A DNA stretch of 64,000 nucleotides, taken from the NCBI RefSeq assembly GCF_026210795.1, contig NC_089429.1:1674001-1738000 (forward strand), in the 5' to 3' direction. Shown one piece after another: positions 1 to 64,000 of this stretch (position 1 is its first letter; every line of letters starts with the position of its first letter). The notes below the pieces were generated by a model. The model made no database searches. It was not told the origin of the DNA and saw nothing but the letters and a program-made list of their open reading frames with translations. The DNA is from Rhizophagus irregularis. Its lineage: Eukaryota; Glomeromycota; Glomeromycetes; Glomerales; Glomeraceae. The translations under genes and the position numbers were made by a program.

Positions 1-600
1 TGTTTTGGTTTCTTTTTCATTAGACGCCTCATAATTCTTTTCTTTTATGTAGGTTAGACATTCTGGAGTTCTCTTTCTTTTTTTGTAGGAATGCTGACCT
101 TTGGTGACTTGGACGATTGCAGATGGGGGTTTTGTTTCCAATCTTTTTTTTTTGTTCTTTTAGGTTGTTTGACTACAAATGAACCTGAACTTATAGATAA
201 TTTAGGTTGCAATAGGTGGTTTTAATAAAGAGGGAATTTTCATAATGTATTTGTACTTTGTTTATTTTTTTATTTTTTATTTAATTTAATAAAGTGAAAT
301 TAGATTTATGTAAATACAATTATAGTAAACTGTAATACAAATAGTAAATTCAGTGACCAAATCGTATAAATTTCGTGATAAAATCAGTGATCAAATCATG
401 TAAATTCCATATAAATCCCGTGCAAATTCCGTATCCAAACCATATTTTTGGTGATACGGAATTGTGCATTTTTCCGTATCCTATTATGATACGTTATTTC
501 TAAGGAAAAAAAATCGTATAAAAACTTTATAAAAAACGTATCCAATTTTTTTATAGGGTTACTATCAGGTATTAGCTGAATGAAGTAATAGGAATTTTTT
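1..600. other. Gene-poor left edge with intron-like pyrimidine tracts and a dispersed repeat
   Basis: Between about 20 and 200 there are four T-rich tracts ending in TAG or TTAG, each followed by a short GC-richer segment (for example after 51, 89 and 160). They look like a row of splice acceptors and may be the end of a gene or retroelement lying outside the window. From about 360 to 560 there are repeated motifs of the type CGTATC and GATACG around an imperfect palindrome at 449-482. The same motifs recur at 15,590-15,720, so this is probably a dispersed repeat. I cannot assign a product. Confidence 0.35.
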
Positions 601-2874
601 ATATATATAATTTAAATATGAATAAAATAATTTTTAAGGTTGATAAAATAATTTCTTATTCAAAGTTATGACTTTTATTAACGGTTTAGAGTCAAATATC
701 AAAAAAGTATAATATACATTGATAAATCCTTTCGTGAGTTTCGTCCATATATAAATATTCCATAAAATGATTTTTCACGCCAAAAATCATGCTATTTAGT
801 ATATTTAGTAACATGAGAAATAAAAACAACAAAAACTTGTAATAAATTAATTAATTTTTTAAATAACTAATTCAAAGAATAGAAAACTAACGTAAATTTA
901 AATAGGGATTTAATTTTACTCATAAATCATAATATAATTTGTATGTTATTTTTTAAAATTTTATGGGTGAATTAAAACTAAAGGCGGAAAGATGATATTT
1001 TATGAAATCCGGGACAGTAATTTTCTTTATAAAAAGAAAGTAACTCTGAGACAAATTTATTGATAATTATATTATAACGGAATATTTAATAATATTCACA
1101 ATTCCAACTAAATATTTTCAAGATAAACCGAAATTTTATTTTGGCTTAAGTCATGACCAAGAGTCTTCAAGCAACCATTAAAATATTATTTTTTAATAAT
1201 AACTGAAATATAGTATAATTTGAAATTTTCTTAAAGCTTATTTGGAGTCTAAAAAAAAATAATAGTAGGCTTTAAATAATAGTGATTTTTATTAAAAACT
1301 TATTTAACCTTTTAAATCTTATTTTTAAAAAAGTTTTAGAGATTTTAAATTAATTAAATATCCGATTAAATTAATTAAATACATATCAGATATATCCTAA
1401 ATAACTATAAGTAAATTAAAATGTCTATTTCTGTTGACTTTCATAATTATTAGCTGTAACTAATTTGTCGTGTTTGCAGCAGGATTAATGAGTAATATAA
1501 TTTATTTGGATTATAATGTGGGTGAAAAATAAAATTTTACTATATAAAATAAATAAATATAATTTAAAAAAAATTATTAATTTTATTATTTTTTTTTTGG
1601 CTGGATATTTTTTAAAAATCATTTATTCTATCCTAACTAAAAAAAGAAATCATATAAAATATATTTATTTATTTCGATTACATAGCAGTACCTACTTAAA
1701 AGGCAAAAAAATTAGGAAAAAGAAAGTAAAAAAAGTTAACCAAGAAATAAAAAATTATTAGTGCTTGCCGTAACACCGCAGTATTGATCCAAACTTAAGC
1801 GGTGAAGGAACAAAAAACATTAGGAAAAAAGTATTATTATATAGAAATAAAATTAAAACCGAAAAAAAGTAAAAATAAAAAGAAAATTTGTTTAAGAAAA
1901 AAAATTGGTTTAAACTGAAAAAAATAGATACCCTTTTGGCTTCTTGATTCCACAAATCTAAACTTAAAAAAAAAATCAAAAAAAAAAAAAAAATCGAAAA
2001 TGTTTTTTAAAAATTAACGTTCTGCTAAAGGAAAAAATGGAAATAAACTTATTCGTTAGTATACTTTCTTTTCGTTAGTATTATAGAAAAAATCCGATTA
2101 AAATTTCATTAACCGGAACTGGATTACCGATTCATGACCCTATTAGTATATCATGCGTTTCACGTTATACAATTCAATTTATTTATACGGGCTTAATTAT
2201 ATAAATTATTTCAAATAAAATAAAATAATATTAAAATGATATACTTGTGACAGCACAAAAAATTGCCATTACGAATATTTTTTTTATCCTTTAAATGATG
2301 TTTTTGCTTTAGCAAAATCATAAAATTTTGATAATTTACGAGATTTTGCAGTATTCAAATTAATAGTATTTATTATGACGAATTGACGAGATCTGGAATA
2401 AAATTTTAATACGTTTAATTGGCCTTACAAAATAATTTTTAAGCTTTGTTTCATATTTAGAATTACTTTTACCCATTATTATTGTTCAAATTCTCATTGT
2501 TTCTTTTCACTGTTTATTCATTTCCTTTCTAATTTGTGTAACATTCTGTTTTCATTATTACCTTCTATGATGAAATAATATTTACGCCTAATACTTAAAA
2601 TATTTCAGCTAGTTTGTCTTAATAACTAAATAAGTAAAAAATAATAATGCTGATGCATCAACTTTATGCATTTGCTCTTCGATAAAGTATTTCTAAATTT
2701 AAAACGAACTTTCCGTAATAACACAAAATTCCATAATATTTTCTTTATCATTAAACAATCATTTCAAACTGTATTATTCAGATATAAATAAAAATATAAA
2801 TAAATATCAATAAATACGTCCAAATTTTCCAAATTCATTATTGTTATCGATACTTGATTAATTAATATAGTGAA
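600..2874. other. AT-rich intergenic stretch, nothing recognisable
   Basis: Long A/T runs and low-complexity sequence. The short open frames at 1516-1761 (+) and 1758-1979 (-) consist almost wholly of Lys/Ile/Asn/Phe codons, as expected from AT-rich DNA, and show no domain. The promoter of the kinase at 2875 must lie in the last few hundred bases, but I see no distinctive element. Confidence 0.5.
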
Positions 2875-5358
2875 ATGGAACTCGTAAATACAAATGATGA
2901 AAATTTTTTTGACCCAACACCAAGATTAAAATCTAGTCCTATACCAATTAAATTTATTTCTTTTAATAGAAATGATGAAAAATGCTTTAATTGTGGAAAA
3001 GAATATATTATGACGCTTTTTTGTCATGATCAAAAATATTACAAAAAATGTCTATCGCGTTATATTAATGGTATAACTGATAATAATACTATATATATAC
3101 TTAAACATATATTATACAATGGACTCGAAATGTAATGAACATAAAATAAGCAAAGCAAAAATACCACAAAGTATTCAAGAATGCTGTAAAATTTGTTTGA
3201 GAATCTTAAGTTTCAAGCAAATAGAAGGATGCTTAGATAACCTTAATTATCTTGATAAAAATAGTCTCAACATACTATATAATAGGTTAAAACGTTGTCA
3301 ATTATGTGGAGAGTCATTAGATGAACACATTAGAGAGCAATTTATATTATGCACAAATTGTTTTCTAATTTCATTTGAATGGATAGAATCAACCTTAGTT
3401 AAAAAGCAAATTTTAATTCTTTATTTACCATGGTGGCATGACAATTCTAATTGTAATTTGTGTCATTCCGAGTTAACATTTACATCAGATTGTCAAAAGT
3501 ATTGTGAGGATTGTCATATATCTTATGTTGGATGCAGATATTGTTTAACAACAAACATTATTTTCGGACTTACAGGCCAAACTCAATGTAAAAAATGTAA
3601 AAGAATATCACTCATTATATGCAGTAATGTAGATAGGGATCTCGTTGTTTACCTTCTCAATGATATTATATATGATAACTACATAGCTTTTTTTTATATT
3701 AGAAATATTGTAAATACAGAGGATAAATATTTTAAACCAAAAGCTCTATTATATTCTATTTTTGAAAAAATATTTGTAAAAAATGTAAAAAATGTTAATA
3801 AAAAGATAGTTGAGTGGATACCATATTCTCAATTTAAAAATATAAAAGAAATAACAAAAGGGGGATATGGTATTATATATAAAGCAACCTGGTCAGGTTA
3901 TAATGAAGAAGTCATTTTAAAAAGATTTGAAAATTCTAAAAATGATATTAAATATTTCATAAATGAGGTGAATATTTTGCGGGTGGTTTTTATTAAATAA
4001 TTTAATCTTTAATCCTTAATTAAATCTTTAATAAATTATATAGTTAAAATCAAATCAACATTGTAAAAATGGATTTAATGGTTATATAATCGAAGTTTAT
4101 GGCTTTACAAAGGATCCTGAATTAGGAGATTATTTATTAGTTATGGAATATGCGCCAAAAGGAGATTTACATAAATATTTACAAAAGAATTTTACAAATA
4201 TTACGTGGAATAATCAAAAACTACAAATTTTATTGCAAATCTCACAAGGGTATTTATATTTAAAAGTAATTATTATATTAATAAAAGTTAGTTATAAACT
4301 TTTTTTTTATTTAGACTTGAATATATTCATTATCGTAAATTCATACATCGAGATTTTCATAGCGGAAATATATTACTTAGTATGATTCAATGGAAAATTG
4401 GGGATCTAGGATTATCACATCCTATAAATAAATCATCAAATGATGAAATATATGGAGTTATACCTTATATTGCACCAGAAATATTTAAAGGATCTGCATT
4501 TTCCAAAGAAGCTGATATGTATAGTTTTGGTATGATTATGTGGGAACTTACAACAGGCTGCAAACCTTTTGCTAATATTAAACATGATATTCATCTTATT
4601 TACAAAATTCTTGATGGAGAACGACCCAAAATTACAGAAGATACACCAGAATGTTATGCTAATTTAATGAAAAGTTGTTGGGATCCTGATCCAAATAAAA
4701 GACCACTGATAAAAGAAATTTATTTAACTCTTGGTAATTGGTTTTTTAAAAGTAAATATAAAGAAGAATTTATTCAAGCTGAAGAAAAAAGAAATAAACT
4801 GATAAAATCAAAGAATATTGGTCCTGAATTTGCTGAAAAAAATCACCCAGAAGCCATTTATACAAGTAGGCCATTAAGTGCTTTTATTTCTAAATGTCTA
4901 TCCACAAATATATCATCGACAATTTCATTTGGTAATAATCAAGGTACTATTATAAAAAATTTAATTGTAATTGAAAATATTATATACAGAAATCTTTAAA
5001 ATGCATGTCATTTTCTTTAGATTATGATTATAATTATATTTCGAAAGAAAAAGAGCTTGATATAGAAATTGAAAGGTATTTACATTTATATTTTTTAAAT
5101 GATACTCTGTGTAACTAATTAAATTAATATTAATATTAATTTGTAATTTAGTTTATCGTCGCAAAATTTAACAATTCAAAATCCTTCAACCTCATTAAAA
5201 AAGCGAAACAATGAAGAATTAAACCTTGAAACATATGATAATAGTGGTAAATATCATATTTGTTGTCGTTTATTTTTTCTTTTTGTTTATATTAATATTT
5301 ATTTTTTTTTCCAAACTTAAAATATTTTAAAGTAGAAAAACGTATTAAATCTAGTTAA
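2875..5358 (+). pseudogene. Zinc-ribbon serine/threonine kinase, six exons, one frameshift
   Basis: Protein kinase of the tyrosine-kinase-like kind expanded in Glomeromycotina. Exons: 2875-3967, 4044-4249, 4315-4943, 5021-5075, 5152-5246 and 5333-5358; all introns are GT-AG and phases match. The N-terminal part has many CxxC pairs (zinc ribbons). The kinase part has GGYGIIYKA (P-loop), VILKRF (lysine), HRDFHSGN (catalytic loop), GDLG in place of DFG, and YIAPE. The tail ends VEKRIKSS. It is a paralogue of the minus-strand gene at 35222-38048, with the same exon layout. Exon 1 needs a frame change between about 3090 and 3118, inside an AT-repeat run: the first frame ends at 3135 and the second continues from there. 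This could be a true lesion or a base-count error at the repeat. If real, the zinc ribbon is separated from the kinase. Confidence 0.75.
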
Positions 5359-5465
5359 AATTCGTTGTATTAATATCATGTGATTGATATCATGTGACTT
5401 TGACGACTTCTCTTTTAATTATATCATGCGATATCATGTTACTATCTATTATATTAGGCTTTTTA

Positions 5466-5817
5466 AAGTATATTATATTTCCCTTATGGCTGGTTCTGGC
5501 CACCTCGAACTATCTTCATTCTGGCGGGTGGGCCTCTTATCTTCATTTTAATTCTTATGTAGATTTTATAGATCATAGATTATTTTTTTCTTTTTATTTT
5601 AGTCTATTTCTTTTTCTTCTTCTCTTTCGTACAATGCAGGTAATGCCTAGTATTGTTTTATAAATATTGGGCAGTGCGATCCTCGAGAGAGTTGGGTTTA
5701 TACTTGTATAGTGTAGCATCATAGTTTTTTTGTAAGGGCTCAGCTCCCAGACTTGTATGGTTCCCGTCATTGTTTTAATTTTTAAATAAAATAAAATAAA
5801 AATAAGTATATTATATT
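5466..5817 (+). mobile_element. 5'-truncated non-LTR retroelement with 14-bp target duplication
   Basis: The 14-bp sequence AAGTATATTATATT occurs at 5466-5479 and again at 5804-5817. Between them lies about 324 bp that is richer in G+C than the surroundings and ends in an A-rich tail of AAAAT-like units (about 5783-5803). A long direct repeat plus an A-rich 3' tail is the signature of target-primed reverse transcription, so this is a LINE 3' end or a SINE. No coding domain survives; the open frame at 5394-5663 runs across its 5' boundary and is not a gene. Confidence 0.75.
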
Positions 5818-7560
5818 GATTTTTACGTATTTATAATAAATATCATTTATTTTATTTTAAGAAATATTCGTGTTTTAAATGGATTACATAATCAAAATTA
5901 TTTGATTAAACAAATATTTCATAAACTTAAATTAAATTCTTATCGAAACTTGTAAAATATATAGTGAGTACCATAAACTTAAATTTCAATAATACTGTAA
6001 AGCTTGTAATTGTTAAAAAATAGTATGTTGTGGGATTCCAATAAATGATGTCGAAGTATAATAATTTTCGCTCTTAAAATCAGCATCCATAATTTTTGAC
6101 ATTATAATAAAGTAACGAAAATATATATATTTTATAATGGGAAGGATCGCATACGTAATACTTACACTTGATAATACTGGGTCAATTGCCTGTAAAATTT
6201 TCAAGTTAGATGTTAAACTTATAAGGTAAGATAAGTACTTCAAATGTATAACAAATAATTACTTATACAAATGTAATTAAGATATATTAAGTATTATAGA
6301 TAGAGGCATAATAAAAGAGCAAAAAAATGTATTAGGATGCAAATCAGTTAATTAATCAAATAATTAACCGGTTAATTACATTCGGGTTGAATGTACCGGC
6401 TGTTCTGATATTTGTCGCACAATACATTTTACGTAATAATTATATAAACATTTTTTTTTTTTTTTTGAAACAAGCCGATTATGCAGCACTCAGCCAAAAG
6501 TTTGTAAGCTGGTTTGCAGTAACGGATCATGACGTTTCTTATTATTTTTAATAGATAATTTTTGTTTACATTACAGGATGTTAACAAAATATTATTAAAT
6601 TTATTTATTTCATTTTTTATAAATATTTTAAACGAAGACAAAATAATCAATTTTTAAAATTGGGTAAATTTTCGTTCAATAACATTCTAAATAATTTAGA
6701 AATGAATCATTTTTAGCAAAAGAAATAATTTTGATATATTAAATATTTAATAAAACTAAAATAATTGAACAATACATTTTAAGACAATAAATAATTACTA
6801 ATACTAATTTGATTTAATTTTGTTTTATAATTTTTTTTTTTAAAATCATCATCATTTAAATAATTTAAGTAAATTGTGATTTAATTATAACTGGATTTTC
6901 CCATATATTAATGGTATTGCTAAATGACATCATAGTTCACCTGAAAATATCTTGAATAATATTAATGCTCAAATGTTGATTTCAATATTGTCGCACAATT
7001 TTAATCAGGCCTACAATGATGTGTTTGTTGTACTTTTTGAGACATCAAATCATTTAATTACCCACGCTTATAATAATTTCAAAATATTTCCTGACTTTTC
7101 TTTTTCTTTTTAATTTCAACAAACAAAAAAAAGTATTTGGAGAGGTACTTTTATTATTTATGTTATATATATATCAAACATCATAAATAACTTTCACCTG
7201 AGTAAAATTTTTTCGTATGAGTAGTATATTTTTTCTTCATGAGTAATTATATTTAATAATAATAATACACTCTAACATTACATAAACTAAATATATTTAC
7301 ATGAGTAATTTTTTACATGAACTTTTTTTTTTGGTTTCTTAATATTATGTTGCCAAAGAAAAGTAATTAAATCACCTGATTTTCAACCCATTCTAATAAT
7401 AACAACATAGGATGCTTTGTGTCTTTTATGGATGTGCTATATTTGAAAAGGAAGGAACAAAAAATACTTATATTAAAGTACTGTGTTCAATATTGATGAT
7501 AAACTTTTTTTTTTTTGAAAAAAAAAGCAAAAATTAAATCTTGATTGTACCGAATATACC
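5818..7560. other. AT-rich intergenic with a dispersed repeat at about 6405-6490
   Basis: No gene recognised. The stretch at 6405-6490 (TTTGTCGCACAATAC, then ACGTAATAATTATA, then a T-run and GAAACAAGCCGATTATG) matches, with drift, 9325-9390 upstream of the F-box gene, and part of it (CCGATATTTGTCGCACAA on the minus strand) recurs upstream of the second F-box gene near 46,520. The rest is low complexity. Confidence 0.45.
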
Positions 7561-7569
7561 AAATTAAAT

Positions 7570-8435
7570 AGTCAAATCAAATCTTTAAAAATGAAAGCCA
7601 TTTGTTTACAGGATGAATTGTTGGCCACTCAAAAAAAATTATTGCTTATCAAGGTCTGATAGTTGATAGTCACAAGGAATAAATAACTTTTATGTAAGTC
7701 AATGGAATTTGTTGAAAGCCTTCCAAATACAGTAGATTCAACAATTACTCAAGATCAAATTATGTTCAGAGCTTCAATTTGTATTGAAACATCAAAAACT
7801 CACTTTAACAAGAAAGATTATTATATAAAAGAACAACAAATGTATTGGCAGAACTTTGAAAGGTTCAATACCAACTTCTAGATTCTACAACTCAGTCTCT
7901 TACAACTGTTAGGATATCAACAAATTGATTTAAAAGAACTTCTTAAGGGTGCAAAATTTCTCATAGATTTCAAATGTTAAAGTTTCCCTTCCTGAAAACA
8001 ATACTATTGTTAAAGGATTGCATTCATGTTTAAATATCATAAGAAATTATTCTAGGTAAATACTATGGAAGTTGTCTGGCAAAAACTTACCATTAAGACA
8101 AAAATGAATATGGTAATTTGTTGAAGATATTGAAGCATCTACGATTTCAATAATTCCACTCAATTTACAAGCAAAAATTAATGATCATGATGAGCTTATA
8201 GCATTTCTGGAAGCCACTCCTAATCAAAGAATTGAAGAAGAAAAAGATATGTAACAAATGCAAAACTGTAATAAATAGGATTACTGCTCCAAATGGTGAC
8301 TCGTTTCTTGGACTAGACATTAATGATGATTGTAATGAAAATCTGAATGAAGTACATCAGAGTAAAAAGTGGAAAAATAGATCTCTTACAGAAAAACAAT
8401 ATGAGAGTGCAAAGAACACACCTTTTGTAGCCTAG
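7570..8435 (+). pseudogene. Decayed coding sequence, unknown product
   Basis: Several coding-like islands follow each other on the plus strand in different frames. About 7573-7660 reads like a coiled coil (IKSLKMKAICLQDELLATQKK). 7702-7881 is an open frame beginning MEFVESLPNTVDSTITQDQ. About 7920-7980 contains QIDLKELLKGAKFLID. 8232-8435 gives a 67-residue frame with CNKCKTVINR and RSLTEKQYESAKN. Codon composition is less AT-driven than in flanking DNA, and no splice signals bridge the breaks, so I read this as one degraded gene. I do not recognise the family. Confidence 0.4.
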
Positions 8436-8573
8436 ATGATATAAAGAAAAGGCTTGGCCTGTTTACTTCCCTGTAAAAAAAGTCAATCTGTTTTTATATT
8501 CCATAAAAGGCTCATATTTCCGGAAATAGTAACCTTATATCACGGAATTTATTGATTTATTTACATTTTCCGT

Positions 8574-8900
8574 GCATCACTTCTTTTCGTCTCCCATCAC
8601 TCCTCTTCGTCCCCAATCACTTCTTTTCGTCTCTCATCACTCCTTTTGTCTCCCATCATTTCTTTTTGTCTCCCATAACTTCTTTTCCCATCACTCCTTT
8701 TCGTCTCCCATCATTTCTTTTTGTCTCCCATCACTTCTTTTCGTCTCCCATCACTCCCTTTCGTCTCCCATCAATCCTCTTCGTCTCCCATCACTTCTTT
8801 TCGTTTCCCATCACTCCTTTTTATCTCCCATCATGTCCTATTTCTCCTTTTTGTTTCCTATCACTTCTCATTGCTCTTTTTTACTCCCTTTCATCTTCTA
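8574..8900 (+). repeat. Minisatellite, 20-bp unit, about 13-16 copies
   Basis: Tandem copies of a 20-bp pyrimidine-rich unit close to CCCATCACTTCTTTTCGTCT, clean from about 8574 to 8840 and degenerate to about 8900. Because 20 is not a multiple of three and the unit lacks stops, all three plus-strand frames stay open (8552-8914, 8572-9021, 8721-9065); none is likely to be a real protein. The strand asymmetry (C/T on plus, G/A on minus) is strong. Confidence 0.9.
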
Positions 8901-9445
8901 TTACTTTCCATTAATCCATTGTTATTTCATTTTTTTATTAGCATCTTTCTCCTGGATCATTATAATTTACTTATCTTTTTATTTATTGTTATTGTTTTTT
9001 TTATTTGTATCACTTCATTAAAAATAAATATGGTGATTTTTTTCTTTAAAATCGTAAATGTGTGACTTAAATTTTAATATTTACAAATAAAATTTCATTA
9101 AATAAGATTATTTTGAATTAAATATGTTTGCAAAAAAAAATTTTTAAAAATATCTTCGCAATAAAATTTTAAGTTTAACCGATCAAAAATTAGCTAAGTT
9201 AAAACAATCAGCCATCGGCCGATTAATAAATTTACTCTATATATTGTGCATCATGTGACAATTGTGACATATTTGAAAAAAACCCAGACGATGATCGCCC
9301 AGGTGATGTTTAGCAATCGGGTGATTTGTCACACGATATCATACGTAATAATTTATAAGAAATTTTTTTGAAACAGTCGATCATGATAATCATGTACAAA
9401 CATGTAAAAATAATCTGTTCCGTGCGACAAACGGTGTTGTCGCTC

Positions 9446-9524
9446 CGAAATTCCCATAAATTTTTGACGTAGCTTTTTTAATTTCAGAAACCCCTTTTCT
9501 TATTTTCTCCTTTCGACTAAAAAT
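9446..9524 (+). promoter_or_regulatory. Leader conserved between the two intact F-box paralogues
   Basis: The blocks CGAAATTCCCAT and TTTTTAATTTCAGAAACCCC lie just upstream of the start at 9525. Nearly the same two blocks lie upstream of the paralogue starting at 46434 on the minus strand. The TTTAATTTCAG resembles a splice acceptor, so a 5'-UTR intron is possible. Conservation may simply reflect recent duplication. Confidence 0.4.
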
Positions 9525-11168
9525 ATGGCATGTTCAAAGTTATTTTTAGGAGATTTACCTGAGTTAGTAAACGAAATTATACAACATTTTCATTATGATT
9601 ACAAAACATTACATTCATGTATATTAGTTAATAAATTATGGTGTCATTTAGCAATCCCATTATTATGGGAAGATCCATTTTCACTTAAATTACCTAAAAA
9701 TTATCACTTTATTGAAATTTACTTATATAAGCTAAACGATGATTACAAAATAAAACTAGATGAATATTTAACTCAAAATGATATATTTCCTTCAAATACG
9801 CTATTTAATTATCCTAGTTTTATTCAACGTTTAGATGCATATGAAATCATTAATTCTATTAATGAGTGGGCTAGGACTATTGAAACTTCAAAAACTAAAG
9901 CGCAACGTTCTGGCTATTTTATGCGAAATAAATTATTACCTTTGCAAATGATAAATTTTACAAAGTTAATATATAAATCATTATTTATAATATTCATTGA
10001 AAATGAAGTAAATTTGCATAGTTTTGAAGTTATGTTGTTTAACAATACAAAATTTGAATATTTTGATGAGATTCTTGAATTAATATTACAAAATCCGAAA
10101 TTCATTTGTAATATTAAAAATTTTGAAATTAATTTTTATGAGGTAACTGAAAATACAAGAATATTTACAAAATTTCTCTACTCTAATTGTAATTCAATTT
10201 CATCACTTTATTTGCAATATTCATTTTATCATTTTCCAGTGACTGAAAAATGTTCATCGTTATCACAAATTATTCAATCTCAAATAAATCTTAGAAAACT
10301 TTTTCTTGGTTGTCAATTTCCTTTGCACCAATCACTATCATCTTTAATTAAAAATCCTAATTGTTCAAATACTTTAAATACAATTATATTTTATTATGTT
10401 GATTTTAAAAATATACTTATTTTGAGTGAAGCATTTAATCACTTGAATGTTTTAGAATCAATTCATATTATTTATTGTCGTTCTTTAGATTCTAGATTTA
10501 TTCAGCAAATTAATAATATCACTAAACCTTTTAAATTAAAATCTTTATTTTTGAATGAAATATTACAAACTGAAGAATTGTTAGTACAAAAATCTTGCGA
10601 TTATTTAGAAAATTTTGGAATTATAGGCAGAGAACCACAACAATTACTACAATTAATTATAAAATATTGTAGCAAAATTAAATATTTGGGTCCTATTTCA
10701 ATGAATAATAAGTGTAGTTATTTATTATTAAATTTAGTTGAAAATATTACACAAAATCTTGATTATCTTTTTATAGAAACTTCCATTAGTGATATTAGTT
10801 CAATTATATTAAAAAATTTAGGTCAAATTCTTCCTCATAAATTAGAATATTTGCATTTGAGTCTTTCAATTGATAGAATTGATTTTGAAATATTTTTAAA
10901 AAATTTTCAAAATACTTTTGTTAAAAAATTGGTAATCAGAAATAGAAGTAAAGGAAAAAATGGTGATATTTTCCCTTCTATAAAAGAATATATTATGAAA
11001 AAGAAAAGAGTCAAATATTTTGCTTTTTCAGAAATTAAATATTCAAGAATTGATGATTTGTTTTTTCTAAAAAATAAGGTAAAGGAATTTGAATTATATG
11101 ATATTCAAGTTTTATGTTATAGGGATTTATCTATTGATATTTATGATTTTATAAAAGAAGTTAATTAG
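9525..11168 (+). CDS. F-box protein with leucine-rich C-terminal part
   Basis: Single-exon gene of 547 residues. The F-box-like segment is at about residues 10-55 (LPELVNEIIQHF, then LVNKLWCHLAIPLLWEDPF). F-box proteins of this kind join substrates to SCF ubiquitin ligases through Skp1. The remainder is a Leu/Ile/Asn-rich region of irregular leucine-rich-repeat character with no catalytic motif. The start is the first ATG after a stop-rich leader, directly before the F-box. A close paralogue is at 44800-46434 on the other strand (544 residues, collinear throughout), and minus-strand fragments of the same family lie at 11340-11575 and 16046-16440. Substrate unknown. Confidence 0.85.
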   Translation: MACSKLFLGDLPELVNEIIQHFHYDYKTLHSCILVNKLWCHLAIPLLWEDPFSLKLPKNYHFIEIYLYKLNDDYKIKLDEYLTQNDIFPSNTLFNYPSFIQRLDAYEIINSINEWARTIETSKTKAQRSGYFMRNKLLPLQMINFTKLIYKSLFIIFIENEVNLHSFEVMLFNNTKFEYFDEILELILQNPKFICNIKNFEINFYEVTENTRIFTKFLYSNCNSISSLYLQYSFYHFPVTEKCSSLSQIIQSQINLRKLFLGCQFPLHQSLSSLIKNPNCSNTLNTIIFYYVDFKNILILSEAFNHLNVLESIHIIYCRSLDSRFIQQINNITKPFKLKSLFLNEILQTEELLVQKSCDYLENFGIIGREPQQLLQLIIKYCSKIKYLGPISMNNKCSYLLLNLVENITQNLDYLFIETSISDISSIILKNLGQILPHKLEYLHLSLSIDRIDFEIFLKNFQNTFVKKLVIRNRSKGKNGDIFPSIKEYIMKKKRVKYFAFSEIKYSRIDDLFFLKNKVKEFELYDIQVLCYRDLSIDIYDFIKEVN

Positions 11169-11339
11169 TTATTTATACAAATTAGACTGTTTTATATTAT
11201 ATTATTATCATGAAATTATCAGTATATGTAAATTGTATTATGTATAAATATTCTGATTTGGGATATAATAAAATTTTGGAACTCCTTAAGAATTAACTTA
11301 AATTGGAATATCACGAATAAAATAAACTTTAACAATTTA

Positions 11340-11575
11340 ATTTTGCTTTGTCATATTTCATTCAATTTATGCAAGTAAATATTAATGAAGTGGTAATTTT
11401 TAGGGAAATTCTTTGAACACGCATATTCCTATAATAGAATCGTCAAATGACACCATAATATATTAACTAGGATACATGAATGTAATGTTGAAAAATCATT
11501 TTGGAAATACTGTATAATTTCAACTTGTTAATTCAGGCAATTGTCTTAAAATATTTTTGAACATGCAATATTGTA
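11340..11575 (-). pseudogene. F-box gene fragment, N-terminal coding part
   Basis: The plus-strand text matches, with many changes, the first 70 or so codons of the F-box gene at 44800-46434, including the region of the start codon near 11565 and the stretches around TTTTTAGG(G)AAATT and GACACCATAAT. Frame is lost. It lies tail to tail with the intact F-box gene that ends at 11168. Confidence 0.6.
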
Positions 11576-12574
11576 AAAAAGAAAAGGAGGAATATTATAT
11601 ATTAAAATTTCCAATTAAAGTATATTATTATGTTTCGGATTTTGCTATCCCGTATTTGGACACAACAGATAGCTTTTAGATCACTCGATCTAAACGAGGA
11701 TTTACTTGCAAGGGATCCTTAACGTTGTACCCGGGTATAAGTATCATCCTATGCCCTTTTCCTTAAATAAGATTGGCTCAAAATGTGGTACAATTGATCA
11801 TTATTTAGCCACAAAAATTAATTGGATGTTGTTATTATTTTTGTACAATATATCTTTGAGAAAATATTGTTTCGCGTACGTGAAAAAATGCAAAGAATAA
11901 TTTCACAATATTTACAATATTTTAATTTTAAATATAATAAAGACTCAAAATTTTAGCATTTTTTAATTTTTAACATCTTAAATCAAATAAAATGCTTTAT
12001 AATTATATGGTCTATAAAATTTTAATAAATAGATATAAAAAAATTTTTAATAACATTTGTATAATTCTATACCTATTGAACAACTTTCTTCAATATATAG
12101 TAATATAGACGAAGTAAAAATGGTATGATTTTAGTACGTAATTTAATTATTTATTTTTAGTTCTTTTCTTTTATGAAAATTATTATCTTTATTTAATTTA
12201 ACAAAATAGGGTATAAAGATTATTTATCTATTTAATAATGAGTTTATCGCGTTCGATAGTTATATTATTTTTATTCAACATAACATTCATTATTTTATTT
12301 TTGTAATCTATTAATAAATAAATTATTTAGGAATAGAAATTCCCAATCTATAGCTATTTTAATTATGTAATTCTTGAGGAATTTCAGTAAAAATAAAGAA
12401 GTTTTATGTAAAGTATCTACAGTAACCATATATATATTGTATTGAGTAATTTATATTAATAACACGCTATTATGATCTCACCATACTCTCAGCATCCAAA
12501 GAGCGAAAATTCCAGGTTATTCAATAAGCGGTTTATTTTAAGGTATCTGTCAAAGCGTGCTTGCCCAATTTTAA
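11576..12574. other. AT-rich gap, nothing convincing
   Basis: A GC-richer patch at about 11640-11780 (containing CCCGTATTTGGACACAAC and GTACCCGGGTATAAG) could be a repeat remnant; the 64-residue frame at 11706-11900 over it has no recognisable domain. The rest is low complexity. Confidence 0.35.
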
Positions 12575-13118
12575 TTATCGTAAATATTTATTGATTAACT
12601 CAATGGGAAAGTTCTTGTTATTCTTCAAAAGTAGAATCAACTCTTCCCACAGAATTTTAAAGTATCTCCATAAAGTAGGTATAGAAACTTCTCCAGTTTT
12701 ATTAATCATTTCTCGTTCAATTTCATCAAAATAATAAATAATTTGCTGTAAAATCTAAAAATAAAATAACGAGATTGAACGTTAAAATTCGTTATAAAAT
12801 AATGATAATATAATTAACAAACCTTCATATCACTAAAAAATTTTTCCTTTTCTACACGTTGCAAATGGATTTGTTACGAATTGCATCTTTGATATAAATA
12901 CTTAGCTAGTAGTTGTGAAATTATTTGTAAATTACAGAAAAATAAATACACTACCTTCCATTTTATATCCTCACTTATAATACGTCTTATTCCTTGAAGA
13001 AAAACATTAATTAAGCTACTTCTTTTGTGATTTGCAAGTTTATATTGTAGAGTTAATAAAAGAAAGCGTGACTTAAAGTGAGATTTTGAAGTAAAACTAT
13101 AAGTATAGAATCACTTAT
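12575..13118 (-). pseudogene. Three-exon gene remnant, unknown product
   Basis: Minus-strand exons: about 13118-12955, 12886-12823 and 12754-12575, separated by GT-AG introns. Exon 1 reads coherently (KSHFKSRFLLLTLQYKLA, then LINVFLQGIRRIISEDIKWK). Exon 3 (60 codons including the TAA at 12575-12577) contains IIYYFDEIEREMINKTGEV and LWRYFKILWEELILLLKNN. In exon 2 the coherent frame (QIHLQRVEKEKFFSDMK) is preceded by an in-frame TAA, and no upstream exon or start is visible, so I take this as a broken 3' part of a larger helical protein. The family is not recognised. Confidence 0.5.
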
Positions 13119-13435
13119 TTTATAATAAAGAGTTAGGTGAAACTCGAGAATATTATTTTAAATACATTATTTTAGTCTCCTGAATCCTGAATGTAAAACC
13201 AAAAATTTTTTTTTATATTTGAATTTCCTGATGATCGACAGATGATCGTAATAGTTAGGACCACTAACCAGTTTTAGCATTTTTGAAGCAGTGTATCATT
13301 TTGTCGATCTGTATTACACTAATGTCGTGCATGCATAAATTGAAAAAAAATCTTTTTCACCGCAATATTTAGCCCTTCTGCTGAGTGGCACCTTTTTTAT
13401 TATCCATTCTATAAAGTAAATTTATCTATTGAACT

Positions 13436-14921
13436 ATGATCTATAAAATATGTAAAGAATGTGAAAAAGAAAATAATAAAAATAGATGGTGTAAAGAATG
13501 TAATACAAAACATTTTCAGCAAAATTTTAAAAATTGGACTAGTGGTAATAATGATATTGACAAATTTATTCAAGACACTCAACTATCAGCAACTAATTAT
13601 GAGAAAGTTTTAGAGTGGATACCTTACAATAAATTATATGATATTGAATATATTGCGAAAGGCGGTTTTGGAAAAGTTTATAAAGCAAAATGGATTGATG
13701 GATATATTAGAAGTTGGGATATAAATGAAAATTGGAAACGAGATTGTTCCAATTGGCTTGTAGCACTGAAAAGTTTAAATAATTCAGAAAATGTTACATC
13801 AGAATTTATCAATGAGGTATTACCCAATTTCTTAATTTAATGAAATTTTTAAATTGCGATTTTACTGATGGATTTATAAAATGTATATCTAGATAAAAAT
13901 GCATTGTATGGCTAGAGAATACCAAACAGTTTCTGTTATTAGAGTTTATGGAATTACACAAGACCCAGAAACAAAAAATTACATGATGGTTTTGCCATAT
14001 GCGGAGGATGGAAGTTTAAGAGCTTATTTAGATAAAAATTATCATGAATTATCTTGGGAAACTAAGATAGGATATTTACACCATATTACATCCGGACTTA
14101 AGAGTATTCATAATAATGGACTAACTCATCGAGATTTACATATTGGGAATATACTTAGTTTTGGTTTTGTATCTCAAGTTATGATAACTGATATGGGATT
14201 ATGTAAACCTGCAGATTATAATGCATCGGAAAATCCAAAAAACAGTATATATGGTGTTTTACCTTATATTGCTCCTGAAGTTTTAAGAGGACAAAATTAT
14301 ACTAAAGCTGCTGATATTTATAGTTTTGGTATAATTATGTATGAGGTAATTTCTGGACTACCTCCATACCATGATGTAAGCCATGACAAAAATTTAACAA
14401 TAAAAATTTGTCAAGGACTTAGACCAAGATTTAGTAATATTAAAGTACCCCAATTGATTGTGAATTTAGTCAAAAGATGCTTGGATGCAAATCCAATAAA
14501 TCGACCGGAAGCAGTAGAAATTTACAATATCTCATGGCAATGGTTTATTGAAAGTCGTGATTTTAAATTTAATAATAATAAAACAGAATTACTAAAACAA
14601 ATTGAAGAATCAGAAAAAATTAATAATAGTAGTATACCAACTAGCAGCATACCTTTGACAAGTTTATCATACGAAACACATTCCGAAGCTGTTTATACAA
14701 GTAGATTACTTAATTTTAATAATCTTCCTGAACCAAAAAATTCTGATGATTATTACAATGAACAAAATGACAATATAATTAGTGAAAAATTTTCAGGTAA
14801 ATAATGCAATAATTTTGTAAATATATAAATTTAATATATAAAAAATATTAATATATTCTTATCTTATTAAATAGAATCTTTACAAATTGATATTTCTCAA
14901 TTGAAAATTAATGAAAGTTAA
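13436..14921 (+). CDS. Serine/threonine kinase with N-terminal zinc ribbon, three exons
   Basis: Exons 13436-13816, 13893-14796 and 14875-14921; GT-AG introns, phases consistent, stop TAA at 14919. An N-terminal CxxC-x9-CxxC ribbon (CKEC, WCKEC) precedes the linker NWTSGNNDIDKFIQDTQLSA, typical of this fungal kinase family. Kinase motifs in order: GGFGKVYKA, VALK, HRDLHIGN, DMG in place of DFG, YIAPE, and an RP-containing helix near 14,510. All catalytic residues are present, so it is probably active. The tail (SLQIDISQLKINES) is on the last exon. Upstream homologous sequence seems absent; the family is often longer at the N-terminus, so a lost or unseen first exon is possible. Of the four kinase loci here this is the only one without a visible lesion. 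Confidence 0.82.
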
Positions 14922-16045
14922 TAAAAATGGTAAATTTAAACATACGGTATATTAATTAAACTCTGATTTTTTATTCGTATATTTAATTAAAAATTCTATT
15001 TTAGGTTAAAATAGTAAATCTAAAGGGATCAGACTATTTAGATTGAAAGTAATATTTTGCATAGTTCGTGATATGTTATCGTGAGCAAATTTTCATCAAC
15101 TTTTTTTTTTTTTGTATTAATTTTTTACAAATTTCTATTTATTATTATATTAAATGAATTTTTTATTAAATAAAATTTTCGATCATATATAATCATATTA
15201 ATCATGTTATTAATTTAAATATCAAGTAACGATATATAAAAATATTTACATTAATTCTTGATAATTTACTGATTTGGGTTTCTTTAGAATAAATGTCAAT
15301 CTATAAAATAATTTAAATTATAATGAATCATACACAACTTTTTTATTAATTTATAGAGAATGACAACGGACTATATCAGATATGCGATTACAGGGTCTTT
15401 CCCACTTGTAAATTTGAACAATTGAAAAATAATATTTTTGTTTGTTTAAGACTTTAGAGATATAAAAATTATTAATATTGAATTCAATTACCCCTTATAT
15501 ATAGCACAATTAACAAAATTAACGTTGCATTAAATACTATTAATCCAAAGAATGTTTCGTCAAAAATATTTATTTTAATAACACTATATCCATAAAAATA
15601 CGGAATTATGTATTTCTCCGTATCTTTCAGTATACAAAAACGTATCTAAATGTATCTCTCAGTATACAAACGTATCTTTCAGTATAAAACTTTAATATCT
15701 ACTTTTTTACAGGGAGACTTTGAATTATAGATCAAAAGTAATTAGGCCATTCTATGGTAAAGGCGTAAAAAGCGTATTTGGTGCATTAATTTGTGTTACA
15801 AAAAAATAATATATACATTGGCCTTTTGACCTTAGAGTTTTCAGGCTTAATAAAAAAAATAAAAATGTGATTTCTAACTTTTAAAGCGTATTGTTTTTTA
15901 TAATTGTGATAAATTGAGGCATGAACAACTTACATAAACAAAGTATGTAATTTGTATAACAAATTTATGATAATTAAGGATCCAGAAATATATATATGGT
16001 GTTAGGTGGAGAATAAATGAGTTGCACGCAAAGACTTTCGTAAGA
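14922..16045. other. AT-rich gap with a dispersed repeat at about 15,590-15,720
   Basis: The segment 15,590-15,720 has tandem copies of GTATCTTTCAGTATACAAA-like motifs and a CGGAATTATGTATTTCTCCG palindrome, related to the repeat at 360-560. Nothing else recognised. Confidence 0.4.
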
Positions 16046-16440
16046 GCGGTACTGTAAATAAATTTTATAAATTAAACGAATTTCTTGCTAATGTTAATAA
16101 ACCTTATATATATTATATCATTTATATGACTTTATTTATAGGTAATAATATGAAAAATCTAAATTTTTTAAATTTTTATACAATTTCTTTTATATAATTA
16201 CAAGGGACAATACTTTCATTCATCCCATTTCTAATTACTAATTTATTTATAAAAGTGTTTTGTAAATTTTTTAAAAAAACACTTCAAGATCACTTGTGTT
16301 AAAAAAGTTGCAAGTATAGGTATTCTAATTTAAAAGGAAGAATTTGTCCTAAATTTTGTAATAATAGAACTAATTTCAATACTAAATGATCGATGATTGA
16401 GATTCTGTTTAAAATTTTCAATTAAATTTAATCCTAAACT
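16046..16440 (-). pseudogene. F-box gene fragment, C-terminal coding part plus 3' flank
   Basis: Matches the plus-strand text of 44,678-45,240 (3' flank and C-terminal third of the F-box gene), with a deletion of about 190 bp removing the last codons. Frame is broken. Its upstream edge abuts the 3' end of the kinase pseudogene, so on the minus strand a kinase remnant runs straight into an F-box remnant. Confidence 0.65.
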
Positions 16441-16452
16441 AGTATATTACCT

Positions 16453-17882
16453 TCCGTTGCATTTCTTGGTTCAGAAAAATTTTCAAATTGATAAACTTTA
16501 CTTGTACTATTCGTATAATTTTTTAGACTATTGATATTACTATTTATTTTATTTATTTCTAAATTATTATTATTTTTTTTCTGATTGGTTTGATTTACTC
16601 TGATAAAAGTAATTGAGATTTCTTATTTTATTGCAAAGTGTTTTGATATCAGGTCTTTTTGATGGATCAGCATCCCACATTGTTTCATTAAATTTTTATA
16701 TTCTAAAGGAGTTCTTGATACAATTTTTGGTCTTATGCCATTAACAATATTCATGGCAAGATCATAATTATGTTCATAATTAGTAAATGGTGGTTGCCCA
16801 GAAGAAATTTCCAACATAAACATTGCAATACTATGAATATCAAATTTGAAAGTCTGTTCTTTTCCAATAATAACCTCAGGTGCTATATAAAGAAGATTTC
16901 CGTATATACTTTTTAATGGTTTATCTGCAGGTCCACAAAATCCAAAATCACTAATACTAGCTAGTTATTCCAGTAAATTAAATGATATATTACCAGAATG
17001 CAAATCCATATGAATTGAACTCTTAAAAAGTGTATAATTATACTAGCAGCAATTTATATTATCTCTTTCCATGTAAGTCGATTATTATGATTTTGTTGTA
17101 AATATTTTCTTAAATATATATACATTTTATTTATTACAAGTATATAACTTCCATTTGATGAATCCATAACATCGGATATAGATATTTATTACTTATAGTT
17201 AAATGTGATTTAGCCTACAAAAAGATGCATTAAATAAAATTCTTGAATAAAAGTTTAGTTATTAATTTCTAAATATTTCTAAATTACAAACCTCATTAAA
17301 CCAACTTTGATTTGCATTTTCAACATTTTCTAATCTTTTAAGTACCACATATTACTTTTCAAGTCTTTTTATTTGCTGTTCTTTAGAATCCCATTCATCG
17401 TAACTTCCATTGATCCATTTTGCTGTATAAATCTCAGAGCAACCACCTTTTGTTAGATATTCAATATTTTGAAAATTATTGTAAGGAATCCATTCTGGTA
17501 TTAGATTTGAGACTATTTCTTTCATCTGACATTCTTGTATTAAATTATAAATATTATCATTTCCAGATGTCCAATTTGAAAATTTTGCTTTAAATAATTC
17601 CGAACACAATGCTCACAATATAATGTAGCTAAACATCCTTGGTTACAACTTTCACAAATTCTTTTTGTTCCTTCATTAAGAAATATTTTATCCGTATCAT
17701 AAAGTTTAGTCAATAATCTTATTGCTTCAGGATTTTCATTTTTCTGTAAGTGAATCATCAACAAGAATTTGTTTGTTTTTTAAATTCATATTGTTTATTT
17801 TGATTATTATGAATACTATAATCTATTAAAGCATATGATCTATTAACTGCTGCATTAACTAATTCTTTACGAATACCAGACA
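16453..17882 (-). pseudogene. Kinase pseudogene with several frameshifts and a lost catalytic Arg
   Basis: Starts MSGIRKELVNAA at 17882, the usual start of this zinc-ribbon kinase family, and is collinear with it to a tail reading NSTSKVYQFENF near 16,480. Frame changes occur near 17,745, 17,590 and 16,679 (the last removes one base in a Cys-Trp-Asp-Ala-Asp-Pro motif), and stops interrupt the middle. The P-loop reads GGCSEIY instead of GGFSEIY, and the catalytic loop reads HMDLHSGN instead of HRDLHSGN. DFGF and YIAPE are still legible. Confidence 0.8.
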
Positions 17883-19013
17883 TGCTTAAATTTTAACAAG
17901 AATTATATTTTAAATAAAAAAAAAATTCAGGGCGAAGTTGGTGCCTTAACGTCATAATTCAAGTTAGTTGTATAACTGTATAACCTAATGAACGTTACAG
18001 TCGTTGCACGCTGTAAATCAAAAAATGTACTACCGAGTCTGTGATTCTGAATTACATAATAGTGCATTATAAATGATAGACAAATTACCGTACTAAGATA
18101 ATATTGAGATCCTGTAAGTAAAGTAGTTAAGACTAATCGGTTTAATTTAATAACTTTAATGTGTAAATTTATATTAAAAAATAAATAAAATTATTAAAGA
18201 GATTGCGAAATTGCAAAAATAAGTAGGTTTTATTGGTTCTTTAATTTGTCGGTAAGACGAAAAATGGTATAGTAATAGGATTGGTTTGCTGAGACGCTAA
18301 AGTCGATATTAAATATAGAGTATAAATAAATATTAAACTATTTATAGTATTTAATAAGACATCATAATATTAAAGTCCCTAATAAGAATTTAATATCTGG
18401 TATAGTAAGGATCGAGTATGTTCTTTACATAGTAAAAAAATACTAGTTTATTTTGAAATTCAATTTAAATTTAATTATTTAGTCTGCAATTATTTCTATT
18501 ATTACTACAAATTTCAGTATTTCAGTTATATAAGATTTTCATTAATATACTGCTATTCACATATTAATTTAATTAATCCTAACTTAATCTAATATGTTAA
18601 TTAATAAGTATGTTGTAGAATATATTTTTCCTGGTATAGTTGATACATTATATTGTACGTAATGATGATAGATATTTATCGTTTAAGACTGTTATTCAAT
18701 TATGAGTAAATATTATTAAATCTTTGTATAAAAATACTGTATAAATTTTTTTAATAAATGAGATATACTTTAAAGGTCTAAATTTATCTCTCCATAAATT
18801 TGGTTCACTAATAATAATTGGTTAATGGTCCAATTTTTGTATTACAAAATCAACTTTAAGAGGAACACTGTGTTATTTGTATGTCACACTAAATAATAAA
18901 TTATTACATCATACAATAAGTATTCAGATCGTATAACCATGCGTATTATATGACTCATAGTTATTATAATTGATATTATTTTTTCTAAACTTCTATTTTC
19001 CTTCCACATAAAG
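17883..19013. other. AT-rich intergenic, nothing seen
   Basis: No open frame, repeat or splice pattern that I can support. It presumably holds the promoters of the diverging kinase pseudogene and the F-box gene at 19014. Confidence 0.4.
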
Positions 19014-20420
19014 ATGACCCTACCCACTTTTAATATAGATATTATTTTTGAAATTATTAATGAGTTAAAAGATGATGGTGCTAGTTTATTCAATTTCCTA
19101 CTTTTGAATAAGCAGATTTGTGAATTAACAATCCCTATACTTTGGGAAAATCCATTTAAATTGTGCAATATAGAAGTTAAAAGTAAACATTATTTGATCA
19201 TACAAACTTATATTAATTGTTTAAATGAAGATGATTATAAGAAATTTATCTCAATCTTAAAAAGAGGATTCAAGGACCATAAAAATGAAATACCACTTTT
19301 ATTTGAATATGGAAAATATTTAAAAGAATTTAATATTCGTGATTTATATAATGCAGTAAGTACATGGTATGAAATTTTCAAAAAAAAAAATAATGTAATG
19401 AAAAGTGAAAGTAAAGTTATAATATTAAAAAACCATCTCTTTCATTCAATTATGAGGCAAAGTCAAAAATTAAATTGTTTAAATTGGAATATAGGTTTTA
19501 ATGATGAAAATTTATTGGAAATCATGCAACACAAAATTAAAGATTTGGATTATCTAACATTATATTGTGATGGGAAGTGTGAAATCAAAATAGCAAAAAT
19601 AAATATCAATTTTTTTAAAAATCACTTTCAAAATCTTTCTAGTTTAAAAATAGAAAAATTATATGGTAATAAATTTACAGAAGATTTTATTTCTCTTGTA
19701 AAATCAAATAATAATCTAAAGGAATTCATTTTTGATTATGGAGTTAAAAAGTAAGTTAATAATCATGTTGATGAACTTATCACAAATATTTTAGAATTAA
19801 GAGCAAATTCTATAACTAAATTGGTATTAAACAATTTGGATTTTAGCAATATATCATTTGATTATATTCTTAAATGCATTAATTTAAGAATATTGGTATT
19901 AAGATCTAATGAAGGATTAAAATTTGAAGGAATTGATTCATTTACTTCATTCAATAATCTTAAAAAGTTAGATTTAACTTTCAATGATTTGTCATCTAAG
20001 GTAACCACTTTGATTATAAAAAAAGCTGGAAATAATTTATCTTCTTTAACAATTGGTGAAGAAGATAATAAAAAATCAATTAATGATGATACTTTAATTG
20101 CTTTGACTCAATATTGTCCAAATATTAATTCATTATCAATTTCTGGGGTTTGTAATAAAGGTTTTGAAATGATTTTTAAATATATTAAAAATTTTAGGCT
20201 AGTTACTTTACAATTATATCAAAATAAAATGAAAGGTACAATTATGAATTTAGAAGGTCTGTTGAATTACATAGAATATGAAAAATCTTTATCAACATTA
20301 GGAATAGGTAGAAATGATGATTATTGGCATTACTATAATTATGGTCGTGATAATTTTAAAGATTTCTTAGATAAGCATAATGTTAGATTAATACTATATA
20401 AACCTAAATTTTACTATTAA
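19014..20420 (+). pseudogene. F-box/LRR protein with one in-frame stop
   Basis: F-box-like N-terminus (FNFLLLNKQICELTIPILWENPF) followed by leucine-rich repeats (for example NLKKLDLTFNDLSSKVTTL near 19,960 and NINSLSISGVC near 20,130). About 468 codons, apart from a TAA at 19752-19754; the reading frame is the same before and after, and the sequence just after the stop (VNNHVDELITNILELRANS) still looks coding. The stop overlaps a perfect donor motif GTAAGT at 19751; removing 19751-19801 as a 51-nt intron (acceptor AAG) would keep frame and skip the stop. A nonsense mutation seems more likely because that 'intron' reads as coding. It belongs to a different subfamily from the genes at 9525 and 44800. 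Confidence 0.65.
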
Positions 20421-21429
20421 ATAGAATAATGTTGATATATAAAATTATTAAATTAGTAATACAATTATGGTATAAGACTTGGATAATTATATAATTTTTT
20501 ATACTGTACAAATCTGTACATGCTTCTTAATAAATAAATCTTTTCAAATTTTTTTATTATAACGTGTCATTATTGACGTAAATCTTTGTAATAAGTTAAT
20601 TCTTTGTTCACCCCAGGTCCCATAAGTACAAGCCATCATCAATGGAGAAATAATAATTTTAACCGATTTTATCAACAACATGTGTATAAAATATGTATTC
20701 TTTTACTACTCTTGAAATTCGATTACATCGATATAAAGATGGCAGTTGCTCATAAAGGCTTTCATTTGACTATACCTATGATACATTATTTTTTTGGTGC
20801 TAAATAATACAAATTCTTTCATTGTTATTAAATATCTCTGCGAAATAAAAAAGAGACAAGAAAGATATAAACGGAAGTAATAATACATTTTATTAAGTTT
20901 AAATAAATAATCACGCTTCTATTTGATAATACTTGGGAACTTTTATAGTCATCTTGAATTAATGAATCATGCCTTGTCAATAATTTAAATAATAAATAAT
21001 AATTTGAATAATCATATATCAACATATGTGTGTATAAGCAATGTAACTTCATTTTATTCAAAGTATGATTTGGTTCTATATAAATTTTATAAAAAGGTTA
21101 TTTTAAAAGAAAACCAATAAATCAAATGGGAACCATTCAAAATCCCAACAATAAGAATCTCATTATAATACAAACCAAACATTCACAATCATAATCCTGA
21201 AAATTCAAAAATTCAAAACTCCAACACGATAATGTTACACGATTGTCAATCATTTGGCACAGCAAATATATTTTAGTCGTATGACGTACGAGTCGTACGA
21301 CATGGTAGTCGCATGATATACGACATAGTACAAATCTAAATATGTACAAAAGCTTTTATTAATAAGGTTTCTAAGAACTCTAAATAGATTTTTTTTTAAA
21401 AAAAAAAATTAAAAAAAAATTTTTAAGAA
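20421..21429. other. Intergenic stretch upstream of the BTB gene
   Basis: Short frames at 20604-20807 (+), 20706-20888 (-), 20828-21061 (-) and 21137-21349 (-) overlap each other and show no domain. The only distinct element is the palindrome cluster at 21276-21323. Confidence 0.4.
21276..21323. promoter_or_regulatory. Cluster of CpG-containing palindromes in the BTB promoter
   Basis: Within 48 bp lie GTCGTATGAC, CGTACG, the perfect palindrome GTCGTACGAC (21292-21301), GTCGCATGA and ATACGAC. All are variants of one dyad, in DNA that otherwise has few CpGs. The cluster lies 107-154 bp before the BTB start, so a binding site for a dimeric regulator is plausible. No factor can be named. Confidence 0.35.
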
Positions 21430-22842
21430 ATGTCGAGAGGATATTCATTAGAAAAAGACTTAAGATTATTAATAAATAATCCAAAATATAGTGATATAGA
21501 AATTTTATGTGAGGATGAAAAGAAATTATATGGTTGTAGAGCAATTTTAGCAGAAAGATCCGAAGTATTTGATAGATTACTTTATAATGGGATGAAAGAA
21601 AGTTATGAAAATAAGATTTCTTTTCCAACGATCAATTCTTTTGGAATGGAAATTATATTAGAATACATTTATACTGGATCAATTAAAAATGAATCTTTAA
21701 CAAAGGATAATATAATTGAAACTTTTTATGCTGCTGACTATTTTCAATTACCAGACCTTCAGGATTTTATTGTAAAAAATTTTAAAAATACATTAGAAAA
21801 AAATAACAATGGAAATTATTCACCGGAACTACTGTCTAAATTTGTGGGGAAAATGCCATTAACAGAAGACAATCATATTCTCTTATGTTCGTTAGTTGAA
21901 GAAGTAGCCACTATTTCACTAAATACCATTGAATGCGGTCGATTGTCTATTACAGGCTTTCAATATCTTTTGTCTTGTACATACGAAAAAGAAAAGCCTT
22001 TTGCGACACCAGAATACGAAGTTTTTCGTTACAGTGCTATTCTTGCAGCAAAACAAATTTCTTATGATACATATAAAGCTCTAATGGAACAGTTGCCAAC
22101 TTTAGAGCAAATTGATAACTTGATTCAAGTAGAAAATAAACTTATTGCAAATCATCAAAAAGTTGCTAAAGAATTGGAGCCTTTAATCGAATATATTGAT
22201 TTTAGGCGAATAAAAAGAGGACAATTTGATTTCATTGAACCATTAAAAATTATTCCAGCTGAAATTATTCAACATAATTCAGAATTAGTTGATTCAGATT
22301 TAAACAATATTCGAGGAATACCAATTTATAGATTTAAAGAATCTGAACTTTTTTGGGATAGGTTAGCATGTGGACCAGAACTTATTATTGAGGATAATGG
22401 AAAAGTTGTATGTGCACCAAATGATCTTCATGACTCATGGAGAAGTGTTATGGCTGAAATGGTTTTAGAAAATAAAGGTATTTTTGAATGGGATATTATT
22501 ATTGAGAAGTCCTGTACAATTGCTGCTGTTGGAGTATGTGCATCAGAAAATTTTAATTATGAAACTTGGGCATGGCATCAAACTACTGGATGGGTGTTAT
22601 CCTCCCAAGGTCATAGTGTTAATTCGGGTGAATGGTTAAGAGGCTATTGTCCTTCATTCGGAGATGGCACAAAAATCACTGTTCATTTAGATATGAATAA
22701 AAGAACTTGCGCTTTTACAGTCAATGGAACAAAATATCCAGAATTATCAGCATGGAATAATTTAGCATCAAAGCTCTATCCAGTAGTATCATTAAAATAT
22801 CCTGGTCGGCTTCGAATTCAACCACATCAGAAAAGAGTTTGA
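21430..22842 (+). CDS. BTB/POZ-BACK-SPRY-like protein
   Basis: Single-exon gene, 470 residues. A BTB domain spans residues about 15-115 (SDIEILCEDEKKLYGCRAIL, SEVFDRLLYNGMKES, ILEYIYTGSI). A helical BACK-like region follows (about 125-240). The C-terminal 140 residues look like a SPRY/concanavalin-like fold (SWRSVMAEM, GIFEWDIIIEK, AAVGVCASENF, WVLSSQGHSVNSGEW, GDGTKITVHLDM). BTB proteins of this layout usually serve as substrate adaptors for Cullin-3 ubiquitin ligases, with the C-terminal domain binding the target. The start is the first ATG after a T/A-rich leader. No lesion seen; codon use is less AT-biased than in the neighbouring pseudogenes. Confidence 0.85.
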   Translation: MSRGYSLEKDLRLLINNPKYSDIEILCEDEKKLYGCRAILAERSEVFDRLLYNGMKESYENKISFPTINSFGMEIILEYIYTGSIKNESLTKDNIIETFYAADYFQLPDLQDFIVKNFKNTLEKNNNGNYSPELLSKFVGKMPLTEDNHILLCSLVEEVATISLNTIECGRLSITGFQYLLSCTYEKEKPFATPEYEVFRYSAILAAKQISYDTYKALMEQLPTLEQIDNLIQVENKLIANHQKVAKELEPLIEYIDFRRIKRGQFDFIEPLKIIPAEIIQHNSELVDSDLNNIRGIPIYRFKESELFWDRLACGPELIIEDNGKVVCAPNDLHDSWRSVMAEMVLENKGIFEWDIIIEKSCTIAAVGVCASENFNYETWAWHQTTGWVLSSQGHSVNSGEWLRGYCPSFGDGTKITVHLDMNKRTCAFTVNGTKYPELSAWNNLASKLYPVVSLKYPGRLRIQPHQKRV

Positions 22843-24814
22843 TTGTAAAAATCTATTGATATTATTTTACAACCGACTATAATTAAGGATCTCAATTCGT
22901 GATTCAAATTATTATTAATATAATGAAGAAATTTTTATTCAATTATATGATGTGACCATCTGTATTCTGTACTATATGATCATCTAACATAGGTCAGCAG
23001 ATCAAAAATTTGCGATTATTTCCCATATGAGCTAATCAGACTTGTTCACTAATTGATACCGAGTGATGGTCAGGTGATCAGCAAAGTGTAGAGGACGAGG
23101 AGAATGCACTTTCTCAACAAAACAAGAGTACTTCACTTTATTTTTTCGTATAATAAAATATTTTCTTTTTAAAAAATGGCAAATAAGCAATACCATAAAA
23201 GTATAGTAAACTTTTTGAGGATGCATATTAAAAATTTACTAGGCACCAGACACGTTAAAAAAAGCAATCAAAATGATACAACATCAGAAAATTCGGGTTG
23301 TTGATCAGGTCACAATTTCAGCCAACTCAAAACTTGATCAAAATTCCAAACGATCAGAATTGAACAGGCCTATTATTGCAACATTATTAAAATATTTCTA
23401 ACAGCAGTTATTTATCTCTTGGTGTTATCTGTTATAGTCTATAACGGCAATTTTGTAGTAAATTTATTATTATTATTATTATATTATTTTATTTTTTCAA
23501 AAAACTTACTACTTTGAGATTTAGAAAATGTAACTATTATCATTTGTTATAAAGAATAATAATTTCTTATATAATAAAAGAACAGCTTTACTTTCTTTAC
23601 TCTTGCATTTATTATTTTTTTTTTTCATTTGTTGATCTTGAATTTATGCAATTTTGTCAAATTGTGTTTTGATCTGACATCTGAATAATACATAAGGTTA
23701 GCTCATATGCTTTTTTTTTATTTGAGACTAGATTAAGTTGAATGATTTATGTCACCGCGTATATAATATTAATTTACCACTTTTATAAAAAGGAATAGCA
23801 AATAGGTTAAAGATAATTGCAATGTAATAAAACTTAAAAAAAGATACTTTTTAATATACATATGAAATCTATTGGATAAAAGATTTTATATAATAGTATT
23901 ATAATAGATGAAAATAACTAAAGTAGCCCTGGATAGGTGAGTCGCAGCAGATACTGTAAGGGATTTTTCATTTTTTATAGCGATAATTATTAACTTTGAT
24001 TGCTAATCAATTTTTTTGAAATTTTTATTTTTTATCTTTTAAACTCGGTCACATGAAACTGTTTAGAACTTACTAACTGAAGATCAAAACTTGTTATTTC
24101 ATTTGATAATTAAAGGTATTTTATATTTCATAATTATTAGCTCAATACAATTCAAAAATTAACGTCAGATTTAATTTTATAGTTTTATCTCTTATTTTAA
24201 TATTTACATTATAAAATAATCCGTCAAAATATAATGACGTAACGTTCCTATACATTCGTTATTTTTGTGGAAAAAAATTTATTTTTTTTATTAAAAATAA
24301 GGAAATTTTATTAATCAAGTACAAACTTTTCATAACTAATCTGACAGCATATCATTCGGTAGGTAATTACTGATTGTACGGTGCTACATGCAATTACATC
24401 CTGTAATAGCATTTTTCCCCAGTATCAAGTTTCAGCTACAAATTTTAAAAATACTCGCTGCTAATTTTGGACAAATTTATATTTGGAAAAAGCACATATA
24501 CTGTACTACCTGTGCCTTGGGTACTAGGATTTTTTCATTGAAATTAATAACGTTTAATGAAAAATGTAACTTAAGTGTCAACATTTTTTAACCAAGGAAA
24601 AAAAAATTATATTTAATTATACGATTTTTGAAAAAAAAGTAGTTTTAGAAAAATATATCTAGATTCAAAGTTATTTATTTGGATAAGAAAAAATTTTAAT
24701 AATGTGAAAAGAGCATAATCCTAAAAATAATAAATACAGTATTTGTTCTATCTATATATTTTATATAATCTATATATTATTTATTATATATGTATATTAT
24801 GTGTATATGTATAT
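22843..24814. other. AT-rich intergenic, nothing convincing
   Basis: Small open frames at 23032-23226 (-) and 24388-24591 (+) lack any domain. Near the right end (24,750-24,814) a TATA-repeat stretch forms the insertion site of the LTR element. Confidence 0.4.
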
Positions 24815-27742
24815 TGTTACGCAGTAAAAATGTTGCGCAGCAATCATGTGATATAACTGGACCCGTGATGCCGATCAATGTAGCAAATGTCGAATATGTT
24901 TGACATGTTCGATATGTTGCATATGTCCGATATGTAGAATATATAGAATATATGGAACATGTAGCATATATGGGATATATAGAACATGTAGTATATATGG
25001 AATATATAGAACATATAGGATATATAGGATATATAGCATATGTAGCATATGTTAAACATTTTTAGTTTGGAAATTTATGTATATATAGACCTGTAATTAG
25101 ACCTAAATTCAAAATATAGAACGTGTGTGAAGAATTTAATTAATAAAATGTTTACCCTTTAGTATACACCTTAATTTTAAGTTTGGTTTTATATGGTTAA
25201 TCTGCCTTCCCTTATTTGTGTCTGATTGTATGCGCCAGTGTGAAGCGATACTCTATTCACATCTGATTGGATTGATTTTAACATATACGTTGATCCTTAA
25301 AATTACCTTCTGCTTTATTAAATATAAACATTTTTTAATGTATAGCTTATTTTTAAGCTCATAAGAACTGACTCATAACAATTGGTGCCTTCTGCCAGAA
25401 ACATTCCTTACTCCACCCCAAACTCCTTAATATCGCTAAAACCCCTTTACCCTACCATAAATTTCCTACATCCATTTAAAACTTTATGATTAATGACTTT
25501 TAATGATATTTATTTTCGTGGATTTAATCCATTATTAATGAATTTGCCGATATTAAGATAGAAATAGAACTTTCTTAATAGTTTAGAGCATAAATTTAAC
25601 ATTATCAACATTTATAAACTCTTCACAATGATCTAATGATACACACTTCAAATTCCAAATTTATTATTTCGGATTAATAATAATCTTAAAGAAAAGTGGT
25701 TATTCTTAGTATTCTCTTAGGATATTATATTTCAAAAAGAGAAGGTTCTCCTCATGAATTACCAAATATATGTAATTTCCCATCTAACTTATTGTTTAAT
25801 GCACCTGAGAATTATAAGCAAGAAATTTTACCTTTAGATGCTATAGATATAATGTATACTGGCTATTATAATTTTAAACAAGCATAATGTAATTCAAGTG
25901 GCTTAAAGTTGGATCATACATCAAAATTGCAAAGATTTATCTATTTATACTTTGGAAAGATATCCTTCTTTATAACAACGAGATTGATAATAGTCTTTAA
26001 GTGTTTTATTGATGAATTTGAGAATGTATCGCCCATGATGATGCCATTGCTTTAGAATTTCATTTTTAGAGAATACCAGCAGTTAATTGATATAATGTGT
26101 CTGAGTTTTCCGATCTCATGCTCTATTTTTACTTGAAAATTTGGACAGAAATTGGACAAAGGAAAATATTACTGCTATTACGAACCTTCTTCATAACGAT
26201 AGACCATAATGATTTTCTGATAAAAAGAAAGATACCAAAAATTTGTGTAAATCTTCTATTCCATTTGGCAACAACAATGATTGTGTCTTTGACCTTATTA
26301 CATCAATCATCCATTGGACACCTGTAATTTTATCAGAAATACTTTTACTTTCTCAATCAACACAGGACTTACCCTAAAAGCAAATAGTGTATAAGAGACA
26401 ATGCCATGATACAGTATATTTGTAATATAGTATAGGGAAATTGGAGATTTTATTGCTAGAAATTATTGCAATTTTTCCCACATAGCGTAAAAAAGTAGTG
26501 CACTTAAGATCATGATGTAATGGTATGGCCATCAGTTATTGATTGGGCTAATTGAAGTTACCACTCCATAAAGAAGGTATGATACAATAAAACGAAAAAT
26601 CTTGAGGATGAATTACAGTATGTGGACCACAAGACTTGTTAATTAAATGGATAGAATCAAGTAGACGATTTTAGGATAGATTCGCAACTTTTACTTTCTT
26701 CTCTGGAAATTTCATTTTTACTTTAATCCCATCAGTTCAGAATGCTTGAAACTGTATTACCAATGATCGGATCCATAAATATTCATGTAATGAAAAATAC
26801 TTGTATCAAGACCAACCAGCAGTTATCATACCTTATCCTCCATCATTCAGCAAACACATTGGCCATGAAGAAAAATTTTGTGTGTTAAAGGAAGCAATTG
26901 AATGATCAAAACACTTCGGAAATAAAGTCTTATTGTTAACAAATTTATTCTATATGGGCCAATTTCTAGAAAAAAAATGACTGGTACTTTGCAAAGTCAT
27001 TATGCACAGTAATTATCGATACATTACCTTCAACCATTTGAATATTATATATTGAGCTTCCCGGAGTTGTTCAAATTACCAGGACTACCAACCATGATTC
27101 AGCAATTAAGTCATGAAGAATATCAAAAGTTGGTTAGAAATTTTCAACGGGAGTTGAAAACTTGAGCGGGGAGTGATGTTACGCAGTAAAAATGTTGCGC
27201 AGCAATCATGTGATATAACTGGACCCGTGATGCCGATCAATGTAGCAAATGTCGAATATGTTTGACATGTTCGATATGTTGCATATGTCCGATATGTAGA
27301 ATATATAGAATATATGGAACATGTAGCATATATGGGATATATAGAACATGTAGTATATATGGAATATATAGAACATATAGGATATATAGGATATATAGCA
27401 TATGTAGCATATGTTAAACATTTTTAGTTTGGAAATTTATGTATATATAGACCTGTAATTAGACCTAAATTCAAAATATAGAACGTGTGTGAAGAATTTA
27501 ATTAATAAAATGTTTACCCTTTAGTATACACCTTAATTTTAAGTTTGGTTTTATATGGTTAATCTGCCTTCCCTTATTTGTGTCTGATTGTATGCGCCAG
27601 TGTGAAGCGATACTCTATTCACATCTGATTGGATTGATTTTAACATATACGTTGATCCTTAAAATTACCTTCTGCTTTATTAAATATAAACATTTTTTAA
27701 TGTATAGCTTATTTTTAAGCTCATAAGAACTGACTCATAACA
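24815..27742 (+). mobile_element. LTR retrotransposon, short or decayed, with identical LTRs
   Basis: Two 566-bp direct repeats, 24815-25380 and 27177-27742, begin TGTTACGCAG and end CTCATAACA, and are identical as far as I can read. The flanks share ATAT (24811-24814 and 27743-27746), a short target duplication. After the left LTR, ATTGGTGCCTTCTGCCAG is a plausible primer-binding site; before the right LTR, GAGCGGGGAGTGA is a purine-rich polypurine tract. The 1.8-kb interior has no intact gag or pol; a 38-codon frame just before the right LTR (ELPGLPTMIQQLSHEEYQK) may be the end of a polyprotein. Identical LTRs mean very recent insertion, so it was probably mobilised in trans. It ends 50 bp from the 3' end of the FAD monooxygenase pseudogene. 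Confidence 0.88.
24880..25059. repeat. 9-bp tandem repeat inside the left LTR, exactly 20 units
   Basis: The 180 bp divide into twenty 9-mers close to GTAGAATAT/ATAGAACAT. Since 9 is a multiple of 3, a Cys/Tyr/Ile-rich frame of 71 residues stays open on the minus strand; it is a by-product of the repeat. The same 20 units are at 27242-27421 in the right LTR. Confidence 0.85.
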
Positions 27743-27792
27743 ATATTGCATATGATTCTAAGATTCTAAAAATAATAATATTAATAAGTTTT

Positions 27793-29320
27793 TTAATTCT
27801 TAAAAATTAAGTTATCCGCAAAACTATAAAAGTTTATCATAACGTTTATAACCTTTAAAATGTTGTCTCTAATAATAACGCCAAAAGGCCCAAGTGGTGT
27901 GGAAATCTTAAACGTGTCATTTCTAGATTTTAATACATCAGCAGATGTTCGTTTTAACATTTCTTTATCATATTCTTCAATAAAAGAAATATTATCATCA
28001 GTATATTTAAGTAATGCTTGAGAAAGTTTATCAACATCTTGAATAGCATTATTTGCTCCTAATCCTAATATAGGACTCATAGCATGAGCAGCATCTCCTA
28101 ATAATACGACTCGACTACTTGACCATGATTTTATAGACATTGGATCAATATCTCGCATCATTCTTCATTGTATAGGATTATAAGTTTTAAATGGAAACTT
28201 TATTGGATCATTTGGAATTGTTTTAGGTGCCAAGTCCCATAATTCTAACAATAAATTAGTCAATTCACAATCTGGTCTTAATGTTCGAATTAATCGTTTA
28301 ACATGTTCGATGACTGATGAAGGATCATTATCATCAACTTTAACTTTTTCAGATTCAACATTATCCAATTCGGAGGTATAAGAATAAACTAATGTTGCTC
28401 TATAATGAGGTTCATTTTTTTCATCATTTTGTTCTTGTTTGATTGGTATTAAGCGTATCATCATAAATGTTGAATCTCCTTTTGTTCCAAGAGTTTTACG
28501 AGCCAAAACATTTCCATGGATTTTATTTGCCTTGTCCATAAGATGTTTAGGTATAGAAATATCTGCACCAACATGGGTTATTCCATAATTAACAATTTGT
28601 AATTCAGGTAATTTTTGTTTTCATACTAATAAAAAAAAAATGTTTGTTATTTAAATTAAAAATTATGGACATTACATAAAAATATCTACTAACTTACTTG
28701 GAGAATTAATTCTGTCCGCACCAACTAAAATATTACAAAATTCTTGCGTACCATCTTCAAAAGATACCCAAACTCCTTCTTTAGTTTCTAAATATTCAAT
28801 ACATTTTTTATTCCATTGTACTGGTACATCTTCTAATAAAACATCTCTAAGTCTATCACGATAAGTGATCATTGATGATAGACCACGAGATATTTTTGCA
28901 AGATCGTAAACATCTTTAAATGGTTTAGTTGGAGGAGCAAGTAGAACATTTCCTACTTGATCAGTGATAATTATTCCATGAGTTTCTACATCAGGAACTG
29001 GATTTGGCATTGCTTTTGGAAGATTTGCAGCGATTGAGGATGGAATACAGTTTAAAAGAGATTGAGCTCCATAATTGGATAATCCTATATGATATCCTTG
29101 CCATCGATCTAACACGTGAAGATACGAGTTAGTTAACGTTGTTAACGTAATATTCAATTAAGAATTAGAAATTTATTATACCTGTAGGACTAGATTCACG
29201 TTCAAAGATTTTTACGTTGAATTCTTTTTTGTCCTTGTTCTTTATCAAAGCATGATAGAGAGAAAGTCCTCCTAAACCTGCACCGACAATAATTATCGTT
29301 GGAATTTTATCTTGTTGCAT
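27793..29320 (-). pseudogene. FAD-dependent monooxygenase, three exons, two in-frame TGA stops
   Basis: Class A flavoprotein (PHBH-like fold) monooxygenase, which would hydroxylate an unknown substrate with NAD(P)H and oxygen. Exons 29320-29182, 29108-28698 and 28625-27793 (minus strand), with GT-AG introns of 73 and 72 nt and matching phases; 460 codons. Motifs: GAGLGGLS (FAD-binding GxGxxG), GADRINSP (normally GADG), and LLGDAAHAMSPILGLGANNA (GD motif binding the FAD ribityl chain). Stops: TGA at 28623-28621, the second codon of exon 3, and TGA at 28164-28162 in NPIQ-stop-RMMRDIDP. Both sit where Arg (CGA) is expected, and the Gly-to-Arg change in GADG is also at a CpG. Otherwise the frame is intact, so inactivation is recent. 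An LTR element sits just beyond its 3' end. Confidence 0.8.
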
Positions 29321-31044
29321 TATTAATAATATTTGTATAAAATTCGGAGAGTAGATAAAAAAGAATTATTATGATGTTTAAAAAATTGTTTGAATAATTT
29401 TCTAATATATTTTAATGTATCTTAGATTTTGTTCTGAAAAAATCGAAAAACATTTTTCTAATGGATTTATTTATAAAAAAAAAAATCATTGCCAAGAAAA
29501 CAAACGAAACGTAAACTTTATTACTGCGTTAATGGTGTAACGACGTTTTAGTATATTCGAATGGTCTATCAAGCATAATTTAACCATTGCCGATATTTAT
29601 CCGATATTCTGTTATTCCTGTTTCACGAACGGAATTCCGGGATGCCTTAAGCACGCCACAATGCCACATGCCAAGTCGGATGTAACGTTCATTCTTACAA
29701 TGTGTAACAAAATATGATCATTACTCATTTAACTAAACACATTCGTCGAATTTAACCGAAATTTTACCAAAAACTTTTATAATTTCGTCGGAAAATTATT
29801 TACCGAAAAATTTTACCAAGAATTATTTATTTTTTTACAAGAAATGTAATGTAACTTAATGTGATAATCATATTACTCATTGTGACAACCGAAAATTCCT
29901 TGTACTTTATCACTGTAAATAATAACCTTCATTATGAACTTTATTCAATAAATAATTACTAGGCATTTTTTCATACAGTTACCAGTTTTTATTCGTTATT
30001 AATTATATCTATATATGATTTTATTTATACCATATTTACAATTTCATGACCACAATATATAAATTTTCTAAACTGGTTATAAAAGAAAAAAATTTGAATT
30101 TAAGTTTAAAAGATAAAGCGGCATAATTTATAATAATCATTAGTGTCAATATTAATAAAGAACGAATGTATAACTAAAATTAATCGTAATGAAATTTTCA
30201 TATAATATTAAAATTTAAAAGTTGTTTCATCTCATGTAAGCATGTAAGTATTTAGCTAATAGCAAGATTCAACTTTTCAAGTTGATGATATTGAATTATT
30301 TAGACCCATTTGAAAATAAATATATATATGTATCATTTATGTTACTGTATAAATTTTTTAAGTTGATGTAAAAATAGATTTATTTTTTTTAGAATAATTA
30401 TAATAATAAAAATTAATTTCTTTTCTTTCTTTCGCCGAAGGTTGAGAATGTTTATATCGACATCGATACTGAAATTAACTACATAGTTATTATATATTAT
30501 TTTAAATTCACGAGAAGTTCCGAATGCATTAAATCAGAATTAATTTATTGCTTTTTGGAAATATTGCAGTTAAAATATGCTATATTAACTGATATATATA
30601 CAGTATATAGTCAAACGGGTTTGTATAAAATGCAAAAAAAATTTTTTTTTATATCGTTATTCAAATAGTTTTTTTCCATTTTTCTTTGCGTTTCTCCTTT
30701 TTCTTTTTTTCGAATACTTTCTGTAGTACAATAGTAAATTCTTAAAATTCCATACATATAGAAGATCTAATTCCAGTCTTTCCATAGCACAAACAGAAAG
30801 TTCTATATTTTAACAAGTGGTATTATAATAAACAAAAAAAAAAATCAGAAAAAAAAAATTGTTATAAATAAGAATAAGAATTTCTTTCTCGTATCATTAT
30901 TTTTTTTAGAAAATATAATAAAATATATTATTTATACCAACAAAAATATATATAACAACAAAAAATATATTATTTATACCAATAAAAAAAATATATATAT
31001 TTTTTTTATATCAACAAATAAAATATATCAATACAACAGCAAAT
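29321..31044. other. Divergent intergenic region, low complexity toward the right
   Basis: Separates the FAD monooxygenase (minus) from the Myb/SANT-like gene (plus) and must hold both promoters. A GC-richer patch at about 29,620-29,690 has no recognisable feature. From 30,830 to 31,020 there are A-rich and TATA-rich tracts directly upstream of the gene. Confidence 0.4.
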
Positions 31045-31733
31045 ATGTCAACAGAGCCTTGTTTTACTGAAGAGGTGTATATTTAAATATTTGTATATAT
31101 ATATTTTTTGTTATTCAATTATTATTTATTTAACCTCAAAAAAAAAAAAAATCCTTACTGTATGTAGATCGATAATGTTATCATAGATTGCATGGTAAAT
31201 CAAGGATATGAAACCCTATATCCGAATAACTATTTCGTGGAGATTGAAAAAGTAATTCCTGAATATAAAGCCAAAAGAATTAGGCAGCGGTGAGTTATTG
31301 AACTTTTAATAATTTAATTTACTTTAATTTAATTTATTTATTATTTTTTTATTATTTAGCTGGATAGATAAACTCAAGCCTGGACGTAAGTAATATTTTA
31401 AATTTTCTTTTAAAATAATAATAAATAATAACAATAATAATAATTTTAACCCTTTCAGTTAATCACGACCCTCTTAACAAGGAAGAAAAAGAATTTGTCG
31501 TCCAATGGATTAAAAAGAACCTAGGCCCGAATGATTCTTTTAAATGGAAAGATTTAATCTCCGATATGGAAGAAGAATTCCATACATTGCGTCCTGATAA
31601 TATACCAAAAAACTATTGGTATGCGTTAAAAAGAAACCTTCTATCCAAGATCACTCATAATGAAGAGTTAACTCCTTTGCAAATTTTAAGCTTGTTATCT
31701 CCAAATCCCCAGTTAACTGAGTTAACTGGTTAA
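31045..31733 (+). CDS. Small Myb/SANT-like protein, four exons
   Basis: Assembled from splice signals: exons 31045-31074 (30 nt), 31168-31289, 31360-31385 (26 nt) and 31459-31733; donors GTGTAT, GTGAGT, GTAAGT; acceptors GTAG, TTAG, TCAG; all phases fit, giving 150 residues ending at TAA 31731. Starts MSTEPCFTEE. Residues about 67-125 (KEEKEFVVQWIKKNLGPN, FKWKDLISDMEEEF, NYWYALKRNLL) have the three spaced tryptophans and the charged helices of a Myb/SANT-like DNA-binding domain. Exon G+C is clearly above the intronic level, and the reading frame is free of lesions. A role in transcription or chromatin is inferred from the domain type only. Confidence 0.75.
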
Positions 31734-32363
31734 TAATAAACAATCCAAATTTGGATAAATAAGAATTTATATTATCTGTTATTATCATTATTATTATTTA
31801 AAAATACAAAAAAAAATGTTCTGTTTTAATTTTCTATTATTTATTTCCTCATCCATTTTTAGTAAGAACTTATTACAGATAACTTTATTAATTTAAAGAA
31901 AATTGAGTGTACCGAAGTAAATTGTAATTTTATCGTGCATCATTAAATTATAGTATATTGCAAAGTCAAATAAAGTTAATAAAAAATAGTATAAAGTCTA
32001 TTTTTGTGTGCACTTTGATGCACAGTCATACACGTCACGGCACGTCAGCACGTGCATCGTGCGTGTATAGCATGGTCATGCACCCAATGCCATTACCTGG
32101 GGGCCCTTATGGTTTTTAATAATTAGAGCTATGGTAATAAACTAATAATTTGGCGCAATGGTCGCTCGTTAATATATAAGTTTCCATTATTTTGTATGAA
32201 AATAAAAATGGTTAAAAATGAATTTTATAAGACATGTTACATAATCTACTATTAATAAAAACTTTTAATTAAATATAAGTAATTTTATGGGGGTTTAGGA
32301 ATATCAGGGGTTTTTCCCTTCGGGAAAAAAACCATGGTATTCCGCCCACATCACCACATTGAA
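31734..32363. other. Intergenic, with a CG-rich patch and a hairpin
   Basis: About 32,025-32,105 is unusually GC-rich and repeats CACGT/ATGCAC motifs (CACGTCACGGCACGTCAGCA, then CGTGCATCGTGCGTG). About 32,308-32,333 forms a hairpin with arms GGTTTTTCCC and GGGAAAAAAACC around TTC. These may be remnants of small transposons. No gene. Confidence 0.35.
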
Positions 32364-32544
32364 GTTATACCCAGGAGTGTGTGACTTATGATCACTATTA
32401 CTATCACGTGTACAATCATTATTTATACTTTTTTAAACTTTAAACTTTGTAAGCTAAAAATATCCAAAAAAATATTTACATATATCATTAGGGAAATTAC
32501 GATGCTCTATATCATAAGTCACACTTAGTTCGACGGGGTATAAC
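32364..32544. mobile_element. MITE-like element, 181 bp, with imperfect terminal inverted repeats
   Basis: Left end GTTATACCC followed by GTGTGTGACTTATGAT; right end is the reverse complement of GTTATACCCCGTCG and AGTGTGACTTATGAT. The two ends would pair over about 30 bp with a small indel. I cannot identify a target duplication or a superfamily. Confidence 0.55.
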
Positions 32545-35221
32545 GCAAATAATTTTATGTCAAAAGTCTCTTAATTATAATTTATGTTAAATAAATAAGT
32601 AAATCTATATTTTAACTTATAAAACTTTTGAGTTAAACTATAATTTGGCTCATTGTTCAAAATCTAAAATATTTATTGCATGAAATATACTTAAGATTGA
32701 TTTACTGGAAATAAAATATATCCATTGGTTAATGTCTTAGTCAATTTACATCAGAATCTTAAAGAAATATAATATGAGTTTCTGTATTATAACAATTAGA
32801 ACTTTTAAATGATAATGTGAAGGAAAATTTTCATGTTCAGAAAATTCAACTGATATTTTTAAAGATTCTTTGTGACCCAATTATTTTATGATAAATATGT
32901 CACATTAAATATTTATAAGTGAAATATGAGAAAATGAATATTTGTAATTATTGTATCAAAATTAAATCTAAATTTTGGTATTTAAATGATTCAAATGGTC
33001 CGAAAATGTCATCAAAATAAACAACAGTCATCATAATGAGCCCAATTTCATAACAGATAAGTAAAGTATGTAAAATAATTTATTTTCAATTAATATTCTA
33101 AATAATGACTCTAATTAACCTTGTAGGATTCAATCTGATAAACTTTTCAATAGAAGAAATAATATTAATTCCAAGTATTTAAGAATATTTAAGAAAATAT
33201 TATTTATTTCAGTCATACCGTTTATGTGTATGTTTAATAAACGATAATTTTAGTAGCAAGGTTAATGTTTTGGCGAAACCAAAAATCTAAATTCAAACCG
33301 TTTCATTTTTCGTGTGGTAAAATCCGAGCTTTTCGATAAAGCGAAAGCTTATTGGATCACGTGATACAATAAAGTTGACCAATTGAATCAAGGCTTTAAA
33401 GTCACGAAATGCCGTTCATTTTCTAGTTTATCAGTAAAAAAAATTTTTAGAAAACATTATATTTGGACTAATGCTCCAAATATGTTTCATTCGAGAAATA
33501 ACTTTATTGGGTGTTATTAAGTTCTGGTAAGAAGTAAAACATGTTAATGCTCAAAAAGTCTTATTAGTACTTTTATCTTGTCAAACGAGCAGATCATAAT
33601 CTTTTTTATTTTGTAAGACTAATAAACCATTATATAACTTAATTACTTTGTAAATTTCTCATTTAATAAAGGTTTATTATATCAATAAAGCTTTATTCAA
33701 TTTTATTTTATTTAGTTAATAAGTTTTGACTGGTTACATCAATTTTGATAAGTTTCATCAGTATCGGCATGTGTGGAATTTCAGAAATTTAAAAATCTGT
33801 CATAAAGTGGGTTTGCCAAGTTTCGGAATCGACCCTCTCATATTCGCCTATATACTAAGCAGAGTTCATTGAAAACGGGCCTTTCTCATATTTCATATTA
33901 CCATAATGGAATTCATAATTTATTAACAACTGAAATTATACATGATGAAAATATTGGTAAATCAAAAATCATTTTTGACCATGTCATATTATTAACGTGA
34001 AATGAAAAAATAGAAAGCTAAAATCACACCAAAATGTGCAAATTTATCCACTTTTCAGACTCGTTAATCACAAAATTATGATGTAGTTTAAAAATGATCC
34101 ATTTATTGCGCCTGCGAGCAGATTTGTGTTAACTACACATTTTTTAGATTATAGTGCAGCAAGTAACAAATGCCAATATTGGTACATTATAAATTATCTA
34201 ATTGATCCATCATTAATATATTTTATATGTGAACTTCGAGCGACATGATTTAAATAACTTTAAAAAGTATCTACTAAAAAGTGAACAAAGGACGGATTAC
34301 GATTGTTGTTAATTTTCAATGCAAAACTTACTTTGATTCACGAATTATTATCACAATACCTTAGGGAGTAATTTCATGCAGAATTTAACTAATCTTGACA
34401 GTGTGAATATTTAATCGTTATCCGGCGATAGCCACCGCAAATTAGACCGCAGGCAATAACATTATCTAAAAAAAAACCGAATATTATTATCAAACATTAA
34501 TTTAAAGTATCAAATGTCAATGTCGATTTTTAATACTCTAATAAAATATCGTGTTATTACTATTTTGTTTTTTTTTTGTTAACCGATCAAAATATTTTAT
34601 TCGCTTATAGTAGTATTGGGATTACAGATACTATTCATAACTAAGCTCGTAGCGAAAAAATATTTGTTTAGATATTAATGAATCTAGGTTTTAGGTTAAA
34701 AATTCTAAACTTCATAAATTTTGTTTTATGAAATGTTTATCTGAAAACATAAATGGTTTCTTCCTTTGTTTTAATTAAATTTTTTTTTTCGATCTCTCAA
34801 TTTTAATAACCGCACCAAATTATTACTTAAATTTCTTCCAACAACAAACACTAACATTAAATACTAGTCATTAATCATGGCTTCTGGATATAACAGCAAT
34901 TGAACTTTAAGCCATAATCTTTGTGCTTCTATAAGTTTCAGATGACAATCAAAGAATTGATTTTGAAAAGTTACTTTGACTTCATTACAAAAAGTGTATG
35001 TACTGCGGACTATCATTTTTGAATTTCAGTTCTTGTCATATTTATGTGTTGACACATGTAAATTTTTGGTTTTGACTTTATTTAAATTTAAAATTTTAAA
35101 ATAATTCTTAAAAAATATCATGCAAATTGATATAAATACAGCAAAAAATTAATAGCCAATTTATATATAGTAACTTTCAATGTTAAATTTTTCGTGATAA
35201 ATATAAATTTAATAAGCTAAA
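32545..35221. other. Large AT-rich gap, nothing recognised
   Basis: I looked for chained exons on both strands and found no supported pattern. GC-richer patches at about 33,280-33,420, 33,740-33,880 and 34,420-34,460 carry no domain or repeat I can name. Confidence 0.4.
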
Positions 35222-38048
35222 TTATTTTTGACAACATTCATCATCCAAATTATCAACTTTAATATATTTTCCTATTTTAGTTAAAAAAAAAAATATTATA
35301 AAATTGTTGGCGTGAAAAACTATAGATACTATTTATTATGTGCATAAATAAAAAGTTTACTTACTATTTTTTTGAGTTTCATTCGTTTCGTTCTTTAATT
35401 CTTCAAAATTACGCTTTCTTGAAGAATTTGCGGATACAGTTAAGCTATGAGTAGCGGAAGTCAGTGTTCGGAAATGACCTGGTCATTTGACCATTTAAAT
35501 GATTTATGAAATCATTTGTCATTATTCATAATCATTTGTCATTTGGTCATTTCAATCATTTGATTTTGATTGGCTAATATTTATCACATAAATAATCATG
35601 TGACTATAATTAAAAAATAATGAATGTAGTGTAGGCAAAAATCATAATGCTGGCCAAAATTACATTCAAATGACCAAGATCATTTGTCATTTGATCATTG
35701 AAATAACATTTCATTTGTCATTTATCATTTGAATCATTTGGTCATTTCAAGTCATTTGCCGAACACTGGCGGAAGTTGTATTTTGTGTGAATGAACTAAA
35801 AAATATATGAAAATTACTATTTGTTTTATACTATTAGCAATTTACATACAATTAAATATTAATCAATTACCTTTGAATATTATTTATATCAAATTCATAT
35901 TCTTTTGTAATATATCCTAAAAATTAATAAAAGATATCCAAGTTAAATATAAATTTAAAGAAGTAAATTCAATTATTAGTATTATCTGATCGTCTAATTA
36001 ATGCTTCAAGATTTTCATTAATGGCTAATTATTACTTAATAATATAACATACCTTGTTTGACATTAAATGAGATCATTGAAGAAGAATTTATAGTAGAAG
36101 CTTTAGAAATCAATGAACTTAATGCTCTACTTGTAAAAATTGCTTTTGGATGAGGGTTTTCGCTAAATTCGAAACCAAGTTGCTTTAATTGTATTAATTC
36201 CAATCTTTTTTTTTCAGCTTGTTTAAATGTTTCGACTTTATCAAACCGACAAAGATATTCGTGAATAGAACGCTTGACTTCACCAATAGTTGGTCTTTTT
36301 AAAGGGTCAGAATCCCAACATTTTTTCATTAAATTTGCAAAACATTCAGGGGTATCATTTGTAATTTCAGGGCGTTTTCCATCAATAATTTTATAAATAA
36401 GTTCAACATTGTGTTCAATATTAGCAAAAGGTTTACAACCTTTTGTAATTTCCCACATAATCATACCAAAACCATATACATCAGATTCTTTTGAAAATGC
36501 AGCACCTTTGAATATTTCTGGTGCAATATAAGGTATTACTCCATATATTTCATTATTTGATAATGTATTATTCGCAGGTTGTGATAACCCTAAGTCTCCA
36601 ATTTTCCATTGTTGAGAACTTAATAGCATATTTCCACTATGAATATCTCGATGTATAAAATTATTATTATGAATATTTCGCAATCTAAAATGAAACATTT
36701 AATTGTTAATAAACTAATTGTAAATATAGAAAATAGATTAATTCATTAAAATATACAATAAATACCCATATGATATTCCATTTAAAATACACAATTTGTC
36801 GTTCCATCTAAGATTTATAAAGTACTTTTGCAAATAATCATGCAAATTTCCACCTTCTGCATAATTCAATATTAACATGTATTCTTTTGTTATAGGATCT
36901 TGTGTAATGCCATGACAGCCAATAACATTAAAATTGTAATCATAACATTGATAAAGCGATCTTAGCTAAAGAATTAATAAGTCAATTATTACAATAAGTA
37001 TTAAAAAACACATTACAAGTATATAAAATGTAAATATTACCTCATTTAGAAAATGCTTACTGATATTTTGTGAATCACGTAATTTTTTTACAGCAACATC
37101 AGTTCTTCCCCAAGTCGCTTTATAAATAATACTGAATCCTCCTTCTGCTATTTTCTTTAAATTCGTAACTTGAGAATATGGAATCCACACTATTCCTTTG
37201 GTTGGAGGTTTATTACGAATAAACGAATACACTTCATATGGACTGCGAATTGGATTTCTTATACAAATAGAACCGTAAAATTTTGTAGGTTCAAGAAAAT
37301 CAAGTAATTCATCTATAATACAATTTCCACTTCTAATATCTGTAATATCAATTCTAATGAATGAAATTCTTCTGCATTTCTTACATTGAGATTGATCTGC
37401 AATTCCAAAAATTATATTTGTTGTTAAACAATACCTACATCCAGTATAAATTATAAAGCAACGTGAACACCATTTTTGACAATAAGATTTTGACTCTTGG
37501 TGTATATATTTAAATTCTTTATAACAAACTATACATTGGTTACAACTATCCCACCATGGTAAATATAGGGTCGGAATGAACTTTTTATTCAAAGTTGATT
37601 CTACCCATCCAGAAGAAGCCTGATAATCTGACCGATTCTTGTAATTACAAATTTCGCATTCAGCATTATAAATGTGCAAACAATTTGAATTTTTTGTTAA
37701 TACTTGTGTAAAATATAAAATCTCCGAACAATATTCACACCATTCTTGAATGATTGTTGTATTAAAATTATTTCTAGTTGCTTTATGTTTAATACACTGA
37801 GAATTATTTGTATTTATATGTGCATCCAAGTATGTATTATTGCCTGTTATATATTGAACATACCAAAATAAACAATTTTTGCAATATTTTTGCTCAAACA
37901 TGAGTGTCTTGGAGTATTTAATTCCACAATAATCACATTTTTCCTCATCGTTTTTAAAAGGAATAAATAAAACAGGTACAGGACTAGATTTTAACTTTCG
38001 TGTAGGATCAAATGGATTATTATCTGTGTTCATGATGTTGTATTTCAA
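35222..38048 (-). CDS. Zinc-ribbon serine/threonine kinase, six exons, transposon in exon 5
   Basis: Exons (minus): 38048-37041, 36965-36766, 36684-36053, 35916-35871, 35795 to 35365 (interrupted) and 35271-35222; GT-AG, phases match. N-terminal half has at least eight CxxC-type pairs (KCDYCG, WCEYC, CIVC, WCSRC, GCRYC, QCKKC). Kinase motifs: GGFSIIYKA, VAVKKL, HRDIHSGN, GDLG, YIAPE, all intact. Paralogue of 2875-5358 with the same intron positions. Exon 5 holds a hAT-type MITE (35462-35768); translation would run into it and stop at TGA 35749-35747 after SVRQMT, losing the tail (ending VDNLDDECCQK in the uninterrupted reading) but leaving the kinase domain whole. Start could be the Met at 38048 or 38033. 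Confidence 0.8.
35462..35768. mobile_element. hAT-type MITE, 307 bp, with 8-bp target duplication
   Basis: Ends CAGTGTTCGG and CCGAACACTG, flanked by GCGGAAGT at 35454-35461 and 35769-35776. An 8-bp duplication and CAGTG-type ends fit hAT elements. The interior consists of repeated ATCATTTG/CAAATGAC motifs and has no transposase. It sits in exon 5 of the kinase. Confidence 0.88.
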
Positions 38049-38750
38049 GAAAATAGTTTATAAAAGTTAAATGTAAAATTATAAAGCAATATTTATATTT
38101 TATGAAGATACAATAAAAATTGAAATTCTACAGAACTTTTCTTTAAAGAATCAAGGATATTCTATATAGAAATTCTATAATTATGCATGTTGAAAATCAT
38201 GCAGAAAACCTGTACTACCAATCTGAAATCATGTGATTTAGGAAAATTGTTGACGATCAAATTTTTTTTTTTTTGACGAACTCAAAAGATAATTTTTTTA
38301 GAAAATATTCAACACTGACAAAAAATTTTTTTTCTTTTTTGGATACTTTCTTTTAAATTCACAGTATAAAATCTTCTTGGATTTAAGAATATCATTCAAT
38401 AAATACATTGCTCGTAACAAGATTATTACATTATCTGTTAAATGCGAAGATCAATAATCATCATTTACTGTATTAAGTCTTACGAACATTACATAACTCT
38501 AGAGGAGGGGATTGTTTTTTTAAATTATGAACGTTAATAGATATTAATAACGTTCCACATCCTTTATTTGATATTATTATGAAAATTTTGCAGATTATTA
38601 ATAACTGTGTACAATGTACATGATTTGTATATGTATATTTTCCTGTGACTTCTCGATTATGTACATCATGCGCATTTTTGTTCTTTAATCAAATATTATT
38701 AATACATATATATCATTAAAATAAAAAATCATTTACATATAATTAAACTA
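38049..38750. other. Upstream region of the kinase, nothing specific
   Basis: AT-rich with T-runs; no gene. Holds the promoter of the minus-strand kinase. Confidence 0.4.
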
Positions 38751-39933
38751 GTTACGGGACATTTCACCGAAAAATAGGGTCGACATTATGCATCCCGATA
38801 TCAATAAATTTTTATTTAAAAAATTATTTTCATAAAATGTACCACGTCTATGGACAATTTCCCGAAGGACAATTTCCCGATATCGAAATTCGTACACATC
38901 ATGCGTATTTAATCTTTTTATTTAAAAAAATTGTCTTTTAATGAGCGAGTTACAAGTTATTTATTTAATTCTATAATTGCATATAAATATCCAACACATG
39001 TCGAAAGATCGACCAAATCTTAAGCAGATAATAAAAATTCCAATATATACACCTCCATCTTTGGCATGAAATTCATCCAACATTTTTCTGAAATACAACA
39101 TAGTGATTGGCCTTATTATGTCTCCTATTGAAGGTAAATACTTCATACAATTAATTTTCACCAAAGTAAATTTTTTTATTCTTATGTATACAGTATGTAT
39201 TATGCAGGCCATACAGTTTGGGACCACAATAAAATGTGGATAGGTACATATGGCGAAGCTTACATCACCATAAATGGAAGTGAAGTGCAAGGCAAAGGTT
39301 CATGGGCTCACCATGGTTTTCATATGATGTATATGATACCATAAAAGACTACTACCTAACATTCTCTGTCGAAGGTACAACTCAAGATGATAATCATCGT
39401 GGACCATTCACGAATCATAGGGATTATGAATGGAAGTTCACTGGTAGTGTAGATAAATGGGCATACACCGGCTATCCTAGTAATATCTCCCCTTTATCTC
39501 TTTACTCTATGTAATATTTTCATATTAGTCATAATTATGTAATCACTAAGTAATTTAATTTTACCAAGATACATCACCCCACTCGTAGCTATTTATAAGA
39601 TATATTTTATTGTTGAAATTTTCCCGAAATCAAAATGTAACCTTAAGTTGAGTATAGTATTTAACAATAACACATTATGAATCTTTAAATTTTAATTGGT
39701 TTTTATTAATATATCATCTGTTTGTAAAACAATATTTTATTGAGTAAAAATAATTATCATTAATATCTAATACTTTTAAATATAAATTAAGATTTCGTTA
39801 ACGTTAATTTCATTTACAATATTTCCGTAATTTATTTGGGAAAAGGTCTATTCAGGGAATTTGTCTTGTCGGGAAATTGTTGTCGGAAAAAGGTTGCGTC
39901 TGAAAAATGGATGTCGGGAAATCGTACCGTAAC
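38751..39933. mobile_element. Terminal-inverted-repeat element, about 1.2 kb
   Basis: Left end GTTACGGGACATTTCACCGA; right end, read on the minus strand, GTTACGGTACGATTTCCCGA. CTA flanks both sides (38748-38750 and 39934-39936), a possible 3-bp target duplication. Inside each end, CCCGA-containing motifs repeat (for example 38,860-38,885 and 39,850-39,915). It contains the coding remnant at 39,202-39,514. Superfamily not assigned. Confidence 0.55.
39202..39514 (+). pseudogene. Coding remnant with a frameshift, unknown product
   Basis: From 39,202 one frame reads AGHTVWDHNKMWIGTYGEAY, then ITINGSEVQGKGSW; near 39,300-39,315 the coherent reading moves to a second frame (FSYDVYDTIKDYYLTFSVEG, then DDNHRGPFTNHRDYEWKFTG) that ends at TAA 39512. 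Codon use is distinctly non-AT-biased and the peptide has beta-rich, aromatic character. It lies inside the TIR element and may be captured cargo. I do not recognise it. Confidence 0.4.
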
Positions 39934-39940
39934 CTACAAA

Positions 39941-40135
39941 TTACCGTAAAGTCACGAATATAAGCAACCTTTTTTTGTTACAGGGTGCTTATATTTGGGT
40001 AAATTTATATATTTGGTATATTGTAGTATTGGCCAAAATTATCATAGTGTTGGTCAAGGGTGCTTACTTTCGGGTAATATAAAAATCTGGGGGTGCTTAC
40101 ATTCGGGGGTGCTTATAATCGGGACTTTACGGTAA
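39941..40135. mobile_element. MITE with TTACCGTAAAG inverted ends, 195 bp
   Basis: Starts TTACCGTAAAGTCACGA and ends with the reverse complement of TTACCGTAAAGTCCCGATTA. Between them GGGTGCTTA(Y) motifs recur four times. Only 7 bp separate it from the larger TIR element on its left. Confidence 0.7.
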
Positions 40136-41694
40136 GTAATTTCATGTGCTTTACTGGATAGTTTTAACTATTGTTTTTTCTCTTTGCATATACATGAAAG
40201 TTTATAACTTACATTTTTGGGATCCTTTTAAAAGTATGGACAAATATATAATTTTAATAACAAGAATACATGTAATTTTGCACAAGGACCACCACAAAAA
40301 AATTATTTCTCCCACGAACTTTCTTTTTAAAAATCTATTAAATAATAAAAAAAAATTCGATATTTTAAAGAAACTAAGTGTTTATAAATTTTATAATATT
40401 AATTTTAACACTTTAGTTAAGTAAACAAGACTTGGGTGACTAATAAAAATCATTTAACAAGTATTGAAAACACATGTTTTAATTTTTATTAAATTTAAAT
40501 ACATTTATTTTTTCATTTTTGTTATGCTATTTTGAATATTTATTTATGAATTAGTGTTTTTTAATTTTGAAACTATTTCATTAAAACTAGCTGGGCCGCC
40601 CTTACTAAGAGTATGATATATATCATAAACTTTAACACTTATTTGCAGAAACAAAAGTATTGGTATTTGGTAAGATATAATTTAATTTTCATTTGAAATA
40701 AATAAATAATTTAATTTATTGTTTTTTTACATTTCGATTTAATAATCTTGTAATTAGCCTTAAAAGAAGAAATATTATGAATTTTTTTTTGCAATTTATA
40801 AAAAACAACATTTAACGATTTTTTTTAAAAAAAAAATTTTCGGTTTCTAACCATACTGTAGTAAACTTCATATAGAACGTATATTATAAATTTATATTTG
40901 TTATAATTAAATATCCAAAATAAAAAATTATTCAATAAAATTTATTTCACATGATTAAAAACATCGATATTTCAAATCAAATTTATGTCCACATATTTTT
41001 TTTTTTAATAAATCAATTCGTGTAATATATATAATTTTTTTTAATAAATCAACTTATATAATATATATTTTAATAAGTAAATTCGTATATTTAATAATAT
41101 AATGTTTTTTAATATTTAATATAATATTTTTTAATAAATAAATTTAATAAATTCGGGGTATATATTTGTTTTCAGATATATATTTTTTAATAAAATATTG
41201 ATATATATTTTTAATAATTTTTTTTTTTTTTTAATAAAATTCAGATATATATTTATACATGTATATATTTATATTTTGACCAGGTTCATTTAAGAACGTT
41301 TAAATTCTTCAATATATTTAGCTTCCTTCAATTCCTATTATAAATTATAATTAATCACAAAAATTGGCGAATAATAAATATTTCCTTGATGTTAATATAT
41401 GGTTAGCTCTCGGATTTTCAACCGGATCATGCTGCAGATCATCAATTTTTTTTTTTCTATATAAGTGACCATTGTTCATAATATTGATATCGTTTATCAA
41501 TTTTTTTTTTTTAAAAAAAAAAATCCTCAATATCATTATCTCAATATCTGAATTAGAAACTTTTCTAAAAAAAGCTGAAGAAAACTAACGCAAAGACAAT
41601 GGAAAAGCTACAAAACTTCAGCTGAAGGAATAAACAGATTGTGGAATATATATAAAAGTTCAATATTATAAAATGCTCCCATTAACTATATAGC
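40136..41694. other. Low-complexity AT-rich gap
   Basis: The 92-residue frame at 40146-40424 has no domain. About 40,990-41,260 consists of tandem TTTTTAATAAAT and ATATAATATA motifs. Nothing else seen. Confidence 0.4.
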
Positions 41695-42341
41695 GTGATC
41701 TGTATATGGTGTCAACATATTACGAGGGTTGTAGAGGGTCAAAATGATAAAATGTATTACAAGAGTCAAAACATATTACAAGACAATACAAGCTTGCTCT
41801 CACGTTTTCTGAGGCTTATCTGTATGGAAACAATGATGGTACAATTTACTCAGGGTTACAAGACCGATAGGGAGTACAGGGGAGTAAAATTCGTTGTTCA
41901 ATGCAAGAATTTTACTCAGCGTAAAGTAAATGGCTCCCTTGTTAGAGATTTCATTGTATGTATATTTATGATTATTTGAAATTAAATCTTATATGACCTC
42001 AACTAACTAAAGTCAATAATTATTCAGGGAGGATTGTCAAATTATCCACCAGATACCCTTGGCATTTTCGTTACATCAACTGGATGTTCGCAGTCATCAC
42101 TTGAGTTGGCAGAAAGTTCTGATTACTTAATACATCAAATTTAATTAAACAGTTTACATTATTATATGTAAACAAAAGAACGAAGACACAATTACGATCG
42201 AAAATGCCGAAATTGAAAACATTGAAGTTGAAGAAGGCTCCACTTTGTCCCTATTTGGAAATTGAAATAAAAGGCAAAGTGTCCCTAAGTAATATAAAAT
42301 TTAAAAATGCAATTGTGAAGAAAAGAAAGATAGATAATTAA
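41695..42341 (+). pseudogene. Remnant of an Mrr-like (PD-(D/E)XK) nuclease gene
   Basis: Exon to 41955, intron 41956-42027 (GTATGT ... TTCAG), exon 42028-42144. The spliced reading contains REYRGVKFVVQCKNFTQRKV, then VRDFIGGLSNYPPDTLGIFV, then TSTGCSQSSLELAES. VVQCKN fits the [EQ]xK element of Mrr-type restriction-like nucleases, and the following GGLSN...GIFVTST fits the next strand and helix. The upstream aspartate motif is not intact, the frame before YRGVK is uncertain, and a stop (TAA 42142) cuts the downstream part, which resumes as EDTITIENAEIENIEVEEGS and ends about 42341. Fungal genomes of this group carry many such genes; this one is broken. Confidence 0.45.
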
Positions 42342-42385
42342 GAAACTTTACCTTCGTATCCCCCCTGTGCTCCCTTTCCTTTTTA

Positions 42386-42600
42386 TTTTTTCCCTTTCTA
42401 AAAGTTGATAAAACAATAAAAATATGCTTTATTGATGTTACTTTTTCTGTCAAAATGTTTGGAGTAGATGTTTGAGTAAAAAAATACTTTACTTTTCATT
42501 TTTCCCTTTCTAAAAGTTAATAAAACAATAAAAATATGCTTTATTGATGTTACTTTTTTTGTTAAAATTGTTTGCAATAGATGTTTAAGTAAAAAATATA
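42386..42600. repeat. Tandem duplication, two copies, period 112 bp
   Basis: TCCCTTTCTAAAAGTT...GATGTTACTTTTT...AGATGTTT at 42,391 recurs at 42,503 with few changes. Intergenic. Confidence 0.8.
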
Positions 42601-42737
42601 TTACAAAATTTTTTAAAGCTTTAATACAAAATATTGTACAATTTTATTTTTATTTTTATTTTTATTTCACAAAGTATACAAAGTCGAAGTACAAATTATA
42701 GGGACAAGTTAAAAAAATGCCAAAAATAATTCTAACA

Positions 42738-43080
42738 CTAACCGCCAAATCGCACCATGGCCTTTAAAACAATAGGAGACGGAGGTAATCCAAGAACACC
42801 TTCAGGACCCATGCAAGTTTGAGGTAAGAAAAGAAAGGGTGATAATAAAAATGATTAATTTAAATTAAAAAATGAATACAAAAACAAAAAATTAAAAAAT
42901 AAAGAAAATAAATCTGTATTATCAAATAATAAACTATCTCTATTGGATTCCCAGGAACCAGCATGTAAAAAATTGCTTGATGTCCATCTAATGTGGGCTG
43001 TGTTATCAAAGAAGCCTAAGGGCGTATAATGGAACGTCGCGTGTGTTGATCCGTTAATTGTGAATCTGTAGTATGAAGCG
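42738..43080 (-). other. Possible coding fragment on the minus strand, unresolved
   Basis: Minus-strand frame from about 43,080 reads ASYYRFTINGSTHATFHYTP, then LGFFDNTAHIRWTSSNFLHA, with unbiased codon use; a second open stretch (CMGPEGVLGLPPSPIVLK) ends at TAG 42740-42738. No GT-AG pair on the minus strand joins them; instead GAG|GTAAGA (42,824) and TTCCCAG (42,952) form a good intron on the plus strand, where the reading frame is poor. I cannot decide which strand is genic. Confidence 0.3.
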
Positions 43081-43127
43081 CGTCCCGTTGGTTGTGATTA
43101 TTCTTATTGTGATGATTTTTGAAATAA

Positions 43128-44010
43128 ACCTTTTTTTTCTTTTTAGTCACATTGATGGTAGCTTTCCATTCTTTAAAAGCGGTACTATGTTTGTTTCATT
43201 TCAAAGTGATGCTTTTCAAAAAGCCTCAAACTGGGGTTTCTTTTTGCTTATGTAATTGTAAAAAATTAGTGATAGGTCCGATTGATGTATCGAAAGGTAA
43301 AAGGGTGCGTAGTAATTGGTAAAATATTTCTGAAAAAGCAATCAAAAAAAGGAGATGATTTGATAGCATCTATTAGGCTGGAAACCAGCCCTTTAGCGTG
43401 ATCTTTGATATTAGCGTTGAATAAAATATCTTTGTGACGAATGGTTATGTCCACGCAACTATTTTTGTGAACCCATGTGTTATTGTCGGTTGTGGAGTTG
43501 CATTCCACGCATGGTAGTTTGTGGCCAGGGTAGAGTTTGAGATAATTGCGCTGTTGAATGTAAGCTGTTGGATAAATGGAGTTTAATTTTCTTAAACATG
43601 ATCTTTGTGTTTTTGACAATTTGTCATATATTGGTGTGTCTAAGGGATTGAGGTTAGACCATTCTTGGTAAAAGTCCAATGTTTCCACTAACGATCTGTT
43701 GGCTAATCGGGCCATCTCCGTGTTATTGATCATAGAATTAAAGATTAAGGGTTGGGTTATATTGTTGCTCCATTTTCTGATGTTTTGATCATTTTGATCA
43801 ATCACGTAAATGTTGTTCCATTTGATTAATCCTAGGCTATTATTATGAAAAAAATTAAAATTAATAATTATCGTATCTTTGATATGTATGCCAGCATTGG
43901 CTAGCTCGTCGGCAATGCTATTCATGAGATCGTTGCTGTACCCCTTATTGACTTTTGTAGTGATAATTGGAGACGTTTGTGTTCGACCAAGTAAAAATTA
44001 AATCCCAGAT
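43128..44010 (-). mobile_element. LINE fragment: C-terminal RNase H part of ORF2 and A-rich tail
   Basis: The minus-strand frame ending at 43266 reads TTKVNKGYSNDLMNSIADEL at its start, matching the last motif of retroelement RNase H (N-x-x-AD-x-LA), then a region with LPCVECNSTTDNNTWVHKNS, a Cys/His cluster usual at the end of fungal LINE ORF2 proteins. The coherent frame begins upstream of the Met at 43925, at about 43,990. The plus-strand T-rich run at 43,128-43,147 would be the A-rich 3' tail. The element is 5'-truncated; reverse transcriptase is absent. Confidence 0.65.
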
Positions 44011-44280
44011 TAGAAAGTTGTTTTGTTTGAGTTGGTGACGAGGACTGACCACTGGTGAATGTAGTCATTGGTAATAATTGTTTATTATTTGTTTTGTATG
44101 TCTATCAGTTTCTTTTCAGATTCTGTTAAGTTTTGTACGAATTTTTTTTTTAAAAAATTCTTTTTATGTCACAAAACGTTATTAATGCTTCGTTTTTTAT
44201 TTCCTTTAGCTTCATTTCGGCTTCAGAAGGTGAGGGCTTTTTTAAATTAACTTTGTGGAAACGTTTACTACTAGAACGAA

Positions 44281-44500
44281 CCGGACTTTAAAGTAAGAAA
44301 CGAGGGGATTATTTTTTTAAGAAACGAACTAACGTTTTTTTTTCGTTATTTTTTTTTGTAGGTGCTGGCTTGGACACGAAACCGGACTTTAAGGTAAGAA
44401 ACGGAGAAGAGGGGGATTCTTTTTTTTTTTAATTTAAGAAGCAACCTAACGTTTCTTTCACTGTTTTTTTTTTTGTAGGTGCCGGCTTGGTGACTCGAAA
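44281..44500 (+). repeat. Tandem duplication of an intron-like unit with a 32-nt exon-like core
   Basis: Two copies (44281-44381 and 44382-44500) run CCGGACTTTAARGTAAGAAACG, a T-rich tract ending TTTTTTTGTAG, then GTGCYGGCTTGG. Each unit therefore has a donor-like GTAAGA and an acceptor-like TTTTTGTAG, enclosing a core of about 32 nt between the first acceptor (44,360) and the second donor (44,393). Similar T-tract/GTAG structure is seen at 1-200. It may be the 5' region of a retroelement. Confidence 0.5.
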
Positions 44501-44799
44501 ATTATATGTTATGGTTCATTGAGGTAGAATGATTGCAGAAATAATTTGCTTGTACCTTCAAAGTCAACTTCGGTTTATTTAAACATATATATGAAAGATT
44601 TATACTTTTATTTTTTACTTTTTCAACAAGAAAGAAGAAAAATGACTTGTTAAACATACTCAAAGTATTATATTTATGGTAAATAAATTTTATAAATTAA
44701 ACAAATTTTCTTGCTAATGTTAATAAACCTTACATATTATATGACTTTATTTATACAGTAGTTGATAATATGAAAAACCTAACTAAATTAATTAAATTT

Positions 44800-46434
44800 T
44801 CATTCAATTTCTTTTACATAATTGTTAATATCAATAAACAAATCATAATAATTTAAAACTTGAATATCATATAATTTAAATTCCTCTACTTCATCTTTCT
44901 GAGAGAACAAATCTTCATCCTTTCCAATTAAAGTTTCTAAAATAGCCAAATATTTAACTCTTTTCTCTTTCATAATATATTTTTTTATGTAAGGGACAAT
45001 ACTACTTTTATTTACCCTATTTCTAATTACCAATTTATTTATAAAAGAATTTTGTGAATTTTTTAAAAACATTTCAAGATCATTTGTGTCAAAAATAAGT
45101 TGCAAGTATAGGTATTCTAATTTAAAAGGAAGAATTTGTCCTAAATTTTGTAATATAACAGAACTATTTTCACTATGAAATGATCTTATAAAAAGATAAT
45201 TGAGATTTTGTTTAATATTTTCGATTAAATTTAATCCTAAATTAATATCATTCCGATTATTTATTCCAGCAAATAATTGTAATAACTTAATTTTATTACA
45301 ATATCTTATAGCTAATTCAAATATTTCTTTTAATGATTGTGAATTACCAATGCTACCAAAATTTTCTAAATAATTACCAGATTTTTGTATAAGGAATTTT
45401 AATGATTCAACTTGTAAAATTTCTTTCAAAAATAAAGTTTTTAATTTAAATGGTTTAGTGATATTATTAATTTGTTGAATAAAGTTAGAATCCAGAGAAC
45501 GACATTTAATAATATGAATTGATTCTAAAACATTCAATTGATTGAATACTTCACCTAAAACAGTTATATTTTTAAAATCAATAAAATGAAATATAATTGT
45601 GTTTAATTTATTTGAAAAATTAGGATTTAATAATAAGTGATATGAGAGGGAATAATTACAACTAAATGAAATCTTTTTAAGATTTTCTTGAGAATTAATA
45701 ATTTGTGATAAACATTTTTCGATTGGATAATTAATGTTAAATGATGGAAATAAAAAATAAAGTGATGAAATTGAATTACAATTAGAATGAATACATCCTA
45801 AAATTTTTATTATGTTATCATTCTTAACATAAAAATCCAATCTAAAATTTTTAATATTATAAATGAAATTCGGTTTTTGTAAAATTAATTCAAAAATCTC
45901 ATTAAAATATTTATGTTCTCTATAATAATGTAACGTAATTTCAAAACTATTTAAATTTACTTCATTTTCAATGAATATTAAAAATAATGATTTATAAATT
46001 AATTTTGTAAAGTTTGATTTTTGTGATAATGATAATTTTATATTTTGTATAAAATAATTAGATTTAGTTGAATTTCCGATAGTATCAACCCATTTTACGA
46101 CGGAGGAACAAACTTTAGATGTATTTAAACGTTGAATAAAATTAGAATAATTAAATAACGTATTTGAAGGAAATATATCCTTTTGAGTTAAATATTCTTC
46201 TAGTTTTATTTTGTAATCATCGTTTAGTTTATGTAAGTAAATTTCAATAAAGTGATAATTTTTAGGAAATTTCATTGAAAATGGATCTTCCCATAATAAT
46301 GGGATTGCTATACGACACCATAATCTATTAACTAATATACATGAATGTAATGTTTTATAATCATAATGAAAATATTGTATAGCCTCGTTTACTAACTCAG
46401 GTAAATCTCCTGAAAATAACTTTGAACATGTCAT
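44800..46434 (-). CDS. F-box protein with leucine-rich C-terminal part (paralogue of 9525)
   Basis: Single-exon gene, 544 residues, collinear with the F-box protein at 9525-11168; the first 75 residues are nearly the same (CSKLF-GDLPELVNE, FHYDYKTLHSCILVN, LWEDPFS), while the C-terminal part diverges more, as expected if it faces different substrates. F-box-like motif at residues about 10-55; the rest is leucine-rich with no catalytic motif. Likely SCF ubiquitin-ligase adaptor. The start at 46434 is the first ATG after a leader shared with the paralogue. No lesions. Decayed fragments of this gene type lie at 11340-11575 and 16046-16440. Confidence 0.85.
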   Translation of the reverse strand: MTCSKLFSGDLPELVNEAIQYFHYDYKTLHSCILVNRLWCRIAIPLLWEDPFSMKFPKNYHFIEIYLHKLNDDYKIKLEEYLTQKDIFPSNTLFNYSNFIQRLNTSKVCSSVVKWVDTIGNSTKSNYFIQNIKLSLSQKSNFTKLIYKSLFLIFIENEVNLNSFEITLHYYREHKYFNEIFELILQKPNFIYNIKNFRLDFYVKNDNIIKILGCIHSNCNSISSLYFLFPSFNINYPIEKCLSQIINSQENLKKISFSCNYSLSYHLLLNPNFSNKLNTIIFHFIDFKNITVLGEVFNQLNVLESIHIIKCRSLDSNFIQQINNITKPFKLKTLFLKEILQVESLKFLIQKSGNYLENFGSIGNSQSLKEIFELAIRYCNKIKLLQLFAGINNRNDINLGLNLIENIKQNLNYLFIRSFHSENSSVILQNLGQILPFKLEYLYLQLIFDTNDLEMFLKNSQNSFINKLVIRNRVNKSSIVPYIKKYIMKEKRVKYLAILETLIGKDEDLFSQKDEVEEFKLYDIQVLNYYDLFIDINNYVKEIE

Positions 46435-46547
46435 GTTGTTAATAAGTACAGAGAAAAGGGGATTCTGAAATTAAAAATATTTATCATGGGAATTTCGCAC
46501 AAGTTATTGTAGATCTAAAAATTTTGTGCGACAAATATCGGCTACCA

Positions 46548-46681
46548 GAAATGACGTCATTTCTCGAGTCTAGATTACTAGATGTTACACATTTCCTTTT
46601 GGGATAGGCTTAATGCCGACCAGAATTATGTTGTAATTTTAACTTTTCCTATGACCCGGCTCCCGAAAATTAGATGACGTC
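46548..46681. promoter_or_regulatory. Two TGACGTCA (CRE-type) sites upstream of the F-box gene
   Basis: The palindrome GAAATGACGTCATTTC (46548-46563) and a second TGACGTCA (46674-46681) lie about 115 and 240 bp upstream of the F-box start at 46434. TGACGTCA is the full CRE/ATF site bound by bZIP factors. The paralogue upstream of 9525 has only a half site (TGACGTA at about 9466). Confidence 0.4.
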
Positions 46682-49604
46682 ATTTCTGCCCATCCACTAA
46701 TTTTCCAAAAAGATTTGCACAGTACCACCCGCCGCTTGTCAATAGATAATCGTCATACATATCCGCCGACTTGCAATTTTGTAAATTTATCAGTTTTAAA
46801 TGACATTTCACAACCTGATCAAATCCGTACTAATCATTGATTTTACAATAAATTTCGGTTGAGAGTTAAGTTTTGGGTTTTATTTTTGATCTTTCTTTTT
46901 TTTTTATTGAAACTTTTCTTTTATTAAAGTCAACGCTTTTTTTAATACTAATTTAATTTCTTTTTATATTGGAATGTTTTTACTAATTAATTTTTGTTAA
47001 TTTAGGAAATTGAATAGTGATTTTACAGACTTTTTTTGTATCTGGAGGGAAAGATTTTTATTTTTTTTTTATATTATTAATGTTTGATTTTTTCTTTTTT
47101 CAAGATTACGTAATATTTTTGGTTCTTTTTAGTGAGGTGCTGTAACCATCTAATCTATATATTTTATACTATGTTTATATGCTGATAATTAGTTGATACT
47201 GAATGTTTTAAATTTTTTATTTAATTTTTTTTTAACAAGCGAAGTCTTATGTGAATTTACCTAGTGATTTTCTGCAGATCGACGGATATGATTTCTTCTA
47301 TTTTTTGCATTTCTATTTGTATTAATTTATTAGATTTACAATAATTAAATCAATTGTTATATTTTGTAAAATAAAAAATAATTGAATCCAAAGAACCAAT
47401 TTTTTTATTAAAAAAATCATTTTTAAATCAAACTTCGTTACATTAAGTATTCAGAAATATACCATACAATAATCCAGGTCGGAACCTGGCTAAAACCTAT
47501 AAAAATATTGAAGAAATATTAATAAAATGTTGCAAAAAAAAAAAAAATTTGCAGATTTTGAAGTTAAATATTTGCAATTTTATAATTCCGTAATAGTCCA
47601 CAATTTTGTTAATTGCGATATCACAATTGATACAGTATTGATTCATCGCAAAAATAATCAATTATTTTTTGAATTTTTATTAATACAAGTAAAAAAAAAA
47701 ATTTTCATTAATAAAATTTTTTAAAAGAATAATTTTGTGTTAAAAAAAACGAAATCAGATGGTTAATTTGATTTGTTTTTTAATAAAAATTTTATTTTGA
47801 ATCTTATCAATAAATTTTATTTACTATCAATAAAAAGTAATAAAATTTCTCTAGAATCACTAACTTCGGACTTCGGAGAAGACTTCTTTAGCTTTTTGTC
47901 CGTAACCACGTTCCCCTGGTTTCTTTCTGTGACGACTCTTTCGAAGACCTTTTGCCAGGAGAATTCTTCTCTGGTGTTTGTTGACCATTCTTTGGCTATC
48001 TAGATATTTATCCAAATATGTGAAGGGTTACCAATCATCCTCGTGGGTTTCCAAAGCCTGCAATCTTGAGATGCTACTTATTTTGTTTTTTGATTGTCAT
48101 CGAGATAGTATTCCTCCATTCCGTTAATTTAAACTTTTTTTCGGAATCAAGGATATTGGTATATCGTAAATCATAATGACTCGGATATTCGGCTTTATTT
48201 CTTTCGAGTAATGATGGATTTGCGCATCGTGCTTTTTTGGACGATTTGGTTGGGTGTTGATCATTCTTTTCTTTCCCTACCGTGACTCGGAAATTTCATC
48301 CTCATGACTTTTGATTGGTTCATCTCCTTTTCTAATTCTATTACGTTCGGTAGTAATGTAGTACTCTCCTGTTACGGTTGCTGCGGTGATTGCGTTTCAT
48401 TTTGTTCTTTTCGTCCAAAGAAGAACCTGTAGCGAGGTTAGCTTTATGTGTTCTATATCCTATGCAAGCGCTGTCGCTGGCATAGGCCTCTTTCATTAGC
48501 ACGGCAAGGCAGCGTTTAGAGGGCTAGCTTGTGGTCCAAAGGATTTTACAAGTTCTCTTGGCATCATCTAATAATATTCTATAAAACTCTTTGCATATTC
48601 TTTCATAGATTTTTTTCCTTCCGGACAGTTTGTTCCATGGTTATATGTTGTTTTGGCATTTTTTTAAAAAAAAATAAAAATTTTTTTTTACTGCGGTTTG
48701 TTAATAAATATTAAACAAACAGGAAAGAAATTTTTTTTTATTTCATTTCCTAGTATACAGATATCTGACAAAAACTAGCATTAATTATTATTGAAAGGTG
48801 TCTTACATATTATTTAATATGAGTATAAAAAATCTAACAAAAATAAATTAATCTATTTTATTTTTTAATTATCACTAAATTATAAGGATTGAATGATCTT
48901 TTCTGATTTTTTTTCCTTCCCAATTTAATGGTTTTTAACTTATCTCATTAAATTAAAATTATTATTAATACTACAACAGTGTTACATTTCATCAAATTCG
49001 GATACAATACATATAAATTAAGCTTAATTAACTTTAATATTTTTCTAATTTTTGCCAACCGTAATTATATTAATATTATTTGTTATTTTACTCATTTATG
49101 AAAAATATAATAGCAAGATAAAATAAAACGTCAAAAAAAATTAATTATTGGTTTACTATATTTTTTGGTTAATTTTTGCGTTAAATAACTTGCATATGAG
49201 TGTATATTAAATTATAATTATAAAATTCTAAATTATATATATATATATTTTTTAGACACTTTATAGCGTAAATTTGAATGGTTTAAACATAATTAAGGTT
49301 CGTTGTTTTAAAAAAAGGTTGCACTTTTTTCGTGGTTGCACTACATTAGATGTATCACGGTCATACTTGTCGCTCATATTCCAAAAAGGAAATTACAATA
49401 ATAAATGATCGGCGAGTACATTGTTACAATTTCCTTTTTTGAAAATGAACGACCAAAACACAATCATGTTTATTATTAATTTTTTTTAAAACAATATGAA
49501 TCTTATTTACTATTATAACAGTTATGTTGCCGATTTATTATATTTTTGGAAAATTAAAACCGGAAACTCCCAGATAAGATCTTTGTGTAAATGATATACA
49601 ATAC
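46682..49604. other. Intergenic; GC-richer retroelement-like remnant at about 47,860-48,530
   Basis: 47,860-48,530 differs in composition from its surroundings and holds scattered coding-like pieces on the minus strand without a continuous frame; it resembles a degraded retroelement but no domain is legible. The frames at 47527-47724, 47773-48003 and 48529-48714 are not convincing. The rest is AT-rich with A/T runs. Confidence 0.35.
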
Positions 49605-49605
49605 T

Positions 49606-49612
49606 TATATAT
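49606..49612 (+). promoter_or_regulatory. TATA-like element before the microexon gene
   Basis: TATATAT at about 49,606 lies some 70 bp before the split start codon. A transcription start around 49,640 would give a first exon of about 40 nt that ends with the AT of the initiator codon. AT-rich context makes this weak. Confidence 0.3.
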
Positions 49613-49677
49613 ATTCGCATCCCTAAATATTACAAATTATTTTCCACTCATTTATTTTGTATTTTGTAATTAATCAG

Positions 49678-52600
49678 GATGTAAGTAAATCATTTTTTAA
49701 AATCAAAGTTTCATAATTATTTTGTCATTAGATAACACTTCATTTCCCTAATCAATTACTGATCAATTATAATTCAATTAATCAGGGAGTAAGTAAATTA
49801 TTTTAAAATCAAAGTTTAATAATGATTTTGTCATTAAATAACACATCATTTCTCTAATCATCACAATTCAATTAAATTACCAGTGAGTGAGTATTAACTT
49901 TAATAATAATTTTTAACATTAAAGTTTCTGTCATTAAATAACACATCATTTTTTTAATAAAATCATTGATTAATCATAATTCAATTAAATTACCAGACGG
50001 TAAATGCATCATTTTAAAATCAAAGTTTCATAACAATTTTATCATTAATCATTCTCTAATCAATTGCTGATCAATCACAATTCAATTAAATTACCAGACT
50101 GTGAGTATAAGATTTTGTGATTATTTTTAAAATCAAAGTTTATCATTGAATAACACTTCATTTCTAATCAATCACAAATCAATTAAATTACCAGATGGTA
50201 GGTGCATCATTTATAAAACCAAAGTTTCATAATAATTTTGCCATTGAATAACACTTTATTTCTCTAATAAATTAATCAATCATAATTCAATCATCAGGGA
50301 GTAAGTAAATTATTTTAAAAATTAAAGTTACATAATGATTTTGCAATCCATTTCCCTAATCAATTACTGATCAATCATAATTCAATCATAATTCAATCAT
50401 AATTCAATCATCAGGGAGTAAGTAAATTGTTTTTAAACCAAAGTTTCATAATGATCTTGTCATTAAATAACACTTCATTTCTCTAATCAATTACTGATCA
50501 ATCACAATTCAATTAAATTTACCAGACTGTGAGTATAAAATTTCATGATCGTTTTCAAAATCAAAGTTTTATAATGATTTATCATTGAATAACTCTTCAT
50601 TTCACTAAACAATTATTGATCAATCACAATTCAATCATCAGGGAGTAAGTAAATTATTTATAAAATCAAAGTTACATAATGATTTTGCAATTCATTTCCC
50701 TAATCAATTACTGATCAATCATAATTCAATCATAATTCAATCATCAGGGAGTAAGTAAATTGTTTTTAAACCAAAGTTTCATACCGATTTTGTCATTGAA
50801 TAACACTTCATTTTTCGAATCAATTATTGATCAATTACAATTCAATTAAATTACCAGATCGTGAGTATAAAATTTCATGATTATTTTTAGAATCAAAATT
50901 TCATAATGATTTTGTCATTAATAACATGTAATTTCTCTAATCAATTATTGATCAATCAAATTCAATTAAATTACCAGACTGTGAGTATCAGATTTCATAA
51001 TCATTTTTAAATCAAAGTTTCATAATGATTTTATCATTGAATAACACTACATTTCTCTAATAAATTACTGATCAATCATAATTAAATTAATCAGAAAGTA
51101 AGTAAATTATTTTTAAAATTAAAGCCTCATAATAATTTATCATCAAATAACACATCATTTCTCTAATCAATTGCTGATTAATCACAATTTAATTAAATTA
51201 CCAGAGGGTAAGTGCATCATTTTTAAAATCAAAGGTTTATAAATGATTTTATCATTTTATCATTGAATAATAGTACTTCATTTTTCTAATCAATTACTGA
51301 TCAATCACAATTCAATTAAATCACCAGATTGTAAGTATTGGATTTCATGATCATTTTTTAAAATCAAAGTTTTATAATGATTTTGCCATTAAGTAATATT
51401 TCATACTCTAATCAATTACTGATCAATCACAATTCATTTAATTACCAGACTGTAAGTATAAGATTTCATGATCATTTTAGATCATTTTTAAAAATAAAGT
51501 TTCATAATGATTTTATCATTTAATAACACTTCATTTCTCTAATAAATTATTGACAAATAACAATTCAATTAAATTACCAGGCCGTAAGTATAAGATTTCA
51601 TTATTGTGTTTAAAACAAAGTTTCATAATGGTTTTATCATTGAATAACACTTCTCTTATCAATTGCTGATCAATCACAATTCAATTAAATTACCAGACCG
51701 TGAGTATCAGCATTTTTAAAACAAAAGTTTCATAATGATTTTGCATTGAATACTTCATATTTCTAATCAATTATTAATTAATAACAATTCACAAAATTAC
51801 CAGAACGTAAGTATTTAATATTATGATCATTTTTATAATCAAAGTTTCATAATAATTTTATCATTAAATAACACTTAATTCTTCACAATTCAATTAAATT
51901 ACAGAATGTGGGTATCAGATTTCATGATCAATTTTAAATCAAAGTTTCATAACAATTTTGCCATTAAATAACATTTCATTTCTCTAATCAATTATTGATC
52001 AATCACAATTCATTAAATTACAAGACCGTGAGTATCAAATTTCATGATCACTTTTAAAGTCAAAGTTTTATAATGATTTTATCATTGAATAATACTTCAT
52101 TCCTCTAATTAATTATTGATCAATCACAATTAAATACCAGACCGTGAGTACTAAGATTTCAGGATCATTTTTAAAATCAAATGATTTTATCATCAAATAA
52201 CACTTCATTTCCCTAACTAATTCTTGATCAATCACAATACAATTAAATTACCAGACCGTGAGTGCTAAGATTTCATGATCATTTTTAAAATCAAAGTTCA
52301 TAATAATTTATCATTAAATAACATTTCATTTCTTCAATCAATTACTGATCAATCACAATTCAATTATATTACCAGACCGTAAGTATAAAATTTCATGATA
52401 ATTTTTAAAATCAATGTTTCATTTCATAATGATTTTATCATTGAATAACACTTGATTTCTCTAATCAATTACTGATTAATCACAATTCAATTAAATTGCC
52501 AGACCGTAAGTATAATAATTTTAAAATCAATGTTTCATAATGATTTTATTATCAAATAACACTTCATTTCTCTGATTAATTACTGATAAATCGCAATTCA

Positions 52601-55600
52601 ATTAAATTACCAGACTGTGAGTATAAGATTTCATGATCATTTTTAAAATCAAATGTTCAAAATGATTTTATCATTAAATAATACTTCATTTTTCTAATCA
52701 ATTACTAATCAATCACAATTCATTAAATTACAAGACCGTGAGTATAAGATTTCATAATTATTTTAAAATCAAAGTTTTATAATGATTTGTCATTAAATAA
52801 CACATAATTTCTCCAATCAATTATTAATTGATCACAATTCAATTAAATTCCCAGAGGGTAAGTGTATCATTTTTAAAATCCAAATTTTATAATGAATTGT
52901 TATTAAATAACACATTCTCTAATCAATAATTTAATTAAATTACCAGACGGTAAGTACATAATTTTAAAATCAAAGTTACATAATGATTTTATCATTGAAT
53001 AACACTTCATTTCTCTAATAAATTACTGATTCATTAAATTACCAGACTGTAAGTATAATTATTTTTAAAATCAAAGGTTTAAAATGATTTTATTATTAAA
53101 TAACACTTTATTTCTCTAATAAATTACTGGTTATTTACAACTCAATTAAATTACCAGACCGTAAGTATAAGATTTCATGATCATTTTAAAATCAAAGTTT
53201 CATAATGATTTTATCATTAAATAACACTTCATTTCTATAATCAATTACTGATTAATCACAATTCAATTAAATTACCAGATTGTAAGTATAGGATTTCATG
53301 ATCATTTTTTAAAATCAAAGTTTTATAATGATATTATCATTAAATAAAACATCATTTCTCTAATTAATTATTGATTAATCACAATCCAATTAAATTACCA
53401 GAGGGTAAGTACATCATTTTTAAAATCAAAGTTTTATAATGATTTGCTATTAAATGACACATTATTCTCTAATTAATAATCAATTAAATTACCAGAACGT
53501 AAGTGCATCATTTTTAAATCAAAGGTTTATAATGATTTTATCATTGAATAACACTTCATTTCTCTAATCAATCATTGGTCAATCATAATTCAATTTATCA
53601 GAAAGTAAGTAAATTATTTTTCTTATAATAATTTGTCATTAAATAATATTTCATTTCTCTAATCAATTACTGATTAACCCCAATTCAATTAAATTACCAG
53701 AATGTGGGTATAAGATTTCATGATCATTTTTAAAATCAAAGTTTCATAATAATTTTGCCATTAAATAACACTTCATTTCTCTAATTAATTATTGATCAAT
53801 CACAATTCATTAAATTACAAGACCGTAAGTATCAAATTTAATTATCATTTTTAAAGTCAAGGTTTAATAATGATTTTATCATTAAATAATACTTCACTTC
53901 TCTAATCAATTACTGATCAATCACAATTCAATTAAATTACCAGATCGTGAGTACTAAGATTCATGATTATTTTTAAAATCAAATGATTTTGTCATTAAAC
54001 AACACTTTATTTCTCTAATCAATTATTGATCAATCACAATTCAATTAAATTATCAGACCGTGAGTACTAAGTTTTTATGGTCATTTTAAAATCAAAGTTT
54101 CATAATGATTTTATCATTAAATAACATTTCATTTTTTTAACCAATTACTGATCAACCACAATTCAATTAAATTACCAGACCGTGAGTACATGATTTATAA
54201 TAATTTTTAAAATCAGAGTTTCATAATGATTTTATTATTGAATAATACTTTATTTTTCTAATAAATTACTGATTAATCCCAATTCAATTAAATTACCAGA
54301 CCGTAAGTATAAAATTTCATGATAATTTTTAAAATCAATGTTTCATTTCATAATGATTTTATCATTAAATAACACTTGATTTCCCTGATTAATTATAAAT
54401 TACAATTCAATTAAATTACCAGACTGTGAGTATAAGATTTCATGATCATTTTTAAAATTAAATGTTCAAAATGATTTTGTTATTAAATAATACTTCATTT
54501 CTCTAATCAATTACTAATAAATCACAATTCATTAAATTACCAGACCGTGAGTATAAGATTTCATTATTATTTTGAAATCAAAGTTTTATAATGATTTTGT
54601 CATTAAATAATACTTCATTTTTCTAATCAATTATTGTTTAATCACAATTCAATTAAATTCCCAGAGGGTAAGTGTATCATTTTTAAAATCCGAATTTTAT
54701 AAAGAATTGTTACTAAATAACACATTCTCTAATCAATAATTTAATTAAATTACCAGACGGTAAGTGCCATTTTTAAAATTAAAGTTACATAATGATTTTA
54801 TCATTGAATAACACTTCATTTCTCTAATCAATTACTGATCAATTACAATTCAATTAAATTACCAGACTGTAAGTATAATTATTTTTAAAATCAAAGGTTT
54901 AAAATGACTTTATTAATAAATAATACTTTATTTCTCTAATAAATTACTGGTTAATCACAATTCAATTAAATTACCAGACCGTAAGTATAAGATTTCATGA
55001 TCATTTTAAAATCAAAGTTTCATGATTGTTTTATCATTAAATAACACTTTATATCTCTAATCAATTACTGATCAATCACAATTAAATTAAATTACCAGAA
55101 TGTGAGTATAAGATTTCATGATCATTTTTAAAATCAAAGTTTCATAATGCTTTATCATTGAGTAACACTTCATTTCTCTAATCAATTACTGATCAATCAT
55201 AATTCAATTAATTAGAAAGTAAATAAATTATTTTTAAAATTAAAGTCTCATAATAATTTGTCATTAAAACAACACATAATTTCTCTAATCAATTGCTAAT
55301 TAATCACAATTCAATTAATCAGAAAGTAAGTAAATTATTTTTAAAATTAAAGTCTCATAATAATTTGTCATCATTAAGTAACACATCATTTTTCTAATCA
55401 ATTGCTGATTAATCACAATTCAATTAAATTACCAGAATGTGAGTATAAGATTTCATTATCATTTTTAAAATCAAAGTTCCATAATGATTTTATCATTAAA
55501 TAAACACATCATGGCTCTAATCAATTACTGATCAATCACAATTCATTAAATTATCAAACCGTGAGTATAAAATTTCATGATCATTTTAAAATCAAAGTTT

Positions 55601-57550
55601 TATAATGATTTTGACATTAAATAACACTTTATCTCTCTAATCAATAACTGATCAATCACAATTAAATTAAATTACCAGAATGTGAGTATAAGATTTCATG
55701 ATTATTTTTAAATCAAAGTTTCATAATGATTTTATTATTTAATAACACTTCATTTCCTCTAATCAATAACTGGTCAATCACAATTCAATTAATCAGAAAG
55801 TAAGTGAATTATTTTTTAAAATTAAAGTTCCATAATAATTTGTTATTAAATAATACAACATTTTTCTAAACAATTACATTCAATTAAATTACCAGTGAGT
55901 GAGTATTAACTTTAACAATTATTTTTAAAATTAAAGTTTCTGTCATTAAATAACATTTTTCTAATTAATCACTGATTAATCACAATTCAATTAAATTACC
56001 AGACGGTAAATGCATCATTTTAAAATCAAAGTTTCATAGTGATTTTATCATTTAATAACACATCATTTCTCTAACCAATTACTGGTCAATCACAATTCAA
56101 TTAATCAGAAAGTTAGTAAATTATTTTTTAAAATTGAAGTCTCATAATAATTTGTCATTAAATAATACATCTTTTTTCTAATCATTTACTGATTAACAAT
56201 GATTCAATTAAATTACCAGTGAGTGAGTATTAAACTTTAATAGTAATTTTTTAAAATTAAAGTTTCTGTCATTAAATAACACATCATTTTTCTAATCAAT
56301 CACTGATTAATCATAATTCAATTAAATTACCAGACGGTAAATGCATCATTTTAAAATCAAAGTTTCATAATGATTTTATTATTAAATAACACTTCATTCT
56401 CTAATCAATTGCTGATCAATCACAATTTAATTAAATTACCAGACCGTGAGTATAAGTTTTCATAAGCATTTTTAAAATTATGATTTTGTCATTAAATAAC
56501 CTGATCAAATACTGATCAATTACAATTCCAGTCGGTAAGTATTCATTTTTAAAATTAGAGTTTCAATAATGATTTGTTATTAGATAATTCATCATTTTTC
56601 TAATCAATTGCTGATCAATCACAATTCAATTAAATTACCAGTCGGTAAGTGTTCATTTTTAAAATCAGAGTTTTATAATGATTTATTATTAGATAATTCA
56701 TCATTTCTCTAACAAATTGCTGATCAATCACAATTCAATTAAATTGCCAGTCGGTAAGTATTTATTTTTTAAAATCAAAGTTTCATAATGGTTTGTTATT
56801 AGATAACTGAATTCATTATTTCTCTAACAAATTGCTGATTAATTACAAATTCAATTACATTACCAGTCAGTAAGTATTCATTTTTTAAAATTAAAATTTC
56901 ATAATGATTTGTTATTAGATAATTGAATTCATCATTTTTCTAATCAATTACTGATTGATAATCACAATTTAATAACATTACCAGTGCGTGAGTATAAGAA
57001 GATTTTATGATCATTTTTAAAAATCAAAGTTTCATCATGATATTGTCATTAAATAACACTTCATTTCTCCTGATTAATTACAATTCAATTAAATTATTAG
57101 TATGTAAGTATAGGGTTTCATGATCATTTTCAAAATCAAAGTTTCATAATTATATTTTATCATTAAATAACACTTCATTTCTCTAATCAATTACTAACCA
57201 TTATAATTTAATTAATCAGAAAGTAAGTGAATTATTTTTAAAATTAAAGTCTCATAATAATTTGTCATTAATAATACATCATTTCTCTAATCAATTGCTG
57301 ATCAATCACAATTCAATTAAATTACCAGAGGGTAAGTGCATCATTTTCAAAATAAAGTTTTATGATGATTTGTTATCAAATAACACATTATTCTCTAATC
57401 AATTACTGATCAATTACAATTCAATTAAATTACCAGAGGGTAAGTGCATCACTTTTAAAATCAGAGGTTCAATATGATTTTATCATTAAATAACACTTCA
57501 TTTCTCTAATCAATGGGTAATTTTATAATCTACAATCATCACAAATTAGC
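49678..57550 (+). repeat. Array of 69 intron-microexon units (86-129 nt introns, 3-nt exons)
   Basis: Every unit has a branch-like TCTCTAATCAATTACTGAT, an acceptor CAATTAAATTACCAG, exactly three bases, then GTAAGT or GTGAGT (62 of 70 donors; the others GTAAAT x4, GTGGGT x2, GTAGGT, GTTAGT). Triplet starts: 49786 GGA, 49884 TGA, 49997 ACG, 50098 ACT, 50195 ATG, 50298 GGA, 50415 GGA, 50526 ACT, 50642 GGA, 50748 GGA, 50858 ATC, 50978 ACT, 51095 AAA, 51205 AGG, 51328 ATT, 51449 ACT, 51581 GCC, 51697 ACC, 51804 AAC, 51905 AAT, 52025 ACC, 52141 ACC, 52255 ACC, 52376 ACC, 52503 ACC, 52614 ACT, 52735 ACC, 52855 AGG, 52947 ACG, 53046 ACT, 53158 ACC, 53279 ATT, 53402 AGG, 53496 AAC, 53602 AAA, 53701 AAT, 53822 ACC, 53944 ATC, 54057 ACC, 54179 ACC, 54300 ACC, 54423 ACT, 54544 ACC, 54665 AGG, 54757 ACG, 54866 ACT, 54978 ACC, 55099 AAT, 55216 AAA, 55323 AAA, 55436 AAT, 55558 ACC, 55679 AAT, 55797 AAA, 55896 TGA, 56003 ACG, 56109 AAA, 56220 TGA, 56334 ACG, 56443 ACC, 56532 TCG, 56642 TCG, 56751 TCG, 56867 TCA, 56985 TGC, 57101 TAT, 57220 AAA, 57329 AGG, 57437 AGG. 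Each triplet is the third base of one codon plus the first two of the next. Confidence 0.9.
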
Positions 57551-60428
57551 ATTAGTAATCAAGGAGAACTTCAAAGTTAGTAAATTTGATTATATTAATT
57601 AACTTTTAAATATTAATAATTTATTTTATTAATCTGAAGGAAAATTGGAAGATGAAATAAACAAACTATCAGTACAAAGACAAATTCTGGCAGAAGATTA
57701 TAAAGAGCAAATAAAAGTTCATATTAGAGAAACTGATAAAAAATATCACAATCAAAATGTTCAATTGCAAGAAGAGATTATTAAAAGACAAGAAAAAATT
57801 AAAGAAAAGGAAAATGAAATAGCAACACTTCAGCAAAATTCTCAAAAATTAACCAAAGAAAAAAATGAACTAGAAGATAAATTAAATAAAAAAATAAGTG
57901 AGTTAGAAATTGAATTAACAAAAAAGGAAAAAATTATTGAAGTAGATAAAAAAGTCATTTATAAATATGAATACTCAAACAACTTATTACAAGAACAAAA
58001 GGAAAAATTGGAAAATGAATTAAGCAATTTAAAAGGCCAAAATCAAATTATCAAGGAAGATTTAATTCGAATTCAAGAGCATGTAAAGGTTAATACAGAA
58101 ATCAGCCAAAAACAAAATTCTCAATTACAAGAACAGATAGTTAAAAAACAAGAAATAATTAAACAAAAGGATAATGAAATAACAGCTCTTCAGCAAAGTT
58201 CTCAAAATTTGAACAAAGAAAAAACTGAACTAAAAGAGGAAATAACAGCTCTTCAGCAAAGTTCTCAAAATTTGAACAAAGAAAAAACTGAACTAAAAGA
58301 GGAAATAACAGCTCTTCAGCAAAGTTCTCAAAATTTGAACAAAGAAAAAACTGAACTAAAATTGGAAATAACAGCTCTTCAGCAAAGTTCTCAAAATTTG
58401 AACAAAGATAAAACTGAACTAAAATTGGAAATAACAGCTCTTCAGCAAAGTTCTCAAAATTTGGTTAAAGAAAAAACTGAACTAAAAGTGGAACTAACAG
58501 TAAAGGAAAGAATTATTGAAGTGGCAAATGAAAACTTAAACAACTTACAAGAAGAAAAAGGAAAATTGGAAAATGAAATAAACAAATTAAAGGAGAAAAA
58601 TCAAACTATTGAGAAAGATTTAATCCAAGTTCAAGAGCAAATAAAAGCTAATATAAAAATCAACCAAAAACAAAATGATCAATTACTACAAGAAAAAATT
58701 AAACAAAAAGAAAACGAAATAGCAACACTTCAACAAAATTCTCAAAACATAACTAAAGAAAAAACTAGACTAGAAGAGGAATTGGATAAGAAAATAAGCG
58801 AATTAGAAATTGAATTAGTAAAAAAGGAAAAAATCATTGAAACAGCTAATAAAGAAACTGCCTATTATCATGAAAGATCAAATCACTTACAAGAAGAAAA
58901 AGAAGAATTGGAAGATGAACTAGAGACACTGGAAAAGGAACTAAATCATGAAATAAAAATATTAATCAAAAATAAAGAAGAAAAACAACAAAAAATAAAT
59001 GAATTAGCTGAAGAAATGGAAAAAGAAAGATTGAGGCTAGTAAAAGTAGAAGAGGAATTAATTAAGGCTGATGAAATATTAAAAAATACTCAAATTGAAT
59101 TAGAACTTAGACAAAGTAGTGAAGAGCGGGAATTAATTATTTCTAAGGTTAAAGAATTGAAGAATAATATCAAGCAACTGGAAATTAAAAATGAAGAAAG
59201 TAAACAAAGTTTAGTTAACACACAAAGTAAATTGTCTGAAATTGAAGCCATACCATTTATCACTGATAAAATAAATAAACTTACCAAAAACAAAATTAAG
59301 CAAAAAAAAGAGTTAGAAAAGCTGAAGGAAGAATTGAAAAGTAATCAAGAACAATTAGAAAATATGGAAAAGAAGCTTAATAATAAGTTAAAGGAAATGG
59401 GGCAAATAGGTAAATTTACTATTAATATTAGTAGCAAGAATATAGCTAAACTAGGAGAATTGGTTAAAGAAAAAGAAGAATTAATCGAAAAAATTGACAA
59501 ATTAAAAAAAAATAAACTAGAAAAAGAAGAAAAAATAAAAAAACTTATGGAGAAAATTCAAGATGAAGACTGGAAGAAAAAGTGTCAAGGATTTCAGGAA
59601 ATAATAGACAAGAAAAATCAGATAATAGAAGAATTTACTAAAAAACTACCTAGAAAAATATTACTAATTGGTTGCACAGGTAGTGGTAAATCTACTTTGG
59701 CTAATGTATTGACTAGTACTAACAAATTTAAAGAAAGCAACTATTCTATTAGCCAAACTAAAACAATCCAAAGATGTCAATTTGTTGAAAAGGAGATAAT
59801 CTATGAAGTAATTGATACTATTGGCTTAAATGATACTAAACTAAGTCGGGAAGATATTTTATATAAATTAGCTGAGTTGGCTCGTGAATTAAAGGATGGT
59901 TTGCATCAAATTCTTTTAGTTAATAATGGCCGCTTTACTGAGGAAGAAATCCAAGTTTATAAAATACTAGAAACTGTTCTTTTTGATGAAAATGTGAAAA
60001 ACTATACCACAATTGTACGAACTAACTTTGAGAAGTTTGAAGATGAGGAAGAATGCCAAAACAATCAAAGATTATTAATTGAAGAAAAATCTCGAATAAT
60101 GGCCATAATTAAAAACTGTAATTTTTTTATTCATTTAGATAATCCTTCAAATGATATTAGTAAAAGAAAAAAGTCAAAAGCTATCCTATTAAACCATTTG
60201 AATAAGCAGATAGGAGTTTACAGGCCAAGTAACTTGGAAAAATTAAATGAAAGAATTATGGATTATATGAAAAATGAGAACCGAGAACTAGTTATTCAGG
60301 AAATGGATAAGCATGTTTCGAAATTTGAAGATAAATTATCTAATTTAGGACAAATTGGCTCATTTATTTCTGGATTAGCAGCAGTAGCAGCTATTATTGT
60401 TCCATTGGTTTCTTGTAATATAATGTAG
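49679..60428 (+). CDS. Predicted 72-exon gene: 69 three-base microexons, then coiled-coil AIG1-type GTPase
   Basis: Exon 1 ends at 49680 with AT; exons 2-70 are 3 nt each; exon 71 is 57550-57575; exon 72 is 57640-60428. Total about 1,007 residues. The microexons give MDERLWEELEESLKG, two modules IPPPPPLPGRLP and IPSPPPLPGRLP, and a basic end RNERPRRRHAIKGG; exon 71 adds ISNQGELQ. Exon 72 encodes a long coiled coil (to about residue 745) with five 21-residue repeats (EITALQQSSQNLNKEKTELK...), then a GTPase: GCTGSGKST (G1), DTIGL (G3), IVRTNF (G4-like), as in AIG1/GIMAP/Toc proteins, and a hydrophobic C-terminus (GLAAVAAIIVPLVSC) that could anchor it in a membrane. The large exon has no in-frame ATG before 59016 (457 codons in), so it needs an upstream start. 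The GTPase part is sure; the microexon part is an inference from splice signals and frame. Confidence 0.75.
58176..58490 (+). repeat. Five tandem 63-bp repeats in the coiled-coil coding region
   Basis: Copies start at 58176, 58239, 58302, 58365 and 58428 and are nearly identical. Each encodes 21 residues, exactly three heptads, so copy-number change lengthens the coiled coil without shifting register or frame. Related, more diverged versions (EIATLQQNSQ...) occur at about 57,815 and 58,715. Confidence 0.9.
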
Positions 60429-60492
60429 ATCAAAAATCTTCTCTTTAGACAATGGTGGTATGTATAATCAGGAGGTTTTGGAAAGGTATATA

Positions 60493-60662
60493 CAGTCAAA
60501 CCTTTATATAATGATATGTCATGACATTTTTAGGAAATATCGTTATATCAAAGTTATACCAATATTTATATGCCCTCACATATAGTGGGAAAATAAAGTT
60601 TTATCAGTATATCAAGTTTTTAATAGTATATCAGTATATTGAATATTGGTATATCGAAACTG
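60493..60662. mobile_element. Tc1/pogo-like MITE with TA target duplication
   Basis: Starts CAGTCAAACCTTTATATAAT and ends GTATATCGAAACTG, flanked by TA on both sides (60491-60492 and 60663-60664). CAGTC-AACC ends and a TA duplication fit the pogo branch of Tc1/mariner. It lies 65 bp after the stop of the GTPase gene, so it may sit in its 3' UTR. Confidence 0.6.
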
Positions 60663-60801
60663 TATAGGAAGTTTATGTGATATATAAATAACATTTTATC
60701 AATAATAAATATAATTATAACAATAATATTCTAATTTTGACTTAGAATTTGAATCTGTCATCTGTACTTTATGATATCTTCATATCCATTTCAATATTTT
60801 A

Positions 60802-61116
60802 GGTCACACAAATTCGATTTTTCGGTTCACTTCACCCGGCCAGGTCACTTTTTCAAATTTCAATAAAAAAAAGTTTATATAAAAAGTTTATCATGTGATC
60901 AGAGCGTGATTTTATTGGCGGGTAAGTTTATCATGTGGCTGAGAACTTCTGGAGAGAATTAATTACCCTCCCCTTTAAAAGTAAATTAATCAGATGTCCC
61001 GATTTTATATATATAAACTTATTTATTATTAATAAACAATGAACCCAGGTCCCCAGGTACCCAGGTCGATTTTAAGTTTCAATGTTATGTGAACTGAAAA
61101 ATTGAATTTGTGTGCC
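60802..61116. mobile_element. MITE, 315 bp, 28-bp inverted ends, 5-bp target duplication
   Basis: Left end GGTCACACAAATTCGATTTT, right end (minus strand) GGCACACAAATTCAATTTTT; TTTTA flanks both sides (60797-60801, 61117-61121). No coding sequence inside. Confidence 0.75.
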
Positions 61117-61739
61117 TTTTAAATTTTACATTAAAAGTAAATACTATTAGTAAATTTTTCAGTTATGGATCCCTAAGAATTCCTTAGAATATTCTAAAAT
61201 CCTTAAAGATCTGATAATTTGTTGGTTCCTTAAATTCTTTCAACCCATTATAAAGACCTTTAAGGATTCTATAAATCATTGGATCTTTAAGTATAGAATC
61301 TTTAAGGAATTTTTGTAAATTGAATGGCGCAGTCAGATCATTAAAAAGTACCAGTCAAAAATCAAGATTGGCAAATTTACCAATTTCCAGATAGTTTATT
61401 ATTGTTAAAGAAAGTTTTAATGAAACTTTATTTTTAACAGAATTAATTTCTGATATTTTTCACTATTAAACTAGAGCTAATTGAAATTATATGGCCATTA
61501 TTTTTGACGAATTCTGATTTGTTTGACTTACTTTACGAGGCTTTTTATTATTTTTTCAGTCTTTATCTGATTATGGTAATAATTATTTATTACAAATCCA
61601 AGCAAAAAACAACGTGCCAATTTTTGATATCCAGATATATAATTGCATTTCAACCTATTAATAAGTCTTTAACTAAATTTTTTAAACGCAACTTCATGCA
61701 TATTTCTTACAACTGTTGTATACTCAATTTTATTTAATT
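61117..61739. other. Intergenic, small inverted repeats only
   Basis: 61,165-61,315 contains CCTTAAAGATC / GATCTTTAAG and AGAATTCCTTAGAATATTC-type motifs in both orientations, perhaps another small decayed element. The 77-residue frame at 61504-61737 has no domain. Confidence 0.35.
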
Positions 61740-61930
61740 TCATCCAATTTATCTGTAGAGTCAGTAAGAACACACCAATTTGCTAATAATTGATCAATTT
61801 CAAATAGTAAGTTTGACAATCATCATATGCACCTATTACCTATAAATGTTTTGTAAGTTTATCGTCTAGTTCTTTTATTCTTTGTTTCTTTTCAGCTCCT
61901 TCTTTAATAAAAAAACTAAATTATTTTAAT
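61740..61930 (-). pseudogene. Short coiled-coil coding remnant
   Basis: On the minus strand FIKEGAEKKQRIKELDDKLT is followed, after a stop, by GAYDDCQTYYLKLINY. The second piece looks like a conserved motif rather than random AT-rich codons, but the frame is broken within 190 bp and no start is visible. Confidence 0.3.
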
Positions 61931-63228
61931 TTTCCCTCAAAATTTTAAATTAATATCCATATATGATTTGGATTTCAAGAAACCATTCTCTTGAAGCACA
62001 ATATAAGAAGTAGCTAATAAAGATGCTACCATGTAAAGATTCTTTGGAATTTTAATTATTTTTGAATTTATCTAATAATTTACATGTCTCACTATTATTA
62101 TTCACGATATATAGGTTAAAGTTTCATTTCTTATTTTAAAATTTAATGATGGTAATTTTGTGATTATTTTATTTGATATCTCAATATTTCATGTAAGTCA
62201 GTATAAATAATTAAATCTTATTTATATTGTTTATAATATCATATTTATATTATAATTTATTCATTAATTATTGGATAAACTTGAATGGAATCGCAACTTA
62301 TCTTATATTATACTAATAGATATAACAACAAAATATCGTATAAATTATAATCAATTAATCGATCAATTATATCTTTGCTCATATAATATCATGTTATTTA
62401 AAAATCGATTCCATAAAAAAATAAAGGGATTTTTTTTTTAGTATCTTTTATATTATTAAATTAATGATCACTTTTTCTTTGTATTTTTATTAAATTCATT
62501 GTAATCTTTATTTGAATTTTTTAATTGTATATTGCTTGTCATTGTCTCATTGAATTCATTGTATTATTTGAACTTTTTAATCGTGTATTGTTTGTATTGT
62601 TTAATTTTTATTATTATTATTAAATTTTTCTTTATACTTTTTTGAATTCATTAAATTTTTTACTCGTGTAATGTATTGTAATAATATAAACTGTTATTTC
62701 ATTTAAATTATTGTTATTTATAATTTTATATTTTAAATATATATTTTAAATATATATAAAACTATCTTTTCATTATAAAAAGATCATTATCTATTATAAT
62801 ATTATAAAATCATATAACAAATTCATGATTTATATGATAGTTCGCTCAATTTATTTAATACCAAATACATACGTTCCAATTATATTAAAAAGTGTTTATT
62901 TAAAAATCGCGAGACAGAAGTAAAAAAAATTGATGACTTTTCTTATACCTACATATGTTTTAGATAATTTTGAAAACAGTTGTGTAAAACAAACACCAAA
63001 TTTATTTTATTCAGAATTAGGGATGGGCAACAGTTCGGTCATGGTCGGTCATAAGTGATGCAGTTGGAACTGTCCCAATGAATTGGCCGGCATATAGTGG
63101 ATTGTGACCACAGTTACGGCAAAACCATGTGAAACTCAATGTGCCGATAATGTTATTAATGCCGTAACTTTTACTGTGGCCAATGACGCCGCCGTAGAGT
63201 ATAAATAGTCTAAGTAGATAGCATAAAA
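61931..63228. other. AT-rich, with a GC-richer repeat at about 63,015-63,200
   Basis: 61,931-63,000 shows only low-complexity sequence. 63,015-63,200 has composition and motifs (GGCCGGCATATAG, ACAGTTACGGCAA / GCCGTAACTTTTACTGT) of a dispersed repeat, with imperfect inverted parts. Confidence 0.4.
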
Positions 63229-63998
63229 TAGAGGTTTGGACCGGTTAAGCTTAACCGGTTAATTAACCGGTTAAAACATTTGTTAACTGGTTACAGCAAA
63301 TTTCAAAATATACGGGACACTTGAGAAATTTGATTGTCGGGTTGTCGGGTAGCCGGGTTACTCGGCAGTAGGTTGTTTATTAGAAAAGTATAAATAACAC
63401 GTGACGAGTATAATGAATAGTAGTATATCAGATTATATAATAACCTACTGCCGGCTACCCGACAACCCGACAATCAAATTTCTCAAGTGTCCCGTATATT
63501 TTGAAATTTGCTGTAAAAAACAATTTTTAACCGGTTAAATTATCCGGTTAAATTATCCGGTTAAATTAATCGGTTAAATTAATCGGTTAAATTAACTGGT
63601 TAAAATACTGAAAAATATTTGTAATTCTGGCCAAATTTACAGTGCCGGCCAGAATTATAAATCACGGGACTTCAGATAAAAGTTTAGCCACCAGGTTAGA
63701 TACTAACGACGAGGTGGTGGAATTTTTGTGTTATATAAAATTCATAATGCGGGCCAAAATTCATAGTGCCGGCCAGACAATTTGGCCTGAATTTCGTCTT
63801 TCAGCTAAAGTTTCGTTTCGATTAGTTAGAGTTTTGATCTGGCCTAATTTTGGCCGGGATTAAAAATATATTTGATGCTAATCCTGGCCGAATTTTAATG
63901 CTGGCTAGGATTGAGTTTTAACCGGTTAATTAACCGGTTAAAGGTTTGGTTAACCGGTTATTAACCGTTAAGACTTTTTGGACCGGTTCCAACCTCTA
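63229..63998. mobile_element. Composite repeat with TAGAGGTTTGGACCGG ends and an internal fold-back
   Basis: Left end TAGAGGTTTGGACCGGTT and right end, on the minus strand, TAGAGGTTGGAACCGG. The interior is rich in the palindrome TTAACCGGTTAA and 13-bp CGGTTAAATTATC-like repeats (63,530-63,605), plus GGCC-containing motifs (CAGTGCCGGCCAGAATT and variants, 63,630-63,900). It holds a long inverted repeat with arms 63294-63374 and 63442-63513. No coding sequence; the frame at 63642-63863 is a by-product. Confidence 0.6.
63294..63513. repeat. Long near-perfect inverted repeat (72- and 81-bp arms)
   Basis: Left arm begins CAGCAAATTTCAAAATATAC and right arm ends with its complement; the arms match almost throughout, apart from about 9 extra bases (around GTTACTCGG) in the left arm. 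The spacer is about 67 bp. A transcript would fold into a long hairpin. Confidence 0.85.
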
Positions 63999-64000
63999 GC

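Follow-up and report, generated by a model that had tools for sequence, protein, structure and literature searches.

A Putative Array of Consecutive One-Codon Exons in a Coiled-Coil/AIG1 GTPase Gene of Rhizophagus irregularis

Can the start of a protein be encoded one codon per exon, over tens of exons in a row? The question is raised by a locus on contig NC_089429.1 of Rhizophagus irregularis (assembly GCF_026210795.1), where 64,000 nucleotides of the forward strand, positions 1,674,001 to 1,738,000, were analyzed (the window; coordinates below are window positions, and all window features described lie on the forward strand). We regard it as quite probable that the array found here forms the 5′ portion of a protein-coding gene, that it specifies about 70 residues with a single codon in each exon, and that it grew by tandem duplication. 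The anatomy of the array, its conservation pattern, the consistency of its frame and its recurrence in the genome are demonstrated in what follows.

The array comprises 70 triplets between 49678 (GAT) and 57439 (AGG). An initial annotation had described each unit as a splice acceptor, a gap of exactly three bases and a GT donor. The donor was found directly 3′ of the triplet in all 70 units, whereas an AG lies directly 5′ of it in only 69; the unit at 55558–55560 (triplet ACC) carries AA instead, an exception that had gone unmentioned. Skipping this unit would cost one residue and keep the frame. The presumed first exon ends in the bases AT at 49679–49680, and an intron would split the start codon between this AT and the following G (the status as first exon is inferred, and the 5′ end is undetermined). 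Between 49681 and 57439, 69 introns alternate with the same number of 3-nt exons, the first exon being GGA (49786) and the last AGG (57437). The introns measure 86–129 nt (mean 109.4, the intron of the AA unit counted), exactly the range that had been claimed, and the three TGA triplets reported earlier are located at 49884, 55896 and 56220. A recursive splice site is a zero-length exon, with the acceptor AG abutting the donor GT; the window units are not of this kind, as three bases intervene. With 3 nt in 70/70 units, they satisfy the length limit for a microexon, ≤30 nt between AG and GT, as defined in the available part of the source (PMC8042270).

Read from the AT at 49679–49680, the triplets give MDERLWEELEESLKGLLPPTIPPPPPLPGRLPLGTKIPSPPPLPGRLPIKKIPINERNERPRRRHAIKG. 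The ATG-initiated frame without stops that had been proposed is borne out, with 0 stops in 69 codons; the alternative phases contain stops in 3/70 and 5/69. Codon usage is coding-like in the predicted phase alone (+0.36 bits per codon; negative in both others). The open frame by itself is weak evidence: a stop-free outcome was obtained in 25% of triplet-order shuffles (P 0.25) and in 16% of column-independent draws. The last triplet is not directly in frame with the exon at 57640, and a small exon of 26 nt (57550–57575), or of 20 nt if it begins at 57556, is required; both acceptors fit. Given either length, the array frame crosses a presumed 64-nt intron (57576–57639, GTTAGT...GAAG; inferred) and enters the last exon (57640–60428, stop codon included), which encodes a coiled coil and an AIG1 GTPase in an open frame of 931 codons. 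The AIG1 domain (PF04548, E 1.7e-17) lies at 59655–60206, residues 675–858 of the frame opening at 57633. The predicted start, MDERLWEELEES, is acidic and, judged by eye without a predictor, not signal-like.

A branch-site-like CTRAY motif is present in 61 of the 67 window introns scored, versus 16% of random 48-mers. Exon position 1 is conserved among the window units (A in 54/70), and the information at positions 2 and 3 was 1.74 and 1.98 bits. Pairs of units with ∼5% intron difference are 40% different in their exon bases, and an excess of exon differences was observed in every bin; relative to 20 ungapped flank columns it was 6.9-fold at 1/20, dropping to 1.3-fold at 12/20. Variability close to that of the exon was also seen at +10 to +12 downstream of the triplet (4.58 versus 4.73 bits) and is ascribed to indels. 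Triplets more variable than introns, between an AG and a GT that hardly change, are not expected of a passive satellite, and the units do not show the even divergence and the lack of frame or splice constraint that would mark a plain satellite.

One-codon-exon arrays recur across the genome. A generic pattern of consecutive 3-nt exons gave 2,945 matches genome-wide (1,508+1,437; control 66+0), compared with 14 for the 4-nt version (8+6; control 1+1). The two of these 14 regions that were inspected, L085 and L086, appear by eye to be arrays of roughly 40-nt rather than 4-nt exons. The larger total may include some tens of simple-repeat matches, as its control indicates, and the first 100 places among the matches listed are all on C1 and C2. 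A 3-nt search with shorter introns (95+76 matches; control 92+1) was compromised by matches to a simple repeat, GTGAGT, on C3, and its counts were discarded.

Introns of the window family also occur in a kinase gene on C17, in an array of 19 units whose frame joins the exons at both sides. Two consecutive units with CCAG before the triplet occur at 27 places in the genome, 24 in the window array and 3 in that of C17 (0 in the reversed control), which exceeds what chance would give. DNA searches with both arrays, in which very common words are skipped, detected the family nowhere outside C1 and C17; because of the skipped words, this restriction is not proof of absence. An exact 33-nt pattern modelled on one unit matched nothing, the window itself included. 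When the window peptide was used to look for a paralogue encoded without introns in one uninterrupted stretch, it matched only the exon downstream of its own array and, weakly, two other places (E 0.31 and 6.6). Comparison with relatives was confined to paralogues inside the same genome. For the C17 protein, 150 matches were scored among 2,704 candidates; most start at about residue 27 or later, past nearly all of the array-coded part (approximately residues 10–29), and six start at residues 12–26 with 38%–42% identity. The AIG1 gene has another copy on C20, which was considered as an array-less outgroup and rejected, since it matches only from window position 57796 on and is uninformative about the array.

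Arrays built from a different intron family occur in the genes of one family, for which 54 start signatures were found. All six of these loci that were read through lead into kinase exons, the frame being restored by a 1-nt exon. The signature of this 1-nt exon occurs at 11 loci (control 0), and at 10 of them the frame into the kinase exon is clean. The 472 units chained automatically in 11 arrays contain 1 stop in the predicted phases. The nine kinase-family arrays also lack stops in the carry-0 phase, and stops there exclude just one of the two other phases; codon usage slightly favors the carry-2 phase of L026 and L030x, which contains 6 and 4 stops. The CTRAY motif was found in merely 13 of 27 introns of L028. 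Conservation was compared at the 40 loci with five exons resolved, exons 1 and 2 having belonged to the search pattern. The ratio of exon to intron differences was 0.36 for exon 1, rose to 2.4-fold and 3.3-fold for exons 2 and 3, and was slightly below the intron level for exons 4 and 5 (0.73 and 0.81), where ATT and GGT are kept in 37 and 36 loci, respectively, and the introns are about equally conserved. These counts may be too high, since 45 of the 54 signatures were analyzed and the nine omitted (on C7, C18, C19, C20, C21, C23 and C24, and two on C26) are a nonrandom set, several looking more divergent.

How such an array may have grown is suggested by an alignment within the window array, which shows two copies of a block of 12 to 13 units. 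The collinear block of 12 exons (AAT ... ACC) occupies triplet positions 51905–53160 in the first copy and 53701–54980 in the second, and 1 of 36 triplet bases has changed between them (ACC to ATC). This figure was read from the alignment for the 12 core exons only, whereas the class counts for the full alignment include a misaligned tail; there, exon (5/45) and intron (165/1483) bases changed at equal rates, and purifying selection on the triplets is not demonstrated, either by this block or by the 40 kinase-family loci. Both the collinear block and the stretches in which one triplet is repeated speak for tandem duplication, and the best reading of the arrays would be real one-codon exons grown in this way.

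Other explanations have to be weighed against these data. Mobile introns, repeatedly inserted into pre-existing coding sequence at one per codon, would leave similar introns between different triplets, as is observed, and introner-like elements are known in fungi according to the available part of one report (PMC4457414). Such elements place near-identical introns in many unrelated genes; the window family was found only at C1 and C17, within the limits of the search, and the duplicated block and equal-triplet runs favor tandem duplication. Insertion at every third nucleotide is not known to us, and we consider this origin barely plausible. There is a slim chance that the units are a non-coding tandem repeat, an intron-derived satellite upstream of the coiled-coil/AIG1 gene or inside one long intron of it, with meaningless triplets. 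Tandem Repeats Finder does class the units as repeats (64%–90% matches), no RNA evidence for splicing exists and the stop-free frame carries little weight alone. Such a satellite is, however, hard to reconcile with triplets that vary more than introns between fixed splice sites, with the genome-wide preference for a spacing of 3 over 4 and with paralogues that close their frame through a 1-nt exon; moreover, if the first exon ends at 49680, skipping the whole array would join AT to C or T and abolish the start codon.

It is also improbable, though less easily dismissed, that the layout is genuine in the genome and the window copy is a decaying or silent pseudogene in the making. The broken acceptor at 55558 would fit, as would the C20 copy, which is truncated before the array, is interrupted, contains stops and has no array. 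Yet the remaining acceptors and all donors are intact, the frame is open across both the array and the 931-codon exon, and omitting the broken unit would not shift the frame. A mainly regulatory purpose, in which dozens of introns delay or limit mRNA maturation and the encoded residues matter little, would account for splice sites that are held while triplets are free to vary, and the downstream parts are kinases and a GTPase. We think it quite improbable, given predicted phases nearly without stops and the retention of ATT and GGT at exons 4 and 5 of the paralogous loci, an argument tempered by the similar conservation of the introns there.

The preferred reading, genuine one-codon exons in a coding gene, implies a specific mechanism. 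Each unit would pair one 3-nt exon with a short intron that is complete in itself, with a GTRAGT donor, a CTRAY-like branch site and a YAG acceptor. The introns would probably be recognized by intron definition and then removed serially, so that what adjoins the following donor is, at each step, the lengthening exon rather than an isolated triplet; this serial logic may be akin to recursive splicing. The array would expand by tandem duplication of single units and of blocks, and, since each unit contributes exactly three bases, the gain, loss or skipping of a unit preserves the frame. In the predicted product, the coiled-coil/AIG1 GTPase would carry an N-terminal extension that begins acidic, passes through two proline-rich modules and ends in a basic tail. 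The same layout, with the other intron family and the phase-restoring 1-nt exon, would precede the kinase exons of the gene family in this genome. On the whole, the sequence-level tests support the original proposal of real consecutive 3-nt exons forming an open frame; splicing and its order, translation and the suggestion that the segment serves as a rapidly evolving linker or region of interaction rest on inference, in the absence of transcript or protein evidence.

Genes divided among many small exons are known from animals. The micro-exon genes of schistosomes have longer exons, whose lengths are divisible by three and reach tens of bases, and encode secreted proteins; the bicycle genes of aphids have many small exons of several codons, secreted products and introns that are not tandem copies. 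The reports cited below were available in part, and the comparisons are limited to those parts. Like schistosome micro-exon genes (PMC5825161), the arrays divide coding sequence among many very short exons, and consecutive short exons with lengths in multiples of three are found in both the window and the kinase-family arrays; the arrays differ in having one codon per exon and in belonging to kinases and a GTPase. Bicycle genes (PMC9168663) are a rapidly evolving family in which the exon-intron layout outlives the sequence, a likeness to the arrays. The 3-nt microexon of Drosophila homothorax (PMC7392893) similarly lies between ordinary splice sites, but microexons of this type occur one per gene, whereas those of R. 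irregularis stand tens in a row among look-alike introns. Single-nucleotide exons of Arabidopsis APC11 (PMC4674806) and of CYP621A from Fusarium, also a fungus (PMC12940212), are necessary for the frame, as in the kinase family; elsewhere they are known singly, whereas here they lie downstream of a 3-nt-exon array and recur across a family, and their splicing has been demonstrated in Arabidopsis and is only inferred here. SP7-like effectors of R. irregularis, probably the same fungus, are likewise repeat-bearing genes recognized by a conserved intron (PMC11333574), although what is described is an intron before the first repeat, not a microexon array. Intron gain by tandem genomic duplication (PMC4974935) also multiplies introns, but in a single event, whereas in the arrays one gene can accumulate tens of copies, each bringing a codon.

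Thus 3-nt and 1-nt exons are known singly; what would be new is 3-nt exons tens in a row, recurring across a genome. To our knowledge, no coding sequence would be more finely divided than tens of consecutive one-codon exons with tandem-copy introns. The arrays raise the question of how the spliceosome handles exons too small for factors at both sides, and they show a route by which proteins may grow by single codons. Because such exons defeat the usual aligners, the N-terminal segments of a gene family may be absent from the gene models for this fungus. Nanopore RNA-Seq exists for R. irregularis DAOM197198 (PMC10234402, seen in part), and the splicing of the arrays could be checked with existing RNA data. 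It is conceivable, if unlikely, that the arrays are a system for codon-by-codon diversification, for example in recognition: because any subset of one-codon exons is frame-neutral and units duplicate freely, many N-terminal splice variants per gene would be possible. If so, the length and sequence of an array would evolve one residue at a time, and the ∼2,900 such exons, with kinase and GTPase genes among those read, would serve to generate variable regions in signaling proteins of an obligate plant symbiont.

The window array comprises 70 triplets between positions 49678 and 57439, separated by 69 introns of 86–129 nt; the triplet count, spacing, phase, and peptide described in the initial annotation are correct. 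GT lies directly 3′ of all 70 triplets and AG directly 5′ of 69, the exception being 55558, where AA is found. Among the 70 exon-aligned units, the donor never varies at +1, +2, and +6 and has G at +5 in 66, and the three exon positions carry 1.00, 1.74, and 1.98 bits, respectively. The motif CTRAY occurs 12–60 nt 5′ of the acceptor in 61 of the 67 scored introns, compared with 16% of random 48-mers from the window; in six other scored arrays its frequency ranged from 13/15 down to 13/27. Elsewhere in the window, two identical 300-nt copies (24815–25114 and 27177–27476), 2,362 bases apart, contain a 9-bp-based ATATATAGA repeat, three adjoining open frames on the minus strand (27793–29157) resemble by eye pieces of an FAD-dependent monooxygenase, and six copies of TTAACCGGTTAAA form a short tandem repeat at 63527–63604.

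Read in the phase set by AT/G (slashes mark splice boundaries), the window array has no stop in 69 codons, and the other phases have 3 and 5. By itself, a stop-free reading is weak evidence (P 0.25 upon shuffling the order). A codon-usage model trained on 3,676 codons from the other open frames of the window gave +0.36 bits/codon for the AT/G phase versus −0.55 and −0.31 for the others. A direct join of the array to the exon at 57640 is out of frame, and the two are brought into phase (..AIKGGISNQGELQRKLEDEINKL.. or ..AIKGGNQGELQRKLEDEINKL..) by a 26- or 20-nt exon whose 3′ end is at 57575. The 931-codon frame downstream of the array encodes a coiled coil and an AIG1 GTPase domain (PF04548, E 1.7e-17). 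A second copy of this coiled-coil/AIG1 gene on another contig (C20:1384400-1396800; L024, L025), 88–91% identical in its longer pieces, is split by a long insert, has stops in one matched piece, and is without an array.

The genome (146,748,485 bases, 32 contigs), of which the window is C1:1674001–1738000, was searched with a generic 3-nt-exon pattern, (GTRAGT, 75–105 bases, AG, three bases, GTRAGT) twice over, leaving the intron sequence free. This yielded 1,508 forward and 1,437 reverse matches, compared with 66 and 0 for the reversed control; a four-base version gave 8 and 6 (control, 1 and 1). The first 100 matches listed all come from contigs C1 and C2, most of them grouped in clusters that span several kilobases. 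The triplet array observed in the initial annotation is confirmed, and such arrays are far more widespread (2,945 pattern matches, 54 family starts) than could have been known from it. Eight further loci that were read form one gene family, with a short first exon (e.g., MALSNDK, MAQSNDK), a second exon that is small and acidic, 3-nt exons (28–56 in the five arrays read to the end), and kinase exons, those of locus L026 matching PK_Tyr_Ser-Thr (E 6.2e-27). The signature of the first two triplets of this family marks 54 starts genome-wide (control, 0), and a kinase exon follows the array in all six read to the array end (L026, L027, L029, L030+L080, L083, L084). Of 45 starts examined, 40 had five exons resolved by script. 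Exon 4 is ATT in 37/40 and exon 5 GGT in 36/40, neither having been part of the query, and the phase-1 peptide of the first five exons is most commonly ALNDW (13/40) or ALENW (8/40), with W at the fifth place in 39. In a few places (L026 1301, L030 3184 onwards, L049), GC seems to replace GT in the donors of array units (GCAAGT, GCGAGT). At two other loci, L085 (C19:3260950-3261650) and L086 (C2:3700350-3700950), similar exons of ∼40 nt alternate in tandem with similar introns of ∼75 nt; the L086 donor region, AAGATTCGTAAGTACGAATCTT, is an inverted repeat spanning the splice site.

Exons 1 and 2 of the kinase family, found by script at 30 of the 45 loci, leave one base over, the phase is unchanged through the 3-nt exons, and the kinase exon requires two carried bases. 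At 11 loci (control, 0), TTTAG/A/GTAAGTATAA is present 3′ of the last triplet’s donor, GGTAAGT. In ten of these the kinase exon that begins at the next acceptor reads A-codon-codon, which makes G+A+A a codon and the frame correct; the eleventh, L078, has a longer intron and a similar exon at TATAG/G, in frame by eye. The one-base exon is also present in L028, which is not among the 11 and whose kinase exon has an insertion, and, with a differing donor flank, in L030+L080, L081, and L082. Closure of the frame only through a spliced single base, across paralogues, is the strongest in silico sign of splicing obtained, in the absence of RNA data.

Four further arrays (54, 28, 47, and 51 units), chained by a single automatic scoring without editing, each have 0 stops in the predicted phase and in carry-0, and 8, 6, 7, and 4 in carry-2; all four come from one family, and the ends of two (L083, L084) had been read beforehand. 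The chain of L081 is incomplete, with nine gaps >135 nt and a start inside the array. Across 11 arrays and 472 units, the predicted phases contain a single stop, in L029, which would vanish with a unit missed by the script (TATAG/GGA/GTAATA). The carry-0 phase is also open in the nine kinase-family arrays, a real limitation; it is mismatched to both preceding exons and to the following exon. Codon usage favors the predicted phase in five of seven scored arrays; in L026 and L030+L080 it is slightly outscored by the stop-ridden carry-2 phase.

The window intron family was found by DNA search at only one other place in the genome, on C17. There, the exon ATGAGCGAAGATTCACCCAATTTAGAGGA, 19 triplets, and a kinase-gene exon form a single open frame, MSEDSPNLEERLKRLEDLQKNQPHQPLQNFNSGINCYICG.., whose phase matches that of the window array. 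The fitting acceptor is ATTAG/T; with CAG/GT, 16 bases 3′ of it, the frame would be lost. In both arrays the most variable three columns between −30 and +22 are the exon, by a clear margin on C17 (5.26 versus 3.91 bits) and a narrow one in the window array (4.73 versus 4.58 at +10 to +12, columns whose register is blurred by indels). In 36 pairs of units with ∼5% of aligned intron bases differing, 40% of the exon bases differ, and an exon excess is seen in both arrays in every bin holding more than a few pairs. Measured against 20 ungapped flank columns, a control in which gaps cannot flatter the result, the window-array excess declines steadily from 6.9-fold at one difference to 1.3-fold at twelve. 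The triplets have therefore diversified between splice sites that have been held and introns that remain alike, a combination that, judged from the sequences, a functionless repeat should not produce.

Single 3-nt and 1-nt exons are already recorded in earlier reports (PMC7392893, PMC4674806, PMC12940212). The literature covered, which leaves out most subscription journals, yielded no account of 3-nt exons in arrays, the available passages of the R. irregularis genome paper (PMC10234402) make no mention of 3-nt or 1-nt exons, and a search for Rhizophagus microexon literature found none, the match being on Rhizoctonia instead. The initial reading, real consecutive 3-nt exons in an open frame, is supported, short of RNA proof.

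Every array unit appears to bear signals for intron-defined splicing, and a lone 3-nt exon would hardly offer room for factors on both sides. Serial removal of introns from one end would, by inference, leave a full-length exon abutting the next donor. Pairing with U1 would predict that G at −1 makes up for a lost +5 G. The triplet preceding GTAAAT donors ends in G in 16/16 cases in L029 and 3/4 in the window; a missing +5 G thus seems to be tolerated when the exon has G at −1, the copies being related and the independent events few. The window array contains a duplicated block of 12–13 units, an instance of growth by duplication. Because units add three bases, the gain, loss, or skipping of a unit, or a broken splice site such as that at 55558, would be neutral for the frame.
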